Shown: positions 1 through 64,000 of the stretch, one piece after another
Numbering within the stretch: position 1 is the first letter of the stretch
Layout of the letters: each line of letters opens with the position of its first letter
From: Limnohabitans sp. G3-2
GTDB lineage: Bacteria; Pseudomonadota; Gammaproteobacteria; Burkholderiales; Burkholderiaceae_C
Assembly (NCBI RefSeq): GCF_002778275.1
Contig: NZ_NESG01000005.1
Location: forward strand, 248,001 to 312,000
Length of the DNA: 64,000 nt
Direction of reading: 5' to 3'
The notes under the pieces: model-generated
Databases searched by the model: none
Told to the model about the DNA's origin: nothing
What the model saw: only the letters and a program-made list of their open reading frames with translations
Position numbers and translations under genes: made by a program

Positions 1-1
1 G

Positions 2-415
2 GCTTTTGCAGGCGGCGGCCCCGCCAACGCGGCCATTTTGGGTGGCCAGGTCACGGCCGGCATTTCAGGCTATTCCGAATTCGAAGAACAAATCAAAGCC
101 GGCCGCATGATCCCGCTGGCCGTGTCGGGCAAGCGCCGCATCCCCGGCGTGAGCGTGCCCACCCTGACGGAATTGGGCATCAACGTGACCGAGTCCAACT
201 GGCGCGGCGTGTTTGCGCCCCCCGGCATCTCGGCGGCGCAACGCGAGGCCATGATCGACTTTGTCACCAAGCTCACCGCCTCGGCACCCTGGAAGCAAGA
301 ACTGGAAACACGCAAGTGGACCGACGCCTTCATGACCGAACGCCCCTTTGAGCGCGACCTGGCCAAGGACATCGCCGAGAAAGAAGTCCTGATGAAAGAG
401 CTGGGCCTGGCATGA
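2..415 (+). CDS. Bug/TctC tripartite tricarboxylate transporter binding protein (3' part)
   Basis: This is the C-terminal 137 residues of a periplasmic solute-binding protein; the start lies before the window. The frame is open from base 2. The text 'MIPLAVSGKRR' followed by 'VPTLTELGI' and a lysine-rich end is the typical C-terminal lobe of the Bug family, which presents carboxylates to TctAB permeases. Its stop overlaps the start of tctB by four bases (ATGA), and tctA follows, so this is the binding-protein gene of a complete TTT operon. The substrate cannot be read from the sequence. Confidence 0.9.
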   Translation, partial: AFAGGGPANAAILGGQVTAGISGYSEFEEQIKAGRMIPLAVSGKRRIPGVSVPTLTELGINVTESNWRGVFAPPGISAAQREAMIDFVTKLTASAPWKQELETRKWTDAFMTERPFERDLAKDIAEKEVLMKELGLA

Positions 416-876
416 CGCCTTGTCGTGTCGCCCTTTTGCTGCTCGCCCTTTGCGGGGTGGCTGCATGGCAGGTCACGGTCATTCCTGAATCTTTGATGCA
501 GATGACCGTCGGCCCTGTGCTCGCCCCGGGCGTGATCGTGGCCGCACTCAGCCTGTTGGCCGTGCTCTACGGCATCAGCGCGTGGCGCGGTCGCCAAACC
601 GATGAAAGCCAGGCCCCTGAGCAGTCCCCCCTGCCCGGCGCCCCTGTGCGCATGCTCAGCTTGCTGGGCGGCGGCGTGGCCTTCATCGTGCTGGTGATTC
701 CCTTGGGTTTTGTCATTCCTGGCACCTTGTGCGGCATGGGCGTGGCCCGCTCCTTTGACGCGCCACTGGGCGTCAAATCGGCGCTGATCTGCTGCGCCAT
801 TGCCAGCACCTTCTGGTTTGTGTTTGCCCAATTGCTGGGCGTGGGTTTGGGCCCAGCACTGCCCTGGTTGATTTGA
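412..876 (+). CDS. tctB: Tripartite tricarboxylate transporter, small permease TctB
   Basis: This 154-residue membrane protein has about four hydrophobic segments (near residues 5-22, 36-55, 82-105 and 119-150), as in TctB, the small poorly conserved membrane subunit of TTT carriers. The start ATG overlaps the stop of the binding-protein gene, and the large permease begins 12 bases after the stop. The identification rests on length, hydrophobicity and position between tctC and tctA, because TctB has few fixed residues. It should sit in the inner membrane with TctA and energise carboxylate uptake by ion symport, as known for the family. Confidence 0.88.
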   Translation: MTPCRVALLLLALCGVAAWQVTVIPESLMQMTVGPVLAPGVIVAALSLLAVLYGISAWRGRQTDESQAPEQSPLPGAPVRMLSLLGGGVAFIVLVIPLGFVIPGTLCGMGVARSFDAPLGVKSALICCAIASTFWFVFAQLLGVGLGPALPWLI

Positions 877-888
877 ATCGGATACCCC

Positions 889-2385
889 ATGGAAGCTTTT
901 GACGCCCTGATGGGTGGCTTTGCCATCGCCTTGCAACCCACCACCTTGATGTGGGGCTTCGTGGGCTGCTTTGTCGGCACGCTGGTCGGTGTGTTGCCCG
1001 GCATTGGACCTGCGCTGACCATCGCCTTGCTGCTCCCCCTGACCTACCACGTGCCGGCCACCAGCATGTTCGTCATGTTTGCCGGCATTTACTACGGCGC
1101 AGCTTACGGGGGCTCCACCACCTCCATCTTGCTCAACACCCCGGGGGAATCTGCGGCTGTGGTCACAGCCCTGGAAGGCAACAAAATGGCCCGCCGGGGC
1201 CGCGCGGGCCAAGCCCTGGCCACTGCCGCCATCGGCAGCTTTGTGGCCGGCACCATTGGCACCTTGGCACTGACCTTTGTGGCCCCCTGGGTGGTGGAAG
1301 CGGCGCTGGCCTTTGGCCCGGCCGAGTACTTCAGCCTGATGGTCTTGTCGGTGGTGGCCGTCTCGGCCGTGCTGGGCAACTCCATGCTGCGCGGCTTGGT
1401 CGCGCTGGGCTTGGGCCTGCTGCTCGGCATGGTGGGTGTGGACCTGCAAACCGGCCAACCCCGGTTCACTTTTGGCCGCCCCGAATTGCTCGACGGCATC
1501 GAAGTGACGGTGGCCGCTGTGGGCCTGTTTGCGGTGGGCGAAGCGCTGTACCTGGCTTGGCAAGGCCGCGAGTCCAAAGGGGGCGAGGTCATGACATTGA
1601 CGGGCAGCCTGTGGATGAGCAAACAAGACTGGGCACGATCGTGGAAGGCTTGGTTCCGCGGTGCTTTCTTTGGCTTCCCGATCGGTGCCATGCCCGCCGG
1701 TGGGGCCGAGTTGCCCACCCTCTTGTCTTACTACACCGAGAAAAAGCTCTCCAAACACCCCGAAGAATTTGGCCATGGCGCCATCGAAGGCGTGGCCGGA
1801 CCCGAAGCGGCCAACAACGCCGCTGCGGCGGGCGTGCTCATGCCCCTGCTCACGCTGGGCATCCCCACCTCGGCCACGGCGGCCATCATGCTGTCGGCCT
1901 TTGAAGGCTATGGCATCCAAACCGGACCCCAATTGTTCAGCCAGCAAAGCGGCTTGGTGTGGACACTGATCGCCAGCCTCTACATTGGCAACGTGATCTT
2001 GCTGGTGCTCAACCTGCCCCTGGTCAGTCTGTGGGTCAAGCTGCTCAAGATCCCCCCGCCCTGGCTGTACGCCGGCATCATCGTCATCTCGACAGCGGGT
2101 GTGTACGGGGCAGGCAACTCGGTGTTCAACGTGGGTTTGTTGTTTGTCTTCGGTTTGCTGGGTTACACCATGCGCCGCTTCGACTTCCCGGCTGCACCCC
2201 TCATCGTTGGCTTGATCCTGGCCCCATTGGGCGAGCAGTCCATGCGCCAGGCCCTGACCATCAGCCAAGGCGAATGGTCCACCTTCTTCACGCGGCCCCT
2301 GTCCGGCAGCTTGATGGCTGTGGCACTCCTGCTGTTGGTCGTTCCCAGCCTTTGGCGACAGTTGGGGCGGGCTTCCAAACCCTGA
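889..2385 (+). CDS. tctA: Tripartite tricarboxylate transporter, large permease TctA
   Basis: The 498-residue product matches the usual TctA length. The family's glycine/proline signature is visible near residues 25-75: '[20 protein letters not shown]', then '[20 protein letters not shown]'. A second repeat-like block near residues 300-330 carries '[16 protein letters not shown]'. About a dozen membrane segments are predicted by eye. It is the last gene of the tctC-tctB-tctA operon and faces the recombinase gene, whose end is 57 bases away. It forms the translocation channel for the carboxylate delivered by the binding protein. Confidence 0.95.
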
Positions 2386-2442
2386 TGCGCATCAGGGCCA
2401 GCGAACAAGTCCGGTGGAAAGAAGCCGTCATCCAAGGGCACA

Positions 2443-3792
2443 TCAAACCCGGTTGAGCGGCTCCCTCGCTGGCCTGCTCGATCGGCGACTTTGAATCATG
2501 GCCACGTTCATTTCGCCGTCGAGTGAGGACGCATAAAAACGCTCAATCATCTGAACCGATGTTCTGGCATTGCGCGCCAAGGTGAGCATGTCGATGCCTT
2601 GACCGTAAAGCAGCCTGAACATGATGGAGGTGTGCCTCAAACAGTAAAGCGTTTTAGGGCGGTCTCTTTCATCGGTGGAGGCCAAACCGGCCTCGCGCAT
2701 GACCCATTTGAACCAAAACCCAAGCACTGCCAAGGCATAGTTGCGGTCCTTTTCCGCAGGCAAAAAAAGATAGTCCTCGGGGCCGGCCAAGCCCTGCGCT
2801 TTTTGATGCCGGAGCAGTGACTCGTACACCTGCACGGCCGCCTGCATGGTGACCATCGGCTTGTCGTGTTTTTTGGTTTCAGGCAAGTTCATGCGCAAAT
2901 ACACGTTTTGACCCCGCACCACCGTCACGTGCTTGTGCTTGAGTTGCCTCAAATCACCGGGCCTGACAAAGCTGTTAGCCATGAAACGGATCACCCAAAA
3001 CATATCGGGCGCCAACAACCGGTTGCGAGGGGCCACCCAAAATCGCGCCCTTTGACCTTCGGTTGACTTGATCTCGGGAGACGCCACATGGGCGCGTGAA
3101 AGCTTCAGCGCTGTTCTGGCCAATTTGCTGTAGTCGTGCAACGACAACATGGACCGTGGTTGGGTGACCACTTTGATTTTGGGAAACTCGGGCACCTCTT
3201 TCAAAAGCCCTTGACGCGTGGCCAATTTGAGCAATTTTCGAACCAGCACAAAATATTGCGAGATGGTGGTGGAGCTCAGTGCGTGCTTTGTCAGACGGGA
3301 CACGAAGCCATCCAAATCGACGTGGGTCACTTGGCTGGGCGGGATGTATCTGAAAAAGGGCAGCACATGGGCGTCAAGCCTGTTCTTTTGAATCCCCACA
3401 GATGAAGCGCTCAATTCTTGGCGAGAAACGCGCTCCCACTCGATGTCCAACAGTGTTTCAGAAAGCGCCGTGAAGTTGTTCTTTTTCTCAAATGTCTGCG
3501 GCTGCGAGACCCGCTCGACCGTTTGAGCAGGCCTGGGCTTGACCACATGGGTCTCGGCGTCTGGCAAACCGACCGAAACCTTGCCCAGCGTTTCAAGCCC
3601 TTGAACAGACGCCTGACCCAGTTGCTTGCAAAGGGCGGTCCAAGCCTGTGGTTTCAGAACATAAAAAGCGGGCTTGTTGTCATGCAAGACCAGGAGTGAA
3701 GAGTCACCACACGCATCGACAATGCTTTGGGGGCTGGACAGAAATTCGTCAAGGCCAATCAAACTTCCAGTATTTATATAAATTGAGCTCAT
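2443..3792 (-). CDS. Tyrosine recombinase with antitoxin-like N-terminal segment
   Basis: This 449-residue protein has a tyrosine recombinase catalytic domain in its C-terminal half. The first catalytic Arg lies in 'FVRPGDLRQL' (about residue 280), the box II Arg in 'YCLRHTSIMFRLL', and the nucleophilic Tyr in 'ERFYASS' near residue 425. The usual box II His is Tyr here, and the position of the third His/Trp appears to be Asn, so the active site diverges from lambda Int. A core-binding-like region spans about residues 110-210. Residues 1-55 ('LIGLDEFLSSPQSIVDA', then 'LLVLHDNKPAFYVLKPQAW') resemble the Phd/YefM/StbD antitoxin fold. No excisionase, cargo genes or att sites were found. Chromosomal orphan or remnant of a lost element are both possible. 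Confidence 0.8.
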   Translation of the reverse strand: MSSIYINTGSLIGLDEFLSSPQSIVDACGDSSLLVLHDNKPAFYVLKPQAWTALCKQLGQASVQGLETLGKVSVGLPDAETHVVKPRPAQTVERVSQPQTFEKKNNFTALSETLLDIEWERVSRQELSASSVGIQKNRLDAHVLPFFRYIPPSQVTHVDLDGFVSRLTKHALSSTTISQYFVLVRKLLKLATRQGLLKEVPEFPKIKVVTQPRSMLSLHDYSKLARTALKLSRAHVASPEIKSTEGQRARFWVAPRNRLLAPDMFWVIRFMANSFVRPGDLRQLKHKHVTVVRGQNVYLRMNLPETKKHDKPMVTMQAAVQVYESLLRHQKAQGLAGPEDYLFLPAEKDRNYALAVLGFWFKWVMREAGLASTDERDRPKTLYCLRHTSIMFRLLYGQGIDMLTLARNARTSVQMIERFYASSLDGEMNVAMIQSRRSSRPAREPLNRV

Positions 3793-3878
3793 ATAAAGCT
3801 AGTGTTAGACAGAATGGTAATTAAATCTGTTCGGGAAAGCACCCAGAGCAACTTTACACTGTAGCTGCTCTGGCTACA

Positions 3879-4889
3879 TTGGCAGCCGCAACTGGCTCTT
3901 TCGCTCAGTCCAGCGTGACTTTGTACGGTGTGGCTGACTTGGGCTACAACACTGTCAAGCTGTCTGACGGCACTGACACAGTTAAACAATCTGGCCTGAA
4001 CAGCATTGCATCTGGCAGCCGCTTTGGCTTCAAGGGCACCGAAGACCTGGGCGGTGGCTTGAAGGCGAACTTCCTGATGGAATACAGCGTGCAGCCTGAT
4101 GAGGCAACAACCTCAATGGCCAACCGCCAGTCTTACGTAGGCTTGGAGGGCGATTTTGGCTCCGTGAACTTGGGTCGCCAGTACACACTGCACCACGGTG
4201 TGCAAGGTGGCGCTGACTTGATCGGAAACGTGACAGCAGCAGGCTGGATCGGTGGCATGGACAGCCGTGTCCGTCAATCCAACGCCATTACTTACAAGAC
4301 GCCCACCTTCAATGGTTTCAGCGCATCTGCTCAAGTCGGCTTCGGCGAATCAGTCCAGTTGAACGGTTCTGCTAAAGAGAACGAGCAAACTTCATTGGGC
4401 TTGAACTATGCAAATGGCCCATTGGCTTTGGCATATGCTTACGAAAAAGTGAAGAACACAAGCGTTTTGGCGCGTGACTTGGCTGGTACAGCGTTTGACG
4501 TTGCTGCAATAGCAGGCGCTGACTCTTGGAAAGCCAATGCGTTGTCTGCTTCTTATGACTTCGGCGTTGCAAAAGTTGCATATTTGAACAACAGCACCAA
4601 AGCTGATGACACAACTTTCAATGCTAAATTTGCAGCAAACAACTTTGCTGTCAGCGTACCATTTGGCTCTTTCACTGCCTTGGCTACCGTTGGTAACGGC
4701 AAGATCAAAGTTGACGGCGTTGACGACACAAAACTGAGCGCATACCAGCTGGGTTTGACATACGCTTTGAGCAAGCGTACGACAGCTTACTCTTACATCG
4801 GTGAAACGAAATTTAAAGACGTGTCCGTTACACCTAACGAAACAATCAAGTACAGCACAACCGCTGTTGGCGTTCGCCACACTTTCTAA
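3879..4889 (+). CDS. Gram-negative porin, signal-peptide start missing
   Basis: The product is a Burkholderiales trimeric porin: 'AQSSVTLYGVADLGYNTVK' at the mature N-terminus, constriction-loop-like text near 'RQYTLHHGVQGGADL', and a C-terminal 'TTAVGVRHTF' with the terminal Phe needed for outer-membrane assembly. The normal 'MKK...' start is absent. The frame is open back to a TAA at 3822-3824 with no ATG, and recognisable signal peptide begins only at 'VAALATLAAATGSFAQ' (from 3861). The start given is a TTG inside the signal peptide and is probably not functional. The recombinase gene starts 69 bases upstream on the other strand. Expression is doubtful; it may be a 5'-truncated pseudogene with an intact barrel. 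Confidence 0.75.
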   Translation: MAAATGSFAQSSVTLYGVADLGYNTVKLSDGTDTVKQSGLNSIASGSRFGFKGTEDLGGGLKANFLMEYSVQPDEATTSMANRQSYVGLEGDFGSVNLGRQYTLHHGVQGGADLIGNVTAAGWIGGMDSRVRQSNAITYKTPTFNGFSASAQVGFGESVQLNGSAKENEQTSLGLNYANGPLALAYAYEKVKNTSVLARDLAGTAFDVAAIAGADSWKANALSASYDFGVAKVAYLNNSTKADDTTFNAKFAANNFAVSVPFGSFTALATVGNGKIKVDGVDDTKLSAYQLGLTYALSKRTTAYSYIGETKFKDVSVTPNETIKYSTTAVGVRHTF

Positions 4890-4895
4890 TTCCCC

Positions 4896-4911
4896 GCTGG
4901 CGCAAGCCAGT
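4896..4911 (+). other. Conserved GNRA-loop hairpin in porin 3' UTR
   Basis: The sequence GCTGGC-GCAA-GCCAGT forms a 6-bp stem (last pair G-U) with a GCAA tetraloop, seven bases after the porin stop. It is followed by TGAGAGTTAAAAGC and a terminator. The other porin in this window carries the same hairpin and the same downstream string after its stop. Confidence 0.65.
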
Positions 4912-4927
4912 TGAGAGTTAAAAGCTT

Positions 4928-4961
4928 AAAAACCCGCCGTGGCAACACGGTGGGTTTTTTT
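4928..4961 (+). terminator. Rho-independent terminator of porin gene
   Basis: The stem CCCGCCGTG (4933-4941) pairs with CACGGTGGG (4946-4954) around a GCAA loop, and seven T follow. A run of A precedes the stem. This is a strong intrinsic terminator for the porin transcript. Confidence 0.9.
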
Positions 4962-5189
4962 ACGCCTGCACGCTGGCATGGTTGTCCGGGATCTGGACAG
5001 TATTGTTGGCTTGGCTTGGCTTGGCTCTGGTTTAAAGCCTGTGTGAATAGACCGATGCCATGTGAGGACACCACGCCCTAGATGAGCAGTGGGCGGGTAG
5101 CCCATCTTGGTCATGCGCCCACAAAAGGCAAGCGCCGGCGCTCAAGGCATACCGACGGTGTGCTGATGCACGGGCTACGTGACGCGGCC
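4962..5189. other. Intergenic gap with no recognised gene
   Basis: There is a short direct repeat of TTGGC near 5007-5024. Small open frames on the minus strand in this stretch are not recognised, and none has a convincing ribosome-binding site. The gap separates the porin terminator from the end of the peptide ABC operon, which runs towards it. Confidence 0.4.
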
Positions 5190-6212
5190 TCAGACCACCG
5201 CGTGGCAAGCGATCTTGATGCCTTGGAAGTCGCGCAGCGGCGGGCGTTCGGCGCGGCAGATGTCGGTGGCTTGCGGGCAGCGCGGGTGGAAGGTGCATCC
5301 ACTTGGCGGGTTGAGCGGGTTGGGCACTTCGCCTTGCACAGGCGTGCGGGCGCGGCCGGTGTCGTGCATCTTCGGAATCGCGTCAAGCAGCATCTTGGTG
5401 TAGGGGTGCTGCGGATTCGCGAACAGCGTGTGCTTGTCGGCCAGCTCGACCAGTCGGCCCAAATACATCACGCCCACTTGGTCGCTCACATGGCGCACCA
5501 CGGCGAGGTTGTGGCTGATGAACAAATACGTCAGGCCCCGCTCGCGCTGCAGGTCTTTCATGATGTTGAGCACCTGCGCTTGCACGCTCACATCGAGCGC
5601 CGAGGTCGGCTCGTCACAGACCAGAAATTCGGGTGCTGTGGCCAAAGCACGCGCGATCGAAATGCGCTGGCGTTGTCCGCCCGAAAACTGGTGCGGGTAC
5701 TTGACCATGTCCAGCGGCGACAAGCCCACCGACTTGAGCAGCTCGGCCACGCGGGCTTTGAGCTCTTCGGCGTCGCTGATCAAGCCGTGTTCCTTGAGCG
5801 GCTCGCCAATGATGTTGTCCACCGTCCAGCGGGGGTTCAGGCTGGCGTACGGGTCTTGGAAAATCATCTGGATGCGTTGGCGCATGGCCTTGGCATCGCC
5901 CGATTTGAAGGCGGCATGCGCGTCTTGGCCGTCAAAGGTCAAGCCGCCGCGTGTGGGCTCGTACAGGCCCACCAGCAAGCGGGCCACGGTGCTTTTGCCG
6001 CAACCTGACTCGCCCACCAAGGCCAGGGTTTTGCCGCGCTCGATCTCAAAGCTCACGCCGTCCACGGCGTTGAGCATCTGGCGGGGTTTTCGCTCGATCA
6101 CGCGGTTGAGCCAGGGGGAGGAGACGTCAAAGGTCTTGGCCAGGTCGTGCGCCACGACCAAAGGCTGGGTCTTGTGCTCGCTCATGCCTGGCCCCCGTTG
6201 TGCAGCCAGCAA
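5190..6212 (-). CDS. Peptide ABC transporter ATP-binding protein (DppF/OppF type)
   Basis: The 340-residue ATPase has Walker A 'VGESGCGKSTVARLLVG' near residue 65, the ABC signature 'FSGGQRQRISIARAL' near 165, and Walker B 'FLVCDEPTSALDVS'. The C-terminal oligopeptide/dipeptide transporter extension contains cysteines ('CTFHPRCPQATDIC'), a hallmark of OppD/OppF proteins. It is the last gene of the seven-gene peptide operon and overlaps the preceding ATPase by 31 bases. It would pair with that ATPase on the cytoplasmic face to drive peptide import. Confidence 0.93.
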   Translation of the reverse strand: MLAAQRGPGMSEHKTQPLVVAHDLAKTFDVSSPWLNRVIERKPRQMLNAVDGVSFEIERGKTLALVGESGCGKSTVARLLVGLYEPTRGGLTFDGQDAHAAFKSGDAKAMRQRIQMIFQDPYASLNPRWTVDNIIGEPLKEHGLISDAEELKARVAELLKSVGLSPLDMVKYPHQFSGGQRQRISIARALATAPEFLVCDEPTSALDVSVQAQVLNIMKDLQRERGLTYLFISHNLAVVRHVSDQVGVMYLGRLVELADKHTLFANPQHPYTKMLLDAIPKMHDTGRARTPVQGEVPNPLNPPSGCTFHPRCPQATDICRAERPPLRDFQGIKIACHAVV

Positions 6213-7150
6213 GCGGCTTGGTTGACGCCCGCTTGCACCAGCTCGGGCCGCTCTTGGCGGCAGCGTTCAAAGACTTTGGGGCAGCGCGGATTGAACGCGC
6301 AGCCTTGCGGGATGGCGTTCAGGCGCGGCATGGCGCCGTCAATTTGGTTCAGGCGTTCGCGGTCACTGTCCATGTCGGGGATCGAGGCCATCAGACCTGC
6401 GGTGTAAGGGTGGGCCGGGTGGTTGATGACCTGGTGCACGGGGCCGATTTCGGCCACGCGCCCGGCATACAGCACCGCCACGCGGTCACAGGTCTCGGCG
6501 ATCACACCCATGTCGTGCGTGATCAGCATGACCGCCGCGCCCCGGTCTTTGCAGACCTTTTTGAGCAAGCTGATGATTTGCGCCTGGATGGAGACATCGA
6601 GCGCGGTGGTGGGTTCGTCGGCCACAATGAGCTGCGGCTCGGCGGCCAAGGCCAGCGCGATCACCACGCGTTGGCGCATGCCACCCGAGAACTGGTGCGG
6701 GTAATGGTCGATGCGCTCTTCGGCCGCCGAAATGCCCGTGTCTTTGAGCAGTTGGATGGCCCGTTGACGCGCCTCTTGGGGCGACACCGGCAAGTGGGCC
6801 AAAATGGTTTCTGTCAGCTGCCGCCCGATGGAGTACAGCGGGTTGAGCGAGGTCAGCGGGTCTTGGAAAATCGCGCCAATCTTGCGGCCCCGGATGTGGC
6901 GCATCTGGTCATTGTTCAGGTGGTCGATGCGTTGGCCTTCGAGCAAGATTTGTCCGCTGGCCACACGGCCCGGTGGCTCCAGCAGGCCAATGATGGCGGC
7001 GCCCGTGAGTGACTTGCCCGCACCCGACTCGCCCACCACCCCCAGAATTTCACCGGGGGCAATGTCGAAAGAAATGTCGTCCAGCGCACGCAGCGTGCCG
7101 TGGCGGCTGGGGAATTCCACCACCAAATTCTTGACTTGTAAAAGACTCAT
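6182..7150 (-). CDS. Peptide ABC transporter ATP-binding protein (DppD/OppD type)
   Basis: The 322-residue ATPase has Walker A 'VGESGAGKSLTGAAIIGL', signature 'FSGGMRQRVVIALALA', and Walker B 'LIVADEPTTALDVS'. The family's cysteine-containing C-terminal extension ends 'CAFNPRCPKVFERC'. Its start overlaps the stop of the upstream permease by four bases, and its own end overlaps the next ATPase by 31 bases. The translational coupling suggests the two ATPases are made in equal amounts as a heterodimer. Confidence 0.93.
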   Translation of the reverse strand: MSLLQVKNLVVEFPSRHGTLRALDDISFDIAPGEILGVVGESGAGKSLTGAAIIGLLEPPGRVASGQILLEGQRIDHLNNDQMRHIRGRKIGAIFQDPLTSLNPLYSIGRQLTETILAHLPVSPQEARQRAIQLLKDTGISAAEERIDHYPHQFSGGMRQRVVIALALAAEPQLIVADEPTTALDVSIQAQIISLLKKVCKDRGAAVMLITHDMGVIAETCDRVAVLYAGRVAEIGPVHQVINHPAHPYTAGLMASIPDMDSDRERLNQIDGAMPRLNAIPQGCAFNPRCPKVFERCRQERPELVQAGVNQAACWLHNGGQA

Positions 7151-8055
7151 CGCAATCTCGGATTCAGCGCGTCGCGCAACCAGTCACCCAACAAGTTGAC
7201 CGACAAAGCGATCAGCACCAGCATCAGCCCCGGAAAAATCGTGATCCACCATTCGCCCGAGAACAAATAGTCGTTGCCCACACGGATCAGCGTGCCCAGC
7301 GAAGGCGAGGTGGGCGGAGCGCCCACACCCAAGAACGACAAGGTGGCCTCGGTGATGATGGCCGTGGCCACCTGGATGGTGGCGAGCACCATCACAGGGC
7401 CCATCACGTTGGGCAGCACATGCTTGAACATGATGCGCAAAGGCGCCACACCCGTCACACGCGCGGCCTGCACGTACTCCTTGTTGCGCTCAACCAGTGT
7501 GGTGCCGCGCACGGTGCGGGCGTATTGCACCCAACCGGTGAGCGAGATCGAGATGATCAGCACACCAAAGGCCAGGGATTCGTTGGCGTTGGGAAACAAA
7601 GCACGCCCCACGCCAGCGATCAACAAAGCCACGAGGATGGCGGGAAAAGACAGCATCACATCGCACAAACGCATCAACAAAGCATCCAGCCAACCGCCTT
7701 TGAAGCCGGCCAGCAAGCCCAGGCCCACGCCCACCGCCACCGACAAAATGACCGAGGCGATGCCCACCACCAAAGAAATGCGCGAGCCGTAGATCAGGGC
7801 CGACAGGATGTCGCGCCCCTGATCGTCGGTGCCGAGCAGGAACTTGGTGGTGCCGCCCTCCATCCACGATGGGGGCAAGCGGGCGTCGCTCAGCTCCAGC
7901 GTGGCCAGGTCAAACGGGTTGGTCGGCGAGACCCAGCCGGCAAAGACCGAACAAAAAAGACAAACGAAGGCGATGGCCGCCGCCACCATCGCCGTGGGCG
8001 ATTGGCGGAAGCTGTAACCGACGTCGCTGTTCAGCCAGCGTTGCAATGCGTTCAT
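7147..8055 (-). CDS. Peptide ABC transporter permease (DppC/OppC type)
   Basis: The 302-residue inner-membrane permease begins with a short cytoplasmic stretch and a first membrane helix ('AMVAAAIAFVCLFCSVFAG'). It has the DppC motif 'LGTDDQGRDILSALIYGSR' and the binding-protein-dependent permease (EAA) loop near residues 190-215 ('YVQAARVTGVAPLRIMFKHV'). It starts three bases after the second binding-protein gene. It should form a heterodimer with the DppB-type permease encoded two genes upstream of that binding protein. Confidence 0.93.
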   Translation of the reverse strand: MNALQRWLNSDVGYSFRQSPTAMVAAAIAFVCLFCSVFAGWVSPTNPFDLATLELSDARLPPSWMEGGTTKFLLGTDDQGRDILSALIYGSRISLVVGIASVILSVAVGVGLGLLAGFKGGWLDALLMRLCDVMLSFPAILVALLIAGVGRALFPNANESLAFGVLIISISLTGWVQYARTVRGTTLVERNKEYVQAARVTGVAPLRIMFKHVLPNVMGPVMVLATIQVATAIITEATLSFLGVGAPPTSPSLGTLIRVGNDYLFSGEWWITIFPGLMLVLIALSVNLLGDWLRDALNPRLR

Positions 8056-8058
8056 GGA

Positions 8059-9639
8059 TTACTTCACCGTGATGAATTTCCAAGCCATGCCGTTGTCCGG
8101 AAACTGCACCAACTCGATGTTTTTCTTGGCCGCCCAGTTCAGCGCTTGCTGGTGCAAAGGCAGGTGACCCACATCGTCTTGGTGGATCTTCATGGCTTCG
8201 CGGATCATCTCGTTGCGCTTTTTCTGATCGGTTTCAGACGCCACTTTGTCGGTCAACTCGTCGACCTTGGGGTTGCTGTAGGCGCCCAAGTTGAACTGGC
8301 CGCGCCCACCGTCACCGGGGGTCGACAAAATGGGGTACATCACGTTGTGGGCGTCCACCGTGCTGGCGGTCCAGCCCAGCATGTAAAAGCTGGTGTTGCG
8401 GCTCAAGATTTTGGGGAAGTAAGTGCCCTTGGTCTCGGCTTCGAGGTTGATCTTGACACCCACTTTGGCCAGGTTGGCGGCCACGGCCTGGCAGATTTCT
8501 GCGTCGTTGACATAACGGTCATTCGGGCAGTTCATCTTGACTTCAAAACCGTTGGGGTAACCTGCTTCGGCCAGCAGCTTCTTGGCGGCTTCCACGTCAT
8601 ACGGCAAGCGCTTGGCCAAGTCAGGCGCAAAACCGTTGACCTGTGGTGGCATCATCAAAGCCAGCGGGGTGGCGGCACCGCGCATGACACGCGTGCGGAT
8701 GGTTTCGATGTCGATGGCCTGGTAGAACGCCTTGCGAACACGCAGGTCTTTGAAGGGGTTCTTGCCCTTCACGTTGGAGAACAGCAGCTCGTCGCGTTTT
8801 TGGTCCATACCCAAGAAAATGGCACGCAACTCTGGGCCTTGCAGCACTTTGAGCTTGTCGTTGGCTTTGAGGCGGTCCACGTCTTGCACGGGCACGGGCT
8901 CCATCACATCGAGTTCACCCGACATCATGGCCGCCACGCGGGTGGCGTCGTTGCCGATCACGTTGTAAATGACTTCGTCCACGTTGCCGGTGACCTTGCC
9001 CCAGTAATTGCCGTTGCGGGCAAATCGGGTTTGCACATTGGGCTGGCGCTCTTTCACAACGAAAGGACCTGTGCCGTTGGCGCGGAAAGACGCTGCGTTT
9101 TCAATGCCCTTGCGGCGGTCCACGGGTTTGGTGGCCTGGTTCTCTTCGCACCACTTCTTGCTCATGATGGCCCAGTGCGTGATCAACTCGGGCACGATGG
9201 GGAATGGGGCGTTGGTGATGATGTCGATGGTGTGGTCGTTGATCTTCTTGATCTCTTTGAATTGACCCACATAGCTCTTCATGTCGGAGCCATCGCCTTT
9301 GGCGCGCTCATAGCTGAAGATCACGTCGTCTGCGGTGAAGGGCGTGCCGTCATGGAACTTGACCCCTTTGCGCAACTCAAAACGCCACACGGTGGGGGCG
9401 GTCTGCTTCCAGCTGGTGGCGAGCAAGGGGGTGAGTTTGTAATTGGCGTCGCGCGACACCAAGGTTTCATAGACGTTTTCAACGACGGAAATCTGCAAAG
9501 ACTCGTTGAGCGAATGGGGGTCCATGGACAAGGCATCGCCTTGGTTGCCGATGCGCAAAGTCACGGCGGAAGCCGACACCGCCGTCAAGGCCAGCGCGGC
9601 GGCCAGGGTGACCACGAGAGGGTTGAGTTTGAAAGCCAT
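8059..9639 (-). CDS. Peptide ABC transporter substrate-binding protein, family 5 (second copy)
   Basis: The 526-residue periplasmic protein starts 'MAFKLNPLVVTLAAALALTAVSASA', a clear signal peptide. This ATG is preceded by AAGGAG at good spacing, so it is preferred over a start 12 codons upstream. SBP_bac_5 features include 'GVKFHDGTPFTADDVIFSYERA' in the first third and 'AEAGYPNGFEVKMNCPNDRY' further on. It closely parallels the first binding protein of the operon in length and block order, so the two look like tandem paralogues. It lies between the M20 peptidase gene and the DppC-type permease. Confidence 0.92.
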   Translation of the reverse strand: MAFKLNPLVVTLAAALALTAVSASAVTLRIGNQGDALSMDPHSLNESLQISVVENVYETLVSRDANYKLTPLLATSWKQTAPTVWRFELRKGVKFHDGTPFTADDVIFSYERAKGDGSDMKSYVGQFKEIKKINDHTIDIITNAPFPIVPELITHWAIMSKKWCEENQATKPVDRRKGIENAASFRANGTGPFVVKERQPNVQTRFARNGNYWGKVTGNVDEVIYNVIGNDATRVAAMMSGELDVMEPVPVQDVDRLKANDKLKVLQGPELRAIFLGMDQKRDELLFSNVKGKNPFKDLRVRKAFYQAIDIETIRTRVMRGAATPLALMMPPQVNGFAPDLAKRLPYDVEAAKKLLAEAGYPNGFEVKMNCPNDRYVNDAEICQAVAANLAKVGVKINLEAETKGTYFPKILSRNTSFYMLGWTASTVDAHNVMYPILSTPGDGGRGQFNLGAYSNPKVDELTDKVASETDQKKRNEMIREAMKIHQDDVGHLPLHQQALNWAAKKNIELVQFPDNGMAWKFITVK

Positions 9640-9676
9640 GGGTATCTCCTTGTTGAATGAACTCACTGAAACCAAA

Positions 9677-10918
9677 TCATCGTCCGGCCTTCAGGGGCAA
9701 GGCTTGCTCCACCAAACTGGCGTGCAAGGCCGCGCCCAAAGGCAAGATGTCGTCGTTGAAGTCGTACCGGCTGTTGTGCAGCGGGTGCGGACCGGGGCCG
9801 TGCGGCAGGCCTTGACCGATGCGGATGTAGGCACCGGGTTTGGCCTGCAGCATGAAAGAAAAATCTTCACCGCCCATGCTGGGCAGCATGTTGCGCCAGA
9901 CCTTGTCTTCGCCCACCAAGCTGGCGGCCACGTCACAGGCAAACTGGGCTTCGGGCACCGTGTTCACGGTGGCGGGGTAAACGCGTTCGTAGGTCAACTC
10001 CGCCGAGGCGCCAAAGCCCTGGGCGATGCCTGCGCACAAAGACCGCAAGCGGTCTTCGATCAGGTCTTGCACGCTTTCGCTGTACGTGCGCACCGTGCCC
10101 ACCAAAGTGACTTCACCCGGGATCACGCTCATGGCCCCGGGGTGACCGCCTTGCATCGAGCAAATGCTGAGCACCGCTTGGTCAAAGGCCGACAGGTTGC
10201 GCGAGACCACGCTTTGTGCGGCGGTGATGATGTGCCCTGCCACCAGCACCGGGTCCACGCCTTGGTGCGGGCGTGCACCGTGGCCGCCTTTGCCGCGAAT
10301 CAAGATTTCAATCCGGTCCACCGCCGCCTGCATGGGGCCGGGCGTGATGCCAATCACACCCAAGGGGGTTTCGGGCGAGTTGTGCTGGGCATAGACCTGT
10401 TCGCACGGAAAACGCTCAAACAGGCCGTCTTGCATCATGGCGCGGGCGCCCGCGTAGCCTTCTTCGCCGGGCTGAAAAATCAACACCGCGGTGCCGTCAA
10501 AGCGCCGTGTTTCGGCCAGATAGCGGGCCGCGCCCATGAGCATGGCGGTGTGGCCGTCGTGGCCACAGCCGTGCATCAGGCCCGGCGTGCCCGACTTCCA
10601 AGGGCAATCGTTGAATTCGGTCAAGGGCAGCGCATCCATGTCGGCCCGCAAACCGACCATGCGGCCCGGATCGGCGGGCGAGCGGCCTTGTCCGTGGACC
10701 AAGGCCACGACACCGGTTTTGCCGATGCCCGTGTGGACGCTGTCGACGCCGCAAAGCTGCAGCATTTCAGCCACGCGGCGTGCGGTGTACACCTCTTCAA
10801 AGCCCAACTCGGGGTGGGCATGCAGGTCGCGCCGAAAGGCTGTCAGCTCGGGGTGGAACTGTGCAATGCGCGCAAACGCAGCACCCCGCCCCAAAACAGA
10901 TTGCAGTGAAGCGCCCAT
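9677..10918 (-). CDS. M20 family amidohydrolase/peptidase in peptide ABC operon
   Basis: The 413-residue enzyme belongs to the M20D hippurate hydrolase/aminoacylase group. It has 'RRDLHAHPELGFEE' near residue 30, the metal-binding 'MHGCGHDGHTAMLMGAARYL' near 115, the catalytic-Glu stretch 'FQPGEEGYAGARAMMQDGLF', and a late metal ligand in 'PSMGGEDFSFML'. The ATG at 10918 was chosen because the open frame upstream is only the shadow of the permease gene. It is two bases downstream of the permease and followed by a second binding protein. A role in hydrolysing the imported peptide or N-acyl amino acid is inferred from position. Confidence 0.9.
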   Translation of the reverse strand: MGASLQSVLGRGAAFARIAQFHPELTAFRRDLHAHPELGFEEVYTARRVAEMLQLCGVDSVHTGIGKTGVVALVHGQGRSPADPGRMVGLRADMDALPLTEFNDCPWKSGTPGLMHGCGHDGHTAMLMGAARYLAETRRFDGTAVLIFQPGEEGYAGARAMMQDGLFERFPCEQVYAQHNSPETPLGVIGITPGPMQAAVDRIEILIRGKGGHGARPHQGVDPVLVAGHIITAAQSVVSRNLSAFDQAVLSICSMQGGHPGAMSVIPGEVTLVGTVRTYSESVQDLIEDRLRSLCAGIAQGFGASAELTYERVYPATVNTVPEAQFACDVAASLVGEDKVWRNMLPSMGGEDFSFMLQAKPGAYIRIGQGLPHGPGPHPLHNSRYDFNDDILPLGAALHASLVEQALPLKAGR

Positions 10919-10920
10919 GT

Positions 10921-11901
10921 TCAGTGCCCCCCCGGTTTGCCCACGCGCAAGCGTGGATCGACCACAAAGTAAAGCAAGTCGACCACCAAATTGATGGCCA
11001 CAAAAATCAGCGCGATCAGGCACAAATAAGCGGCCATGACGGGAATGTCGGCAAAGGTGACCGCCTGAATGAACAGCAAGCCCATGCCGGGCCACTGGAA
11101 CACGGTCTCGGTGATGATGGCAAACGCGATCAAACCGCCCAATTGCAAGCCGGTGATGGTCAAGACCGGCACCAAGGTGTTTTTGAGCGCATGGCCAAAA
11201 TGGATGGCCCGGTTGGACAAGCCGCGCGCGCGGGCGAACTTGATGTAGTCGGTGCGCAGCACCTCCAGCATTTCGGCCCGCACCAGACGCATGATGAGCG
11301 TGAGCTGAAAAATCGCCAGCGTGACCGCGGGCAGCACGATGTGGTGCCAGCCCTTGGCCGTCATCAAGCCGCTCGACCACCAACCCATTTGCACCACCTC
11401 GCCCCGGCCAAAGCTGGGGAACCAGCCCAAAATGACAGCGAACACCAAGATCAACAAGATGCCGATCAGGAAGGTGGGCAGGGACACGCCCAGCAAAGAC
11501 ACCGTCATGATCAGTTGGCTGGTCCAGGTGCCCCGGCGCAGCGCCGCGTACACCCCCATGGGAATGCCAATGAGCAAGGCCAAGGAAGCCGCGACCAAGG
11601 CCAACTCGAGGGTTGCCGGCAAACGCTCGGCGATCAAGCGGGACACTTTGGCGCCCTGGCGCAGGCTCAGACCGAACTCGCCTTGCACCGCATTGGACAG
11701 AAAATGCCAGAACTGCACAAAGAAGGGCTGGTCCAGCCCCAGGCCTTGGCGCAACTCTTTGATCTGGTCGGGGGTGGCGTCTTGTCCCAGCAAGAACACG
11801 ACCGGATCCCCCACATATTGAAACAGCAAAAATGCGATGAAAGCGACCGTGACCATGACGATCACGGCCTGGATCAGCCGCTGCAAAATGAAAGCGAGCA
11901 T
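10921..11901 (-). CDS. Peptide ABC transporter permease (DppB/OppB type)
   Basis: The 326-residue inner-membrane permease begins 'MLAFILQRLIQAVIVMVTVAF', the usual DppB N-terminal helix. The loop 'YIKFARARGLSNRAIHFGHA' is the ATPase-contacting EAA motif. The ATG overlaps the stop of the preceding binding-protein gene by one base (TGATG), which fixes this start over one eight codons upstream. About six membrane helices are visible. It is separated from its likely partner permease by the M20 gene and a second binding protein. Confidence 0.93.
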   Translation of the reverse strand: MLAFILQRLIQAVIVMVTVAFIAFLLFQYVGDPVVFLLGQDATPDQIKELRQGLGLDQPFFVQFWHFLSNAVQGEFGLSLRQGAKVSRLIAERLPATLELALVAASLALLIGIPMGVYAALRRGTWTSQLIMTVSLLGVSLPTFLIGILLILVFAVILGWFPSFGRGEVVQMGWWSSGLMTAKGWHHIVLPAVTLAIFQLTLIMRLVRAEMLEVLRTDYIKFARARGLSNRAIHFGHALKNTLVPVLTITGLQLGGLIAFAIITETVFQWPGMGLLFIQAVTFADIPVMAAYLCLIALIFVAINLVVDLLYFVVDPRLRVGKPGGH

Positions 11902-13508
11902 CAGTTGACCTTGATCAGGGCCCAATCGAGGCGGTTGTCAGGGCGGTGCACCACCTCCACGTTTTTCTTCATGGCCCAAGGGATCACCTGGTTGTGCAGC
12001 GGGATGTGCGCCACGGTGTCGTTTTGCAGTTGCAGCCCTTCGGTCAGCAAGCGGTTGCGCACGGGCAGATCGGTTTCGGTTTTCACACGGTCCACGATGT
12101 AGTCCATGCGGGTGTTGCTGTAACGGCCCACGTTGTAGTTGCCGTCACCGCCTGAGCCCACCGAACGGGTGAGCGACTGCAGGCTGTACAAGGCGTCAAA
12201 GGTCGGCACGCCCCAACCCAGCATGTAAATGCTGGCTTCGTAGCGCTGGATCATTGGGAAATAAGTGACCAAGGGCAGCGTGCGCAGCTTGGCTTTCACG
12301 CCCACTTTGGCCCACATGGCGGTGATGGCCTGGCAAATTTCCTCGTCGTTGATGTAACGGTTATTGGGGCAGGCAAAGTCCACCTCAAAACCATTGGGGT
12401 AGCCGGCCTCGGCCAGCAGTTTTTTGGACGCATCTTGCGAATAGGGGAAGCGGGTGTCCACGTTCTTGGTCCAACCGTTGACCTGAGGCGCGACCAAAGC
12501 GCCCGTGTTTTGGGACAGGCCGCGCATGGTCACGCGGTGGATGGTGTCGATGTCGATGGCCTGGTACAAGGCCTTGCGCACTTTCACGTCTTTGAGCGGG
12601 TTTTTGCCCTTCACACTCGAGCCTGGCAACTCGTCCCGGTGCTGGTCCATGCCCAAGAAAATGGTGCGGTTTTCAATGCCGTCGACCACTTTCAAGTTGG
12701 CATTGCTGCGCATGCGGCCCAGGTCTTGCGGGCTGGGGTCGAGCACAAAATCAAGCTCACCCGACAACAAGGCGGCTGCGCGGGTGGCTTCGTTTTTGAT
12801 GGGGGTGTAAATGATTTCGGTCACATTGGTGGGCACCTCAGACCAGCCCCACCAGTTGGGGTTTTTCACCAACACCAATTTCTGGTCAGGTTGCCACTCT
12901 TTGACCATGTAAGGGCCGCTGCCCATGGCGTTGCGGTGGGCAAAGTTTTCTTCTTTGGCCTTGGCGTCCTTGGGCTCGACCGATTTGTTCTTCTCGGCCC
13001 AGGCCTTGCTCATGATGCGCAGTTCGGTCAATTGGTTCATCAGCACCGGGTTGGGGCCGCTCAAGACGATGTCCACCGTGTTGGCATCCACCTTCACCAC
13101 TTTGCTGAAACCCTGGGTGTAGACGTTGAAGTTGGAGGTTTTGGCGCGTGCGCGCTCCAAAGAGAACACCACATCGTCGGCCGTCAGGGCTGAACCGTCG
13201 CTGAACTTGACGCCTTTGCGCAAATTGAAGCGGTATTGCGTGGCCGACATTTCTTTCCAGGAGGTGGCCAGCTTGGACTCGATCTTGAAGGTCTTGCTGT
13301 TGTAGTAGACCAGCGAGTCAAAAATGGCCGCATGCACACCGTTGCCCAGTGCGTTGTTTTGCGAATGGATGTCGAGCGTGGGAATGTCGCTGGCGCTGGA
13401 CCATTTGAACGGTTTGGCTTGCACGGCGGCGGCGCCCATCAGGCCTGCCAAACCCAATGACAGCACCAACGTGGTGGTGCGAACGGACAAATTTTTTGCG
13501 CTTTTCAT
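11901..13508 (-). CDS. Peptide ABC transporter substrate-binding protein, family 5 (first copy)
   Basis: This 535-residue periplasmic protein is the first gene of the peptide operon. The signal peptide runs 'MKSAKNLSVRTTTLVLSLGL' to about 'AAAVQA'. The ATG at 13508 has GAGGTGA upstream and is preferred over an ATG 18 codons earlier. SBP_bac_5 landmarks are 'GVKFSDGSALTADDVVFSLE' and 'AEAGYPNGFEVDFACPNNRY'. It resembles the second binding protein of the operon throughout, suggesting duplication followed by divergence in the ligand pocket. Confidence 0.92.
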   Translation of the reverse strand: MKSAKNLSVRTTTLVLSLGLAGLMGAAAVQAKPFKWSSASDIPTLDIHSQNNALGNGVHAAIFDSLVYYNSKTFKIESKLATSWKEMSATQYRFNLRKGVKFSDGSALTADDVVFSLERARAKTSNFNVYTQGFSKVVKVDANTVDIVLSGPNPVLMNQLTELRIMSKAWAEKNKSVEPKDAKAKEENFAHRNAMGSGPYMVKEWQPDQKLVLVKNPNWWGWSEVPTNVTEIIYTPIKNEATRAAALLSGELDFVLDPSPQDLGRMRSNANLKVVDGIENRTIFLGMDQHRDELPGSSVKGKNPLKDVKVRKALYQAIDIDTIHRVTMRGLSQNTGALVAPQVNGWTKNVDTRFPYSQDASKKLLAEAGYPNGFEVDFACPNNRYINDEEICQAITAMWAKVGVKAKLRTLPLVTYFPMIQRYEASIYMLGWGVPTFDALYSLQSLTRSVGSGGDGNYNVGRYSNTRMDYIVDRVKTETDLPVRNRLLTEGLQLQNDTVAHIPLHNQVIPWAMKKNVEVVHRPDNRLDWALIKVN

Positions 13509-13543
13509 GAAAGTCACCTCGATCATGGAATGGGATGGACTGA

Positions 13544-13560
13544 GTTGCACACTATGCAAC
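13544..13560. promoter_or_regulatory. Inverted repeat GTTGCA-n5-TGCAAC upstream of peptide operon
   Basis: Perfect 6-bp arms with a 5-base spacer lie 36-52 bases before the operon start codon, a position suited to an operator. A similar site with a 4-base spacer lies upstream of the second porin at 31067-31082. The binding protein is unknown. Confidence 0.45.
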
Positions 13561-13656
13561 ATTCAGGCCCACCTCAGGGAGAGGGAATTCCCCCAAATGG
13601 CCTGTCGCGCACAGGACTGGTGCACGCGGCACGGGGGGCCACCACCCAGACAGCAC

Positions 13657-14412
13657 TCAGTCGAGTCGGATGTCGCCGTACCAAGCCCGGACATGGCCAC
13701 GGGTGTTGTCCGAGTCGGTCATGATGGCCACCCCCACCAAAGCCCCGGGCGCTTCGCCAAAGGCCTTTTCAAAGTCGGCGCGCACATCCCGGTTGTGCTG
13801 CCGCCATTGCCGGATGTGCGCGGGGCCAGAGTCCACCACCCATTTGCGCACACGGTCGGTGCGCGGGTTGACGATGACCGTGTCCACCGGTCGGCGGTTG
13901 CACCAGACGTACATCAAGGTGGCATAGGGCAAGGGCTCGCCCGTGAGGGCCTCGGTCAGGTCGCTGAGCATGGCGTTCTTGGCTGAAAACCGGCTGCGGT
14001 CGCCTTCAAAAGCCAAGATCACCCGCACCGGGGAATCTTCGCTGTCGCGTTCGCCCATGTCCGCCCCGGCCAGCAAGTTGTCAATCTGCCACGCAAATTG
14101 CAGCCGGCCCAGTTGGTCGGCAGGCACCTGGAGCCGCTGGCGCAGCATGCTGGCCGAGGCCTCGGCCTGCGCGCTCAGGGCCTCGCGCTGTTGGCGCTTT
14201 TCCAGCTTGAAGGCGGTGCGCAATTTGCCAGGCAAGGTCACCGCCTCCCACTGGGCCTTGTCCTGGGCGCTGAAATGCAGGCCGCCCGGCCGCTGCGTCA
14301 GAACGGGGCTGGCCACACGCTGGGCCGGCTCACCCTGCGTGGCACACCCCGACAGGAAGGCCAAACCCAGCGCGCCAAGGCCAAGCCGAATCCACAAGCC
14401 AGAGAAAACCAT
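13657..14412 (-). CDS. DUF3047 lipoprotein
   Basis: The 251-residue product starts 'MVFSGLWIRLGLGALGLAFL' with the lipobox 'LSGC', so it should be lipid-anchored after signal peptidase II cleavage. The C-terminal half matches the DUF3047 pattern: 'LMYVWCNRRPVDTVIVNPRT', 'VVDSGPAHIRQWRQHNRDV', then 'VGVAIMTDSDNTRGHVRAWY'. The ATG at 14412 was chosen for the signal peptide and an upstream AAAGG; a start 21 codons earlier has a poor leader. It is monocistronic and divergent from a Bug gene. No enzymatic role is known for the family. Confidence 0.85.
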   Translation of the reverse strand: MVFSGLWIRLGLGALGLAFLSGCATQGEPAQRVASPVLTQRPGGLHFSAQDKAQWEAVTLPGKLRTAFKLEKRQQREALSAQAEASASMLRQRLQVPADQLGRLQFAWQIDNLLAGADMGERDSEDSPVRVILAFEGDRSRFSAKNAMLSDLTEALTGEPLPYATLMYVWCNRRPVDTVIVNPRTDRVRKWVVDSGPAHIRQWRQHNRDVRADFEKAFGEAPGALVGVAIMTDSDNTRGHVRAWYGDIRLD

Positions 14413-14531
14413 GAGGGACCTTTCGTGCCGTTTGAAAGACAATGCCACACGCATCTTCTCCGATTTTTGATTCACTGACCCCTTTTCCCCTTTTCCCCAT
14501 TTCCCTATCTCCCCATTTTGGAACCCTTGCC

Positions 14532-15506
14532 ATGTTCAACCGTCGCCACCTGCTCCAGTCCATCGCCCTGATTGGCCTGCCCTCTGCCTGGGCGCAAGCC
14601 CCCTCGGTTTTTCCCAGCAAACCGCTGCGCATTGTGGTGCCCTTTGGCGCGGGCGGCGTGGCCGATCTGACCGCACGTGCCGTGGCCCAGAAACTGTCCG
14701 AGAACTTGGGGCAAGCGGTGGTGATTGACAACCGCCCCGGCGCGGGCGGCATTGTCGCGGGCGAGCTGGTGGCCAAAGCCGCACCCGACGGCCACACGCT
14801 GCTGTTGATGTCCAATGGCACAGCGGTCAGTGCCGGTTTGTTCAAGTCACTGCCCTTCAACCCCCGCACAGACTTTGCGCCCGTTTCGCTGCTGGGCTTG
14901 TTTGACATCGCCGTCGTGGTGCCCGAGTCCTCGCCCTTTAAAACACTGGCCGAGCTGGTCAGTTTTGGCCGCGCCAACCCGGGCAAGCTGAACATCGGCA
15001 CCATCAACATTGGCAGCACACAGCATTTGGCGGCCGAGTTGTTCAGGACACAAGCCAACCTGATCAGCCAAATCATTCCTTACAACGGCACCCCGGCGGT
15101 CATCAACGCCTTGCGCGGTGGCCAAGTCGATGTGGTGGTGGAAATTCTGGGCCCGCTCAAACCCCAAATCGCGGCCAAAGCGGTGCGTCTGCTGGGCGTC
15201 ATGGGCGCATCCCGCCCCAAAGACCAGCCGCAAGTGCCGGTGGTGCAAGAACTGCCCGGACTGAGCAGCTTCAACGTTTCGTCTTGGAACGCCTTGGCGG
15301 CCCCCGGCAAAACGCCCAAAGCCGTGGTGGACCGCTTGAGCGCCGAAGTGGCCAAGGTCTTGTCAGACCCCGACATGGTGCAGCGCTTGGCGGGCTTCAA
15401 CGTCCAAGCCAAGGCGAGTACACCCGCCCAATTGGCGCAATTGCTGGACACCGACATCAAGCGCTGGAGCGAAGTGATTCAGAAAGCGGGCATCCCTCAG
15501 CAATGA
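14532..15506 (+). CDS. Bug/TctC family tripartite tricarboxylate binding protein
   Basis: The 324-residue periplasmic binding protein begins 'MFNRRHLLQSIALIGLPSAW', a signal peptide of Tat-like or Sec type with one RR pair. Bug landmarks are 'PSKPLRIVVPFGAGGVADL', 'NRPGAGGIVAGELVAKAAPD', and the middle block 'NIGTINIGSTQHLAAELF'. The ATG at 14532 lies ahead of this signal peptide; an ATG 30 codons upstream adds an unlikely leader. There is no TctAB pair next to it, so it is one of the orphan Bug proteins abundant in Burkholderiales. The ligand is unknown. Confidence 0.93.
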   Translation: MFNRRHLLQSIALIGLPSAWAQAPSVFPSKPLRIVVPFGAGGVADLTARAVAQKLSENLGQAVVIDNRPGAGGIVAGELVAKAAPDGHTLLLMSNGTAVSAGLFKSLPFNPRTDFAPVSLLGLFDIAVVVPESSPFKTLAELVSFGRANPGKLNIGTINIGSTQHLAAELFRTQANLISQIIPYNGTPAVINALRGGQVDVVVEILGPLKPQIAAKAVRLLGVMGASRPKDQPQVPVVQELPGLSSFNVSSWNALAAPGKTPKAVVDRLSAEVAKVLSDPDMVQRLAGFNVQAKASTPAQLAQLLDTDIKRWSEVIQKAGIPQQ

Positions 15507-15532
15507 CCCTCTGAACAACAGCTTGAGGGCTT

Positions 15533-15560
15533 AAACGACTGCGGAAACCGTCGTTTTTTT
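15533..15560 (+). terminator. Rho-independent terminator after Bug gene
   Basis: AAACGAC (15533-15539) pairs with GTCGTTT (15550-15556), and a run of T follows. It separates the Bug gene from the convergent GH31 gene ending at 15566 and could partly serve both directions. Confidence 0.75.
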
Positions 15561-15565
15561 GAATG

Positions 15566-17719
15566 TTAAAAAACCAATGTATCGACCACAGGATCGTCGA
15601 ACTGAGGCAAAGCCCCGCCCTGGGGTTTCGCCACAGGAATCTGTGCACCTGCCCGTGCGAACAAGGGCAAATGGTGCAAAGGCGCGTCCACCTCGTGCTC
15701 AGCCCCTGCGGCCAAAGGTGCGCGGGTGTAGAAGTCAAACCACTGCTCGCCTGCCGGCAGCTGGGGCAAATACACCCGCCGCCGCTGGGCGCCTTGCTGG
15801 GTGACGGGCGCCACCAGCAAGTCGTCTCCCAGCATGAAATCGTCGCAGTCTTCGAAGCAGCGGGCGTCGTCCGGATAGTTGAAAAACGTCGGCCGGATGA
15901 TGGGCACGTGCTGGCGGCTGGCCCTCTCGAAGCATTGCCACAAGTAGGGCATCAACTGGTAGCGCAAGCGAATGGCCTGGGTCACCGCCTCGGTGACTTG
16001 CGGGTGCATCCAAGGCAAGTTGCTGACATTGCCCTCTTTCCATGAATTCATCACCATGCGCGGGTTCAAGCAGCAGGCCTGCACCCAACGCAGGAACAGC
16101 TCGGCATCGGGCACAGGCCCATAGAAGCCGCCGACGTCATGCCCGATGTTGAACATGCCCGACAGGCTCATTTGCAAGCCGGTGCGGATGTTCCACTTCA
16201 AACTGGCCCAGCTGGTGGTGTTGTCACCCGACCAGGTTTGGGCATAGCGCTGCAAGCCCGGTGGGCCTGCGCGGGTGATGGTGAAGACCACATCGTCTTG
16301 CCCGGTCTCTCGGGCGTGGGCTTGCTGCGACTCAAAGGTGGCACGCGTCATCAACAAGCCGTGCAAGGGGCGACTGCGGTGCATGGGCAGGGTCTGCCCC
16401 AGGCCCGCACTGAAAGCGTCTTCGGCTTGGATGGCGTATTCGTTGTTGTCGTTCCAGCCCACATCGATACCGCGATGCAAAATTTGTGCTTTGAGCTGCG
16501 ACTGCCACCAGCGAATGGCTTGCTCACGGGTGAAATCCAAATGGGAACCCTGTCCATCCCAATACGGCTCCACCACGGGCTCGCGCGTGTCCTCGTGCTC
16601 GATGAACGCCCCTTGCTGGGCCAATTCGGCGTAGGCCGGGTGGTCGTCAAGCAAGCAGGGCTTGAGGTTGGCGACCAGTTTCATCCCCGCGGCATGAAAT
16701 TTGGCATTGACCCGCTCAGGGTCTGGGAATTTGTCAGCGTTCCAAGTGAACACATAGCGCTGCTTGCCCCGGTTCGAATAGCCCGAGCCGTAATGAAAAG
16801 CCGATATCGGCACGCCATGCTGCTGGCATTCGTCAATGAACGATTCCAGCAAGACCTGGGCATTGGGGGAGTCGGCCAAGCCCATGGCGGTTTGAGCAAA
16901 GCCCAAAGTCCAGCGCGGCGGCAGCAAAGTGCCCCCCACCAGTTGCACAAATTGGGCGACCACCTGTGCAGGCGTCTCGCCCACCATGAGGTAGTAGTCC
17001 AGGTCACCGTCGTCGATTTCCGTGGTGCGAAACAGCCCGTGGTAGTTGTCGTGCTCGCAACCCAAATCGAAGGTGCAAGCGGACAAGGTGTCGTAATAAA
17101 TCCCGACCCACAAACCGTCGACCGTGCGGGTCATCAGAAATGGCCAATGCTTGTACAGGGGATCGCCATGCCGGGGATCGTAGCCAATGGAGTCCTGCCC
17201 CAGACAACGCAAACGGCGGCCATGCAAGTTCAGCGGCCCGGTCTTGTCGCCCAAGCCAAAGTAGTGCTCGCGCGGATCGCGCACCACACAGTGGCGCACC
17301 AGCCCGGTGCGCTTCTCACTCAAGTAAGCACTGGTCACACGGTCGGACTGAAAGACTTTGCCACTGCGCGGCTGCGACCACGCCAGGCGCACAGGAGAAC
17401 CGTGGCCGCCCGTCCACTGCACCGCCAACTGAGGGGTCTGCAGACCTTGGCCATTCGCCGTTGGCTCCAATGGGGGCCGCTCAAAGCCTGCCAAGCTGCT
17501 GCGGTCGCGCCCTTGCCAAGGCACATCCTCACCGGCCACAGGCGCAATGGCCCAAGTTCTCGGCTCTTTGAAACCAGCCTCGGGCTGCCAGCACACGCGT
17601 GCCATGGTGTCGGATAAAAAGACCAAGCTCAGCTGGCCACCGGATTGCAGTGGCGCCACCGCATCGGCTGCATGTGAACTTGGCTGGGCTTGCCAAGCGG
17701 ACGTGGAGACGGGTTTCAT
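15566..17719 (-). CDS. Glycoside hydrolase family 31 (alpha-glucosidase/alpha-xylosidase type)
   Basis: This 717-residue cytoplasmic enzyme (no signal peptide) has the GH31 catalytic core. The nucleophile region 'GIDVGWNDNNEYAIQ' lies near residue 430, preceded by 'SGYSNRGKQRYVFTWNADKF'. The acid/base region is near 'FTITRAGPPGLQRYAQTWSGD', and 'GHDVGGFYGPVPDAELFLRW' follows. It retains an alpha-glycoside and would act on oligosaccharides brought in by the ABC transporter; the exact sugar cannot be read. Its ATG overlaps the ATPase gene stop by four bases, so it is the terminal, coupled gene of the sugar operon. Confidence 0.9.
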   Translation of the reverse strand: MKPVSTSAWQAQPSSHAADAVAPLQSGGQLSLVFLSDTMARVCWQPEAGFKEPRTWAIAPVAGEDVPWQGRDRSSLAGFERPPLEPTANGQGLQTPQLAVQWTGGHGSPVRLAWSQPRSGKVFQSDRVTSAYLSEKRTGLVRHCVVRDPREHYFGLGDKTGPLNLHGRRLRCLGQDSIGYDPRHGDPLYKHWPFLMTRTVDGLWVGIYYDTLSACTFDLGCEHDNYHGLFRTTEIDDGDLDYYLMVGETPAQVVAQFVQLVGGTLLPPRWTLGFAQTAMGLADSPNAQVLLESFIDECQQHGVPISAFHYGSGYSNRGKQRYVFTWNADKFPDPERVNAKFHAAGMKLVANLKPCLLDDHPAYAELAQQGAFIEHEDTREPVVEPYWDGQGSHLDFTREQAIRWWQSQLKAQILHRGIDVGWNDNNEYAIQAEDAFSAGLGQTLPMHRSRPLHGLLMTRATFESQQAHARETGQDDVVFTITRAGPPGLQRYAQTWSGDNTTSWASLKWNIRTGLQMSLSGMFNIGHDVGGFYGPVPDAELFLRWVQACCLNPRMVMNSWKEGNVSNLPWMHPQVTEAVTQAIRLRYQLMPYLWQCFERASRQHVPIIRPTFFNYPDDARCFEDCDDFMLGDDLLVAPVTQQGAQRRRVYLPQLPAGEQWFDFYTRAPLAAGAEHEVDAPLHHLPLFARAGAQIPVAKPQGGALPQFDDPVVDTLVF

Positions 17720-18762
17720 GCGGCCGTCCTGTCGATGCGCTGGTCCTGTGCATCAAACACATGCACATGGTGTTCGGCCACCGACATGTGAATGACTTGC
17801 CCTGCAGACAACAGCTGCTCCCCGTCGACCAGCAATTCCACGCGGGTTTGGTCTGCCAGCTCGGCATGGACCAGGCGTTGGGCGCCCATGTATTCGGCAT
17901 GAAGAACCGTCATGGGCAGGCCCTGCCCGGGCGCGCAGGATTGCCAGTGTTCAGGTCGCACGCCCACCTGCTGGGCCTGTGGCGGCACCCAAGCCGACAA
18001 AGCCGGGCAAGCGCGCACCAGGGCCGCGGCCATGAAATTCATGCGCGGACTGCCGATGAAGCCGGCCACAAAAGTGTTGCAAGGTTTTTCATACAAGGAC
18101 ACCGGCGTTCCCACCTGCTCCACCAAACCGGCACGCAACACCACAATCTTGTCGGCCATGGTCATGGCCTCCACCTGATCGTGCGTCACATACACCATGG
18201 TGGCACCCAAGCGCTGATGCAGCTCGCGCAACTCACTGCGCATGGAGACACGCAGTTCGGCATCCAGATTGGACAAGGGTTCGTCAAACAAGAAGATTTT
18301 CGGGTCGCGCACAATGGCTCGGCCAATGGCCACCCGCTGGCGTTGCCCGCCGGACAGCTGTGTCGGGCGCCGCTGCAGCAAGGCATCGAGCCGCAGCAAA
18401 GTGGCTGCCTCCTGCACCTTGCGCTCAATCTGCGCACGCGGCACCTTGGCGTTTTCCAGGCCGAACGCCATGTTGTCGTACACCGTCATGTGCGGGTACA
18501 GCGCATAGGACTGAAACACCATGGCACAACCCCGCTCGGCCGCGCCCACGTCGTTGACGCGCTCACCGTCGATCAGCAAATCACCCTCGGTGGGCGCATC
18601 CAGACCGGCGATCATGCGCAGCAGGGTGGATTTGCCACAGCCGGAGGGGCCCACAAACACCACAAACTCGCCATGGGCCACCTGCAAATCCACACCGTGG
18701 ATCACCGGGGTTTGGTCAAACTTTTTATGAAGGGCACGCAGTTCAAGAGTGGACACGATCAA
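17716..18762 (-). CDS. Sugar ABC transporter ATP-binding protein (MalK/UgpC type)
   Basis: The 348-residue ATPase has Walker A 'VGPSGCGKSTLLRMIAGL', signature 'LSGGQRQRVAIGRAIVRDP', Walker B 'IFLFDEPLSNLDAELRVSMR', and a C-terminal OB-like TOBE region from about residue 240. This layout is that of the MalK/UgpC/MsmX group serving CUT1 sugar or glycerol-phosphate importers. It lies 30 bases downstream of the second permease gene and overlaps the GH31 start. The neighbouring glycosidase argues for an oligosaccharide rather than glycerol-3-phosphate as cargo. Confidence 0.93.
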   Translation of the reverse strand: MIVSTLELRALHKKFDQTPVIHGVDLQVAHGEFVVFVGPSGCGKSTLLRMIAGLDAPTEGDLLIDGERVNDVGAAERGCAMVFQSYALYPHMTVYDNMAFGLENAKVPRAQIERKVQEAATLLRLDALLQRRPTQLSGGQRQRVAIGRAIVRDPKIFLFDEPLSNLDAELRVSMRSELRELHQRLGATMVYVTHDQVEAMTMADKIVVLRAGLVEQVGTPVSLYEKPCNTFVAGFIGSPRMNFMAAALVRACPALSAWVPPQAQQVGVRPEHWQSCAPGQGLPMTVLHAEYMGAQRLVHAELADQTRVELLVDGEQLLSAGQVIHMSVAEHHVHVFDAQDQRIDRTAA

Positions 18763-18792
18763 TGACCTGACAAAAATATAAAAACAAACCGT

Positions 18793-19842
18793 TCACTTCA
18801 CCCCGGCACCCGCGATGCCGGTGGTGATGTAACGCTGAAGAAATGCAAACACCAAGGTGACGGGCAACAAGGTGATGACCGTCATGGCCAGCAGGTAGTG
18901 CCACTGGGTGTTGAGCTCGCCTTGGAAAGAGTTGAGGGCCAGCTGCAAAGTGAAGAACTCGTTCTTCGACAACACAATCAAGGGCAACAAGAAATCGTTC
19001 CAGCGCCACATGACCGAGAAAATGGCCAACACCGCCAAAGCGGGCGCAGACAAGGGCAACACAATGCGCCAATAAATGCGCCACTCGCTGGCATGGTCCA
19101 TGCGGGCCGCTTCGATCAGCTCGTCCGGAATGGTCAGCATGTATTGCCGCAGCAAAAACACCCCGGTGGGCGTGGCCACGGCCGGCAAAATCACCCCCCA
19201 CAAACTGTTGAGCAAGCCCACCTGGTTGATCACCAGAAACACCGGCACCAAGATGATGGTGGGCGGAATCATCAGCGTGGCAATGATGAGGAAGAACACC
19301 CCTTTTTGCCCGCGAAACCGGTATTTGGACAAGGCAAACGCAGCCATGGAGTTGAAGAGCAAAGTCAGCACCGTGGCCACCACCGTGATGAACACACTGT
19401 TCCAAAGGTAGGTGCCAAAGGTGAACTTGCCAAACAATTCGGTGTAGTTGCTCCAGGCAAACTTCAAGGTATTGACCGGTTCACGCTGACGGATATTGAT
19501 CTGCACACGCTCCTCAGGCGATGCGGGATCGACCATGTTGGCCATGATGCCGATGCGCCCCACCTGCGCCATTTCGCGTTTGCGACCATCGTCCAGGGTC
19601 ACCGTGAACAGGGGCAAAGGTTTGTCATGCCCGGCCACCACCACGGTTTTTTGTGCGTAGGGCATGAACGTCGGTGGGAATTGCCCAATTGCCGCCTCGG
19701 TCTTGAAAGACGACATGACCAGCCACACCACAGGTGCAAACATGGTGAACAAGCCCACCACCAAGTAGGCATAGCTGAGCACATCGGTCCAGTCCAGCCG
19801 CTGGCGGCCGCGGGTGCGCAAGAAAAAATTCATCCAAGCCAT
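18793..19842 (-). CDS. Sugar ABC transporter permease (MalG/UgpE type)
   Basis: The 349-residue CUT1 permease has a first helix near residues 25-45, a large periplasmic loop (about residues 55-130), and then five further helices. The EAA loop reads 'ELIEAARMDHASEWRIYWRI' near residue 240. The C-terminus 'FLQRYITTGIAGAGVK' is the usual end of MalG-like proteins. It starts one base before the upstream permease gene ends, with a one-base gap. With its partner it would form the membrane channel of the importer. Confidence 0.93.
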   Translation of the reverse strand: MAWMNFFLRTRGRQRLDWTDVLSYAYLVVGLFTMFAPVVWLVMSSFKTEAAIGQFPPTFMPYAQKTVVVAGHDKPLPLFTVTLDDGRKREMAQVGRIGIMANMVDPASPEERVQINIRQREPVNTLKFAWSNYTELFGKFTFGTYLWNSVFITVVATVLTLLFNSMAAFALSKYRFRGQKGVFFLIIATLMIPPTIILVPVFLVINQVGLLNSLWGVILPAVATPTGVFLLRQYMLTIPDELIEAARMDHASEWRIYWRIVLPLSAPALAVLAIFSVMWRWNDFLLPLIVLSKNEFFTLQLALNSFQGELNTQWHYLLAMTVITLLPVTLVFAFLQRYITTGIAGAGVK

Positions 19843-19843
19843 T

Positions 19844-20827
19844 TCAGCGCCCTTTCTGGCCAGCTTCGCTGGCTCGGGTCAGACTCAACTGCGCCAAAGT
19901 CAACACAATCAAGAAAAAAGCGAGCGCCAGGGAGGCGGCGGCGGCCAAACCGTACAAATGGATTTGCTCTGCGAACCCGGTCTGGTAGATGAACTGGACA
20001 ATGAAGGTGGTGGCCGAACCCGGCCCCCCACCGGTCAAGACAAACACCTCATCGAACACCTGCACCGCGCGGATGGCGGCCAGCACCAGCACCACGATCA
20101 GGTTGGGCATCAGCAAGGGCAGTGTGATGCGGCTCAAGGTGCGCCAGGGACTGGCGCGGTCCATCTCGGCGGCCTCGTACAAATCTTTCGGAATCGCCTG
20201 CAGACCAGCCAGCAAAATCAAGGTGTAAAAACCCATGTGCGCCCAGATGGACACAAAAACGGTCCAGAAAAAAGCCCAGCCCGACTCGGTCAGCCACTGC
20301 ACAGGCGGCATCTCGAGCGCCACCAAACCCGCGTTGAACGCGCCTTGGCTTTGCAGCAACCACTTCCAGATCAAGGCCACCACCACGGGTGACAACAAGA
20401 CCGGGTAGAAAAACACCCCGCGCCAAAACCCACGCCCCAAGATCTTGCGGTTGAGCACGAGCGCTGTCACCAGCGCCAGCAACACCATCAAGCCCACCTG
20501 AATGACGCTGAACTTCAGGGTGTTGAAAATGGCCCGCCAAAAAACATCCTTGCGGCAAGTGGACAAGTCCAGGTAGCTGCCGCACTCAAACAAGATTTGG
20601 AAGTTCTCGGCCCCGGTGAAGGGCCGACTCAAAGGCATCAAGTTCACGCCACCGGTCACGGCATAAACCAGGTTGATCAGAATCGGCAAGAAACAAAACA
20701 GACCAAACACCATCAAATTGGGGGCAACGAACATCCACCCCAAGCGTTGCAGGCCCAGGCGCTGCTGTCCGAATCGGAAAACAGGCTCCAGCAGATTGAA
20801 AAAGAAGGCGAGAAATCTCATGAACAA
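19844..20827 (-). CDS. Sugar ABC transporter permease (MalF/UgpA type)
   Basis: The 327-residue CUT1 permease has six hydrophobic segments, the text 'FVAPNLMVFGLFCFLPILIN' near residue 33, and the EAA loop 'DLYEAAEMDRASPWRTLSRI'. The start could be 20827 or the in-frame ATG two codons later. It is separated from the binding-protein gene by about 100 bases that hold a strong terminator-like hairpin. Expression relative to the binding protein is therefore probably reduced by partial read-through. Confidence 0.92.
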   Translation of the reverse strand: MFMRFLAFFFNLLEPVFRFGQQRLGLQRLGWMFVAPNLMVFGLFCFLPILINLVYAVTGGVNLMPLSRPFTGAENFQILFECGSYLDLSTCRKDVFWRAIFNTLKFSVIQVGLMVLLALVTALVLNRKILGRGFWRGVFFYPVLLSPVVVALIWKWLLQSQGAFNAGLVALEMPPVQWLTESGWAFFWTVFVSIWAHMGFYTLILLAGLQAIPKDLYEAAEMDRASPWRTLSRITLPLLMPNLIVVLVLAAIRAVQVFDEVFVLTGGGPGSATTFIVQFIYQTGFAEQIHLYGLAAAASLALAFFLIVLTLAQLSLTRASEAGQKGR

Positions 20828-20868
20828 CCCTCACCCCGCTCTCAAACTGGGGCGATCTGCACAACCAT

Positions 20869-20904
20869 AAAAAAAGCGGTGTGGGCATTGGAATGCCCAC
20901 ACCT
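20869..20904 (-). terminator. Intercistronic terminator between binding protein and permease genes
   Basis: Read on the minus strand, GGTGTGGGCATT and AATGCCCACACC form a 12-bp perfect stem with a two-base centre, followed by GC and seven T. It sits after the binding-protein stop and before the permease start. Such leaky terminators raise binding protein over membrane subunits in ABC operons. Confidence 0.85.
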
Positions 20905-20928
20905 GCGTTGACCAAGCGCGGCCCTGGA

Positions 20929-22200
20929 TTACTTTTGGGCTTGCTTGACCGCGTCTTGCATGTCCGCGGTGATCTTGTTGACTGCCTCGTCCGTGCTCAT
21001 CTCACCCACAATGGCTTGCGTCACGCGGCTGACCGTGGGGAGCATGATGGCGCGGTTGAACTTGTAGCCTTGGAATTGGTAGGCCACAGGTGCGAGCTGC
21101 GCCACACCGGCGCTGAACACGCCCAAAGCCGCTTTGGCTGCAGGCTTGGCGCTGGCGTAGTCCACGCCTTTTTTGGCCAATCCAGCGTGTGCTGGAATGT
21201 TGTTGGTGCGGGCGCTGAACTCGGCATAAGCGGCTTCAGAAGCCATGAAGTCCATGAAGGCACCCACTTCCTTGGGCGATTTGCTGGTTTTCAATGCCAC
21301 CCAAGCCGCACCACCGGGGATGCCTGAACAAGCGGCAGGGCCGCAAGGGTTGGGCACCGCGACCCAGTCAAAATTGGTGCCCACTTTGTTTTGCAGGTTG
21401 CCAATTTGCCAGCTGCCGGCCAACACCATGGCCACATTGCCGTTGATGAATTCGTCGATCGAAGAGGCGTACGTTGAGCCGCCCGAGCCGGCCCACACTT
21501 CGCGCATCATGCCGCCGTCTTTGTGCCATCCCACAAATTTATTGACTGCGTTTTTATAGCCCGCATCGATGACCGGGTTGCCCTGCGCATCAAAGATTTT
21601 GGCGCCGTAGCTGATGGCTGGGCCTGCAAAACGGTGGCCAGAACGGTCCCACGCGGCAGCGGCTTTGATTTGTGTGGCCTTGGCCACCTTGCGGCTGGCC
21701 TCCATCCAGTCGTCCCAAGTGGCTTTGGCGCCTGGCATCGGCACTTTGGCTTGCTCAAACAGGGTTTTGTTCACAAACGGGCCGGTCATGGTCAGTTGCG
21801 ACATGAAACCGTAAATGCCTTTGTCGGTGGCGCTGGGGCGCAGCCAGCCAGCGGTTGCACCAAAGTTGTCGTCCCAGTATTTGCGGTTTTTCAGGTGTGC
21901 AGAAATGTCCATGTAGTACTTGGACAAACCACCCAGATCGGTCACCCGGGCAATGTCCGGTCCTTGCCCTGCCGCCAACTGAACCGGCAGCTGCTCCACG
22001 ATGGACTTGTAGGGCACCGTGTCAACGATGACTTTGGTGCCGGGGTTCTGGGCTTCAAAGCGTTTGGCCAGATCGGCGGTGACCTCGCACTCCACGCCGT
22101 CTTGGTAGCACATGACGCGAATTTCTCCGGCGTGGGCCATACCCGCCAAGGCGGACAAACCAGCGGCCAAAGCCAGGGGGCGGATGAATACAGATTTCAT
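20929..22200 (-). CDS. Sugar ABC transporter substrate-binding protein
   Basis: The 423-residue periplasmic protein has the signal peptide 'MKSVFIRPLALAAGLSALAG' cleaved near 'MAHAGEIRV'. Family 1 (SBP_bac_1) features include 'LAAGQGPDIARVTDLGGLSK' near residue 90 and the tryptophan-rich ligand region later. The ATG at 22200 has GAGGAG at the right distance and is chosen over one 18 codons upstream. It is the promoter-proximal gene of the operon with two permeases, ATPase and GH31 glycosidase. Its four-cysteine N-terminal text ('MCYQDGVECE') is unusual for the family. Confidence 0.92.
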   Translation of the reverse strand: MKSVFIRPLALAAGLSALAGMAHAGEIRVMCYQDGVECEVTADLAKRFEAQNPGTKVIVDTVPYKSIVEQLPVQLAAGQGPDIARVTDLGGLSKYYMDISAHLKNRKYWDDNFGATAGWLRPSATDKGIYGFMSQLTMTGPFVNKTLFEQAKVPMPGAKATWDDWMEASRKVAKATQIKAAAAWDRSGHRFAGPAISYGAKIFDAQGNPVIDAGYKNAVNKFVGWHKDGGMMREVWAGSGGSTYASSIDEFINGNVAMVLAGSWQIGNLQNKVGTNFDWVAVPNPCGPAACSGIPGGAAWVALKTSKSPKEVGAFMDFMASEAAYAEFSARTNNIPAHAGLAKKGVDYASAKPAAKAALGVFSAGVAQLAPVAYQFQGYKFNRAIMLPTVSRVTQAIVGEMSTDEAVNKITADMQDAVKQAQK

Positions 22201-22271
22201 GGTGGACTCCTCGTTTAGTGGTGAAATGAATATAGTTGAAAGAAGACGAAACACGCTTATCGTTTACACGA
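22201..22271. promoter_or_regulatory. Divergent promoter region, sugar operon and esterase-like gene
   Basis: This 71-base gap must hold promoters in both directions. An AATATA string at 22229-22234 reads TATATT on the minus strand, suited to a -10 box for the sugar operon. CGTTTACACG near 22260 resembles half of a LacI-family operator, but no second half is clear. Confidence 0.35.
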
Positions 22272-23249
22272 ATGCTGAATGAATTAAGCCCTGACCCCGC
22301 GGCATCTGTGCCGGATACGGCGACGTACCTCGCAGCCCTCGAAGCCTTGTTTGGACACATGGTGGCCCGCACCGCCCCGGTACATGCACAGCTGGCGCAC
22401 CAACTCGTGCAAACGGACCGGGTGCTGGAGGTTTGGCGCGTCGGCGCAGGCGCGCCCGCTGGGGTTCAGTGGCGCATGACGGTGTTTTGGCCACGGCAAA
22501 AGGCACGCTGCCCGGTTTTGCTCAGCCCCGATGGCTGCTGGCCGCATGTGGTGGGCCACGATGCCGCGTCGACCGCTCTGCGGCAAGGGGTCGCACTGGC
22601 CTGGTTCGACCGCACCGAGCTCGCATTTGACAACGACACAGGGCAATGCGAAGGCCCTTTTTACGAACAATGCCGGCCAAGCAAGAGCGGCAGTTTGGCG
22701 GTCTGGGCATGGGGCATTCAATGCTGCGTGGATGCCTTGGAAAAAATGGCCCATGACCGCCTCTCGGGTGTGGCGACCATCGGGCACTCGCGGGGCGGCA
22801 AAGCGGCCTTGCTGGCCACAGCCTTGGACCCGCGCATTGCCGCCGTCATCGCTCACAACAGCGGCACCGGTGGCGCCGCCTCTTTGTCCACCCAAGCGCC
22901 AGGTGCGGAGAGCCTTGCGCAATTGGCCCAGCAATTCCCCCACTGGTTGGGCGCTGCCATGCAAGATGCGGCCGAGCGCGAACGCATTGTGGCGATGGAC
23001 TTGCCTCGGCTGATGCTGAGCCAGATCGCGCCCAGGGGCTTGTGCCTGCTGCAAGCGCGCGACGACCTGTGGGCCAATCCGGCGGGCACCCGGCGCATGG
23101 CCGATCTGCTTCGCCCCCACTGGCAGGGCACCGCGCAAGACCCCCAGCGCTCGCGCCGCCTGCAATGGCACGAGCGCACAGGCGGCCACGCCATGACCCT
23201 GGCCGATTGGCAAAGGGCTGCGCAATTCGTGCGCGAGGTGTTGGGGTGA
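22272..23249 (+). CDS. Alpha/beta hydrolase, glucuronoyl-esterase (CE15)-like
   Basis: The roughly 325-residue protein has the nucleophile elbow 'TIGHSRGGKAALLATALDPR' near residue 175. This matches the G-x-S-R-x-G-K pattern of CE15 glucuronoyl esterases, as does the preceding 'SLAVWAWGIQCCVDALEKM'. The first half has 'VLLSPDGCWPHVVGHDAAS'. There is no signal peptide, unlike most secreted CE15 enzymes, so it may act on an imported ester. The ATG at 22272 is preferred to an in-frame TTG at 22236. It is divergent from the sugar ABC operon, which suggests a shared substrate. A generic dienelactone-hydrolase-like role is the alternative. Confidence 0.7.
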   Translation: MLNELSPDPAASVPDTATYLAALEALFGHMVARTAPVHAQLAHQLVQTDRVLEVWRVGAGAPAGVQWRMTVFWPRQKARCPVLLSPDGCWPHVVGHDAASTALRQGVALAWFDRTELAFDNDTGQCEGPFYEQCRPSKSGSLAVWAWGIQCCVDALEKMAHDRLSGVATIGHSRGGKAALLATALDPRIAAVIAHNSGTGGAASLSTQAPGAESLAQLAQQFPHWLGAAMQDAAERERIVAMDLPRLMLSQIAPRGLCLLQARDDLWANPAGTRRMADLLRPHWQGTAQDPQRSRRLQWHERTGGHAMTLADWQRAAQFVREVLG

Positions 23250-23274
23250 TGTTCGCGACACCGCCGTCCATGCC

Positions 23275-24420
23275 TTAAATCTGGCTCAGGGCGTAAGCGC
23301 CCTGGGTCAAATCAATCGCCTGCCCCGTGCGCGCAGACTCTTGAGCGGCCAAGCCCATCAGCACAGCCGCCAGGCCATCGCGCAAACTCACCTCAACCTG
23401 GCCTTGCCCGCGCACCACCGCATTGAAGCGTTGGTGCTGGTACAGCGTGGAGCCGTTGTGGTCTCCGGCGGCCAAAGCCACGGGGTCGACCGGCACATCC
23501 AACTCACGAGGACCTTTGGGCTCGCGGGGACTGATGACCACCTTGGGCACCGGCGCTGCGCCCAAATGGGCAGGCCAAAAACGGCCCGGCCCAGGCACAA
23601 AACATTCGGCTTTGCCGCGCGAACCGACCAATGAAATCTCTTCTTGGTAACGCGCGCCCTCGGCAAACATGCACAACTCCAGCAGGGCCCGCTGGCCATT
23701 GGCAAAGTCCACGATCACGTAGGCGTTGTCCAGAATATCGGGCACACCGTCCGCATAGCGCTCGTCCAAATGGTTGTGCGCCACCGAGGCGGATGCGTAA
23801 ACCCGCACAGGTTCACTGCGCAAGACATGGCGCATCAGGTCAAAGAAATGGCAGCATTTTTCGACCAGCGTCCCGCCGGTGTAGCGGTTGAATCGGTTCC
23901 AGTCGCCCACCTTGACCAAAAATGGGAAACGGTGTTCGCGTATGGACAACATCGACAACGGTCCGGTGTGGGTCTGGCTGTGCGCCTCTTCGGTCAAGCG
24001 AGCCACGGGGGGCATGTAGCGGTACTCCATCGCCACCCAAATCGGCGCCGGGTAAGCCTGGCGCAACAAGGCCAAGTCGCGCAAAGATTCGAGCGAGGTG
24101 CAAGCGGGCTTTTCCAGCAACACAGGCAAGGGTCGCAAAGCCGCGATGTCGGCCAATTGTTCGGCGTGCCTGAAATTGGGGCTGGCCACCAGCAAGCAAT
24201 CCACATCGGGGGATGTCACCACCTCCGCCAAACTGAATGCACGTTGGCTGCCAGGGCTCATGCCCAAACTGGCCGCCGCCATGGCGTCGTCGGGCTCAAA
24301 AATACGTGTCACCGAAGCGCCGGGCAACAAAGCAATGTTGCGCAAGTGCTCTTGGCCCATCATGCCGCAGCCAATGATGCCGTAACGTACTTCAGACAGG
24401 GTGGGGGTGTTCACAACCAT
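23275..24420 (-). CDS. Gfo/Idh/MocA family NAD(P)-dependent oxidoreductase
   Basis: The 381-residue protein has the N-terminal Rossmann motif 'YGIIGCGMMGQEHLRNIALL', the family's 'LLEKPACTSLESLRDLALL' (the EKP lysine), and 'GGTLVEKCCHFFDLMRHVL', where the His of the HxxD-type motif lies. These proteins oxidise or reduce sugar and inositol hydroxyls. It begins 15 bases after glpD ends and shares its direction, so it is probably co-transcribed with glpD. The substrate is unknown. It converges with the esterase-like gene, whose stop is 25 bases away. Confidence 0.88.
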   Translation of the reverse strand: MVVNTPTLSEVRYGIIGCGMMGQEHLRNIALLPGASVTRIFEPDDAMAAASLGMSPGSQRAFSLAEVVTSPDVDCLLVASPNFRHAEQLADIAALRPLPVLLEKPACTSLESLRDLALLRQAYPAPIWVAMEYRYMPPVARLTEEAHSQTHTGPLSMLSIREHRFPFLVKVGDWNRFNRYTGGTLVEKCCHFFDLMRHVLRSEPVRVYASASVAHNHLDERYADGVPDILDNAYVIVDFANGQRALLELCMFAEGARYQEEISLVGSRGKAECFVPGPGRFWPAHLGAAPVPKVVISPREPKGPRELDVPVDPVALAAGDHNGSTLYQHQRFNAVVRGQGQVEVSLRDGLAAVLMGLAAQESARTGQAIDLTQGAYALSQI

Positions 24421-24435
24421 CGCTCCTTCAAACCT

Positions 24436-26025
24436 TCATGGGGTGCATGTGTCCGCCAAATCTGACGGGCTCAACTGGTACTGCTGGCACAAGGCCAAAA
24501 ATGCGGGCAATGCCGGGTCGATGCCCGTCTCTTGTTCCAACAACTCGGCCACGCGCGGGGCCATGCGGGCGGCCAGGCGGGCATCCAAAAACAAAACACG
24601 CCAGCGCCGTGCCAACATGTCTTCGACGGTGACGGCCCATTCTGAACGCGCAGCGTAACGCACCACCGCAGCCGTCAAGCCCAGCCCCAACAGCTCTTCG
24701 GAGCCCGGGGCATTGGCCACTTGGCCGGCTTGCGTGCCCAACAGGTGCAAGCCCGGGCCATCCCTCAAACTCACCGCCGGGGTGCCGGGCGGGGGCGCAC
24801 CAAACAAGGTGTGCTGCGCGGTGCGGGCATTGCGCAGCGGCGCAGACACATCACCCTGACGCACCAATTCGTCCATCACCTCCAGCGCCATGCTGCGGTA
24901 AGTGGTCCATTTGCCGCCGGTCACGGTGACGAAACCGGGCGCCTCACGCGTGATCAAATGTTCGCGTGACAGGCGCGCAGTTCCACCCGCAGCGGCCGAA
25001 CCACCGCCCACCAAGGGGCGCAAACCGACCCACACGCTTTGGATGTCTTGGGCCCGCAAGCACACGCCCAAAGCCTGCTGCGTTTCTTGCAACAAAAAGG
25101 CCAACTCTTCGGCCATGGGACGCGGCTCGAGCGGCGCATCGTCCCTCGGCGTGTCGGTGGTGCCAATCACCGTGGCCCCCAACCAGGGCACGGCAAAGAG
25201 GACTCGGCCATCCGAAGTGCGCGGCACCAACACGGCTTCTTTCAAAGGCAGCAGCGCACGGTCCACCACCCAGTGCACGCCCTGGCTCGGCTTGACCAAA
25301 GCCGGCATGGCCTGCGCTGGGCTTGCAGCCGGCAAGGCCAGCTGCCGCAGCGCATCGACCCAGACCCCGGTCGCGTTCACCACGCAGGCGGCTTGGAGCG
25401 TGGCGGTTTGGCCACTCAGGCCGTCTTGCAACTGCACTTGCCAGCCATCGCCATGCCGCACCATGCCCACCACCCGCACATGGTTGCGCACCCGCGCACC
25501 ACCGGCTTGTGCGGTTTGGGCCAAAGCCAGGGCCAAGCGCGCATCCTCAAACTGACCATCCCAATAGCGCACTGCAGCCACGGTGCCGGGCAGCACAGGG
25601 ACCGAGGCGCTCAGCTCAGCCCCATGGAGCATCTCTGTGGCCCCGAGGCTCAAGCGACCCGCCAGCCATTGGTAGAGTTTGAGGCCTGCCGTGGTCAGTG
25701 CCCACGACCACCAGCTTCGCTCGTGCACCACAAACGGCAAAGGCTGCGCCAAATGCGGTGCCAGGCCCAGCACAATCGCCCGCTCTCGCAGCGCCTCACG
25801 CACCAACTTGAAACGCCCTTGCGCCAGATAACGGACGCCGCCATGCAGCAATTTGGTTGAACGCGACGATGTGCCGCTCGCAAAATCACGCGCCTCGACC
25901 AGCGCCACTTGGCGCCCCTCCAAGGCGGCCTGAACAGCCACACCCAATCCGGTGGCACCGCCACCGACCACCAGCACATCGCAAGGTTCTAGGGTCCAGT
26001 CTGAAAGCGAAAGTCGAGGGCTCAT
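24436..26025 (-). CDS. glpD: Aerobic glycerol-3-phosphate dehydrogenase
   Basis: The 529-residue flavoenzyme has the FAD-binding 'VLVVGGGATGLGVAVQAALE' at residues 18-37, then 'FASGTSSRSTKLLHGGVRYL', the diagnostic GlpD stretch. The C-terminal DAO_C domain begins near residue 400. It oxidises sn-glycerol-3-phosphate to dihydroxyacetone phosphate at the inner membrane and feeds electrons to ubiquinone. It is divergent from a DeoR-type regulator followed by glpK, the normal glycerol regulon partners. Confidence 0.95.
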   Translation of the reverse strand: MSPRLSLSDWTLEPCDVLVVGGGATGLGVAVQAALEGRQVALVEARDFASGTSSRSTKLLHGGVRYLAQGRFKLVREALRERAIVLGLAPHLAQPLPFVVHERSWWSWALTTAGLKLYQWLAGRLSLGATEMLHGAELSASVPVLPGTVAAVRYWDGQFEDARLALALAQTAQAGGARVRNHVRVVGMVRHGDGWQVQLQDGLSGQTATLQAACVVNATGVWVDALRQLALPAASPAQAMPALVKPSQGVHWVVDRALLPLKEAVLVPRTSDGRVLFAVPWLGATVIGTTDTPRDDAPLEPRPMAEELAFLLQETQQALGVCLRAQDIQSVWVGLRPLVGGGSAAAGGTARLSREHLITREAPGFVTVTGGKWTTYRSMALEVMDELVRQGDVSAPLRNARTAQHTLFGAPPPGTPAVSLRDGPGLHLLGTQAGQVANAPGSEELLGLGLTAAVVRYAARSEWAVTVEDMLARRWRVLFLDARLAARMAPRVAELLEQETGIDPALPAFLALCQQYQLSPSDLADTCTP

Positions 26026-26115
26026 GGGGCGCGAAAATGTTTCTTTTTTTTCGTTTATTTTCTTTTATGTGTTTATACAGGGGGTCCAGATGATCACATA
26101 TGATCGTTATCCCTG
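26026..26115. promoter_or_regulatory. glpD–glpR divergent promoter region
   Basis: The gap is much more AT-rich than its surroundings (T-runs at 26041-26075) and contains an imperfect palindrome GATCA-CATA-TGATC at 26092-26105. A GlpR operator here is likely by position, but the exact site is not certain. Confidence 0.45.
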
Positions 26116-26958
26116 ATGGCCATCCCTGGAAAAAGCGGTACAACCAGCGCCATGACCATGGCACTCAATCCAAGACAACAGGCCATGCTGCAGCACGTGC
26201 GTGAACGCGGCAGCCTCAAAACCGAGGCCTTGGCCGCCCAATTCGAGACCACGCTGCAGACCATCCGCCGCGACATCCAGCGCTTGACGGAAACCGGCGC
26301 GCTCGAGCGCTTTCATGGCGGGGTTCGCGCCATCGACAGCAGCGCACGCAACACCACCTATGCCCAACGCCAACGCACCCATGCCCTGGCCAAACAGCGC
26401 ATTGCACGCACCGTGGCCGCCGCCATCCCCCCCGGGGCGAGTCTGTTCATGAACATTGGCACCACGGTGGAAGCGGTGGCCAGCGAATTGCTGCACCACG
26501 CCGACCTGCGCGTGATCACCAACAATTTGCATGTGGCCCAGACCTTGACCGCCAACCCCCAATGCGAAGTCCTCATGGCAGGCGGCACAGTGCGCCACGA
26601 AGACTTGGGTGTGGTGGGAGAGGCGGCGCTGTCGTTCATCCGCCAATTCAAGGTCGACATTGGCCTCATCGGCATCAGCGGGATCGACGCGGACGGCACG
26701 CTCAGAGACTTTGACATGCGCGAAGTCATGGTGGCCCGCGCCATTGTCGAGCAGTCGCGGCAAGTCTGGTTGGTGGCAGACCACAGCAAATTTGGCCGCG
26801 CGGCCATGATCGAGATGGCCCCCTTGAAAGCCTTGCACACCCTGTTCACCGACGCCCCCCTGTCGCCCGACTTTGAACAACTGCTGCGCGACCAATCTGT
26901 CCGCTGTGTCCTGGCCCCCGCCAAAGACGCCGCGCCTGGCACCCCCTCAGACACTTGA
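26116..26958 (+). CDS. glpR: DeoR-family regulator, GlpR-like
   Basis: The roughly 280-residue repressor has an N-terminal HTH ('ALAAQFETTLQTIRRDIQRL') and the DeoR C-terminal sugar-phosphate sensor domain with 'LFMNIGTTVEAVASELL' and 'WLVADHSKFGRAAM'. Starts at 26152 or 26158 ('MALNPRQQ...') are also possible and closer to homologues; no clear ribosome-binding site decides. Placement between divergent glpD and downstream glpK supports a glycerol-3-phosphate-responsive repressor. The gene name is inferred mainly from this context. Confidence 0.85.
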   Translation: MAIPGKSGTTSAMTMALNPRQQAMLQHVRERGSLKTEALAAQFETTLQTIRRDIQRLTETGALERFHGGVRAIDSSARNTTYAQRQRTHALAKQRIARTVAAAIPPGASLFMNIGTTVEAVASELLHHADLRVITNNLHVAQTLTANPQCEVLMAGGTVRHEDLGVVGEAALSFIRQFKVDIGLIGISGIDADGTLRDFDMREVMVARAIVEQSRQVWLVADHSKFGRAAMIEMAPLKALHTLFTDAPLSPDFEQLLRDQSVRCVLAPAKDAAPGTPSDT

Positions 26959-26961
26959 ACC

Positions 26962-28467
26962 ATGACACACCCCACTTATTTGCTGGCACTCGACCAAGGG
27001 ACTTCCAGCTCCCGAGCCATCGTCTTTGACGACCGCGGCCGCATCGTCGGCACCGCGCAGCAAGAGTTTGCGCAAATCTTTCCACAGCCCGGCTGGGTCG
27101 AGCACGACCCCATGGCCATCTGGCACAGCCAACGCGACACGGCGCAACAGGTGTTGGCGCAGTGCGGCCTCAAACCCTCGGACATCCGCGGCGTGGGCAT
27201 CACCAACCAGCGCGAAACCACGCTGCTCTGGAGCCGCCGCACCGGGCTGCCGCTGCACAACGCCATCGTTTGGCAAGACCGCCGCACCGAAGCCATGTGC
27301 CAAGCGTGGCGCGACCAGGGCGCAGAGCAGCGCGTCCAAGAACGCACCGGCTTGCGTTTGGACCCTTATTTTTCGGCCACCAAACTGCGCTGGCTGCTCG
27401 ACCACATTCCTGGCGCACGCGCGCAAGCCGAGGCCGGCGAGCTGGCCTTTGGCACGGTGGACAGCTGGTTGATCTGGCAACTCACGGGCGGCCAAAGTCA
27501 CAGCACCGACATCAGCAACGCCAGCCGCACGCTGCTGTTCAACATCCACACCGGGCAGTGGGACGACGATTTGTTGGCCTTGTTCGACATCCCGCGTGCC
27601 GTCTTGCCGCAGGTGCAAGCCTCCGTCTCAGAATTTGGTCGGGTGCAAAACGGCTTGCTGGGCGAAGGCCCCGGCCCCGTGATTAGTGGCGTGGCGGGTG
27701 ACCAGCAGTCGGCCCTGCTGGGCCAGGCCGGGCTGCGCGCCGGCGATGTGAAGAACACCTACGGCACGGGCTGCTTCATGCTCATGCACACCGGCTCGGT
27801 GGCGCTGCAAAGCGACAGCGGGCTGATCACCACATGCGCTGCGCAATTGCAAAGCCAAGCGCCCATCGACTATGCCCTGGAAGGCAGCGTGTTCATCGGG
27901 GGTGCGGTGGTGCAGTGGCTGCGCGACGGCCTCCAAGCGATTGCCCACAGCAGCGAGGTCGAAGCCCTGGCAGCCCGTGTGCAGAGCAGCGACGGCGTGG
28001 TGCTGGTGCCCGCATTTGCCGGCTTGGGCGCGCCCTATTGGTTGCCCCATGCCCGCGGCAGCATCCAAGGGCTGACGCGGGGCAGCACCGTGGCGCACAT
28101 TGCCCGCGCCGCCCTCGAGAGCATCGCCCTGCAAAGCACGGTGCTGCTGCAGGCCATGCAAAAAGACGCCCGGCATTTGCCCCATTTGCAAGTCGCCGCC
28201 CTGCGTGTGGACGGTGGGGCCTGCGCGAACAACCTGCTCATGCAACTGCAAGCCGACCTGATGGGCTTGCCCGTCATCCGTCCCCAAACCACCGAGACCA
28301 CCGCCTTAGGCGCGGCGGTGTTGGCAGGGCTGCAACAAGGGGTGTTCAAACACGCGGGCGAACTGCGTGAACGCCTGGCCACCGAGCGGGTCTTTGAACC
28401 CCAATGGAGCCGCGACCAAGCGCAGGCCAAACTGGCCGAATGGGATGCAGCGGTTCAGCGCAGTTGA
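26962..28467 (+). CDS. glpK: Glycerol kinase
   Basis: The 501-residue FGGY kinase starts '[20 protein letters not shown]', the phosphate-binding loop of GlpK. Further landmarks are '[20 protein letters not shown]', '[13 protein letters not shown]' and the C-terminal '[19 protein letters not shown]'. Length and blocks match GlpK rather than other FGGY sugars. It phosphorylates glycerol to sn-glycerol-3-phosphate, the substrate of the divergent glpD. It starts three bases after the regulator gene ends, so the pair is co-transcribed. No GlpF permease gene is adjacent. Confidence 0.96.
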
Positions 28468-28473
28468 ACCCTG

Positions 28474-28511
28474 TTGAGCCTGGCGCCCGCCAGCGATGGC
28501 CCCAGGCTCAA
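28474..28511. terminator. Hairpin between convergent glpK and Bug gene
   Basis: TTGAGCCTGG (28474-28483) and CCAGGCTCAA (28502-28511) form a perfect 10-bp stem with an 18-base loop that overlaps the Bug stop codon. There is no long T-run, so it may act as a weak bidirectional terminator or 3'-end stabiliser. Confidence 0.5.
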
Positions 28512-29536
28512 AGTTGGTCGATCTTGATGCCCTGCTGTCGGACCACTTTTTGCCAAGCGCTCAGGTCACTGCGGATGAATTTGTCCATGTAAGCCACGCC
28601 TGCGGGCGCGGCTTCCAACGCATCGTTTTTCAAGCGGGCCTGCACATCGGGCATGGCGGTCACTTTGACCAAGGCCTGGTTCAGGCGCTCCACCACATCG
28701 CTGGGGGTACCTTTGGGGGCCACCAAACCAAAATAGTTCAAGGCCGTCAAATCGGCCAAATTTTGCTCGGCCAGTCCCGGCACTTGGGGAAACATGGGGT
28801 GGCGCTGACCGGTGGTGACCGCCAAGGCTTTGATGCGCCCATCGCGAACCAAGGGGGCCAAGGCCGGAATGGTGCCGGTCAGCACATGGATTTGCCCGCC
28901 CACCATGTCCACCGTGGCCGGCGCGATGCCCCGATAAGGGATGTGCACAATCGACACCCCCTGCTGCGCCTTGAGTTGCTCCAGCACCAAGTGGTTGATG
29001 CCCCCTGCACCGGCCGAACCGTAATTGAGCTGACCCGGCCGGGTTTTGGCGTACGCCACCAATTCGGCCAAATTGTTGACCGGCAAGTCTTTGTGGCAAG
29101 CCCACATCAAGGGGCCCTGCGCCACCATGCCGATGTTGGTGAAACTGCTCATGGGGTCGTAGCCAGCCGTGGGCAAAACGGCCGGCACGGTGGTGTAAGG
29201 GGCGGCCACCAACAACAAGGTGTAGCCATCGGGCGGGCTTTGGGCCACAAATTGGGCGCCAATGGCCCCCGAAGCCCCAGTTTTGTTGTCCACCACGACC
29301 GAAACGTTGAGCAGCTCACCCAATTTTTGCGCCAACAAGCGCCCCATGGCATCGGTTCCGGCACCCGGTGCAAAAGGCACGATGATTTTGACGGGCTTTT
29401 CAGGGTAAAGGGCAGCGCGTGCGCCCGTCGCCACCCACACGGCGCCTGCCGCGCCTGACAGCAACACGCGGCGACGCGAAGGCCATAAGGCAGGTGGAAA
29501 CTTTTCAGGACGGCTCAGAGGGGGTACAGGGTTCAT
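28508..29536 (-). CDS. Bug/TctC family tripartite tricarboxylate binding protein
   Basis: The 342-residue periplasmic protein has an N-terminal arginine pair and hydrophobic leader ('PSRRRVLLSGAAGAVWVATG'). Bug landmarks are 'YPEKPVKIIVPFAPGAGTDA' and 'VVVDNKTGASGAIGAQFVAQ', then 'LNYGSAGAGGINHLVLEQL'. It is an orphan with no TctAB genes beside it, convergent with glpK. The ligand is unknown; members bind dicarboxylates, aromatic acids or amides. Confidence 0.93.
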   Translation of the reverse strand: MNPVPPLSRPEKFPPALWPSRRRVLLSGAAGAVWVATGARAALYPEKPVKIIVPFAPGAGTDAMGRLLAQKLGELLNVSVVVDNKTGASGAIGAQFVAQSPPDGYTLLLVAAPYTTVPAVLPTAGYDPMSSFTNIGMVAQGPLMWACHKDLPVNNLAELVAYAKTRPGQLNYGSAGAGGINHLVLEQLKAQQGVSIVHIPYRGIAPATVDMVGGQIHVLTGTIPALAPLVRDGRIKALAVTTGQRHPMFPQVPGLAEQNLADLTALNYFGLVAPKGTPSDVVERLNQALVKVTAMPDVQARLKNDALEAAPAGVAYMDKFIRSDLSAWQKVVRQQGIKIDQL

Positions 29537-29680
29537 TCATCACCTCGGCAAATGGCAGCATTTTGACGGCACCCCATGTCAAACGAATGACTTGGGTCGC
29601 CAGTCCCAGACAAACGGTCCATTTTCATTAAAAAACCGGGAACGGCTGGCAATTTGGAAAAAGGGCGGGCACACCACCAC

Positions 29681-29715
29681 AAAAAAACCCCGCCATGTTG
29701 CCATGGCGGGGTTTT
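29681..29715 (-). terminator. Rho-independent terminator of second porin gene
   Basis: On the minus strand CCCCGCCATG, loop GCAA, CATGGCGGGG is followed by seven T. The first porin's terminator differs in the middle of the stem (CGTG/CACG here CATG/CATG) with compensating changes on both sides and the same loop. Confidence 0.92.
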
Positions 29716-29731
29716 GTGCTTTTAACTCTCA

Positions 29732-29747
29732 GCTGGCTTGCGCCAGC
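29732..29747 (-). other. Conserved GNRA-loop hairpin in second porin 3' UTR
   Basis: On the minus strand GCTGGC-GCAA-GCCAGC forms a perfect 6-bp stem with a GCAA loop just after the porin stop. TGAGAGTTAAAAGC follows, as after the first porin, and then the terminator. Confidence 0.65.
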
Positions 29748-29753
29748 GTCAAA

Positions 29754-30911
29754 TTAGAAGGAGTGAGCAACGCCCAGGTCGAACGATGTGACTTTGGTGT
29801 TGCTCTTGCTGTTGTCAGCGTTGTAGCTGTTGTTCTTACGAGTCTGGCTGGCCACGTCTGTGTAAACGAATGTGCGCTTGCTCAGGTCGTACTTCACGCC
29901 CATACCAAACTTGTTGTCGTCTTGTTGACCAGCAGCACCGTTGCCGTTCCACACGCTGTAACCCACGCGCAGAGTGGCGGCGCCCATAGGCGCTGTAGCA
30001 CCCACGGTCCAGTTCTTGATCTTGCCGCCAGCAGCAACTTGCTTGGTAGTGCCACCAGTGTTCACAGCAGAAGATGCAGCTGCGAAAGTGCCGCCCAAAC
30101 GTTGCTCTTCAGCAGTGCCGCCTTTGATGGTGGCCGAAGAAGCGAACACCTTGGCAACGCCCAGATCGTAGTTACCGTAGACTTGCGTGATGGTGTCGTT
30201 GGCACGGTTGCGCTCGTTACCCACACCAACCACCAGAGGACCAGCAGCGTATGTCAGGTTGACAGACTGGGAAGTCTTGGAAGAACCAGCAGCAACTGCT
30301 GAAACTGCGTTTGTACCTTGCACGCCACCGGCGTCAGCAACAGCAGGAGCAGCAGCAACGGCAGCAGTTGCAACCTTACGTGGGGACATGGTCAACGACA
30401 ATGTCAAGCCGTTGATGGTGGGAGCTGTGTAAAAGATACCTTGGTCGATACGGCCTTCGCCACCAGCGGCGTAGTCGGTCGCGAAACCAGCAGCGTACAC
30501 GCTACCAGCCACGGTGGTCACGCCCCATGGGTCAGAGTTGCCGCCGTTAGCCAATTGCAGTGCTGTCAGGCCACGGCCCAACATCACGGTACCGAAACCG
30601 CCGCTCAAACCCACGCGTGTCTCGCCTTGGAACAGGGGACGTGCGCCAGCAGCCTCTGGTGTGCCAGTGGTTGGGTCAAAACGCATTTGTGCATTGGCCA
30701 TGGCTTTCAAGCCGCCGCCCAGGTCTTCGGTCACGCCGAAAGCAACGCGGTTGTTGTTGCCAGAGCCAACGGACATCTTGGCTGTATCAGGCTTAACTTG
30801 GTTAACGTTTTTGATACCCACGTCCAAAACGCCAGAGATGGTCACGGTGGACTGAGCGAAAGCAGCGCCTGTGGCAGCGATAGCAGCCAGAGCAATCAGA
30901 GTTTTTTTCAT
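29754..30911 (-). CDS. Gram-negative porin
   Basis: The 385-residue outer-membrane porin has an intact signal peptide ('MKKTLIALAAIAATGAAFAQ') and mature start 'STVTISGVLDVGIKNVNQVK'. 'GFGTVMLGRGLTALQLANGG' lies in the constriction-loop region, and the C-terminus 'VTSFDLGVAHSF' ends in Phe. The ATG at 30911 has GGAG ten bases upstream; an ATG five codons earlier is less likely. It forms a trimeric general-diffusion channel. It is monocistronic with its own long leader and strong terminator, and is the intact counterpart of the truncated porin at 3.9 kb. Confidence 0.95.
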   Translation of the reverse strand: MKKTLIALAAIAATGAAFAQSTVTISGVLDVGIKNVNQVKPDTAKMSVGSGNNNRVAFGVTEDLGGGLKAMANAQMRFDPTTGTPEAAGARPLFQGETRVGLSGGFGTVMLGRGLTALQLANGGNSDPWGVTTVAGSVYAAGFATDYAAGGEGRIDQGIFYTAPTINGLTLSLTMSPRKVATAAVAAAPAVADAGGVQGTNAVSAVAAGSSKTSQSVNLTYAAGPLVVGVGNERNRANDTITQVYGNYDLGVAKVFASSATIKGGTAEEQRLGGTFAAASSAVNTGGTTKQVAAGGKIKNWTVGATAPMGAATLRVGYSVWNGNGAAGQQDDNKFGMGVKYDLSKRTFVYTDVASQTRKNNSYNADNSKSNTKVTSFDLGVAHSF

Positions 30912-31268
30912 TGCAAATTTCTCCAAAGATTAAAAAAGAGCTTCGTATCCACCAGGTGAAAAACACCCATCTGAACGCTTAGCCAACCTCCAAATTCGGA
31001 AGGTTGAGCTATTGCACCAGAGCAAGACCACTTTTCAAAGAACTTCCATGAATAAAAGGTCTTTTCGTTGCACGAATGCAACAAATCAGGTGCACCAGAG
31101 ACTTTTCCCACCCTTCATTTCCATTTTTATCAATCAATTCAAGCATTTGGCGGATTTTCAGAAGGCATCGCTTGAATACAGCGCTGTGAGCTTCAGGGTG
31201 TTTGGGCTGGCGCGGCGCAAGAAACCCAGAAGACTCCATTAAAGTTCGGCACTCACCAAAGGTTTTGC
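30912..31268. promoter_or_regulatory. Porin/coq7 divergent region with two palindromes
   Basis: This 357-base gap holds no gene. On the porin side a hairpin CAACCTCC-n6-GGAAGGTTG (30984-31006) would lie in the leader RNA. TTGAAA followed 18 bases later by CAATAG on the minus strand is a candidate promoter. A perfect inverted repeat GTTGCA-CGAA-TGCAAC lies at 31067-31082, similar to the site before the peptide operon. Such length and structure suit regulated porin expression. Confidence 0.5.
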
Positions 31269-31895
31269 ATGTCCACCAACGCTTTCATCTTGGCAGCCGA
31301 CAGCGCTTTGCGCACTTTGTTTGCCGAGCCGCGCGCCAGTCGGCCGACCCCGCAGGCCTCCAGGGCCGAGTTGGCGTTGACGGCGGACGAGCAACGTGAA
31401 TCGGCCGCACTGATGCGCGTGAACCATGTGGGGGAGGTGTGCGCCCAAGCGCTCTACACAGGACAGGCGCTGGCGTGTCAAAACCCTGCATTGCGCGCGC
31501 AGTTGGCCCAAGCCAGCCGAGAAGAGACCGACCACTTGGCGTGGACGCAGCAACGCCTGAACGAACTGAAGGGCCGCCCCTCTTTGCTCAACCCGCTTTG
31601 GTATGCAGGGGCGTTTGCCATTGGTTATGCCGCAGGCAAGCTGGGCGGCGATCAGGTGAGCTTGGGGTTTGTGGTGGAAACCGAGCGCCAAGTCGAAGCG
31701 CACCTGCAAAGCCACATGGACTTGCTGCCTGCGGCAGACAACGCCTCTCGCGCCATCGTGGCCCAAATGAAAGCCGACGAAATCGCCCACGCCCAGATGG
31801 CCATGAAGGCAGGGGCTGTGGCGCTGCCAGACCCCGTCAAGTCCCTGATGCAGCTGGCCGCCAAGGTGATGACCACCGTGGCGCAGCGGATTTGA
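31269..31895 (+). CDS. coq7: 2-polyprenyl-3-methyl-6-methoxy-1,4-benzoquinone monooxygenase
   Basis: The 208-residue di-iron hydroxylase performs a late ring hydroxylation in ubiquinone synthesis. Iron ligands are visible in '[15 protein letters not shown]', '[10 protein letters not shown]', '[20 protein letters not shown]' and '[13 protein letters not shown]'. Length fits bacterial Coq7 (UbiF-replacing type). It is monocistronic, with its own upstream gap and a convergent toxin gene 37 bases downstream. Confidence 0.93.
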
Positions 31896-31932
31896 ACGGC
31901 CAGCACTGGCCAGTTCTTAGCTGATCAAACCA

Positions 31933-32436
31933 TCAACCCAATAAAGAAAGCGTTCGGCGCTCGAAGTTGTCCACGGTTTGCGCCAACATCGAAACATGGG
32001 CGTGCGCCGCACAGAGTGCCATGTGCAAAGTTGCTGGATGGTCGATGTACTCATGAACCATCAAATTGCGCAGTTTGCGAACGGCTAACCAGTCATCCGC
32101 GCTGCTCAGAAGTCCCAGTTTTTCTGCCCGGTCTAGGTTTTCGAGGGCAGCGCCCGCCCCCTCCTCCATGGCCTTGAGCCAAGCGGGCAAAAATTTATCG
32201 CCCAAGAGATCCTGCAGACGACCAAAACGCGCAACAAACGCATCAACACGCTCTGAAAAGTCAATGTCTTGCAAATGCGTGACCAACTCTTGCGGGTTGA
32301 AGGCTTGACGAAATAGCCTCGCATCTGTTTGCTGCAAATGCATCAATTCGGCTTTGGCAGTTCTGAGCAAACTGGCCAAACGCTCGCGGTCGCCCTTGGA
32401 CAGTTTGTCTTTCAGTGGCGGCCTTGTTGAACTCAT
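31933..32436 (-). CDS. HEPN-domain toxin, HepT-like
   Basis: The 167-residue protein carries 'VRKLRNLMVHEYIDHP' near residue 125. This contains the RX4HXY motif of HepT RNases, where the Tyr is the target of AMP modification by the partner MntA. Its start overlaps the nucleotidyltransferase stop by four bases. The first 60 residues are charged and helical and not otherwise recognised; HepT proteins are usually somewhat shorter (about 110-145 residues). RNase activity and growth inhibition are inferred from the family. Confidence 0.8.
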   Translation of the reverse strand: MSSTRPPLKDKLSKGDRERLASLLRTAKAELMHLQQTDARLFRQAFNPQELVTHLQDIDFSERVDAFVARFGRLQDLLGDKFLPAWLKAMEEGAGAALENLDRAEKLGLLSSADDWLAVRKLRNLMVHEYIDHPATLHMALCAAHAHVSMLAQTVDNFERRTLSLLG

Positions 32437-32735
32437 GTCAGCAACGCGCCTTCTGAAAGTGCGACGTCATCGATGGGCAAATGGTTTTGGTGCCCGCCCA
32501 ATAAACGGACATCCACTTTACGGCCATCCAGCTGTCGTTGCAATTGAGCGGCCAGCAAAGAAGCTTCCCAAGCCGGGTTATCGACCTCACCTTGAACCTG
32601 CACATGCAAGTCGATGTCTCCGCCCTTGGCCGAGTCATCCAAGCGAGAGCCAAACAAACGCACTTGCGCTCGATCGCCCCAGCGCAGCGCAACGGCCTGC
32701 TGAATGATGGCTTTTGAGCGAAGTGAAATTCTCAT
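32433..32735 (-). CDS. Minimal nucleotidyltransferase antitoxin, MntA-like
   Basis: The 100-residue protein has the polymerase-beta nucleotidyltransferase motif 'VRLFGSRLDDSAKGGDIDLH' at about residues 25-44, and a third acidic residue likely in 'KVDVRLLG'. The GS-to-DxD spacing is nine residues, one fewer than the textbook GSX10DXD. It precedes and overlaps the HEPN gene by ATGA, the order and coupling of MntA-HepT systems, in which MntA neutralises HepT by adding AMP to its Tyr. Confidence 0.82.
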   Translation of the reverse strand: MRISLRSKAIIQQAVALRWGDRAQVRLFGSRLDDSAKGGDIDLHVQVQGEVDNPAWEASLLAAQLQRQLDGRKVDVRLLGGHQNHLPIDDVALSEGALLT

Positions 32736-32753
32736 GCTTTGAGGATAGCGGAT

Positions 32754-33206
32754 TCAGTGCACTTCCACCAACTCAAAACTGGTGGTGATGTCGGCGCTCT
32801 TGCCCAGCATGATGCTGGCCGAACAATATTTGTCATGGCTCATGGCAATGGCCCGCTCCACCGCGCTGGCGGGCACGCCTTTGGCGGTGACGGTGAAGTG
32901 CATGTTGATCTTGGTGAAAACTTTGGGGTCCACCTCGGCGCGTTCGCTGCTGAGCTTGACGCTGCAGCCCCGCACGTCGTGCCGGCCCCTCTTTAATATG
33001 AGCACCACGTCGTAGGCGGTGCAGCCGCCTGTACCGGCCAAGAGCATTTCCATGGGGCGTGGCGCCAAGTTTTGGCCGCCGTTTTCAGGTTTCGCGGCGT
33101 CTGGTGCCCCATCCATGACGACCATGTGCCCAGAACCGGTCTCGGCCACAAAGCCCATGCCTGAGCGGGTACCGGCCGCGCCGGTCCAAGAAACTGTGCA
33201 TTCCAT
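32754..33206 (-). CDS. OsmC family protein
   Basis: The 150-residue protein has the two OsmC/Ohr catalytic cysteines, in 'LLAGTGGCTAYDVVLILKR' near residue 62 and 'MSHDKYCSASIMLGKSADIT' near 128. These form the peroxide-reducing dithiol in the family. It is closer to the YhfA-like subgroup than to Ohr, judging by length and 'APRPMEMLLAG'. It is encoded in a run of minus-strand genes, 18 bases after... the toxin pair lies downstream. It is probably a thiol peroxidase-like protein in the cytoplasm. Confidence 0.88.
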   Translation of the reverse strand: MECTVSWTGAAGTRSGMGFVAETGSGHMVVMDGAPDAAKPENGGQNLAPRPMEMLLAGTGGCTAYDVVLILKRGRHDVRGCSVKLSSERAEVDPKVFTKINMHFTVTAKGVPASAVERAIAMSHDKYCSASIMLGKSADITTSFELVEVH

Positions 33207-33255
33207 GTCGTGGTTCCTAGAATTTGTCCGTGTTGACTGTGTTTTTCAGGGCCGC

Positions 33256-34293
33256 TCAGCTTTGCAGCGCTTTCCACATCTCCATGTCGCGCTCGGCGGT
33301 CCAGATGCGGGGGTTTTTGATGCCACTGGCTTCGTCATACGCGCGCGTCACGTCAAACGGCAGGCAGTGCTCATAAATGAACACATGGCCAAACACCGGG
33401 TCCATGCTCTTGCGGGTGTGGGCCATGGCCGCTTTCAGGTCCATCTTGCCTGCTACGGCTTCCTTGCCGGCCTTGTAGAGAGTCTCGACCCAGCGCTTGG
33501 TGTAGTCGAGCGCCTTGTTGACATTGGCGTTGCCCTTCATGGCCTCGCCGCGGCCGGGCACGATGAACTCGGCTTTCAGGGCGCGCAGGGCTTCCAGGGT
33601 GGCCGGCCACTCTTCGAGTTGGGCGTCGCCCGTGTACACCCCGGCTTCGTACTCGACCAGATCGCCCGAGAACAGCACTTTTTCTTCCTCGACCCAGGCG
33701 ATGGTGTCGCCACGGGTGTGGCCGGGGCCTGGGTGCCAAATTTGCACCACCACGCCGCCCAAGTTGATGCTGAGCTTGCCGGGCACTTCGCCTTGTGTGG
33801 GCTTGCCGCCGCCCACCACCATGGTCGGCCAGGTCAGGCCCGGGATGCTGTCGGCACCCCGGAACAGGCGCGGGAAGCGCTCCATCTCGCTTTGCATGTC
33901 TTGCGCGCCGCGCTCTTGGATCAGGTCCAACGTGCCTTCGCTGGCGATGATCTCGGTCGCGCCTTCGGCGGCGTAGGCGTAAGCGCCCAGCACACGCACC
34001 GCGTGGTAGTGGGTCAGCAACACATATTTGATGGGCAGGTCACTGACGGTACGGATCTTCTTGATCAGGTCTTGCGCCATGGCAGGGGTGGCTGTGGCGT
34101 CGCTGACCATGATGAAACGGTCACCGATGATCACGCCCGAATTGGGGTCGCCCTCGGCGGTGTAGGCCCAGCAGTGCTGGCTCAGTTGCTCGAATGTGAT
34201 CTTCTTTTCGGTCAAATCGGCTTGGCTGGCAAATGCCTTGGTTGGGGCCTTGGTTGGGGCCTTGGCAGGGGCTTTGGTGGGGGCGGTGGACAT
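33256..34293 (-). CDS. MBL-fold metallo-hydrolase with altered metal motif
   Basis: The 345-residue protein has an N-terminal low-complexity run of Ala-Pro-Thr-Lys repeats (residues 4-20), then a metallo-beta-lactamase fold: 'VLLTHYHAVRVLGAYAYAAE', 'WHPGPGHTRGDTIAWVEEEK' and 'VLFSGDLVEYEAGVY'. The canonical HxHxDH motif is H-Y-H-A-V-R here, so the second-site Asp and His are missing. The start at 34293 has GGAG upstream and is favoured over one six codons earlier. The gene lies next to the OsmC gene in the same direction. The substrate is unknown. Confidence 0.85.
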   Translation of the reverse strand: MSTAPTKAPAKAPTKAPTKAFASQADLTEKKITFEQLSQHCWAYTAEGDPNSGVIIGDRFIMVSDATATPAMAQDLIKKIRTVSDLPIKYVLLTHYHAVRVLGAYAYAAEGATEIIASEGTLDLIQERGAQDMQSEMERFPRLFRGADSIPGLTWPTMVVGGGKPTQGEVPGKLSINLGGVVVQIWHPGPGHTRGDTIAWVEEEKVLFSGDLVEYEAGVYTGDAQLEEWPATLEALRALKAEFIVPGRGEAMKGNANVNKALDYTKRWVETLYKAGKEAVAGKMDLKAAMAHTRKSMDPVFGHVFIYEHCLPFDVTRAYDEASGIKNPRIWTAERDMEMWKALQS

Positions 34294-34396
34294 GGCAGTT
34301 TCTCCGGTCAATGAATGGGATCGATTTTACTTAAACGAAATGCGTTACGCATTGGTAAATTTGAAAGGTGGATGCTGTGGCACAACTCTGCACTGT

Positions 34397-34825
34397 GTGA
34401 GGCCCCCTCAGTGACCGATTGTCTGCTCTGCCTTGGCCCACATTCGCGAGCAGGGGCTCGCTCCTACTCAAATACCGCCTGAGCTGGCTTTCTTGGGGAA
34501 AACCCGCTCTGTGTGGGAGGCCGCCCCTGCGGCCGAATGTCTGCTCAGCCTGGGCCCACATTCGCGAGCAGGGGCTCGCTCCTACAGGGATGCCGCATCA
34601 GCTGGATTTCTTGGGGAAGACCCGCTCTTCGTGGGAGGCCGCCCCTGCGGCCGAATGTCTGCTCAGCCTTGGCCCACATTCGCGAGCAGGGGCTCGCTCC
34701 TACAGGGATGCCGCATCAGCTGGCTTTCAAAGGGAAGGCCCGCTCTTTGTGGGAGGCCGCCCCTGCGGCCGAATGTCTGCTCAGCCTGGGCCCACTTTCG
34801 CGAGCAGGGGCTCGCTCCTACGGGA
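34397..34825. repeat. 118-bp tandem array of paired REP-like palindromes
   Basis: This fills a gene-free gap of about 560 bases (34294-34859). Type A palindromes (read on the minus strand: GTAGGA head, GCGAGC stem, CCCT loop, GCTCGC) start at 34443, 34561, 34679 and 34797, exactly 118 bases apart. Type B palindromes (plus strand: GTGGGA head, GGCCGC stem, CCCT loop, GCGGCC) lie at 34513, 34631 and 34749. Each B faces the next A in inverted orientation, as in REPINs. No RAYT transposase gene is in the window. Confidence 0.88.
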
Positions 34826-34859
34826 TACGGCATTCGCTCGGGTTTTGTGGGCATCCCAC

Positions 34860-35489
34860 TCAACCCAGGCCCTTTTCCAGCATGCCAATCACCTCGTCGG
34901 CAAAAGCCGCGTAGCTGATCGGACCGCCCGGGCGCAGCCAGGTGAAGGTCCAGTTGATCATGCCCAGCAGCATCATGGTCAGCGCGGTCTGGTTGGTGGG
35001 GGTCAGGCGCTCGGGATAGGCCCGCTTCATGAATCGGGTCATGGCCGCGACGATGTCACGCTGGCGGTTCAGGATCAGCTCGCGCGGCGACACACCCGCG
35101 TGGGGCAAGGAGGCATCGGCGGCATCGCTCAAAAACTGTGTGTCGTTGAGCAGCGCCGCGTGGCGTGTGGCCGAGGTTTCGTACTCTTGCAAAAACGCCC
35201 GCACCAGCTCATGCAGGGTGGCGCGTTCGTTCAGGTCTTTGCGCTGGGCCGTTGCTTCGGTTTGCGCGATCACCGCCAGCAAGCGCTGGGTGTGGCGGTC
35301 CAGCAGGTCGAACAAAATGGCTTCTTTGCTCTCGTAGTAGTGGTACAGCCGCGCCTTGGAGGTGCCGCAGGCTGCCGCAATTTCGTTCATGCTCGCCGCT
35401 GGGTAGCTGCGCTGGGCAAAGCATTGCGCCGCGATGTCGAGGATCGCGTCGCGCTTGATGTCGTGGGTGGCTGATTTGGGTCGGGCCAT
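34860..35489 (-). CDS. TetR/AcrR family transcriptional regulator
   Basis: The 209-residue regulator has an N-terminal TetR HTH ('MNEIAAACGTSKARLYHYYE', residues 33-52) and a C-terminal ligand domain ending in an amphipathic helix. It resembles Burkholderiales regulators of aromatic or acyl-CoA catabolism, but no target operon is adjacent. The stop is at the edge of the REP array, and the 5-formyl-THF cyclo-ligase gene ends 18 bases upstream in the same direction. Confidence 0.9.
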   Translation of the reverse strand: MARPKSATHDIKRDAILDIAAQCFAQRSYPAASMNEIAAACGTSKARLYHYYESKEAILFDLLDRHTQRLLAVIAQTEATAQRKDLNERATLHELVRAFLQEYETSATRHAALLNDTQFLSDAADASLPHAGVSPRELILNRQRDIVAAMTRFMKRAYPERLTPTNQTALTMMLLGMINWTFTWLRPGGPISYAAFADEVIGMLEKGLG

Positions 35490-35507
35490 GGTGTGCGAAG
35501 GGCGGCC

Positions 35508-36092
35508 TCAAACCGGCCACACCACCCCGTTGTCGTTCAAGATAGCGTCGAGCGGCTCGTCGTGGGCTTCGGGCTCCAGATCGTCCACAAAGCCTTGGGT
35601 AAAGCCCAAGCCCACGGTGAATGGCTTGGGCTGCAAGGTGGCCAGGGTGCGGTCGTAAAAGCCGCCGCCGTAGCCCAGCCGGTAGCCGCCTGTGCCGTAG
35701 CCCACGCAGGGCACAAACAGCAAGGTGGGCACAATGACTTCGGTGTCTTTGGGTTTGGGGATGCCGTAGGCGTCTTCCTCCATCGCACAACCGGGGTACC
35801 AGGTGTGGAAAGTCAGGGTTTTGTGGAGCTTGTTGACCACGGGCAAGCCAATTTGGCGGCGCTGGGGTGCACCATGCAGCTCCCCGTCCTCTTTCCAGCG
35901 GTGCAACACGGGCAAAGGGTCAAACTCGCCCTTGATGGGCCAATAAGCGCCGATCACCGTGTCCGGGCGGTCAAACAGCCAGATGCGCAGGATGCGCTGC
36001 AAGGCTTCGGCCCGCTCCAAACGGTCTGGCAGGTTCAACCTTTCTGCCACCAAGGCTTTTCGCAAGGCTCTTTTAACGTCAGCTTTGTCCAT
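35508..36092 (-). CDS. 5-formyltetrahydrofolate cyclo-ligase
   Basis: The 194-residue enzyme converts 5-formyl-THF to methenyl-THF with ATP. It has N-terminal 'KADVKRALRKALVAER', central 'PCVGYGTGGYRLGYGGGFYD' (the family's substrate and ATP loop), and 'PEAHDEPLDAILNDNGV'. The open frame extends 205 codons further upstream but only as a shadow of the divergent slt gene. The ATG at 36092 gives the family's usual length. It starts nine bases from the oppositely oriented transglycosylase gene. Confidence 0.92.
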   Translation of the reverse strand: MDKADVKRALRKALVAERLNLPDRLERAEALQRILRIWLFDRPDTVIGAYWPIKGEFDPLPVLHRWKEDGELHGAPQRRQIGLPVVNKLHKTLTFHTWYPGCAMEEDAYGIPKPKDTEVIVPTLLFVPCVGYGTGGYRLGYGGGFYDRTLATLQPKPFTVGLGFTQGFVDDLEPEAHDEPLDAILNDNGVVWPV

Positions 36093-36101
36093 AATCGACC
36101 C

Positions 36102-38090
36102 ATGAAATTCCATCCGATTCTGACACTGCTTTGTGCCATCGCCACGACAGGCTTGTGCAGCCCTTTGGCAAACGCCCAAGTTCCAGCCCCCAACAAGGGG
36201 GATGAGGTCATCCTGGACATGAGCCAGGCCTTCAAAAAGAACGACAAAACCCGCCTGTCTGCCCTGCTGCCCAAGTCCAGGGGCCATGTGCTGGAGCCCT
36301 TGGCGGCCTATTGGGAAATGCGCGCGCGGCTGGACACGGCCCCTGAATCGGAGATCCGCAGCTTTTTGAACAGCTACGCGGGCAGCTACTACGAAGACCG
36401 CTTGCGCAACGATTGGCTGCTGCAAATGGGCAAGCGCCGGGATTGGACAGGCTTCACCGCCGAATACCCCCGCTACCGCATGCGCGACGACCGTGAATTG
36501 CGCTGTTACGCCCTGGCCACCGAGGCCATGAACAGCAAAGCCGACGTGGCCGATGAAACCAAACGCCTGTGGTACAGCCTGCGCGAGGCCGACGACGGCT
36601 GCACCTACGTGGCCGACCACTTGCACTCGGGCAAACAAATCAACGGGCTGGACCTGTGGCGCAAGGCGCGCATCGCCATGGACGCCAACCGCCCTCGCGC
36701 GGCGCAAGCGGCGGTCGACATCGAAGCCCCCCGCTTGTCAGAGCAGGTGGCCCTCATCCACGCCGACCCGGGCAAATACCTGGACAAACGCATCCTGGCC
36801 ATCACCAAGAGCCGCAAAGAGCTGGCGGTGTTGGCCCTGATCCGTTTGGCGGCCAAGGACCCGGACGAAGCGGCCGATTTGCTCAGTCGCCGCTGGTCCG
36901 TTCAGCTCAGCCCCGAAGAGCGCAACTGGACATGGGCTGTGATTGGCAAACAAGCCGCCTGGAAACTGCAGGACAACGCCGCCAGTCACTTTGCCAAGGT
37001 GCAAAAAGACAGTGACCTGAACGATGACCTGCTGAGCTGGAAGGTGCGCGCTGCGCTGCGCCAAGGCCAATGGCGACAGGTGTTGAGCGCCACCCAGGCC
37101 ATGAGCCCAGAATCCCAAAAAGACCCCGCCTGGGTGTATTGGCGCGCCCGCGCCTTGACGGCCACGGCGCAAGACACGGCGCAAAAGCAAGAGGCGCAGG
37201 CTTTGCTGCGCAGCATCGCCAGCGTGAAGGGTTTTTACGAGCAACTGGCACTGGAGGATTTGGGCCAGCCCATCACCGTGCCCGAGCGCCCCATGGCTTT
37301 GACCCCGCAGGAGAAAGCGGCGGCCCTGGCCAACCCCGGACTGCAGCGGGCCCTTTATGCGATCCAGATCGGCCTGCGCCCCGAAGGCAACCGCGAGTGG
37401 AACTACAGCACCAATTTGCACACCCCAGGGGGCATGAACGACCGCGATCTGCTGGCCGCCGCCGACTTGGCCTGCCAGCGCCAGGTGTGGGACCGCTGCA
37501 TCAACACCAGTGACCGGACCAAAGAGGCGATCGACTTTGACCAGCGCTTCCCGATGCCGCTGCGCGACATCGTGGTGCGCCGCGCGGGCGAGATCAAACT
37601 CGACCCGGCTTATGTGTACGGCCTGATCCGGCAGGAAAGCCGCTTCATCATGGACGCGCGCTCTCACGTGGGTGCATCCGGCCTGATGCAGGTCATGCCC
37701 GCCACCGCCAAATGGACCGCCAAAAAAATCGGCTTGACCAGCTTCACGCCGGAGCAGATCACCGACCGGGAAGTGAACGTGGCCATTGGCACGGGTTATC
37801 TGAAACTGGTGTTGGACGACTTTGAAGGCTCCATGCCCATGGCGACTGCCGCCTACAACGCGGGCCCCAGCCGTCCGCGCAACTGGCGCAACGGCCCGGT
37901 GCTCGAAGCCGCCATTTGGGCCGAGAACATCCCGTTCCAGGAAACGCGTGACTACGTGAAAAAAGTGCTGTCGAACACGACCAACTACGCGGCCATCCTG
38001 ACGCGCCAGCCGCAATCGCTCAAAGCCCGGCTGGGGATGATTGGGCCGCGCAACTCGCCCTTGAGCGAAGTGAGCAAAGATTTGCCCTGA
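36102..38090 (+). CDS. slt: Soluble lytic murein transglycosylase
   Basis: The 662-residue periplasmic enzyme has the signal peptide 'MKFHPILTLLCAIATTGLCS' cleaved near 'ANAQVP', then a long alpha-superhelical region of TPR-like repeats (about residues 40-470). The C-terminal SLT domain carries catalytic Glu in 'YVYGLIRQESRFIMDARSHV', followed by 'GASGLMQVMPATAKWTAKKI' and 'AYNAGPSRPRNWR'. It cleaves peptidoglycan to 1,6-anhydromuropeptides. The ATG at 36102 was chosen because it begins the signal peptide. It is divergent from the folate gene and followed by REP repeats. Confidence 0.95.
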   Translation: MKFHPILTLLCAIATTGLCSPLANAQVPAPNKGDEVILDMSQAFKKNDKTRLSALLPKSRGHVLEPLAAYWEMRARLDTAPESEIRSFLNSYAGSYYEDRLRNDWLLQMGKRRDWTGFTAEYPRYRMRDDRELRCYALATEAMNSKADVADETKRLWYSLREADDGCTYVADHLHSGKQINGLDLWRKARIAMDANRPRAAQAAVDIEAPRLSEQVALIHADPGKYLDKRILAITKSRKELAVLALIRLAAKDPDEAADLLSRRWSVQLSPEERNWTWAVIGKQAAWKLQDNAASHFAKVQKDSDLNDDLLSWKVRAALRQGQWRQVLSATQAMSPESQKDPAWVYWRARALTATAQDTAQKQEAQALLRSIASVKGFYEQLALEDLGQPITVPERPMALTPQEKAAALANPGLQRALYAIQIGLRPEGNREWNYSTNLHTPGGMNDRDLLAAADLACQRQVWDRCINTSDRTKEAIDFDQRFPMPLRDIVVRRAGEIKLDPAYVYGLIRQESRFIMDARSHVGASGLMQVMPATAKWTAKKIGLTSFTPEQITDREVNVAIGTGYLKLVLDDFEGSMPMATAAYNAGPSRPRNWRNGPVLEAAIWAENIPFQETRDYVKKVLSNTTNYAAILTRQPQSLKARLGMIGPRNSPLSEVSKDLP

Positions 38091-38116
38091 GGCCTGCAGA
38101 TCAGGGCCAACCTGCC

Positions 38117-38320
38117 TTCGCGAGCAGGGGCTCGCTCCCACACACATACCGCTTCAGCGCTCTTCGGGCCTTCGCGAGCAGGGGCTCGCTCCCACACACA
38201 TACCGCTTCAGCGCGCTTGGGGCCTTCGCGAGCGGGGGCTCGCTCCTACAGGCATGCCGCATCAGGGGGGTTCGGTGGGGAAGGCCTGCTCTTTGTGGGA
38301 GGCCGCCCCTGCGGCCGAAT
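38117..38320. repeat. 54-bp tandem array of type A REP palindromes with one type B
   Basis: Three type A palindromes start at 38117, 38171 and 38225, exactly 54 bases apart. A type B copy at 38295-38320 faces them. The copies at 38117 and 38171 share the same flank (CACACATACCGCTTCAGCGC), showing recent duplication. The array fills the gap between slt and the PHA-system gene. Confidence 0.88.
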
Positions 38321-38326
38321 GGGGAC

Positions 38327-38629
38327 TCAGGCCTGGGGCTCTGGCCCCAACAACGCATCCAAGTTGGCGTTGATTTTTTCGACGATCTTGCCGCTGTAGG
38401 CGCCCAACAAAAACCCCAGCTGGATCTGCAGGTCAAAACGGGTGTCGGTCACGGTCAGTTCGCCGCTCACGCCGCTGCGCTCAAAGCGCATGCGGTCCGC
38501 CGACTCACCGGGCGCTGAGGTGCAGCTCATGCCCCATTCTTGTTCCGCTTGTTCGCGCCAGCGCTGCGCAACCAGGCGTGCGCCAGCCATGCCCAAGGTG
38601 TGTTCGCGTTCGATTTTCAATTTGGGCAT
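38327..38629 (-). CDS. Polyhydroxyalkanoic acid system family protein
   Basis: The 100-residue protein begins 'MPKLKIEREHTLGMAGARLV' and contains 'GELTVTDTRFDLQIQLGFLL' and 'IVEKINANLDALLG', as in the PHA granule-region family. These small proteins often occur near PHA synthesis genes, but here no phaC/phaA is near. The start at 38629 has GAGGTGG upstream. It lies 13 bases inside the end of the molybdopterin oxidoreductase gene, so the two are translated in overlap. Confidence 0.8.
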   Translation of the reverse strand: MPKLKIEREHTLGMAGARLVAQRWREQAEQEWGMSCTSAPGESADRMRFERSGVSGELTVTDTRFDLQIQLGFLLGAYSGKIVEKINANLDALLGPEPQA

Positions 38630-40665
38630 GTCGCCACCTCCACCAAACAGTCGTAAAACACGGGCGCTCGGCCCAAATCGGTCAGGTGCTGGCTGGTCAG
38701 TTCGTTCACGTTGGTGCCGTTCAGGCCCAGCTTGCGCCACCAGATGCCCAGGCCATGGACCACGCCTTGGCGCGCCCGCTGGTTCAGCCGCGCTTTGCAG
38801 TGGTACGTGCCACGGTCGTTGAACACACGCACCACCGCGCCGTCAGAAATGCCCCGCTGGGCCGCATCCTCGGGGTGCATCTCCAGCACGGGCTCGGCCT
38901 CGATGTCGCGCAGGCTTTGCACGTTGACGAAGGTCGAATTGAGGAAGTTGCGCGCAGGCGGCGAGATCATGGCCAGCGGGTAGCGCCCCCCGGGCGTGGC
39001 CAGCTCGTAGTTGGGCAGGTGGTCGGGCAGACCGTCCAGACCCTGATCGGCCAAGCGTTGGCTGAAAAATTCACAGCGCCCCGAAGGCGTTGGAAAGTCG
39101 CCCTGCGCAAACGGCGCATCGGGCACGGGCAGCGAAGCAAAGCCGTGGGCCAGCAGCTGCTCAAAATCCTGCGCATCACCGATGGCGCTGCGGCACAGGC
39201 TTTCGTCGCTTTCGGCAAAACACGGGTTGTCAAAGCCCATGCGCTGGGCCAGCGCCCGGAAGATGTCGGTGTTGGTGCGCGCACCGCCCACGGGCGCAAT
39301 CGCGGGACGGTTGAGCAGCACATCGGTGTGGCCGTAGCTGGTGTGGATGTCCCAATGCTCGAGCTGCGTGGTGGCAGGCAAGATGAAGTCGGCGTAGTCG
39401 GCCGTGTCGGTTTGGAAATGCTCCAACACCACGGTGAACAGGTCTTCACGGCCAAAGCCCTGCACCACCCGGCCCGACTCGGGGGCCACGGCCACCGGGT
39501 TGCTGTTGTAGACGATCAAGGCTTCAATTTGCGGGCCAAACGTGGGCGATGACGGACGCAACAAGTCGTCGCCAATGGTGGTCATGTTGAGGGTGCGGGG
39601 GCGGCGCTCGCCCAGCAAATCAGGCCGCTGCAAAGCCGCCCGCCGCACGGGAAAATGCCCCGAGCTGCTGAGCAACACCCCGCCGGCCCGGTGTCGCCAT
39701 GCGCCGGTCAGTGCAGGCAGGCAAGCGATGGCCCGCACCGCATTGCCGCCGCCGCGCACACGCTGCATGCCGTAATTCAGCCGAATGGCTGCGGGCTGGG
39801 TGGTGCCCCAGTCGCGAGCCAATTGCCGGATTTGCGCCACCGGAATGCCGCACACCTCGGCCGCTCGCTCAGGAGACCATTGCAAGGCACGCGCTTTCAA
39901 AGCGTCCCAGCCCAAGGTGTAGCGGTCAATGTAGTCGGGGTCGAGCCAGCCGTGCACGATCAGCTCGTGCATGACCGCCAGCGCCAGCGCGGCGTCGGTG
40001 CCTGGGCGCAGGGCGATGTGTTCGTGGCATTTTTCGGCCGTCTCGCTGCGACGGGGGTCGATGCACACCAGTTTGGCCCCCTGGCGCTTGGCCTCCTGGG
40101 CGATGCGCCAAAAGTGCAGGTTGCTGCCAATCGAGTTGCTGCCCCAAATGACGATCAGTTTGGATTCGGCGAAAAACTCGACCTTCATGCCCACCTTGTT
40201 GCCCAAGGTCTGTGTCAGGGCTTCGGCCCCAGCAGAAGCGCAAATCGTGCGGTCCAACAGCGATGCGCCGAGCTGGTGGAAAAACCGCGCGGCGATCGAC
40301 TCGCTTTGCACCAGGCCCATGGTGCCCGCGTAGCTGTAAGGCAAGATGGCCTGCGGATCGCGTGCGGCAATGGTTGTGAGCCGAGCGGCGATGGCGTCCA
40401 AGGCTTCATCCCAGCCCACAGGCTCAAACTGGCCAGCGCCTTTGGGCCCCACTCGGCGCAAGGGCACAAGCAAGCGCTCAGGGTGGTAAGTGCGCTCGGC
40501 GTAACGCGAGACTTTGGTGCACAACACGCCATCGGTCGGCGCGTGCGCAGGGTTGCCCTGCACTTTGGTGGCGCGGCCGTTTTCAACGGTCGTGAGCAAG
40601 GCACAGGTGTCGGGGCAATCGTGCGGGCAGGCACCACGCACCACAGTGGCAGAGGTATCGTTCAT
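38617..40665 (-). CDS. Molybdopterin oxidoreductase (bis-MGD, formate dehydrogenase/nitrate reductase superfamily)
   Basis: The 682-residue protein has an N-terminal [4Fe-4S] motif 'GACPHDCPDTCALL' with the fourth Cys in 'GVLCTKVSRY'. The central molybdopterin domain carries 'LIVIWGSNSIGSNLHFWRIA' and 'VCIDPRRSETAEKCHEHIAL', and the C-terminal dinucleotide-binding domain has 'PLAMISPPARNFLNSTFVNV'. No Tat signal is seen, so it is cytoplasmic. No partner Fe-S or cytochrome subunit is adjacent. The substrate is not identifiable; many such orphan enzymes are annotated as formate dehydrogenase or DMSO reductase-like. Confidence 0.9.
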   Translation of the reverse strand: MNDTSATVVRGACPHDCPDTCALLTTVENGRATKVQGNPAHAPTDGVLCTKVSRYAERTYHPERLLVPLRRVGPKGAGQFEPVGWDEALDAIAARLTTIAARDPQAILPYSYAGTMGLVQSESIAARFFHQLGASLLDRTICASAGAEALTQTLGNKVGMKVEFFAESKLIVIWGSNSIGSNLHFWRIAQEAKRQGAKLVCIDPRRSETAEKCHEHIALRPGTDAALALAVMHELIVHGWLDPDYIDRYTLGWDALKARALQWSPERAAEVCGIPVAQIRQLARDWGTTQPAAIRLNYGMQRVRGGGNAVRAIACLPALTGAWRHRAGGVLLSSSGHFPVRRAALQRPDLLGERRPRTLNMTTIGDDLLRPSSPTFGPQIEALIVYNSNPVAVAPESGRVVQGFGREDLFTVVLEHFQTDTADYADFILPATTQLEHWDIHTSYGHTDVLLNRPAIAPVGGARTNTDIFRALAQRMGFDNPCFAESDESLCRSAIGDAQDFEQLLAHGFASLPVPDAPFAQGDFPTPSGRCEFFSQRLADQGLDGLPDHLPNYELATPGGRYPLAMISPPARNFLNSTFVNVQSLRDIEAEPVLEMHPEDAAQRGISDGAVVRVFNDRGTYHCKARLNQRARQGVVHGLGIWWRKLGLNGTNVNELTSQHLTDLGRAPVFYDCLVEVATCPN

Positions 40666-40782
40666 GGGTCGGTGGCGAGCAACAGGTCAAAAGCCGATTG
40701 TCGCGCAGCCCGGCCATCTGTGGTCAGACCCTGGTTTCAGGGGCTGCCCAGGTACCCCATGCGCGCACCAGCTCTGCGCACA

Positions 40783-41003
40783 TTCGCGAGCAGGGGCTCG
40801 CTCCCACAGGGATGCCCATCCACAGCACAGGGGTGGGCTTGTGGCTTGTGGCTTGTGGCTTGTGGCTTGTGGCTTGTGGCTTTGGCTTTGGCTTTGGCTT
40901 TGGCTTTGGTTTTGGTTTTGGTTTTGGTTTTGGTTTTGGTTTTAGTTTTGGTTTTAGCTTTAGGTTTTGGGCTTTTGTGGGAGGCTGCCCCTGCAGCCGA
41001 ATG
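40783..41003. repeat. REP pair enclosing a degenerating microsatellite
   Basis: A type A palindrome (40783-40807) and a type B palindrome (40977-41003, stem GGCTGC/GCAGCC with compensating change) enclose about 140 bases of stepwise simple repeats: TTGTGGC units from about 40838, TTTGGC units from about 40878, and TTTTGG units from about 40908 to 40975. The gap between the oxidoreductase and CapA genes (40666-41046) holds nothing else recognised. Confidence 0.85.
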
Positions 41004-41046
41004 CGGGCACCTGCGGCGCGCTTCAATCAGGTACTGCGGCGCCTGG

Positions 41047-42099
41047 TCAACGCGGCTGCACCCGCTGACCCGCGACGCACTGCCCCACCGCCTGATCGCC
41101 GCGCTGCCAGCAGGGGCTGGCTGCGCGGTCGTCGCGCTCAGGCACACCATCCATGCGGATTTGGGCCACAAGGGTGTCGAACCCGCGCACGCCCTGCTTG
41201 TCCAGATCCAAGCGCAGCACCCAGCCCCGGCGCTGGTTGGCGTTGTCGGTTTCTTTCATGACAAAGTTGCCAACGCTGTAGATCACGGGCTTGCCCTCGA
41301 TGTGCTCGATGTCTTGCGTCACATGGGGGTGCCCACCGATCACCGCGTCGGCACCCGCCTCGACCATCAAGCGGGCGAGTTGCCGCTGGCGGACATTGGC
41401 CACCAATTCGTTTTCCCAGCCCCAATGCATGATGGGGATGACCAGGTCTGCGCGGTGCACTTGGCGCGCCTTGCGGATGTCGTCCACCACCTGCTCGTCC
41501 TCGCTCCAGGCAACGCCTGGGGCGTTGTGGTCGGCTTCAAAGCTGCGGGGCATGAACTCGTTGTAGCTCAAAAAGGCGATGCGAAGGCCTTGTCGCTCCA
41601 CGATCCACGGGGTGTGTGCTTCACGCAGGTTCATGCCGCCCCCCATTTGGGCCAGGCCTGCATGGCGCAACAAGCCCAGCATTTGGGCAAAAGCCTCCCG
41701 GCCAAAATCACCCGAATGGTTGTTGGCCAGCGCGACCGCATCGAAATGGGTCTTGAGCACAGGCAAAACGCGGGGGTGGGCCCGGAATGTGAAATTCTTG
41801 TCGCCCGAGCTGCCCACCGTGGCCACCACGCATTCCAGGTTGGCGATGCGGATGTCGGCAGCTGCAAACACCGCAGCAAACTCGGCAAAGGGGTCTGCAC
41901 CACGGGCGATCAAGGCGCCCGGCGCATCGTCCAGCAAGGTGTCGCCTGCAAACACCAAGCGAATGGGCTTGTCCGACAGGGGGGCGGTTTCGGCCAGGGC
42001 CGGTGCCGCACCCCAAAGGGAGGCCCAGCAGGCCAACACCACCAGCCAGGGGGTGATGCAGGTGCTGGCCGAGGCTGGGAGTTTGGGAGCCTGTGTCAT
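41047..42099 (-). CDS. CapA family protein (poly-gamma-glutamate synthesis-like)
   Basis: The 350-residue protein has a signal-anchor or signal peptide ('CITPWLVVLACWASLWGAAP') and the CapA calcineurin-like fold: 'IRLVFAGDTLLDD' near the start, 'DAVALANNHSGDFG', 'LVIPIMHWGWENE', and 'ADAVIGGHPHVTQDIEHIEG'. These supply metal-binding Asp, Asn and His. The C-terminal 30 residues are rich in Gln and Cys and look extended. Its start overlaps the upstream small gene by four bases. It is not linked to capsule genes, so its role in polyglutamate synthesis is doubtful. Confidence 0.9.
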   Translation of the reverse strand: MTQAPKLPASASTCITPWLVVLACWASLWGAAPALAETAPLSDKPIRLVFAGDTLLDDAPGALIARGADPFAEFAAVFAAADIRIANLECVVATVGSSGDKNFTFRAHPRVLPVLKTHFDAVALANNHSGDFGREAFAQMLGLLRHAGLAQMGGGMNLREAHTPWIVERQGLRIAFLSYNEFMPRSFEADHNAPGVAWSEDEQVVDDIRKARQVHRADLVIPIMHWGWENELVANVRQRQLARLMVEAGADAVIGGHPHVTQDIEHIEGKPVIYSVGNFVMKETDNANQRRGWVLRLDLDKQGVRGFDTLVAQIRMDGVPERDDRAASPCWQRGDQAVGQCVAGQRVQPR

Positions 42100-42524
42100 G
42101 GTGCCCAACCCTCCAAACGGCAGCTGTAGATCAATTCCCGCTCCAGGGGACCGCCGTAGACGTGGTTTTGCCCGGTGATCGGCACGGGCGTCTTGGACGC
42201 GGGGAACGGCGGCAAATATTTCACCTGGTGCACCAACAGCGGCTGGGTGGGCGTGTCCAGATAGCTGTAAATCACAATCCGATCGATCTTTTGGGCCGTG
42301 CCCACCACGATCGGTTTGAACCCAAATCGCCCGCCAATGTCCACCGAAGGCACCGGGTAAGGGTCCAGCACCGGGCGGGCCACCACGGTCTGCGTGGCCC
42401 CGGCATAAGTGACTTGGCAAGTGAGTTGGGGCTGGGCCTGAGCCTGCGCCGCGTTCCCCACCGCGAACATCAGGGCCAAGCCCCAAGCCCAAGGCAGAGG
42501 TTTTGGAAGAATTTTTTTCAACAT
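42096..42524 (-). CDS. Small exported protein of unknown function, coupled to CapA gene
   Basis: The 142-residue protein has a signal peptide ('MLKKILPKPLPWAWGLALMF' to about 'AQAQAQ'), then two cysteines that could form a disulfide ('LTCQVTYAGATQTVVARPVL' and 'IYSCRLEGWAP'). I do not recognise the family. It is translationally coupled to the CapA-like gene by an ATGA overlap, suggesting a joint periplasmic role. The start at 42524 was preferred to an upstream ATG lacking a signal peptide. Confidence 0.75.
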   Translation of the reverse strand: MLKKILPKPLPWAWGLALMFAVGNAAQAQAQPQLTCQVTYAGATQTVVARPVLDPYPVPSVDIGGRFGFKPIVVGTAQKIDRIVIYSYLDTPTQPLLVHQVKYLPPFPASKTPVPITGQNHVYGGPLERELIYSCRLEGWAP

Positions 42525-42630
42525 CGAACCCTGATTTTGCACGCAGCCCAAGGCACCCAGGTGACAGCCCGAACCCAGCCGCTGTGTGGGGCGATTGGCA
42601 AAGGAAGGCAAGTCCCGCTAGACTGTCTTC

Positions 42631-43842
42631 ATGAAAATCATCGATTCCATCCTCACCGACGCGGCCAGCATCGCGGCCATTCGCAAAGACATCCATGCCC
42701 ACCCCGAGTTGTGCTTTCAAGAAGTGCGCACCGCCGATGTGGTGGCCCAGCAGCTGACCGACTGGGGCATCCCCATCCACCGCGGCATGGGCACAACGGG
42801 GGTGGTGGGCATCGTGCACGGGCGCGACGGCGGCGCTTGCGGGCGCGGCATTGGCCTGCGCGCTGACATCGATGCCCTGCCCATGCAGGAATTCAACACC
42901 TTTGCCCACGCCAGCCAACACCAAAGCAAGATGCACGCCTGCGGCCACGACGGCCACACGGCCATGCTGCTGGCTGCGGCCAAACACTTGGCCAAGCACC
43001 GTGACTTTGACGGCACGGTGTATCTGATCTTTCAGCCGGCCGAAGAAGGCGGCGGCGGCGCCCGCGAAATGATCAAGGACGGCTTGTTTGACAAGTTCCC
43101 GATGCAAGCCGTGTTCGGCATGCACAACTGGCCGGGCGCAGCGGTGGGCACTTTTGCCGTGAGCGCGGGCCCCGTGATGGCGTCGAGCAACGAGTTCAAG
43201 ATCACCATCCGCGGCAAGGGCAGCCACGCTGCACTGCCGCACAACGGCATCGATCCGGTGCCGATTGCTTGCCAGATGGTGCAAGGTTTCCAGACCATCA
43301 TCACCCGCAACAAAAAACCGGTGGACGCAGGCGTGATCTCGGTCACCATGATCCATGCGGGTGAAGCCACCAACGTGGTACCCGATTCCTGCGAATTGCA
43401 AGGCACGGTGCGCACCTTCAGCATCGAGGTGCTGGATTTGATCGAAAAACGCATGCAGCAAGTGGCCGAGTCGATCTGTACGGCTTTTGACGCGCAATGC
43501 GAATTTGAGTTCCACCGCAACTACCCGCCGACCATCAACAGCGCCGCCGAAGCCGAATTTGCACGCCAAGTGATGGGCGGCATCGTCGGTGCTGAGCAGG
43601 TGATGCAGCAAGAGCCCACCATGGGCGCAGAAGACTTCTCGTACATGCTGCAAGCCAAGCCCGGGGCTTATGTGTTCATCAGCAACGGCGACGGCGCCCA
43701 CCGCGAAATGGGGCACGGCGGCGGCCCTTGCACCTTGCACAACCCGAGCTACGACTTCAACGACGACCTGATCCCGCTGGGCGGCACCTACTGGGTTGAA
43801 TTGGCCACGCAGTGGCTGGCCCACCCCACACAAACCGCCTGA
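42631..43842 (+). CDS. M20 family amidohydrolase (hippurate hydrolase/aminoacylase type)
   Basis: The 403-residue enzyme has 'IRKDIHAHPELCFQEVRTAD', the metal-binding 'HACGHDGHTAMLLAAAKHLA', the catalytic Glu in 'FQPAEEGGGGAREMIKDGLF', and 'PTMGAEDFSYMLQAKPGAYV'. It removes acyl groups from amino acids or splits dipeptides. It is related to the M20 enzyme in the peptide operon but stands outside any transporter operon. A DUF2817 peptidase-like gene starts 12 bases after its stop, suggesting linked peptide or acyl-amino-acid turnover. Confidence 0.9.
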   Translation: MKIIDSILTDAASIAAIRKDIHAHPELCFQEVRTADVVAQQLTDWGIPIHRGMGTTGVVGIVHGRDGGACGRGIGLRADIDALPMQEFNTFAHASQHQSKMHACGHDGHTAMLLAAAKHLAKHRDFDGTVYLIFQPAEEGGGGAREMIKDGLFDKFPMQAVFGMHNWPGAAVGTFAVSAGPVMASSNEFKITIRGKGSHAALPHNGIDPVPIACQMVQGFQTIITRNKKPVDAGVISVTMIHAGEATNVVPDSCELQGTVRTFSIEVLDLIEKRMQQVAESICTAFDAQCEFEFHRNYPPTINSAAEAEFARQVMGGIVGAEQVMQQEPTMGAEDFSYMLQAKPGAYVFISNGDGAHREMGHGGGPCTLHNPSYDFNDDLIPLGGTYWVELATQWLAHPTQTA

Positions 43843-43854
43843 CAGGACCCGCCC

Positions 43855-44940
43855 ATGACCGACATCCAAACTGGCTTTTCCAAAAGCTACGCCCAAGCCC
43901 GCGAGAAATTTTTGAACGCCGCAAAAGCTGCAGGCCTCGCGGTGGATTCGAACATCCACCCTTTGAAGGGCCGTGACGGCGAAGAGCTGGCCATGGACGT
44001 GGTGCTGGACGGCGCGCCCGATGCCAAGCAACTGCTGATCATCAGCAGCGCCTGCCACGGGGTGGAAGGCTACTGCGGGTCAGGCGTGCAAATCCACGCC
44101 CTGCAAAACACCGCCTGGCGCGATGCCGCCAAGGCCAAAGGCGTGGCGGTGCTCTACATCCACGCGCTCAACCCGCACGGCTTTTCGCATGTGCGCCGCG
44201 TGACGCACGAGAACGTGGACATCAACCGCAACTTTCAGGATTTCTCCAAACCCCTGCCCGAGAACGCGCCCTACAAAGAAGTGCAGCCGCTCTTGTTGCC
44301 AGAGGTCTGGCCACCCGACAACGCCAATTTGACCGCCGTGCAACAGTACATCGCCGAGCGCGGCATGGACGCGTTGCAGGCGGCCGTCTCGAAGGGCCAG
44401 CACGACTTTCCGGAGGGTCTGTTCTTCGGGGGCAAAGCCCCCACCTGGAGCAACCTGACGCTGCGTCAAGTGCTTCAAAAATACGGCCAAAAATGCCAAA
44501 AGCTGGCGTGGATTGACCTGCACACAGGCCTGGGACCCAATGGCGTGGGTGAGCGGATTTTTGCCTGCGCCGACGACGCCGCAGCCTTTGCGCGGGCCAA
44601 AACCTGGTGGGGCCAGGGCATCACGTCCATTTATGACGGTTCATCCTCCTCGGCCTTCCTCACCGGCTTGATGTGGATGTCGGCTTACCAAGAGTGCGCG
44701 CAAGCCGAGTACACCGGTATTGCCATGGAATACGGCACGCAGCCGCAATTGCAGGTCATGAACGCCCTGCGCGGCGACCATTGGCTGCACTTGCACCCCG
44801 AAGCGCCTGAACCCCTGCGGCAAAAAATCAAGCAAGACCTGATGGACGCTTTCTACACCGACACAGACGCCTGGCGCACCCAGATCGTGGACCAGGCCAT
44901 GGACGCGATGCACCAGGCCGTCACGGGGCTGAGCACCTGA
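43855..44940 (+). CDS. DUF2817 (M14-like carboxypeptidase) family protein
   Basis: The 361-residue protein has M14-type zinc ligands: 'SSACHGVEGYCGSGVQ' (H-x-x-E, near residue 66) and 'AWIDLHTGLGPNGVGE' (third ligand His), with the catalytic-Glu candidate in 'YTGIAMEYGTQPQLQVM'. There is no signal peptide, so it is cytoplasmic. It follows the M20 gene by 12 bases and its stop abuts the next start, so the three form an operon. The substrate is unknown; members are annotated as peptidase-like. Confidence 0.85.
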   Translation: MTDIQTGFSKSYAQAREKFLNAAKAAGLAVDSNIHPLKGRDGEELAMDVVLDGAPDAKQLLIISSACHGVEGYCGSGVQIHALQNTAWRDAAKAKGVAVLYIHALNPHGFSHVRRVTHENVDINRNFQDFSKPLPENAPYKEVQPLLLPEVWPPDNANLTAVQQYIAERGMDALQAAVSKGQHDFPEGLFFGGKAPTWSNLTLRQVLQKYGQKCQKLAWIDLHTGLGPNGVGERIFACADDAAAFARAKTWWGQGITSIYDGSSSSAFLTGLMWMSAYQECAQAEYTGIAMEYGTQPQLQVMNALRGDHWLHLHPEAPEPLRQKIKQDLMDAFYTDTDAWRTQIVDQAMDAMHQAVTGLST

Positions 44941-45900
44941 ATGGCCGCCCCTCGCGTTCTGGTTTTGGGTGGCAGCGGCTTTGTCGGTCGCCACGTCTGC
45001 GAACAACTCGCCCGCCTGGGCTGGCAAATCACCGTGCCGACCCGCCGTGCCGTGAATGCGGCCAGCGTGCAAAGCTTGCCCGGGCTGACGGTGATCGAGG
45101 CCCAGATTCACCAAGCAGCCGATTTGGCGCGCTTGATGCCCGGCCATGATGCGGTGGTCAATCTGGTGGCCGTGCTGCATGGCGATGAAGAGCGCTTCGA
45201 GCAGGTGCATGTGGACTTGCCCGGAAAAATCGCCAGCGCCATGAAAAAAGCGGGTGTGCAGCGCTTGGTGCACATCAGTGCCTTGGGCGCTGATCCGCAA
45301 GGCCCTTCGATGTACCAGCGCAGCAAGGCGCGGGGCGAGACGGTTTTGCACAACGCGGGGCTGCAGCTGACGGTCTTGCGCCCCAGCGTGATCTTTGGCG
45401 CCGAAGACAAATTCCTCAACCTGTTTGCCGACCTCCAAGCCGTGGCGCCCTTCATGCCACTCGCGGGCAGTGGCACGCGCTTTGCCCCGGTCTGGGTGGG
45501 CGATGTGGCGCGCGCCGTGGTCGTTTGCCTGCAAAAGCAGGACACCGTGGGGCAAACCTACGAACTCTGCGGCCCAGACGTGATGACCTTGGGCGAATTG
45601 GTGCAGCGCGCGGGTCAGTGGGCGGGTGTGAACAAGGGCCGAGGCCGCCCCGTCATGGGATTGCCGATGTGGGTGGGCTGGCTTCAAGCTGCGGCCATGG
45701 AGTTGGCCCCGGGTGAGCCCCTCATGAGCCGGGACAACCTGGCCTCGATGAAAGTGGACAACATCGCCACGGGCCAATATGCAGGCTTGTCCGCGCTGGG
45801 CATCACTGCGGCATCTGCCGCGGGTGTGGCGCCCAGCTACCTCGGTCACCGCGGCCCACGCAGCAAGTTGAACCGCTGGCGTGCGGGTGCGGGGCGCTGA
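44941..45900 (+). CDS. Complex I NDUFA9-like NAD-dependent epimerase/dehydrogenase
   Basis: The 319-residue atypical SDR starts 'MAAPRVLVLGGSGFVGRHVC', the Rossmann dinucleotide loop. It continues with 'QRLVHISALGADPQGPSMYQ', where 'YQRSKARGE' replaces the classical YxxxK, and 'LRPSVIFGAEDKFLNLFADL'. Families annotated as complex I NDUFA9-like have this pattern. It starts directly after the DUF2817 stop, so translation is probably coupled. A role in quinone or nucleotide-sugar metabolism is not decidable here. Confidence 0.88.
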   Translation: MAAPRVLVLGGSGFVGRHVCEQLARLGWQITVPTRRAVNAASVQSLPGLTVIEAQIHQAADLARLMPGHDAVVNLVAVLHGDEERFEQVHVDLPGKIASAMKKAGVQRLVHISALGADPQGPSMYQRSKARGETVLHNAGLQLTVLRPSVIFGAEDKFLNLFADLQAVAPFMPLAGSGTRFAPVWVGDVARAVVVCLQKQDTVGQTYELCGPDVMTLGELVQRAGQWAGVNKGRGRPVMGLPMWVGWLQAAAMELAPGEPLMSRDNLASMKVDNIATGQYAGLSALGITAASAAGVAPSYLGHRGPRSKLNRWRAGAGR

Positions 45901-46003
45901 TTCCACTTGCAAGGGCTTGGGGTGGATGTGCGAGGGGAAGCGGCGTGCCCCTTTCCTGGCCTTTGACCGTTAACATGCAGGGTCTGATTTCCGGGAGAAA
46001 CCC

Positions 46004-46687
46004 ATGATCCAGCTCTACATTGCCAACAAGAACTATTCGTCCTGGTCCATGCGCCCTTGGGTGCTGCTGCGCCAGGCGGGCATTGACTTTGAAGAGGTCT
46101 TTGTACGCTTTGACAGCTTCGCGCCCGACTCCAACTTCAAGACCAGCCTCCAGGCCGTGAACCCTGTGGGCAAAGTGCCTGTGCTGGTGCACGATGGCCT
46201 GGCCGTGTGGGACACCTTGGCCATTGCCGAGTACGTGGCCGAGCAGTTCCCCGACAAACAGCTCTGGCCGCAAGACCGCGCCGCCCGTGCACGCGCGCGC
46301 AGCGTCTGCGCCGAAATGCACAGCGGCTTTGGGGGCCTGCGCAGCGCCTGCCCCATGAACATCGAGGCGCACTTGCCCGAAATCGGCGCTTTGGCGCTGC
46401 GCGACAAACCTGCTGTGCGCGCCGATCTGGCGCGCATCTGCAGCCTGTGGAGCGGGTTGCTGCAGGAACACGGCGGCCCCATGCTGTTTGGCCACTTCAC
46501 CGTGGCCGATGCCTACTTTGCCCCGGTGGTCATGCGCCTGAAGACTTACGCGCTGCCTGTGCCACCCGATGTGGCCGCCTACATGGCGCGCGTGTGCGCC
46601 CTGCCCGGCGTGAAGGCCTGGATCGACGGCGCTTTGGCCGAGCAGGACTTCATTGACTTTGAAGAGCCTTTCCGGCTTTCTCGCTGA
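46004..46687 (+). CDS. Glutathione S-transferase family protein
   Basis: The 227-residue protein has an N-terminal thioredoxin-like GST domain ('YIANKNYSSWSMRPWVLLRQ', Ser-rich active-site loop; 'NPVGKVPVLVHDGLAVWDTL', the cis-Pro region and glutathione-binding Asp) and a helical C-terminal domain. GGGAGA lies upstream of the ATG. It is 14 bases before cca, possibly co-transcribed. The physiological substrate is unknown. Confidence 0.9.
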   Translation: MIQLYIANKNYSSWSMRPWVLLRQAGIDFEEVFVRFDSFAPDSNFKTSLQAVNPVGKVPVLVHDGLAVWDTLAIAEYVAEQFPDKQLWPQDRAARARARSVCAEMHSGFGGLRSACPMNIEAHLPEIGALALRDKPAVRADLARICSLWSGLLQEHGGPMLFGHFTVADAYFAPVVMRLKTYALPVPPDVAAYMARVCALPGVKAWIDGALAEQDFIDFEEPFRLSR

Positions 46688-46701
46688 GCAAAGCGCTGGA
46701 C

Positions 46702-47955
46702 ATGAACGTGTTTGTCGTCGGCGGTGCGGTGCGCGATGCCTTGATGGGCCTGCCCGTCAACGACCGCGACTGGGTGGTGGTGGGCAGCACGCCTGAAGCC
46801 ATGACCGCGCAGGGCTATGTGCCCGTGGGCAAGGACTTTCCAGTGTTTTTGCACCCCCAAACCCGCGAGGAATACGCCCTGGCCCGAACCGAGCGCAAAA
46901 CAGCGCGGGGCTACAAAGGCTTTGCGGTGCAGGCTGCGCCCAACGTCACGCTCGAAGCTGACCTGGCCCGCCGTGACCTGACGCTGAACGCCATGGCCGT
47001 GCCACAGGCTTTGGCGCACCAGCCGCCCCACACATGGGCAGGCCACATCGTGGACCCCCATGGCGGCCAGCGCGACTTGCAGGCCAAGGTGCTGCGGCAT
47101 GTGACGGGGGCCTTTGCCGAAGACCCCGTGCGCATCTTGCGGCTGACGCGTTTTGCGGCACGCTTTGCCGACTTCTCTGTCGCCGACGAAACCATGGCGC
47201 TGATGCGCCAGATGGTGGCGGACGGCGAGGTGGACCACCTGGTGCCCGAACGCGTGTGGCAGGAGCTGGCCAAAGGCCTGATGGCGGCCCAACCCTCGCG
47301 CATGTTCGAGGTGCTGCGCGCATGCGGCGCGCTCAAAATCCTGCTGCCCGAGTTGGACCGCCTCTGGGGCGTGCCCCAGCGGGCCGAATACCACCCCGAA
47401 GTGGACACAGGGGCTCACATGATGCTGGTGATGGACATGGCTGAGCGGCTGAACATGCCGCTGCCCGTGCGCGTGGCTTGCCTGATGCATGACCTGGGCA
47501 AAAGCACCACGCCCGCCGATGTGCTGCCCCGCCACATCGGTCACGAAGGCCGCAGCGTCAAGCTTTTGCAGAAAGTCTGCGCGCGCCTGCGCGTGCCGAG
47601 CGACTGCAAGGACCTGGCCGAGGTGGTGGCGCGTGAGCATGGCAACATCCACCGCAGTGGCGACTTGAATGCCGAAGCCCTGATGCGCTTGCTCGAGCGC
47701 TGCGACGCCATTCGGCAACCCGAACGTTTTGCGCGGGTGCTGCAAGCCTGCGAGTGCGATGCGCGAGGGCGACTGGGCTTGGAAGATGCGGCTTACCCCC
47801 AAGCCGCACGCTTGTTGAAAGCCCAACAGGCCGCGCTGTCCGTCGAAACGGGGCCGATTGCCCAGGCCGCGGCAACGCAGGGCCTCCAAGGCCCTCAAAT
47901 TGGCGCGCAGATCACCCAAGCACGAATTCGAGCCATCGCGCAGGCGTCGCTATAA
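46702..47955 (+). CDS. cca: Multifunctional CCA tRNA nucleotidyltransferase with HD domain
   Basis: The 417-residue protein starts 'MNVFVVGGAVRDALMGLPVN' followed by 'DRDWVVVGSTPEAM', the class II nucleotidyltransferase head. The flexible-loop/DxD region and 'RRDLTLNAMAV' follow. The C-terminal HD phosphohydrolase domain has 'VACLMHDLGKSTTP' and 'REHGNIHRSG'. It adds CCA to tRNA 3' ends; the HD domain gives phosphatase and phosphodiesterase activity in proteobacterial Cca. A 16-bp tandem repeat begins three bases after the stop. Confidence 0.95.
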   Translation: MNVFVVGGAVRDALMGLPVNDRDWVVVGSTPEAMTAQGYVPVGKDFPVFLHPQTREEYALARTERKTARGYKGFAVQAAPNVTLEADLARRDLTLNAMAVPQALAHQPPHTWAGHIVDPHGGQRDLQAKVLRHVTGAFAEDPVRILRLTRFAARFADFSVADETMALMRQMVADGEVDHLVPERVWQELAKGLMAAQPSRMFEVLRACGALKILLPELDRLWGVPQRAEYHPEVDTGAHMMLVMDMAERLNMPLPVRVACLMHDLGKSTTPADVLPRHIGHEGRSVKLLQKVCARLRVPSDCKDLAEVVAREHGNIHRSGDLNAEALMRLLERCDAIRQPERFARVLQACECDARGRLGLEDAAYPQAARLLKAQQAALSVETGPIAQAAATQGLQGPQIGAQITQARIRAIAQASL

Positions 47956-47958
47956 CCG

Positions 47959-48134
47959 GGTCCTTGTGGGAGCAGGTCCTTGTGGGAGCAGGTCCTTGTG
48001 GGAGCAGGTCCTTGTGGGAGCAGGTCCTTGTGGGAGCAGGTCCTTGTGGGAGCAGGTCCTTGTGGGAGCAGGTCCTTGTGGGAGCAGGTCCTTGTGGAAG
48101 CGGGTCCTTGTGGAAGCAGGTCCTTGTGGGAGCG
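47959..48134. repeat. 11-copy 16-bp tandem repeat derived from REP head
   Basis: The unit GGTCCTTGTGGGAGCA repeats without gaps from 47959 at 16-base intervals; copies nine and ten carry GGAAGC, and the eleventh runs into a type A REP palindrome at 48126. The unit contains the REP head (TGTGGGAG), so the array looks like slippage amplification from the REP edge. There is no spacer variation, so it is not a CRISPR. Confidence 0.92.
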
Positions 48135-48268
48135 AGCCCCTGCTCGCGAACGTGCGTGTTGGCCATGCCTGCATTCGGCCGCTGGGGCAGCCGCCCACCA
48201 AGACAGGCAACCCTTACGCGTGAAGGCCTGAACAGTCAACACCCCTTCGAGAGCAAGGGCTCGCCCGT
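48126..48268. repeat. REP-like palindromes, one intact and two decayed
   Basis: An intact type A palindrome lies at 48126-48150 on the plus strand. A mutated type B in the opposite orientation (CGGCCGCTGGGGCAGCCGCC) lies near 48175-48195, and a decayed palindrome (GAGAGCAAGGGCTCGCCC) near 48250-48268. With the 16-bp array these fill the gap from cca to trxC. Confidence 0.75.
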
Positions 48269-48315
48269 GCAAAGCAAAACCTCCATGGGTGCAGACGCCG
48301 ATCTGCACATCCGCC

Positions 48316-48762
48316 TCAAAGGTGAGAACGTGTCCAGTCAGCGATGTCTTGTGCCGTGCGCAAAGCGCCCGCCTGACGGGCGACTTCTTTGCCGCCGACA
48401 AACAGCGCCAAAGTGGGGATGCTGCGGATGTTGAAACGGGCGGCGATGGCCTGCGCTTCTTCGGTGTTGAGTTTGGCCACCCGCACTTGGGGCTCCAAAA
48501 GGCCAGCGGCCTGCTCATAAGCCGGGGCCATCATCCGACAAGGACCGCACCAAGGGGCCCAGAAGTCGACCAGCACCGGCAGATGGCTGCGGCCGATGTG
48601 TTTGTCAAAGCTGCCAGCGTCCAGCGCCAGCGGATGGCCGTCAAAAAGCGGTTGGTGGCACTGTCCGCAATCGGGTGCGTTGTGCCTATCGGCCACACGC
48701 ACCCGGTTGGTGGTGTGGCAATGCGGACAAACAATGTGCAAGGCGTTGGTTGTATCGGTCAT
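48316..48762 (-). CDS. trxC: Thioredoxin 2
   Basis: The 148-residue protein has the N-terminal zinc ribbon of thioredoxin 2 ('IVCPHCHTTNRVRVADRHNA', then 'PDCGQCHQPLF') and the thioredoxin fold with active site 'DFWAPWCGPCRMMAPAYEQA' and cis-Pro 'IRSIPTLALFVGGKEV'. It is a cytoplasmic disulfide reductase, often induced by oxidative stress (OxyR in E. coli). It is monocistronic, with a 95-base gap to infA upstream. Confidence 0.95.
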   Translation of the reverse strand: MTDTTNALHIVCPHCHTTNRVRVADRHNAPDCGQCHQPLFDGHPLALDAGSFDKHIGRSHLPVLVDFWAPWCGPCRMMAPAYEQAAGLLEPQVRVAKLNTEEAQAIAARFNIRSIPTLALFVGGKEVARQAGALRTAQDIADWTRSHL

Positions 48763-48857
48763 GGCATCCCTTGTGGTTCAAAAGCACTTGGGGGCCTTGC
48801 TGCGCGATTCAAGGGCCTTGCGCGTTGACTCAGATCAACGCGAGGAACCAGACAAGA

Positions 48858-49118
48858 TCAACGTGCTGGGGGGCGGCGAGGCGCCATGGGTGCACGGCCA
48901 GCCAGGTGACGGAAGCTGATGCGGCCTTTGCTCAAGTCGTAAGGCGAGAGCTCCAGGGTCACACGGTCACCCGCCAAAATGCGGATGTGGTTCTTGCGCA
49001 TCTTGCCTGCGGAATAGGCGATCAATTGGTGGCCGTTGTCCAGCGTCACGCGAAAACGGGTGTCGGGCAACACCTCGTTGACCACGCCCATCAGTTCAAT
49101 CAGTTCTTCTTTAGCCAT
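48858..49118 (-). CDS. infA: Translation initiation factor IF-1, second paralogue type
   Basis: The 86-residue protein is IF-1: '[20 protein letters not shown]', '[20 protein letters not shown]' and '[19 protein letters not shown]'. It ends with a basic Pro/Arg tail ('[11 protein letters not shown]'), longer than the 72-residue IF-1 of the ribosomal-protein operon. Burkholderiales commonly have a second, longer IF-1 like this. It binds the 30S A site during initiation. It follows a small unknown gene by 14 bases in the same direction. Confidence 0.93.
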
Positions 49119-49132
49119 TTAAAACGTCTTTC

Positions 49133-49384
49133 TCAAAGCAGGATCGGTTTCGTCGTCTGGCGCTCCACCCACAACATCCCTTCATCGAGGGCGTATTGGC
49201 TGGCGGCTGCCGGTGTGGCGAATTCGGGCACAAAGCGCATCACGCGGTCGGTGCTGGCGCTGCCACGGCCACTGGCCACGGACACTTGGGCGCCAAATGC
49301 GCCATTGGGCAAAGCCCTAGAGCACGGTTGAATTCGGAATTTTCCCATGGAGATGGGTTGGTGTGAACAGTAAAAGGTAGTCAT
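49133..49384 (-). CDS. Small protein of unknown function upstream of infA
   Basis: The 83-residue protein starts 'MTTFYCSHQPISMGKFRIQP' and has 'VMRFVPEFATPAAASQYALD' near the end, a pattern suggesting a small alpha/beta fold. The family is not recognised. The ATG at 49384 lacks a clear Shine-Dalgarno sequence; longer forms have Arg/Pro-rich non-conserved leaders. It is 14 bases upstream of infA, so it is probably co-transcribed with it. Confidence 0.65.
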   Translation of the reverse strand: MTTFYCSHQPISMGKFRIQPCSRALPNGAFGAQVSVASGRGSASTDRVMRFVPEFATPAAASQYALDEGMLWVERQTTKPILL

Positions 49385-49724
49385 GTATTTTAACGAAGGG
49401 GGTCGGGCCGCTTTTTTCGGCCCTCTTGGGGGCTGTGCAGCGGCACGGGTCTTGGCATGTCCTGCTGCCAAAAAAGCGCCTCCATACGCAGACCGCAAGG
49501 CCTGCCCAACAACAGCACCGTGCAGAGGTGTGTCAAAAAGGAAGCAAAAAAATCGTCTGGGCCCAGCTCTTCAAAAGCATGGCGGGCGATGTGCACAGTG
49601 GAGGACAAGACTGGCATCCCTCTGCCGGGATGCGCTATCGGCTCGCAAGGAGCTAGATGGGCATAAGTCGCCAATGGCGTGCCGCACTGTAACACGTTTG
49701 GCTCAAAAGCCCTTGAAGCCGGCC
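49385..49724. other. Leader-like gap with two hairpins, no gene recognised
   Basis: The 340 bases before the infA-linked gene contain GGGCCG-CTTTTTT-CGGCCC (49405-49423) and GCATCCC-n6-GGGATGC (49614-49633). On the minus strand this could be a long structured 5' leader. Open frames here lack ribosome-binding sites and known motifs. Confidence 0.45.
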
Positions 49725-49919
49725 TCAAACCCAGCGCGCAATGGCCGCGGCCACCATGCTCAGCAGCAAGGTGCTGGTGATGGGAATGAAGAACTCACGG
49801 CCGAACAGGCGAAAGCGCAAATCCCCGGGCAGGCGACCAAAACCGAGTTTTTGCAGCCACTTTTGCAGGCCACTGAAAATGATCAGTGCCAAAAACACCA
49901 CGATGAGCCAACGCAACAT
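49725..49919 (-). CDS. DUF2905 family small membrane protein
   Basis: The 64-residue protein has two membrane helices ('MLRWLIVVFLALIIFSGLQK' and 'ITSTLLLSMVAAAIARWV') joined by the conserved loop 'LGFGRLPGDLRFRLFGREFF', typical of DUF2905. It begins 18 bases after the MidA-like gene ends and is probably co-transcribed with it. The function is unknown. Confidence 0.9.
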   Translation of the reverse strand: MLRWLIVVFLALIIFSGLQKWLQKLGFGRLPGDLRFRLFGREFFIPITSTLLLSMVAAAIARWV

Positions 49920-49937
49920 AGCCAGCCTTTGCGCCGC

Positions 49938-51038
49938 TCAAAGCCGGTGAGAGCGGTCACCCCGGGCAAAGCCCTGAGCGGCCCAATCGGTGGCGGTGGA
50001 AAAACCGATCACTTTGAACAACTCGCCCATTTCGTGCTCGTTGATCAAGCGCTGGGCTTGGCTGCGCTCGGCCAAAGGGGCGGCGGCCATGCCTTCGGCC
50101 AAACCCAGGTTCAGCAAAAACCAGGCTTGGCTGGCGTAACCCAAAACATTCAAGCCTGCGTTTTGCCCAGCCATGGCCACACCCGTGAAATTGACGTGCG
50201 CGGTGATGTCTTTTTGCCCCACCGCCACCAGCGGGTTGTCGTCGGCCTGGTGCAGCTGGTGGCACATCACGGTGCCCATGTGGCGCTGGGGGTGAAAGTA
50301 CTCGGCCTCTGGGAAACCATAGTCCAGAAAGAACGCCGCCCCGCCTCGCCCTGCCAGCAGGCGCTCGGCCAGACTGGCCACAAAGGCCTCGGCCTGGGGA
50401 TGGATCTCGGTCAGGTAATCGTGCGTCCCGCCCATGTCGAGCGGCGGGCGCAGGTCGGTGGGGCGGTCTTGCCATGCAAACGCCTCGCCTTGCCTCGTCA
50501 CCCCACGCTCGTGCCAGACGCCGTTCGTGCGTTGCAACAGTTGCACGGGCATGGCATCGAGCACCTCGTTGCCCACCACCACGCCCTCGATCGCGTCGGG
50601 CCAAGCGTCCAACCAGCGCACTTTGTCGGCATGTTTCAGCAAGGCATCGGCCTGACGGGCGCGCAAGGTGCCCGACAAATCGATGATGGTGTACCGGCGC
50701 ACCGCATCCCCCAAGTGGTCCAGCAACTGCAGGGCCAGTGCACCTGTGCCTGCACCAAATTCCCAGACTTCGTCCGTGCCTGTGGCGGCCAAGGCCTCTC
50801 GCACTTGCACGGCCAAAGTTTGGCCAAACAGGGGCGACATGCCCGGCGCGGTCACGAAATCGCTGCCCGAGGACGGCATCGCACCGAATTTCTGCAAGGC
50901 ATTGGTGTAATAACCCAGCCCTGGCTCGTACAAAGCCATGGCCATGAAACGGTCAAAACCGATCCAGCCACCCGATTGCGCGATGGCTTGGTGGATGCGC
51001 AGGGTCAGCTCAGAGGAAAGTGGAGAAGCGTCGGTCAC
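49938..51038 (-). CDS. SAM-dependent methyltransferase, MidA/NDUFAF7 family
   Basis: The 366-residue protein has 'GWIGFDRFMAMALYEPGLGY' near residue 25 and the SAM-binding 'VWEFGAGTGALALQLLDHLG' near 100, then 'VVGNEVLDAMPVQLLQRTNG' and 'FFLDYGFPEAEYFHPQRHMG'. This is the COG1565 family; the mitochondrial member NDUFAF7 methylates an Arg of complex I. The GTG start at 51038 fits homologue length; longer forms run into the divergent gene. An ATG at 51083 is the alternative. Confidence 0.88.
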   Translation of the reverse strand: MTDASPLSSELTLRIHQAIAQSGGWIGFDRFMAMALYEPGLGYYTNALQKFGAMPSSGSDFVTAPGMSPLFGQTLAVQVREALAATGTDEVWEFGAGTGALALQLLDHLGDAVRRYTIIDLSGTLRARQADALLKHADKVRWLDAWPDAIEGVVVGNEVLDAMPVQLLQRTNGVWHERGVTRQGEAFAWQDRPTDLRPPLDMGGTHDYLTEIHPQAEAFVASLAERLLAGRGGAAFFLDYGFPEAEYFHPQRHMGTVMCHQLHQADDNPLVAVGQKDITAHVNFTGVAMAGQNAGLNVLGYASQAWFLLNLGLAEGMAAAPLAERSQAQRLINEHEMGELFKVIGFSTATDWAAQGFARGDRSHRL

Positions 51039-51165
51039 GCCTTGATTATCCTTGGTCTGACCGTGTGCAAGCCCCGCTCGCATACGCCCGCCATACCCAT
51101 ACACTCGCCGTCGGCCAGGTCCATCGCCGATAATTGCGCCTTTCCAATCTCCCTGCGGCCTCTCT

Positions 51166-51939
51166 TTGAAACATGTTCTGATCACTGGCGGCGCCTTGCG
51201 CCTGGGCGCCAAGCTCTGCCAAGCCTTCGCACACGCGGGCTGGCAGGTGTGGTGCCACTACCAGCGCTCGGCCCAAGCGGCCCTGGCACTTCAGGCATCG
51301 CTGCAGGCCACGGGCGCTGACGTGCGACTGGTACAGGCCGACCTCGCACAAAGCGCAGAAGTCGAACGCATGATGGCCTTCATCACCCAGACCACTGGGC
51401 CCCTCGACTGCCTGGTGAACAACGCTTCACTGTTCGAGCCGGATGCGGGCACCGACATGGATTTGCCCGGCGCGCGCCAGCAACTCGAAGTGAATTTGAT
51501 CGCCCCCATGCTGCTGGCTTCCCTCATGGCCCAGCAAGCTGCGCCCGAAGCCCAGCCCGGCCAGCGCAGTGTGGTGCACATCTTGGACCAGAAGGTGTTC
51601 AACCTGAACCCGGACTATTTTTCCTACACCGTCTCCAAACTGGCACTGGAGCGTGCCGTGGCCTTGCAGGCGCAGGCCCTGGCCCCTTTGCGCGTGTGCG
51701 GTGTGGCCCCGGGCCTGATGTTTTTGAGCGGCCCGCAAACCCAAGAGAACTTTGACCGCGCCAGCCGCATCAACCTGCTGCGCGAACCGATCGACCCAGT
51801 GCAGGTGGCGGCCACTTGCCTGTTTCTGGCGCAAAACCCCTGCATCACCGGCACCACGGTGTGCGTGGACAACGGCCAGCACCTGGTGCCACTGGCCCGC
51901 GACGTGATGTTTCTGGCCGACCCCAAGGACGCCACATGA
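51166..51939 (+). CDS. SDR family oxidoreductase, FolM/pteridine-reductase-like
   Basis: The 257-residue short-chain dehydrogenase starts with TTG as 'MKHVLITGGALRLGAKLCQA', an NADP-type Rossmann loop; no ATG fits. The active site is 'FSYTVSKLALERAV' (YxxxK), with 'CLVNNASLFEPDAG' before it. Homologues next to folB genes are annotated as dihydromonapterin or pteridine reductases. Its stop overlaps the start of the first FolB-like gene (ATGA), supporting a pterin role. The name folM is not certain. Confidence 0.85.
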   Translation: MKHVLITGGALRLGAKLCQAFAHAGWQVWCHYQRSAQAALALQASLQATGADVRLVQADLAQSAEVERMMAFITQTTGPLDCLVNNASLFEPDAGTDMDLPGARQQLEVNLIAPMLLASLMAQQAAPEAQPGQRSVVHILDQKVFNLNPDYFSYTVSKLALERAVALQAQALAPLRVCGVAPGLMFLSGPQTQENFDRASRINLLREPIDPVQVAATCLFLAQNPCITGTTVCVDNGQHLVPLARDVMFLADPKDAT

Positions 51940-52331
51940 ACGATGTTCTCAGTCAACTGGCACTGAACTGCCGTCGCCTGTTTTTGCGCAACCACACGGT
52001 GGATGTGCGCATCGGCGCGCACGACTTCGAAAAGCTCGGCCCCCAGCGCATCGTCTTCAACGTCGAGTTGTTTGTGCCCTACAGCGCATCGACCCCCACG
52101 CAGGACGAGCTGGCCGAGGTGGTGGACTACGACTTCATCCGCGAAGTGATTGCTCGGCGCGTGGCGCAAGGCCACATCGTGCTCCAAGAGACTTTGTGCG
52201 ATGATCTGATGCGCGAGCTGATCGCGCACCCGCAGGTGCAAGCGGTGCGCCTGTCCAGCTGCAAACCCGATGTGTACCCGGACTGCGAAGCGGTTGGGGT
52301 TGAAATCTTTCAAACCAAAAGCCCGACATGA
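51936..52331 (+). CDS. Dihydroneopterin aldolase-family protein (FolB/FolX-like), first copy
   Basis: The 131-residue tunnelling-fold protein aligns with FolB: 'VDVRIGAHDFEKLGPQRIVF' holds the pterin-anchoring Glu position, and 'VRLSSCKPDVYPDCEAVGVE' the catalytic Lys region. It is coupled by ATGA overlaps to the SDR gene upstream and to a second FolB-like gene downstream. Its text departs more from classic FolB than the second copy, so it could be a FolX-type epimerase. Confidence 0.82.
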   Translation: MNDVLSQLALNCRRLFLRNHTVDVRIGAHDFEKLGPQRIVFNVELFVPYSASTPTQDELAEVVDYDFIREVIARRVAQGHIVLQETLCDDLMRELIAHPQVQAVRLSSCKPDVYPDCEAVGVEIFQTKSPT

Positions 52332-52699
52332 AAACCCCTGCCGGACACCAAACCCTGGAACTGACCGGTTTGCGTTTTGACGCCAACCTGGGCATCTTGG
52401 AACACGAGAAAACCGATCCGCAGCCGATCCAGGTCGATGCCGAGCTGAACCTGGGCACACAACCCCTGCTGCCGAGCGACGACGACATCCACTCGGTGCT
52501 CGATTACCGAAAGGTGCGCAAAATCATCATCGACGAATGCACGGCCGAGCACATCAACCTGCTGGAAACTTTGATCGGCAAAGTCTCGAATCGCCTGATG
52601 CAGTTGCCCGGCGTGCTGGGCGTGCGCGTCAAGATTGCCAAACTTGAAATTTTTGAAGACTGCGAAGTGGCCATTCGCATGGAAACCGGACAGTGGTGA
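52328..52699 (+). CDS. folB: Dihydroneopterin aldolase
   Basis: The 123-residue protein has '[20 protein letters not shown]' (conserved Glu near residue 27) and '[20 protein letters not shown]' (catalytic Lys near 103), with the '[15 protein letters not shown]' stretch typical of FolB. It converts dihydroneopterin to hydroxymethyl-dihydropterin and glycolaldehyde in folate synthesis. It overlaps the first copy by four bases, and ttcA starts just after its stop. Confidence 0.88.
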
Positions 52700-52704
52700 A
52701 CCCC

Positions 52705-53637
52705 ATGAACACAGAAACCGACAACGCCTGGGTACAAGCGCAAGCAGAATCTGAGGCCGCCAAGGCCATCAAGATCGAGCGCGAAACCCACAAACTTGAA
52801 AAACGCTTGTGCCGCCAGATGGGCCAGGCGATTTCCGACTTCAACCTGATCGAAGCGGGCGACCGCATCATGGTCTGCATGTCGGGCGGCAAAGACAGCT
52901 ACGGCATGCTGGACATCTTGCTCAAGATGAAGGCCCGTGCCCCGGTCGACTTTGAACTGGTCGCGGTCAACCTGGACCAAAAGCAACCTGGCTTTCCCGA
53001 CCACATCTTGCCCGCTTACTTGAAAGAGTTGGGCGTGGAATTCCACATCGAGACGCAAGACACCTACTCGATCGTGAAGGACAAAATTCCCGAAGGCAAG
53101 ACCATGTGCAGCCTGTGCTCGCGTCTGCGCCGGGGCATTTTGTACCGCGTCGCGCGTGAGCTCAAATGCAACAAGCTGGCCCTGGGCCACCACCGCGACG
53201 ACATGCTGCAAACCTTCTTCTTGAACATGTTCTTTGGCGGCAAGCTCAAGGGCATGCCCCCGAAGCTGGTCAGCGACAACGGCGAGTTCATGGTGATCCG
53301 CCCACTGGCCTATGTGGCCGAAACCGATCTCATCCGTTGGGCAGAACACCGACAGTTCCCCATCATCCCCTGCACACTGTGTGGCAGCCAGGAGAACCTG
53401 CAACGCCTGCAGGTGGGCAATATGCTGCGCGAGTGGCAAAAGAAGCACCCTGGCCGGATTGAAAACATGTTTGCGGCTTTGCAAAATGTGGTGCCTTCAC
53501 ACCTGATGGACGCCAAACTGCATGGCTTCAAGGACCTGAAAATCACGGGCATCGAATCGGACGACGGGGACAAAGCCTTTGACGAGGAAGCGTTCAAAGA
53601 GCCCTCTTTGCCAGGCATTCAGGTCATCTCGTTGTAG
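52705..53637 (+). CDS. ttcA: tRNA 2-thiocytidine(32) synthetase TtcA
   Basis: The 310-residue PP-loop ATPase has '[20 protein letters not shown]' near residue 53, and the cysteine pairs '[15 protein letters not shown]' and '[20 protein letters not shown]' that bind the Fe-S cluster. It thiolates C32 of tRNA. The ATG at 52705 is used; GTG codons at 52693 would overlap folB. It lies at the end of the pterin cluster and may be co-transcribed. Confidence 0.95.
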
Positions 53638-53655
53638 TTCTCAAAGGGGCAGCGC

Positions 53656-54285
53656 ATGCGCACAGCAACTCGGCAGCTCACGCGGTGGTTTTCGCTGGCC
53701 GTGGCTGCGTTGGCCTTGAGCTGGCTGACGGGCTGCGCCTCGATGCGGTTGATCGACAGCGATGTGGTGTCCGTCGCGGCGGTGCCATCTGGCATGAGCT
53801 TGCAGGGGGCCAAGTACCGTTTTGAACGACTGCCGACCCAAGCCCACAATCCCGAAGCCGGGCTGGCCGAGCAGCAAGCGCAGGCCGCCATGACCGCCGT
53901 GGGCCTGGTGCGCGACGACGCTGCAGCCAGCCTGAGCGTGCTGGTCGGCTTCAGCGACTCGCCCTACATGGCCGACCCTTGGGGCCGCCCGATGGGGCCG
54001 GGCTGGACGCCTCACGGCAGTGTGACCATCGGCTCGGGCTTGGGCACGCCTTGGGGCTTGGGCATGGGCATGCGTTTTCCACCGCCCACACATTACCGCC
54101 GCGAGGTCAGCCTGATCCTGCGCGACCTGACATCAGGCCAAGTGGTTTACGACACCCGCGCCAGCCACGCCGGCCCTTGGCGTGACAGCGTGCCCATTTT
54201 TGCCACCTTGTTCCAAGCGGCCATGGCCAACTTCCCCAACCCACCCGCAGGGCTGCGCCGGGTCAACATCGAACTGCCGCGCTGA
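53656..54285 (+). CDS. DUF4136 lipoprotein
   Basis: The 209-residue protein has a signal peptide with lipobox 'LTGC' ('LAVAALALSWLTGCASMRLI'), so it is membrane-anchored. The DUF4136 pattern includes 'YRFERLPTQAHNPEA' and the C-terminal 'VSLILRDLTSGQVVYDTRAS'. A glycine/proline-rich stretch near residues 105-145 ('GWTPHGSVTIGSGLGTPWGL') is characteristic. It is 18 bases after ttcA and 15 before the phosphatase gene. The function is unknown. Confidence 0.85.
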   Translation: MRTATRQLTRWFSLAVAALALSWLTGCASMRLIDSDVVSVAAVPSGMSLQGAKYRFERLPTQAHNPEAGLAEQQAQAAMTAVGLVRDDAAASLSVLVGFSDSPYMADPWGRPMGPGWTPHGSVTIGSGLGTPWGLGMGMRFPPPTHYRREVSLILRDLTSGQVVYDTRASHAGPWRDSVPIFATLFQAAMANFPNPPAGLRRVNIELPR

Positions 54286-54300
54286 GACGCCCTTCACGAC

Positions 54301-54948
54301 ATGTCTGAACCCACCCGAATTTTGGCGATTCGCCACGGCGAAACCGCCTGGAACGTCGACACCCGACTGCAGGGTCATCTGGACATTGCGCTCAACGAGG
54401 TGGGCTTGCGCCAGGCGCTGCATTTGGCCCAGTCGCTGAAGGGGCGAGACGCCATCGACGCGATTTATGCCAGCGACCTCTCACGCGCCCACACCACCGC
54501 TCAAGCGATTGCACAAGCGGTCGGTCAAACGGTGGTGCAACACCCCGGCTTGCGCGAGCGCCACTTTGGCGCTTTCCAAGGCCGCACCTTTGCCGAAATC
54601 GAAGTCGAGCTGCCCGAGCACGCTTGGCACTGGCGCAAACGCACACCCGACTGGACACCGCCCGATGGCGGCGAGTCTTTGCTCGCCCTGCGTGAACGGA
54701 TTGTGGCCACCGTGGACGAACTGGCGGCCCGGCACCCCGGTCAACAGATCGTGATGGTGGCGCACGGTGGCGTGCTGGACATTCTGTACCGCGCCGCCAC
54801 CCGACTGGACCTGCAAGCCCCCCGCACTTGGAATCTGACCAACACCGCCGTCAACCGACTGCTGTGGACACCGCAAGGCCTGTCGCTGGTGGGCTGGGGC
54901 GACACCTCGCACCTCGATGCGCTGGGCCAGGACGAGACAAGCGTCTGA
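54301..54948 (+). CDS. Histidine phosphatase family protein
   Basis: The 215-residue protein has the phosphoglycerate mutase-like motif 'ILAIRHGETAWNVDTRLQGH' (catalytic His in RHG) and the second catalytic His in 'IVMVAHGGVLDILYRAATRL', with Glu in 'LRERHFGAFQGRTFAEIEVE'. Such proteins are phosphatases of varied substrate (GpmB, CobC-like). It ends a short run of same-direction genes and is followed by REP repeats. Confidence 0.9.
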   Translation: MSEPTRILAIRHGETAWNVDTRLQGHLDIALNEVGLRQALHLAQSLKGRDAIDAIYASDLSRAHTTAQAIAQAVGQTVVQHPGLRERHFGAFQGRTFAEIEVELPEHAWHWRKRTPDWTPPDGGESLLALRERIVATVDELAARHPGQQIVMVAHGGVLDILYRAATRLDLQAPRTWNLTNTAVNRLLWTPQGLSLVGWGDTSHLDALGQDETSV

Positions 54949-54990
54949 ATTGGCCAGGGTTCACACACCCATCCACCCCTATTGACCCTG

Positions 54991-55110
54991 TGTGAGGCCG
55001 CCCCTGTGGGAGGCCGCCCCTCTGTGAGGCTGCCCCTGTGGGAGGCCGCCCCTGCGGCCGAATGCTGGAAGTGCCAGAGCGGCCATTCGCGAGCAGGGGC
55101 TCGCTCCCAC
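54991..55110. repeat. REP-like cluster: duplicated type B heads and one inverted type A
   Basis: The text GTGTGAGGCCGCCCCT and GTGGGAGGCCGCCCCT occurs three times as partial type B units (54991-55035), followed by a complete type B at 55039-55065 and an inverted type A at 55086-55110. The partial copies look like slippage of the B half. The cluster lies between convergent phosphatase and ruvB genes. Confidence 0.82.
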
Positions 55111-55133
55111 AAAAAACAAAACAGCTTGCGGCT

Positions 55134-56186
55134 TTAAATCCGTTCGCCAAACGATTTGGGCGGTGTGACGCCCAAATGCCTGAAAGCCGCCAGCGTGGCC
55201 ATGCGCCCGCGCGGGGTGCGTTGCAAATAGCCTTGCTGAATCAAATACGGCTCGATCACGTCCTCGATCGTGTCGCGCTCTTCACCGATGCTGGCGGCGA
55301 TGTTGTCCAGCCCCACCGGGCCGCCGTCAAAGCGGTGGATCACCGCCTCCAGCAACTTGCGGTCCATCAAATCAAAGCCTTCAGGGTCGACGTCGAGCAT
55401 GACCAGCGCTTTTTGCGCCAGGCCTTTGTGGATGGTGCCGTCGCCCTTCACATCGGCATAGTCACGCACACGGCGCAGCAAACGGTTGGCGATGCGCGGC
55501 GTGCCGCGGGAGCGGCGGGCGATCTCGAACGAGCCTTCGGGGTCAATCGGCGCTTTGAGCAAACCGGCGCTGCGGGTCACGATGCGGGTCAGCTCTTCAG
55601 GCGTGTAAAACTCCAGGCGCGAGACGATGCCAAAGCGGTCGCGCAGCGGGTTGGTCAGCATGCCCGCTCGGGTGGTCGCACCCACCAGGGTGAAGGGCTG
55701 CAGATCGAGCTTGATGCTGCGGGCCGCTGGGCCTTCGCCGATCATGATGTCGATCTGGTAGTCCTCCAGTGCCGGGTACAAGATTTCCTCGACCACAGGC
55801 GAGAGGCGGTGGATCTCGTCGATGAAGAGCACATCGTTGCGCTCCAAGTTGGTCAGCAGCGCCGCCAAATCTTTGGGTTTTTCGAGCACCGGGCCACTGG
55901 TCTGGCGCAGGTTCACGCCCAGCTCGGCGGCGATGATGTGGCTGAGCGTGGTTTTGCCCAAGCCCGGCGGGCCAAACAGCAGCACGTGGTCCAGCGGCTC
56001 CTCGCGCATCTTGGCCGCACTGATGAAGATCTCCAATTGCTCGCGCACCTTGACCTGGCCCACATACTCATCCAGCAGCTTGGGGCGCAGGGCCCGCTCA
56101 ATGGCCTCTTCTTGGTGGGACACAGGGGCCGCTGAGATGACCCGCGGTTCGGGTTGGGGGGCGAAATCGTCGGTGCGGATGCTCAT
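55134..56186 (-). CDS. ruvB: Holliday junction branch migration DNA helicase RuvB
   Basis: The 350-residue AAA+ motor has '[20 protein letters not shown]', Walker A '[20 protein letters not shown]', Walker B '[20 protein letters not shown]', sensor 1 '[18 protein letters not shown]', and a C-terminal winged helix. It drives branch migration with RuvA. It starts 15 bases after ruvA ends, so ruvA-ruvB is an operon. No ruvC is adjacent. Confidence 0.97.
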
Positions 56187-56200
56187 GGCTCAGTTCATCT

Positions 56201-56776
56201 TCATTTGTTCAGGGCTTTGAGCGCCAGCTTGATGCCCTCGCTCACGCCCACGTCAGCGGGCAAACTCTTGAGGGCCGCGGCAGCTTCTTTGTCGTTGTAA
56301 CCCAAGGCAATGAGGGCTTGCTGGATGTCACTTTGCGCGTCGGGGGTGTTGACCGCAAACAAGCCGCCCAGGTCGCCACCGAGCTTGCCTTTGAGCTCCA
56401 ACAACAAACGCTCGGCGGTTTTTTTGCCAATGCCAGGCACCTTGACCAAACGCCCGACTTCTTGTGTGCTGATGGCCTGTGCCAGATCGGTCACGCTCAT
56501 GCCCGACAGCACGCTCAGGGCCGTGCGCGGGCCGACGCCTGAAATTTTGATGAGCTGGCGAAAGGCTTCGCGCTCGGCCAAAGTGGCGAAACCGTAGAGG
56601 ATTTGCGCGTCTTCACGCACCACAAAGTGCGTGACCAGACTGACTTTTTCGCCCGTGGCCGGCAAGTTGTAAAAAGTGCTCATGGGCACATTCACTTCAT
56701 AGCCCACGCCATGGCAGTCCACGATCACCTCGGGTGGGTTTTTGTCGCTCAAGATGCCGGTGAGTTTGCCAATCAT
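56201..56776 (-). CDS. ruvA: Holliday junction branch migration protein RuvA
   Basis: The 191-residue protein starts '[20 protein letters not shown]', the OB-fold domain, with tandem helix-hairpin-helix motifs '[20 protein letters not shown]' and '[20 protein letters not shown]', and the C-terminal domain III that contacts RuvB. The open frame upstream is only the shadow of the PhoH gene. It binds the four-way junction and directs RuvB. Confidence 0.96.
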
Positions 56777-56869
56777 GGAGGAGGACGCCTTAAATGCCTG
56801 TGATGGGAGAAAATGCGCAGTCGCCCGGGCCATCCTGGCCAGAAACCGCGCACAGCTAGGATTATCAAC

Positions 56870-57850
56870 TTGATCGTCAGACACACCTTCATCCCGCACA
56901 ACAATACCCGCTTGTCGCACCTGTGCGGGCCCATGGACGCCCACCTGCGCACCATCGAAGCGGGCTTGCAAGTGAGCATCGCGCACCGCCATGAGCAGTT
57001 CAAAGTGGACGGCCCCAAGGCCGTGGCCATGCGGGCCATGGAGATTTTGCAGGCGATTTACGAACGTGCCGACCGCCCCATTGCGCCGGACATGGTGCAA
57101 CTCATGCTGGTGGGCGACAGCGGGGGCGAAGAAGCCGACCTGCCCACCTTGCAAACCCGCCGCGCCGACCTGAAGGCGCGCACCCCCGTCCAAGCGGCGT
57201 ACTTGGAAAGCATTGCCACGCACGACATCAGCTTTGGCATCGGCCCTGCGGGCACAGGCAAAACGTATTTGGCCGTGGCCTGCGCGGTAGACGCGCTGGA
57301 GCGGGCCAGTGTGCAGCGCATCGTGCTGACACGCCCGGCCGTCGAAGCGGGCGAACGGCTGGGCTTTCTGCCCGGGGACCTGTCGCAAAAGGTGGACCCT
57401 TATTTGCGCCCACTGTACGACGCGCTGTATGACCTGATGGGTTACGACAAGGTGCAAAAGGCCTTTGAGCGCAACGCGATCGAGATCGCGCCCTTGGCCT
57501 TCATGCGCGGGCGCACCCTGAACAACGCCTTTGTGATTTTGGACGAGGCGCAAAACACCAGCACCGAGCAGATGAAGATGTTTTTGACCCGCATTGGGTT
57601 TGGCGCCAAAGCGGTGGTCACGGGCGATGTGAGCCAGATCGACTTGCCCAAAGGCCAGCTGAGCGGGCTGATCGACGCGGAGCGGGTGTTGAAGCGCGTC
57701 AAAGGCATTGCCTTCACACGCTTTTCAAGTGCCGACGTGGTGCGCCACCCGCTGGTGGCCCGCATTGTGGACGCCTACGAAGCGCAAGGCAGTGCCGCCA
57801 TGCGCGCGGGTGTCACGACCCGCCGCAAGCCTTTGCCCACAGACGATTGA
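56870..57850 (+). CDS. PhoH family ATPase (YbeZ-like)
   Basis: The roughly 326-residue protein has the PhoH domain with Walker A '[20 protein letters not shown]' and '[20 protein letters not shown]', Walker B '[19 protein letters not shown]', and '[19 protein letters not shown]'. A TTG start at 56870 ('LIVRHTF...', with TAGGA upstream) fits homologues better than an ATG 19 codons upstream. It is paired with ybeY 18 bases downstream, the usual rRNA/ribosome-maturation pair. Confidence 0.92.
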
Positions 57851-57868
57851 AGAACCCACCCAAACCCC

Positions 57869-58324
57869 ATGCCACTGCAACATCTCCAACTGTCCCTGCA
57901 ATTTGGTGACATTCCCAACGCGGCGCGCCACCGCGCGGCCCTGCCCCGGCACGCGGTCACCCGCGCCATTCGCCATGCCTTGGCTGACGACGCCGAGATG
58001 ACAGTGCGCATCGTTGGCGAGCAAGAAGGCCGCGCGCTGAACCAGAGTTACCGAAAAAAAGATTACGCCACGAATGTGCTGACGTTTGACTATGCGCAAG
58101 CGCCTGTGGTGCTGGCCGATTTGGTGCTGTGCGCTCCGGTGGTGGCGCGTGAGGCCAAGGCGCAAGGCAAGACGCTGGCCTCGCATTACGCGCATTTGCT
58201 GGTGCACGGAACTTTGCACGCGCAAGGCTGGGACCATGAGACCAGCGAGGCCGATGCCCAGGAGATGGAGGCCTATGAGGTGGCCATTTTGGCGGGATTG
58301 GGGTTGAAAAATCCCTATCGATAA
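57869..58324 (+). CDS. ybeY: rRNA maturation endoribonuclease YbeY
   Basis: The 151-residue metalloprotein has the zinc motif 'HLLVHGTLHAQGWDHETSEA' (H-x3-H-x5-H) near residue 117 and 'NQSYRKKDYATNVLTFDYA', the family's conserved middle. It takes part in 16S rRNA 3'-end maturation and ribosome quality control. It is co-directional with the PhoH gene 18 bases upstream. A large hairpin starts eight bases after its stop. Confidence 0.95.
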   Translation: MPLQHLQLSLQFGDIPNAARHRAALPRHAVTRAIRHALADDAEMTVRIVGEQEGRALNQSYRKKDYATNVLTFDYAQAPVVLADLVLCAPVVAREAKAQGKTLASHYAHLLVHGTLHAQGWDHETSEADAQEMEAYEVAILAGLGLKNPYR

Positions 58325-58331
58325 TGAGTGA

Positions 58332-58409
58332 GGTTTCGGTTTGGGTAGGGCCGGGTTCCTCATGACGGGGTACCGAAAATCGTCACCCGGCCCTACCCAA
58401 ACCGAAACC
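58332..58409. repeat. Large perfect hairpin 1 with conserved 22-nt loop core
   Basis: The 25-base arms (58332-58356 and 58385-58409) are perfect reverse complements and G-rich on the left strand. The 28-base loop contains the core at 58360-58381, which includes GGTACC. There is no T-run. The core recurs inverted in the loop of hairpin 2. Confidence 0.9.
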
Positions 58410-58460
58410 GTTGTGGGCGTGAAACACTCTTAGGTTTTCCAATGACCACCAAGGGGAATC

Positions 58461-58520
58461 GGGCGATGCGGCGGGCGCCGATTTTCGGTACCCCGTCATG
58501 AGGCGCCCGCCGCATCGCCC
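58461..58520. repeat. Large perfect hairpin 2 with the same loop core, inverted
   Basis: The 19-base arms (58461-58479 and 58502-58520) are perfect reverse complements unrelated to those of hairpin 1. The whole 22-base loop (58480-58501) is the reverse complement of 58360-58381. The two hairpins occupy the gap between convergent ybeY and dbpA. Confidence 0.9.
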
Positions 58521-58543
58521 CATTCACCGCTCTCAAAAAACAA

Positions 58544-59965
58544 TCAGAGCAACCGAACCTTCACGCTCTTGCCCTTGATCTTGCCGTGCGACAGCTGCGC
58601 CTCCACCTTTTTGGCCAGTGCAGCCTGCACCGCCACATAGGTGGAGAACTCGTTCACATTGATCTTGCCAACCTGCTCGCGGGTCAGTCCACATTCGCCC
58701 GCCAAAGCGCCCATCACATCGCCTGCACGGATTTTTTCCTTGCGGCCACCGACGATTTGCAAAGTGCGCATGGGCGGCTGAAGCGGCCCACCCTCGGCAG
58801 GTGTCAACCCCGCCAAAGGCGCCCAGTTGGATTCGCGGCCCTGCATCAGCTCGATCTTGCCGACCGAGCCCATCTCGTCCATGCTGGCCAGTGTGAGCGC
58901 CAAGCCTTCGGCGTCCCCCCGGCCCGTGCGGCCAATGCGGTGAATGTGGATTTCAGGGTCGGGCGTCACGTCCACGTTGATGACCGCCTCCAAACCCTCC
59001 ACGTCCAGCCCACGTGAGGCCACATCGGTGGCCACCAAGACCGAGCAGCTGCGGTTGGCAAACTGCACCAGCACTTGGTCGCGTTCGCGTTGCTCCAATT
59101 CACCAAACAGCGCCAGCGCGCTGTAGCCCTGCGCCTGCAGCACCGCCACCAGATCGCGGCATTGCTGCTTGGTGTTGCAAAAAGCGAGCGTGCGCTCCGG
59201 ACGGAAATGCGCCAACAGTTTCGAGATGGCATCCAGCCGCTGGCTCTCGCTGACCTCGTAAAACACCTGGCGGATTTTGTGCGCGCTGTGCTGCGCCTCG
59301 ACTTTCACGGTCTGCGGCGCGCGCATGAACTGCGCGGCCAGCTTGGCAATGCCCTCGGGGTAAGTGGCGGAGAACAGCAGCGTCTGGCGGTCTTTGGCGC
59401 ACTGGCGCACGACCTTCGCGATGTCGTCAAAAAAGCCCATGTCCAACATGCGGTCGGCTTCGTCCAACACCAGCGTGTTCACGCCCGCCAAACTCAGCGA
59501 GCCCCGCTCCAGGTGGTCCAGGATGCGGCCGGGCGTGCCCACCACCACATCGGCGCCGTGCTCCAAACTCACGGTCTGTCCCCTCAAAGCCACGCCGCCA
59601 CACAAGGTGACCACTTTCACGTTTTGTCGGGCACGCGCGAGGCGTCTGATTTCTTGGGTGACTTGGTCGGCCAACTCGCGGGTGGGGCACAAAATCACCG
59701 CCTGAATGGCGGCGCTGGGCGAACCCGCCGTTTGCAAACGTTCTATCAAGGGCAAACCGAAAGCGGCCGTTTTGCCACTGCCGGTGCTGGCTTGGGCGAT
59801 CAGGTCTTGCCCTGCCAAGGTCAAAGGCAAGCTGGCCGCCTGGATGGGCGTCATCTGGGTGTAGCCCAGTTGTTCGAGGTTTTGAAGGGTGGCAGGTGAC
59901 AGCGCGAGCTGGTCAAAACGAGAGGTCATCGAGGCGGGAGACACAGCGGGGAATTTTTCAGTCAT
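58544..59965 (-). CDS. dbpA: ATP-dependent RNA helicase DbpA
   Basis: The 473-residue DEAD-box helicase has Walker A 'LIAQASTGSGKTAAFGLPLI', 'VVGTPGRILDHL', DEAD in 'TLVLDEADRMLDMGFFDDIA', SAT 'LLFSATYPEG', and 'HIHRIGRTGRGDAEG'. The C-terminal 75 residues form the DbpA RNA-binding domain ('KIRAGDVMGALAGECGLTRE') that recognises hairpin 92 of 23S rRNA. The ATG at 59965 was chosen; one 13 codons later is possible. It acts in 50S assembly. Confidence 0.95.
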   Translation of the reverse strand: MTEKFPAVSPASMTSRFDQLALSPATLQNLEQLGYTQMTPIQAASLPLTLAGQDLIAQASTGSGKTAAFGLPLIERLQTAGSPSAAIQAVILCPTRELADQVTQEIRRLARARQNVKVVTLCGGVALRGQTVSLEHGADVVVGTPGRILDHLERGSLSLAGVNTLVLDEADRMLDMGFFDDIAKVVRQCAKDRQTLLFSATYPEGIAKLAAQFMRAPQTVKVEAQHSAHKIRQVFYEVSESQRLDAISKLLAHFRPERTLAFCNTKQQCRDLVAVLQAQGYSALALFGELEQRERDQVLVQFANRSCSVLVATDVASRGLDVEGLEAVINVDVTPDPEIHIHRIGRTGRGDAEGLALTLASMDEMGSVGKIELMQGRESNWAPLAGLTPAEGGPLQPPMRTLQIVGGRKEKIRAGDVMGALAGECGLTREQVGKINVNEFSTYVAVQAALAKKVEAQLSHGKIKGKSVKVRLL

Positions 59966-60002
59966 GCCCCGATTATCGGCGGGCATCGGCCTCAGCTCAG
60001 AC

Positions 60003-60446
60003 TCAAGCCGTCATGCGCATCGGAATCGTGATCGGTCCATCGTTGACCAGCGCCACCTTCATGTCGGCGGCAAAGCGGCCGGTTTGCACCACCGGGTGTC
60101 CTTTTTGGGCCTGTGCCACAAAATAAGCATAGAGACGGCGGGCATCGTCCGGCGCTGCAGCCCCTGAAAACCCCGGGCGCGTGCCCGAAGACACATCGGC
60201 CGCCAGCGTGAACTGGCTCACCAGCAGCAGGCCACCGGCCACGTCTTGCACACTGAGGTTCATTTTTCCAGCGGCGTCATTGAAGATGCGCAGCTTGAGC
60301 ATCTTGGCCAGCATCCTGTCAGCCACCGCTTCGGTGTCGCCTTTTTCGGCACAAAGCAGCACCAACAAGCCCGCGCCGATCCGGCCGATGACCTCGCCCT
60401 CCACGCGCACGCTGGCTTCGCTCACCCTTTGCAGCACAGCGATCAT
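60003..60446 (-). CDS. dtd: D-aminoacyl-tRNA deacylase
   Basis: The 147-residue enzyme starts '[20 protein letters not shown]' and has the catalytic motifs '[20 protein letters not shown]' (SQFTL) and 'GPITIPMRM' (GP-x-T). It hydrolyses D-aminoacyl-tRNA and glycyl-tRNA(Ala). Its ATG overlaps the stop of the cation efflux gene by four bases. The open frame upstream is a shadow. Confidence 0.95.
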
Positions 60447-61369
60447 TTCAAATCCCGCGCATCGTTGAAGTGCACCTCGACATCGCTGGGCAACAGCTGA
60501 ATGGTGGCGCGCAAACCGGGCACTTCGCTCATCAGGGCTTGCTCGACACTGCCGCGCAAGGCTGCAGCTCGGCCCAAGGTCCAACTGGCGGGCATGTGCA
60601 TGTGGACGTCCACAAAACGACGTTGCCCGGCTTTGCGGGTGTGCAAGTGGTCAAAACGGATGATCTCGGTCTCGCCGCGCTGGTGGGCAAAACCATCCAA
60701 AACTTTTTGCACCTCGGCCAACACCTCAGGCTCCAAGGCCTCGTCCATCAAGCCTTGCGAAGACAACCAGATCAGGTGCCCGCCTTCTTTCAGGATGTTC
60801 AGAGCGACGCCGATCGCCACCACCGCGTCCAGCCACAGCCAACCGGTCACACCCACCAAAGCAATGCCGATGACCACGCCAGCGGAAGTCCAGACATCGG
60901 TCACCAAATGGCGGGCGTCGGCTTCCAGCGCCAAAGAACGGTGCTGTTTGGCCGCGCGAAACATCAGCCAAGCCAGCAAACCGTTCAGGGCCGAACTGCC
61001 CACCGACAAAGCCAAACCCAAGCCCACTTGTTCAATGGGCTGGGGGTCCAACACCCGGTGTGCCGCGGCCCAAATGATGCCCAAAGCAGCCACCACGATC
61101 AGGATGCCCTCAAAGCCTGAAGAAAAATACTCGGCTTTGTGGTGCCCGTAGGGGTGCGCATCGTCCGCTGGCCTGGCGGCCACGGTGACCATCATCAAAC
61201 CAAAAATGGCACTGGCCAGGTTGACCAGGGACTCCATCGCGTCAGACAGCAAGCCCACCGAATCGGTGAGCCACCATGCCAAGGTTTTCAGACCAATGGT
61301 GATCAACGCCACCACCACCGAAGCCCAGAGCATGCGTTTGGGCGTCATCCAAGCGTCAAAATTTTTCAT
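60443..61369 (-). CDS. Cation diffusion facilitator family transporter
   Basis: The 308-residue inner-membrane protein has six helices. The metal-site residues are in '[19 protein letters not shown]' (D-x3-like motif in helix II) and '[20 protein letters not shown]' (HxxxD in helix V), with a C-terminal cytoplasmic domain ('[19 protein letters not shown]'). It is FieF-like, exporting Zn2+, Fe2+ or similar with proton antiport. The gene overlaps dtd, so the two are co-expressed. Confidence 0.92.
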
Positions 61370-61418
61370 GGGCTCAGGATACGCCTGGGGGATGAAGCGC
61401 CGATGAACAGGACAAGGC

Positions 61419-62651
61419 TCAAGACAGCGTCACTTTGGCAAATTTACGCTTGCCCACCTGAACAATGTAAGTGCCTGCTTCCAGTTTCAAGCCCTTGTCG
61501 CTGACCACGCTGGAGTCCACACGCACACCGCCGCCGTCCACCAAACGCCCAGCTTCTGTGGTCGAAGGGGCCAAACCTGCCGATTTGAGCAAGGCGCCAA
61601 TGCCCAGCGGGGCACCTGACAAAGACACTTCAGGGATGTCATCTGGCACGCCGCCTTTGCTGCGGTTGATGAAATCCTGCTCCGCGGCATCGGCAGCGGC
61701 TGCGCTGTGAAAACGTGCGGTGATTTCCTTGGCCAGCATGACTTTGGCGTCTTTCGGGTTGCGCCCGCCGTCCACCTCTTTTTTGAGCGACTCGATCTCG
61801 GCCATGGACTTGAACGACAGCAAGGTGTACCAACGCCACATCAGCACATCAGAAATGCTGAGCACCTTGGCAAACATGCTGTTGGGTTCTTCGGCAATGC
61901 CGATGTAGTTGTTCTTGGACTTGGACATTTTGTCCACGCCATCCAGACCCTCGAGCAAGGGCATGGTCAAGATGCATTGCTGCGCTTGCCCGTATTCGGC
62001 TTGCAGGTGACGGCCCATCAGCAGGTTGAACTTTTGGTCGGTGCCGCCCAACTCCAAGTCGGACTTGAGGGCCACCGAGTCATAGCCCTGCATCAGCGGG
62101 TACAAAAACTCGTGCACGCTGATGGGCGTACCCGCCTTGAACCGGTCATGAAAGTCGTTGCGCTCCATCATGCGCGCCACGGTGTACTTGGCGGCCAACT
62201 GGATCATGCCCATGGAGCCCAGGGGCAAACTCCACTCGCTGTTGTACCGAATTTCGGTTTTGGCCGGATCCAAGACCAAGCTCGCTTGCTTGTAATAAGT
62301 CTCGGCGTTGAGCTTGATTTGCTCGGGTGTCAAAGGCGGCCGGGTGCTGTTGCGGCCCGAAGGGTCACCGATCAAGCTGGTGAAGTCGCCAATCAAAAAG
62401 ATGACCTGGTGCCCCAAATCCTGCAACTGGCGCATCTTGTTCAGAACCACCGTGTGACCGATGTGGATGTCGGGCGCCGTCGGATCCAGGCCGAGTTTGA
62501 TGCGCAGTGGCACCCCTGTGGCCTCGGATTTGGCGAGCTTTTGTAGCCAATCTTCCTTGGGAATCAGCTCATCGCACCCCCGCAAAGTGACCTCCATGGC
62601 CTCCAGGGCCTTGTCCGTCACAGGAAATTTTGTAACAAGCGCTTGATTCAT
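61419..62651 (-). CDS. tyrS: Tyrosine--tRNA ligase
   Basis: The 410-residue class I synthetase has the HIGH motif in '[20 protein letters not shown]', KMSKS in '[20 protein letters not shown]', and a C-terminal S4 RNA-binding domain ('[20 protein letters not shown]'). The start at 62651 ('[11 protein letters not shown]') gives the normal length. It is divergent from the M23 peptidase gene with a 143-base gap. Confidence 0.96.
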
Positions 62652-62794
62652 AAGGGTTTTTTCTAAAGTCAAATGGCCATAGACCAGTACAATGGTCCGA
62701 TATTCCCAAGTCGCCCATTTTAGGGGTGCCTTGACTGTGAACATCGTGCCAGGCTCTCCCACTGAGAACTGGCCACGAAACACCCATCCATTTG

Positions 62795-64000
62795 ATGTCA
62801 TTTTTAGTTTCCATTCAGACCCGTCTGGTGTCTTTCTTAGTCGGCTTTTTGTTCCTGTGCACAGCCGCGCTCGGCGCGGTGCTGCTGGGCACACAACGCC
62901 TGCTCGCTTGGCTGGATGGTCAGCACCCCCAGCTGACATCGGTCCTTCAGGTGTGCAGCCGCTGGCTCCAGCGACACCCCAAAACCATCAGCGCCACTTT
63001 GGCTTCGGTTCTGCTCGCAGGCGGTGGTGGTGCATTCGCCATTGCCAATTTAGGTCCCGACATTGCCGACCAACCCGTGGTCATGGTCACGGTTCCCGTA
63101 GAGTCGCCGTCTTTGCAAGCCCAGGCCCAAGCACTCGATTTGGTGAACATGCGCCTGACGCGCACAGACAGCACCCGTTCCTCAGACACCCCAGAGAGTT
63201 TGCTGCGCCGTCTGGGCATGGTGGATCCTGAAGCGGCGGCCTTCTTGCGCAAGCACCCCTTGGCCAAACAGGCCCTCAAACAAGCAGGCCGTTCGGTTGT
63301 GGCCGAGGCAGACGACCAAGAGCGCTTGAGCCAATTGCATGTGCGTTGGCTCAACAACGAAAGCGATACGTTCTTCCAGCGTCTGGCCATCAAGCGCACG
63401 AACTCAGGTCTCCAAGCAGTCTTGGAAACCTCGCCCATGAACACCAGCCTGCGCATGACAGGCGGCACAGTGGCCAGCTCACTTTATGACGCGGCCGACG
63501 AAGCCCGCTTGCCCGATGCCATCGTGGGCCAGCTGACCCAAATCTTCTCCAACCAAATCGACTTTCACCGCACGCTGCGCAAAGGCGCACGCTTTGCGGT
63601 GGTTTACGAAGTCCTGGAAGCCGATGGAGAGCCCATCCGCACCGGCCGTGTTTTGACGGCAGAATTCAACAACGGCAACAAAACCTACGAAGCCGTTTGG
63701 CACCAAGAACCGGGCCAAAAGGGCAATTACTACAGCTTGGACGGCAAAACCCTCAGCCGCACCTATTTGGCTTCTCCCGTCGCGTTCTCGCGCAAAACCA
63801 GTGGTTTTGCCATGCGCTTGCACCCCATTTTCCAAACCATGAAAGCCCACTTGGGCGTGGATTACGCTGCGCCCACAGGCACGCCCGCACAAACTGTGGG
63901 CGATGGTGTGGTTGAATTTGCTGGGGTGCAAGGCGGCTTTGGCAATGTGGTCATCGTGCGCCACGGCAACAACCACTCCACCGTGTACGCCCACCTCAGC
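62795..64000 (+). CDS. M23 family metallopeptidase (5' part, continues past window)
   Basis: The open frame runs from ATG 62795 to the window end without a stop, 402 codons. It has an N-terminal membrane segment ('[18 protein letters not shown]') and a second hydrophobic stretch near residue 75, then a periplasmic region. The M23 core appears at the end: '[20 protein letters not shown]' with zinc ligands His and Asp, and the catalytic HxH beginning 'VYAHLS'. It is probably an anchored DD-endopeptidase that opens peptidoglycan cross-links, as in the NlpD/MepM group. The tyrS–M23 pairing is common in Burkholderiales. Confidence 0.92.

Follow-up and report, generated by a model that had tools for sequence, protein, structure and literature searches.

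A probable bi-hairpin DNA element with constant tips and freely varying paired stems between ybeY and dbpA of Limnohabitans

The two hairpins that lie between ybeY and dbpA in Limnohabitans sp. G3-2 are probably (we put the probability at about 0.6) one instance of a dispersed, non-autonomous DNA element of two hairpins that follows a REPIN-like plan and acts as a folded single strand. This strand, called here the E strand, is the one that reads GATTT..ATGA; it is the minus strand at hairpin 1 and the plus strand at hairpin 2. The features of the window, which is the whole 64,000-nucleotide stretch that was analysed, are as follows.

57869 to 58324, plus strand: ybeY, host gene upstream of the pair and outside the element (TIGR00043, 120 bits, cut-off 45)
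58332 to 58409, minus strand: hairpin 1, 78 nt, with arms at 58332-58356 and 58385-58409
58360 to 58381, minus strand: core of hairpin 1, 22 nt, the exact reverse complement of 58480-58501
58410 to 58451, no strand: spacer of 42 nt separating the two 78-nt hairpins
58452 to 58529, plus strand: hairpin 2, measuring 78 nt on the family ruler, its outer part imperfect
58480 to 58501, plus strand: core of hairpin 2, 22 nt
58544 to 59986, minus strand: dbpA, convergent host gene outside the element (NF008744, 708.9 bits, cut-off 524)

The genes ybeY and dbpA converge, and both hairpins are located between their 3' ends. The arms of hairpin 1 are complementary at 25 of 25 positions around a loop of 28 nt, while hairpin 2 has 19 perfect base pairs (58461-58479 with 58502-58520) around a loop of 22 nt and is 93% complementary over 27 nt (58453-58479 with 58502-58528). 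Both were matched by our covariance model, at 58338-58403 (85.6 bits) and 58458-58523 (86.5 bits), respectively. On either strand, each hairpin folded better than all 200 of its dinucleotide shuffles (z from -8.1 to -10.2), which shows that the hairpins are not due to chance. When up to three mismatches were allowed, the 22-nt core occurred three times in the 3.25-Mb genome, twice in the window and once, as a third exact copy, at C21:69107-69128, and the reversed pattern did not occur. The positions of the hairpins, their arm lengths and their shared core were thus all as given by an earlier sequence-only reading. That reading also called the two stems unrelated, which needs a correction: the arms have in common a G-rich left arm and the innermost bases, GGGTGAC/GGAACCC or GGGCGCC/GGCGCCC, and the left arms of 12 copies of this genome are 24-84% identical, with a median of 48%.

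The covariance model was built from six copies of this genome, which match by construction, and gave 20 matches at 14 distinct places in it, 12 of them with E < 1e-7. These places comprise the window pair, three sites between boxB and boxA, four within uvrA, one each after xseA and sodB and one between two co-oriented reading frames (L079); one further place is the second member of a counted pair, or weak, and the two weakest matches are on C23 and C12. Copies with their own arms, for which the sequence-only reading had proposed a search, are present elsewhere in this genome and in its relatives. All 24 genomes of the genus, this one included, had a match to the covariance model at a threshold of 0.01, and so did one genome among 16 from other families (E = 0.006). 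With stricter filters and a threshold of 1e-4, matches were found in 25 of 150 genomes at the family level and in 2 of 200 at the order level, both of the latter from the same family as Limnohabitans, and no other family had a match at 1e-4 among these 200 genomes of the order. Contigs with the core pattern, among the matches listed (at least 119 stretches), belonged mostly to Limnohabitans, Rhodoferax, Polaromonas, Curvibacter, Comamonadaceae and Burkholderiales. For one core pattern, 3 of 80 named contigs among the matches listed bore odd titles; two contigs titled Akkermansia muciniphila (L184 and L197) carry the element, and on L197 this title is probably wrong. The same core pattern was found in no viral contig, plasmids and phages gave no match to the window pair, and carriage by plasmids, phages or viruses was rejected on these grounds.

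A regular scan of 295 fetched loci (1.95 Mb) yielded 449 copies, of which 307 were distinct, and none in the reversed sequence; these loci were chosen by their matches and partly overlap, so the copy counts are not genome frequencies. A search of the open-access literature found no description of such a repeat family.

Each copy has a tip of 22 to 26 nt, CGATTT..GGTACCCC..ATGAG (the GATT start and the ATGA end of the core being required by the scan), on a stem of about 25 bp. The tip is formed by a C-G pair, a tandem G.A/A.G, a 4-bp inner helix and a UACC-type loop. At positions 2-3, 186 of 307 copies had the tandem G.A/A.G and at least 75 had two Watson-Crick pairs, and the inner helix showed paired variation (CTGG/CCAG, GTGG/CCAC, GCGG/CCGC and ACGG/CCGT, with GGCG/CGCC in the 26-nt core type of uvrA). 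The median identity was 86% between cores (69 cores of 22 nt) and 44% between arms.

The pairing profile was made on 96 copies of the genus, which were left from 106 model matches after nine had been dropped (eight opposite-strand duplicates and one that was cut off), together with the one of the 97 remaining rows that lacked the core pattern. The frequency of Watson-Crick pairing was 0.81-0.98 at distances of 4 to 27 nt from the core and 0.78 at 28, then dropped to 0.41 at position 29 and to about 0.2 further out. Pairing thus ends sharply 28 nt from the core, which means that the stem has one length. Its sequence is free yet paired: 20 of 22 pairs were altered on both sides in the model-fitted alignment, and the covariation score was 0.758 as opposed to 0.178 when shuffled (0 of 500) and 0.120 or less when slid, in an alignment that leans to structure and in which 9 of the 106 rows were opposite-strand or cut-off matches.

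Some single hairpins have arms that are lengthened, beyond the 25-bp stem, by a conserved palindromic part (AACATTAATTT..), at the following positions.

L064: 5977-6042 and 11010-11074
L065: 6473-6538
L066: 533-598 and 6863-6928
L067: 5318-5383

The two strands of the stems were compared; a mismatch that reads G.T along one strand reads A.C along its complement. On the E strand, 477 G.T mismatches were counted versus 70 A.C in 313 copies with a scan neutral to both, 169 versus 30 in 101 representatives less than 70% alike, and 112 versus 25 in the model-based set of 96 copies; a scan tilted against G.T still gave 416 versus 55. The effect of host gene direction was examined on copies within uvrA and within 500 nt downstream of boxB. 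The ratio of G.T to A.C was 42:6 (26 copies) when the host gene is read along the E strand and 65:8 (47 copies) when it is read against it, or 28:5 and 36:7, respectively, when distinct events were counted. Since the G.T excess stays on the E strand in either host direction, folding of the host mRNA is not its cause. The tandem G.A pairs exist only on the E strand. With RNA parameters the fold of this strand was the more stable of the two in 91 of 100 representatives; with DNA parameters it was so in 79 of 100 and was the less stable in 20. The asymmetry, read from substitutions, suggests that a single strand of DNA folds and not the mRNA of the host gene. A higher supply of C-to-T mutations on the E strand could give the G.T excess instead of selection, and antisense RNA may also be a source of the asymmetry.

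The hairpins are arranged in inverted pairs. Among 109 cases of neighbours less than 300 nt apart, 99 were in the minus-plus arrangement of the window pair, six were plus-plus, four minus-minus and none plus-minus; the spacer of the 99 minus-plus pairs ranged from 27 to 195 nt. The two members of a pair have different arms (mean identity 0.46), and the same arm types come back within a lineage, so that the pair is a heterodimer. Comparison of 12 units (from G001, G020 and relatives) in the best-resolved group, about 220 bp in length, showed that similarity ends abruptly on both sides and that the flanks differ. The inverted pair, present at many unrelated sites, is the unit that spreads; hairpins that stand alone occur as well. 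No target duplication was evident by eye around the 12 units, nor was a clean pair of very close strains before and after an insertion seen, and movement is accordingly something that we infer from flanks and empty sites. Both cores were identical in 27 of the 99 pairs versus an expectation of 0.108 by chance. The loops of a pair may pair with each other, as the sequence-only reading suggested; identical cores could also result from common descent or from local gene conversion. In G103 (L125-L132), small hairpins, GGTAGCGC(A/G)CTACC, are located within the spacer of the pair, and what looks like a short inverted repeat, about TACGGGC / GCCCGTA, forms the outer ends.

The history of the window pair was followed in 30 ybeY-dbpA loci from the 40 genomes searched; seven of these loci could not be judged because ybeY fell outside the locus. 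Both hairpins were present in 10 of the 30, whereas hairpin 2 was kept and hairpin 1 shortened or lost in three (L149, L150 and L162); in L149 and L150, hairpin 1 has lost its tip but retains a short stem with nearly perfect pairing. Two loci were fused by deletion (L151 and L161), one had 73 nt without a hairpin (L171), four held about 600 nt of unrelated DNA (L172-L175) and three were empty (L158, L164 and L169), which provides between ybeY and dbpA the element-free sites that the sequence-only reading had proposed to look for. One pair of hairpin 2 was G-C in L146, G.T in L147 and A-T in L149 and L150. Comparison of these orthologous sequences indicates that pairing is kept by compensatory change within the genus.

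Two other places, located as follows, show the family in different surroundings.

L083:4300-11300 (G001): serS locus, compared with L090 (G006)
L076:4577-10915, about 344576-350914 of G000:C21, minus strand: uvrA (NCBIfam)

Downstream of serS, G001 has four closely similar units, separated by three gene blocks, where G006 has one unit. This G006 unit aligns to all four G001 units and its flanks align to the first and the last; G019 and G020 have the same genes in other orders. Hairpin pairs border gained or rearranged gene blocks at this locus. The UvrA of the genome under study is a single reading frame of 2112 aa with five stretches of UvrA match, and four hairpins are located in frame in its linkers, encoding peptides such as SYGGGTPKSSP. 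In-frame copies in uvrA were also found in three other genera, in linkers between conserved parts (homology by tblastn), and the UvrA of G077 has one linker without a hairpin. Other copies are located between co-oriented boxB and boxA. Copies inherited by descent, as in uvrA and between boxB and boxA, may have a host role, which is kept in play because the long upkeep of pairing exceeds the needs of a merely mobile element.

The family was compared with known systems. Integron attC sites and the ends of IS200/IS605 are strand-specific substrates of folded single-stranded DNA, and attC sites keep the foot while the tip is variable. The substrate proposed here would likewise be a folded single strand, with which the evolutionary asymmetry agrees; unlike attC, the family keeps the tip, and among the copies with listed neighbours none had a recombinase gene beside it. 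Rickettsia palindromic elements are palindromic repeats located in frame inside genes, and some of our copies are like them in being in-frame palindromes; the family differs from them in phylum class and size. These elements are named in PMC3733652, a paper that describes CGTC repeats with stems of 8-9 bp and loops of 4-5 nt, GTAG repeats with stems of 5-13 bp, and terminal tags in both. It further describes inverted dimers and heterodimers of CGTC- and GTAG-tagged REPs, some of the dimers within longer palindromes, the absence of an associated transposase for CGTC repeats, and intragenic REPs in uvrA (Thioalkalivibrio and O. terrae) and uvrB (R. conorii), which give the in-frame UvrA copies a precedent. 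Our family resembles the CGTC-tagged REPs in its dimers, its intragenic copies and its lack of an associated transposase, features that are not specific, and differs from CGTC- and GTAG-tagged REPs in its 25-bp stems, its loops of 22 to 28 nt and its lack of such a tag. REPINs, as described in PMC3116915, are inverted doublets that spread as a unit, free of genes and mostly intergenic, with common compensatory change and with one part in which length and pairing outweigh sequence, the ends being conserved while the middle varies. The family shares the inverted doublet as spreading unit, the absence of a gene within it, the mostly intergenic setting, the variable paired part and the compensatory change; however, each hairpin keeps its tip and varies its arms, and there is no GTAG foot, no flanked transposase gene and a stem of 25 bp.

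At the foot of 303 copies, GTAG was found in five (5') and four (3') and GGAG in six and six, with 23, 3 and 4, 2 in control windows, while CGTC was found in 11 and 0 and TGTC in 19 and 0. Neither the GTAG nor the CGTC tag is enriched at the foot, TGTC at the 5' foot (19 of 303) being the largest count; in known repeats the GTAG tag may also read GGAG, and the CGTC tag TGTC or CCTC. Instead of the short conserved palindrome of 20-40 bp that is a feature of REPs, we found 78-nt hairpins with variable 25-bp stems. The genome has a resident transposase of this type.

L103:1171-1866, about 208200-208900 of G000:C21, minus strand: gene of a REP-type tyrosine transposase, adjacent to a gene start and not flanked by hairpins of this family

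Its product scored 79.1 bits on NF047646 (REP-associated), for which the cut-off is 80. Among 15 genomes of the genus, Y1_Tnp matches were found once in 11, two or three times in three and not at all in one. No copy of the family was found in 50 Y1_Tnp loci (161,348 bases with flanks of about 1.5 kb, from element-bearing and element-free genomes), 15 of which were also free of covariance model matches, and Y1_Tnp was as frequent in genomes with the element (11 of 12) as in those that lack it (11 of 12). As a mobiliser, the resident REP-type transposase is therefore a poor candidate, and it was rejected as being neither flanked by copies nor associated with the element in the loci and genomes examined. 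The family has the habits of REPINs and CGTC repeats and lacks the tags, the flanked transposase and the short stem; by the features compared, it works like a REPIN and yet is not one.

The evidence also bears on several other readings. Ordinary REPINs, with the resident REP-associated tyrosine transposase as their mobiliser, would agree with the inverted doublets, the compensation and the intergenic spread, all described for REPINs in PMC3116915, and with the Y1_Tnp genes of 14 of the 15 genomes examined; we consider this reading very unlikely, since the Y1_Tnp loci are free of copies, Y1_Tnp is as frequent without the element and the GTAG foot is rare. Structured RNA, with hairpins that act in transcripts as 3'-end stabilisers or as sites for RNase III or a protein and with selection on the RNA stem, is unlikely. 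Compensatory change through G.U-type intermediates is typical of RNA, the window hairpins sit between convergent 3' ends and RNA parameters favour the E strand; however, the G.T excess is also on the E strand of the 47 antisense copies, where the mRNA would have A.C, copies occur within the uvrA reading frames, and no Rfam family was matched beyond chance (at E <= 1 there were 13 matches, each to a microRNA family and far under its gathering score). The convergent setting would also fit bidirectional intrinsic terminators, strong hairpins being what separates ybeY from dbpA. We regard this as extremely unlikely: each position of the 3' flank from +1 to +9 had T in only 7-18 of 97 representatives, the flank on the opposite strand is not T-rich either, and copies are located within uvrA and between the co-oriented boxB and boxA. 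The sequence-only reading had already set terminators aside in favour of a constant core with variable paired arms, which proved to be a repeated architecture.

Two further readings concern the origin of the arms. Quasipalindrome correction is a known mechanism for imperfect palindromes, and the arms could be alike without selection, through template switching or arm conversion combined with a strand-biased supply of mutations; the 51 of 307 stems that have only Watson-Crick pairs at positions 4-27 agree with it. Such a process would extend arms to any length, whereas pairing ends at one distance, and correction alone yields no excess of G.T over A.C; a single-base path over G.T was also observed. 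We consider this reading quite unlikely. The sequence-only reading had offered a mobile core that makes palindromic arms from its flanks upon insertion, and the greater constancy of the core relative to the arms is in its favour. Copies with very similar arms in different flanks, arms of one length with a sharp 28-nt limit, and orthologous arms that change by compensatory substitution show that the arms belong to the unit, and we give this idea next to no credence.

The bi-hairpin element would, in the mechanism that we propose, act as a folded single E strand, most likely DNA, exposed at replication or transfer. A putative enzyme would sense the length of the stem and the tip of the E hairpin, the 25-bp stem acting as a ruler; the element would serve this enzyme as a copying or insertion site. 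Copies would persist by descent after insertion and may offer homology for the gain of gene blocks. The suggestion of the sequence-only reading that the core is a recognition site presented in cruciform loops comes close to this, with the site at the tip of the hairpin. No mobilising enzyme was found, and in the regions whose genes were listed no two hairpins enclosed a transposase, as those of an autonomous copy would. More tentatively, the family may possibly form a separate class of mobile repeats, in which a folded single DNA strand with a 25-bp ruler stem of free sequence is read at its tip, which consists of inverted heterodimers moved by a putative non-REP enzyme, and which provides docking sites for gene blocks (serS locus) and in-frame linkers in UvrA.

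REP-like repeats usually keep their palindrome, whereas this family keeps the tip and the stem length while the stem sequence drifts. The substitutions in the drifting stems act as a natural experiment from which strand-specific folding can be deduced, and hairpins of the E strand offer a clear bait for the missing enzyme. The family also shows that, in four genera, elements of this kind occur in frame within a gene for DNA repair, and that units border blocks of gained genes.
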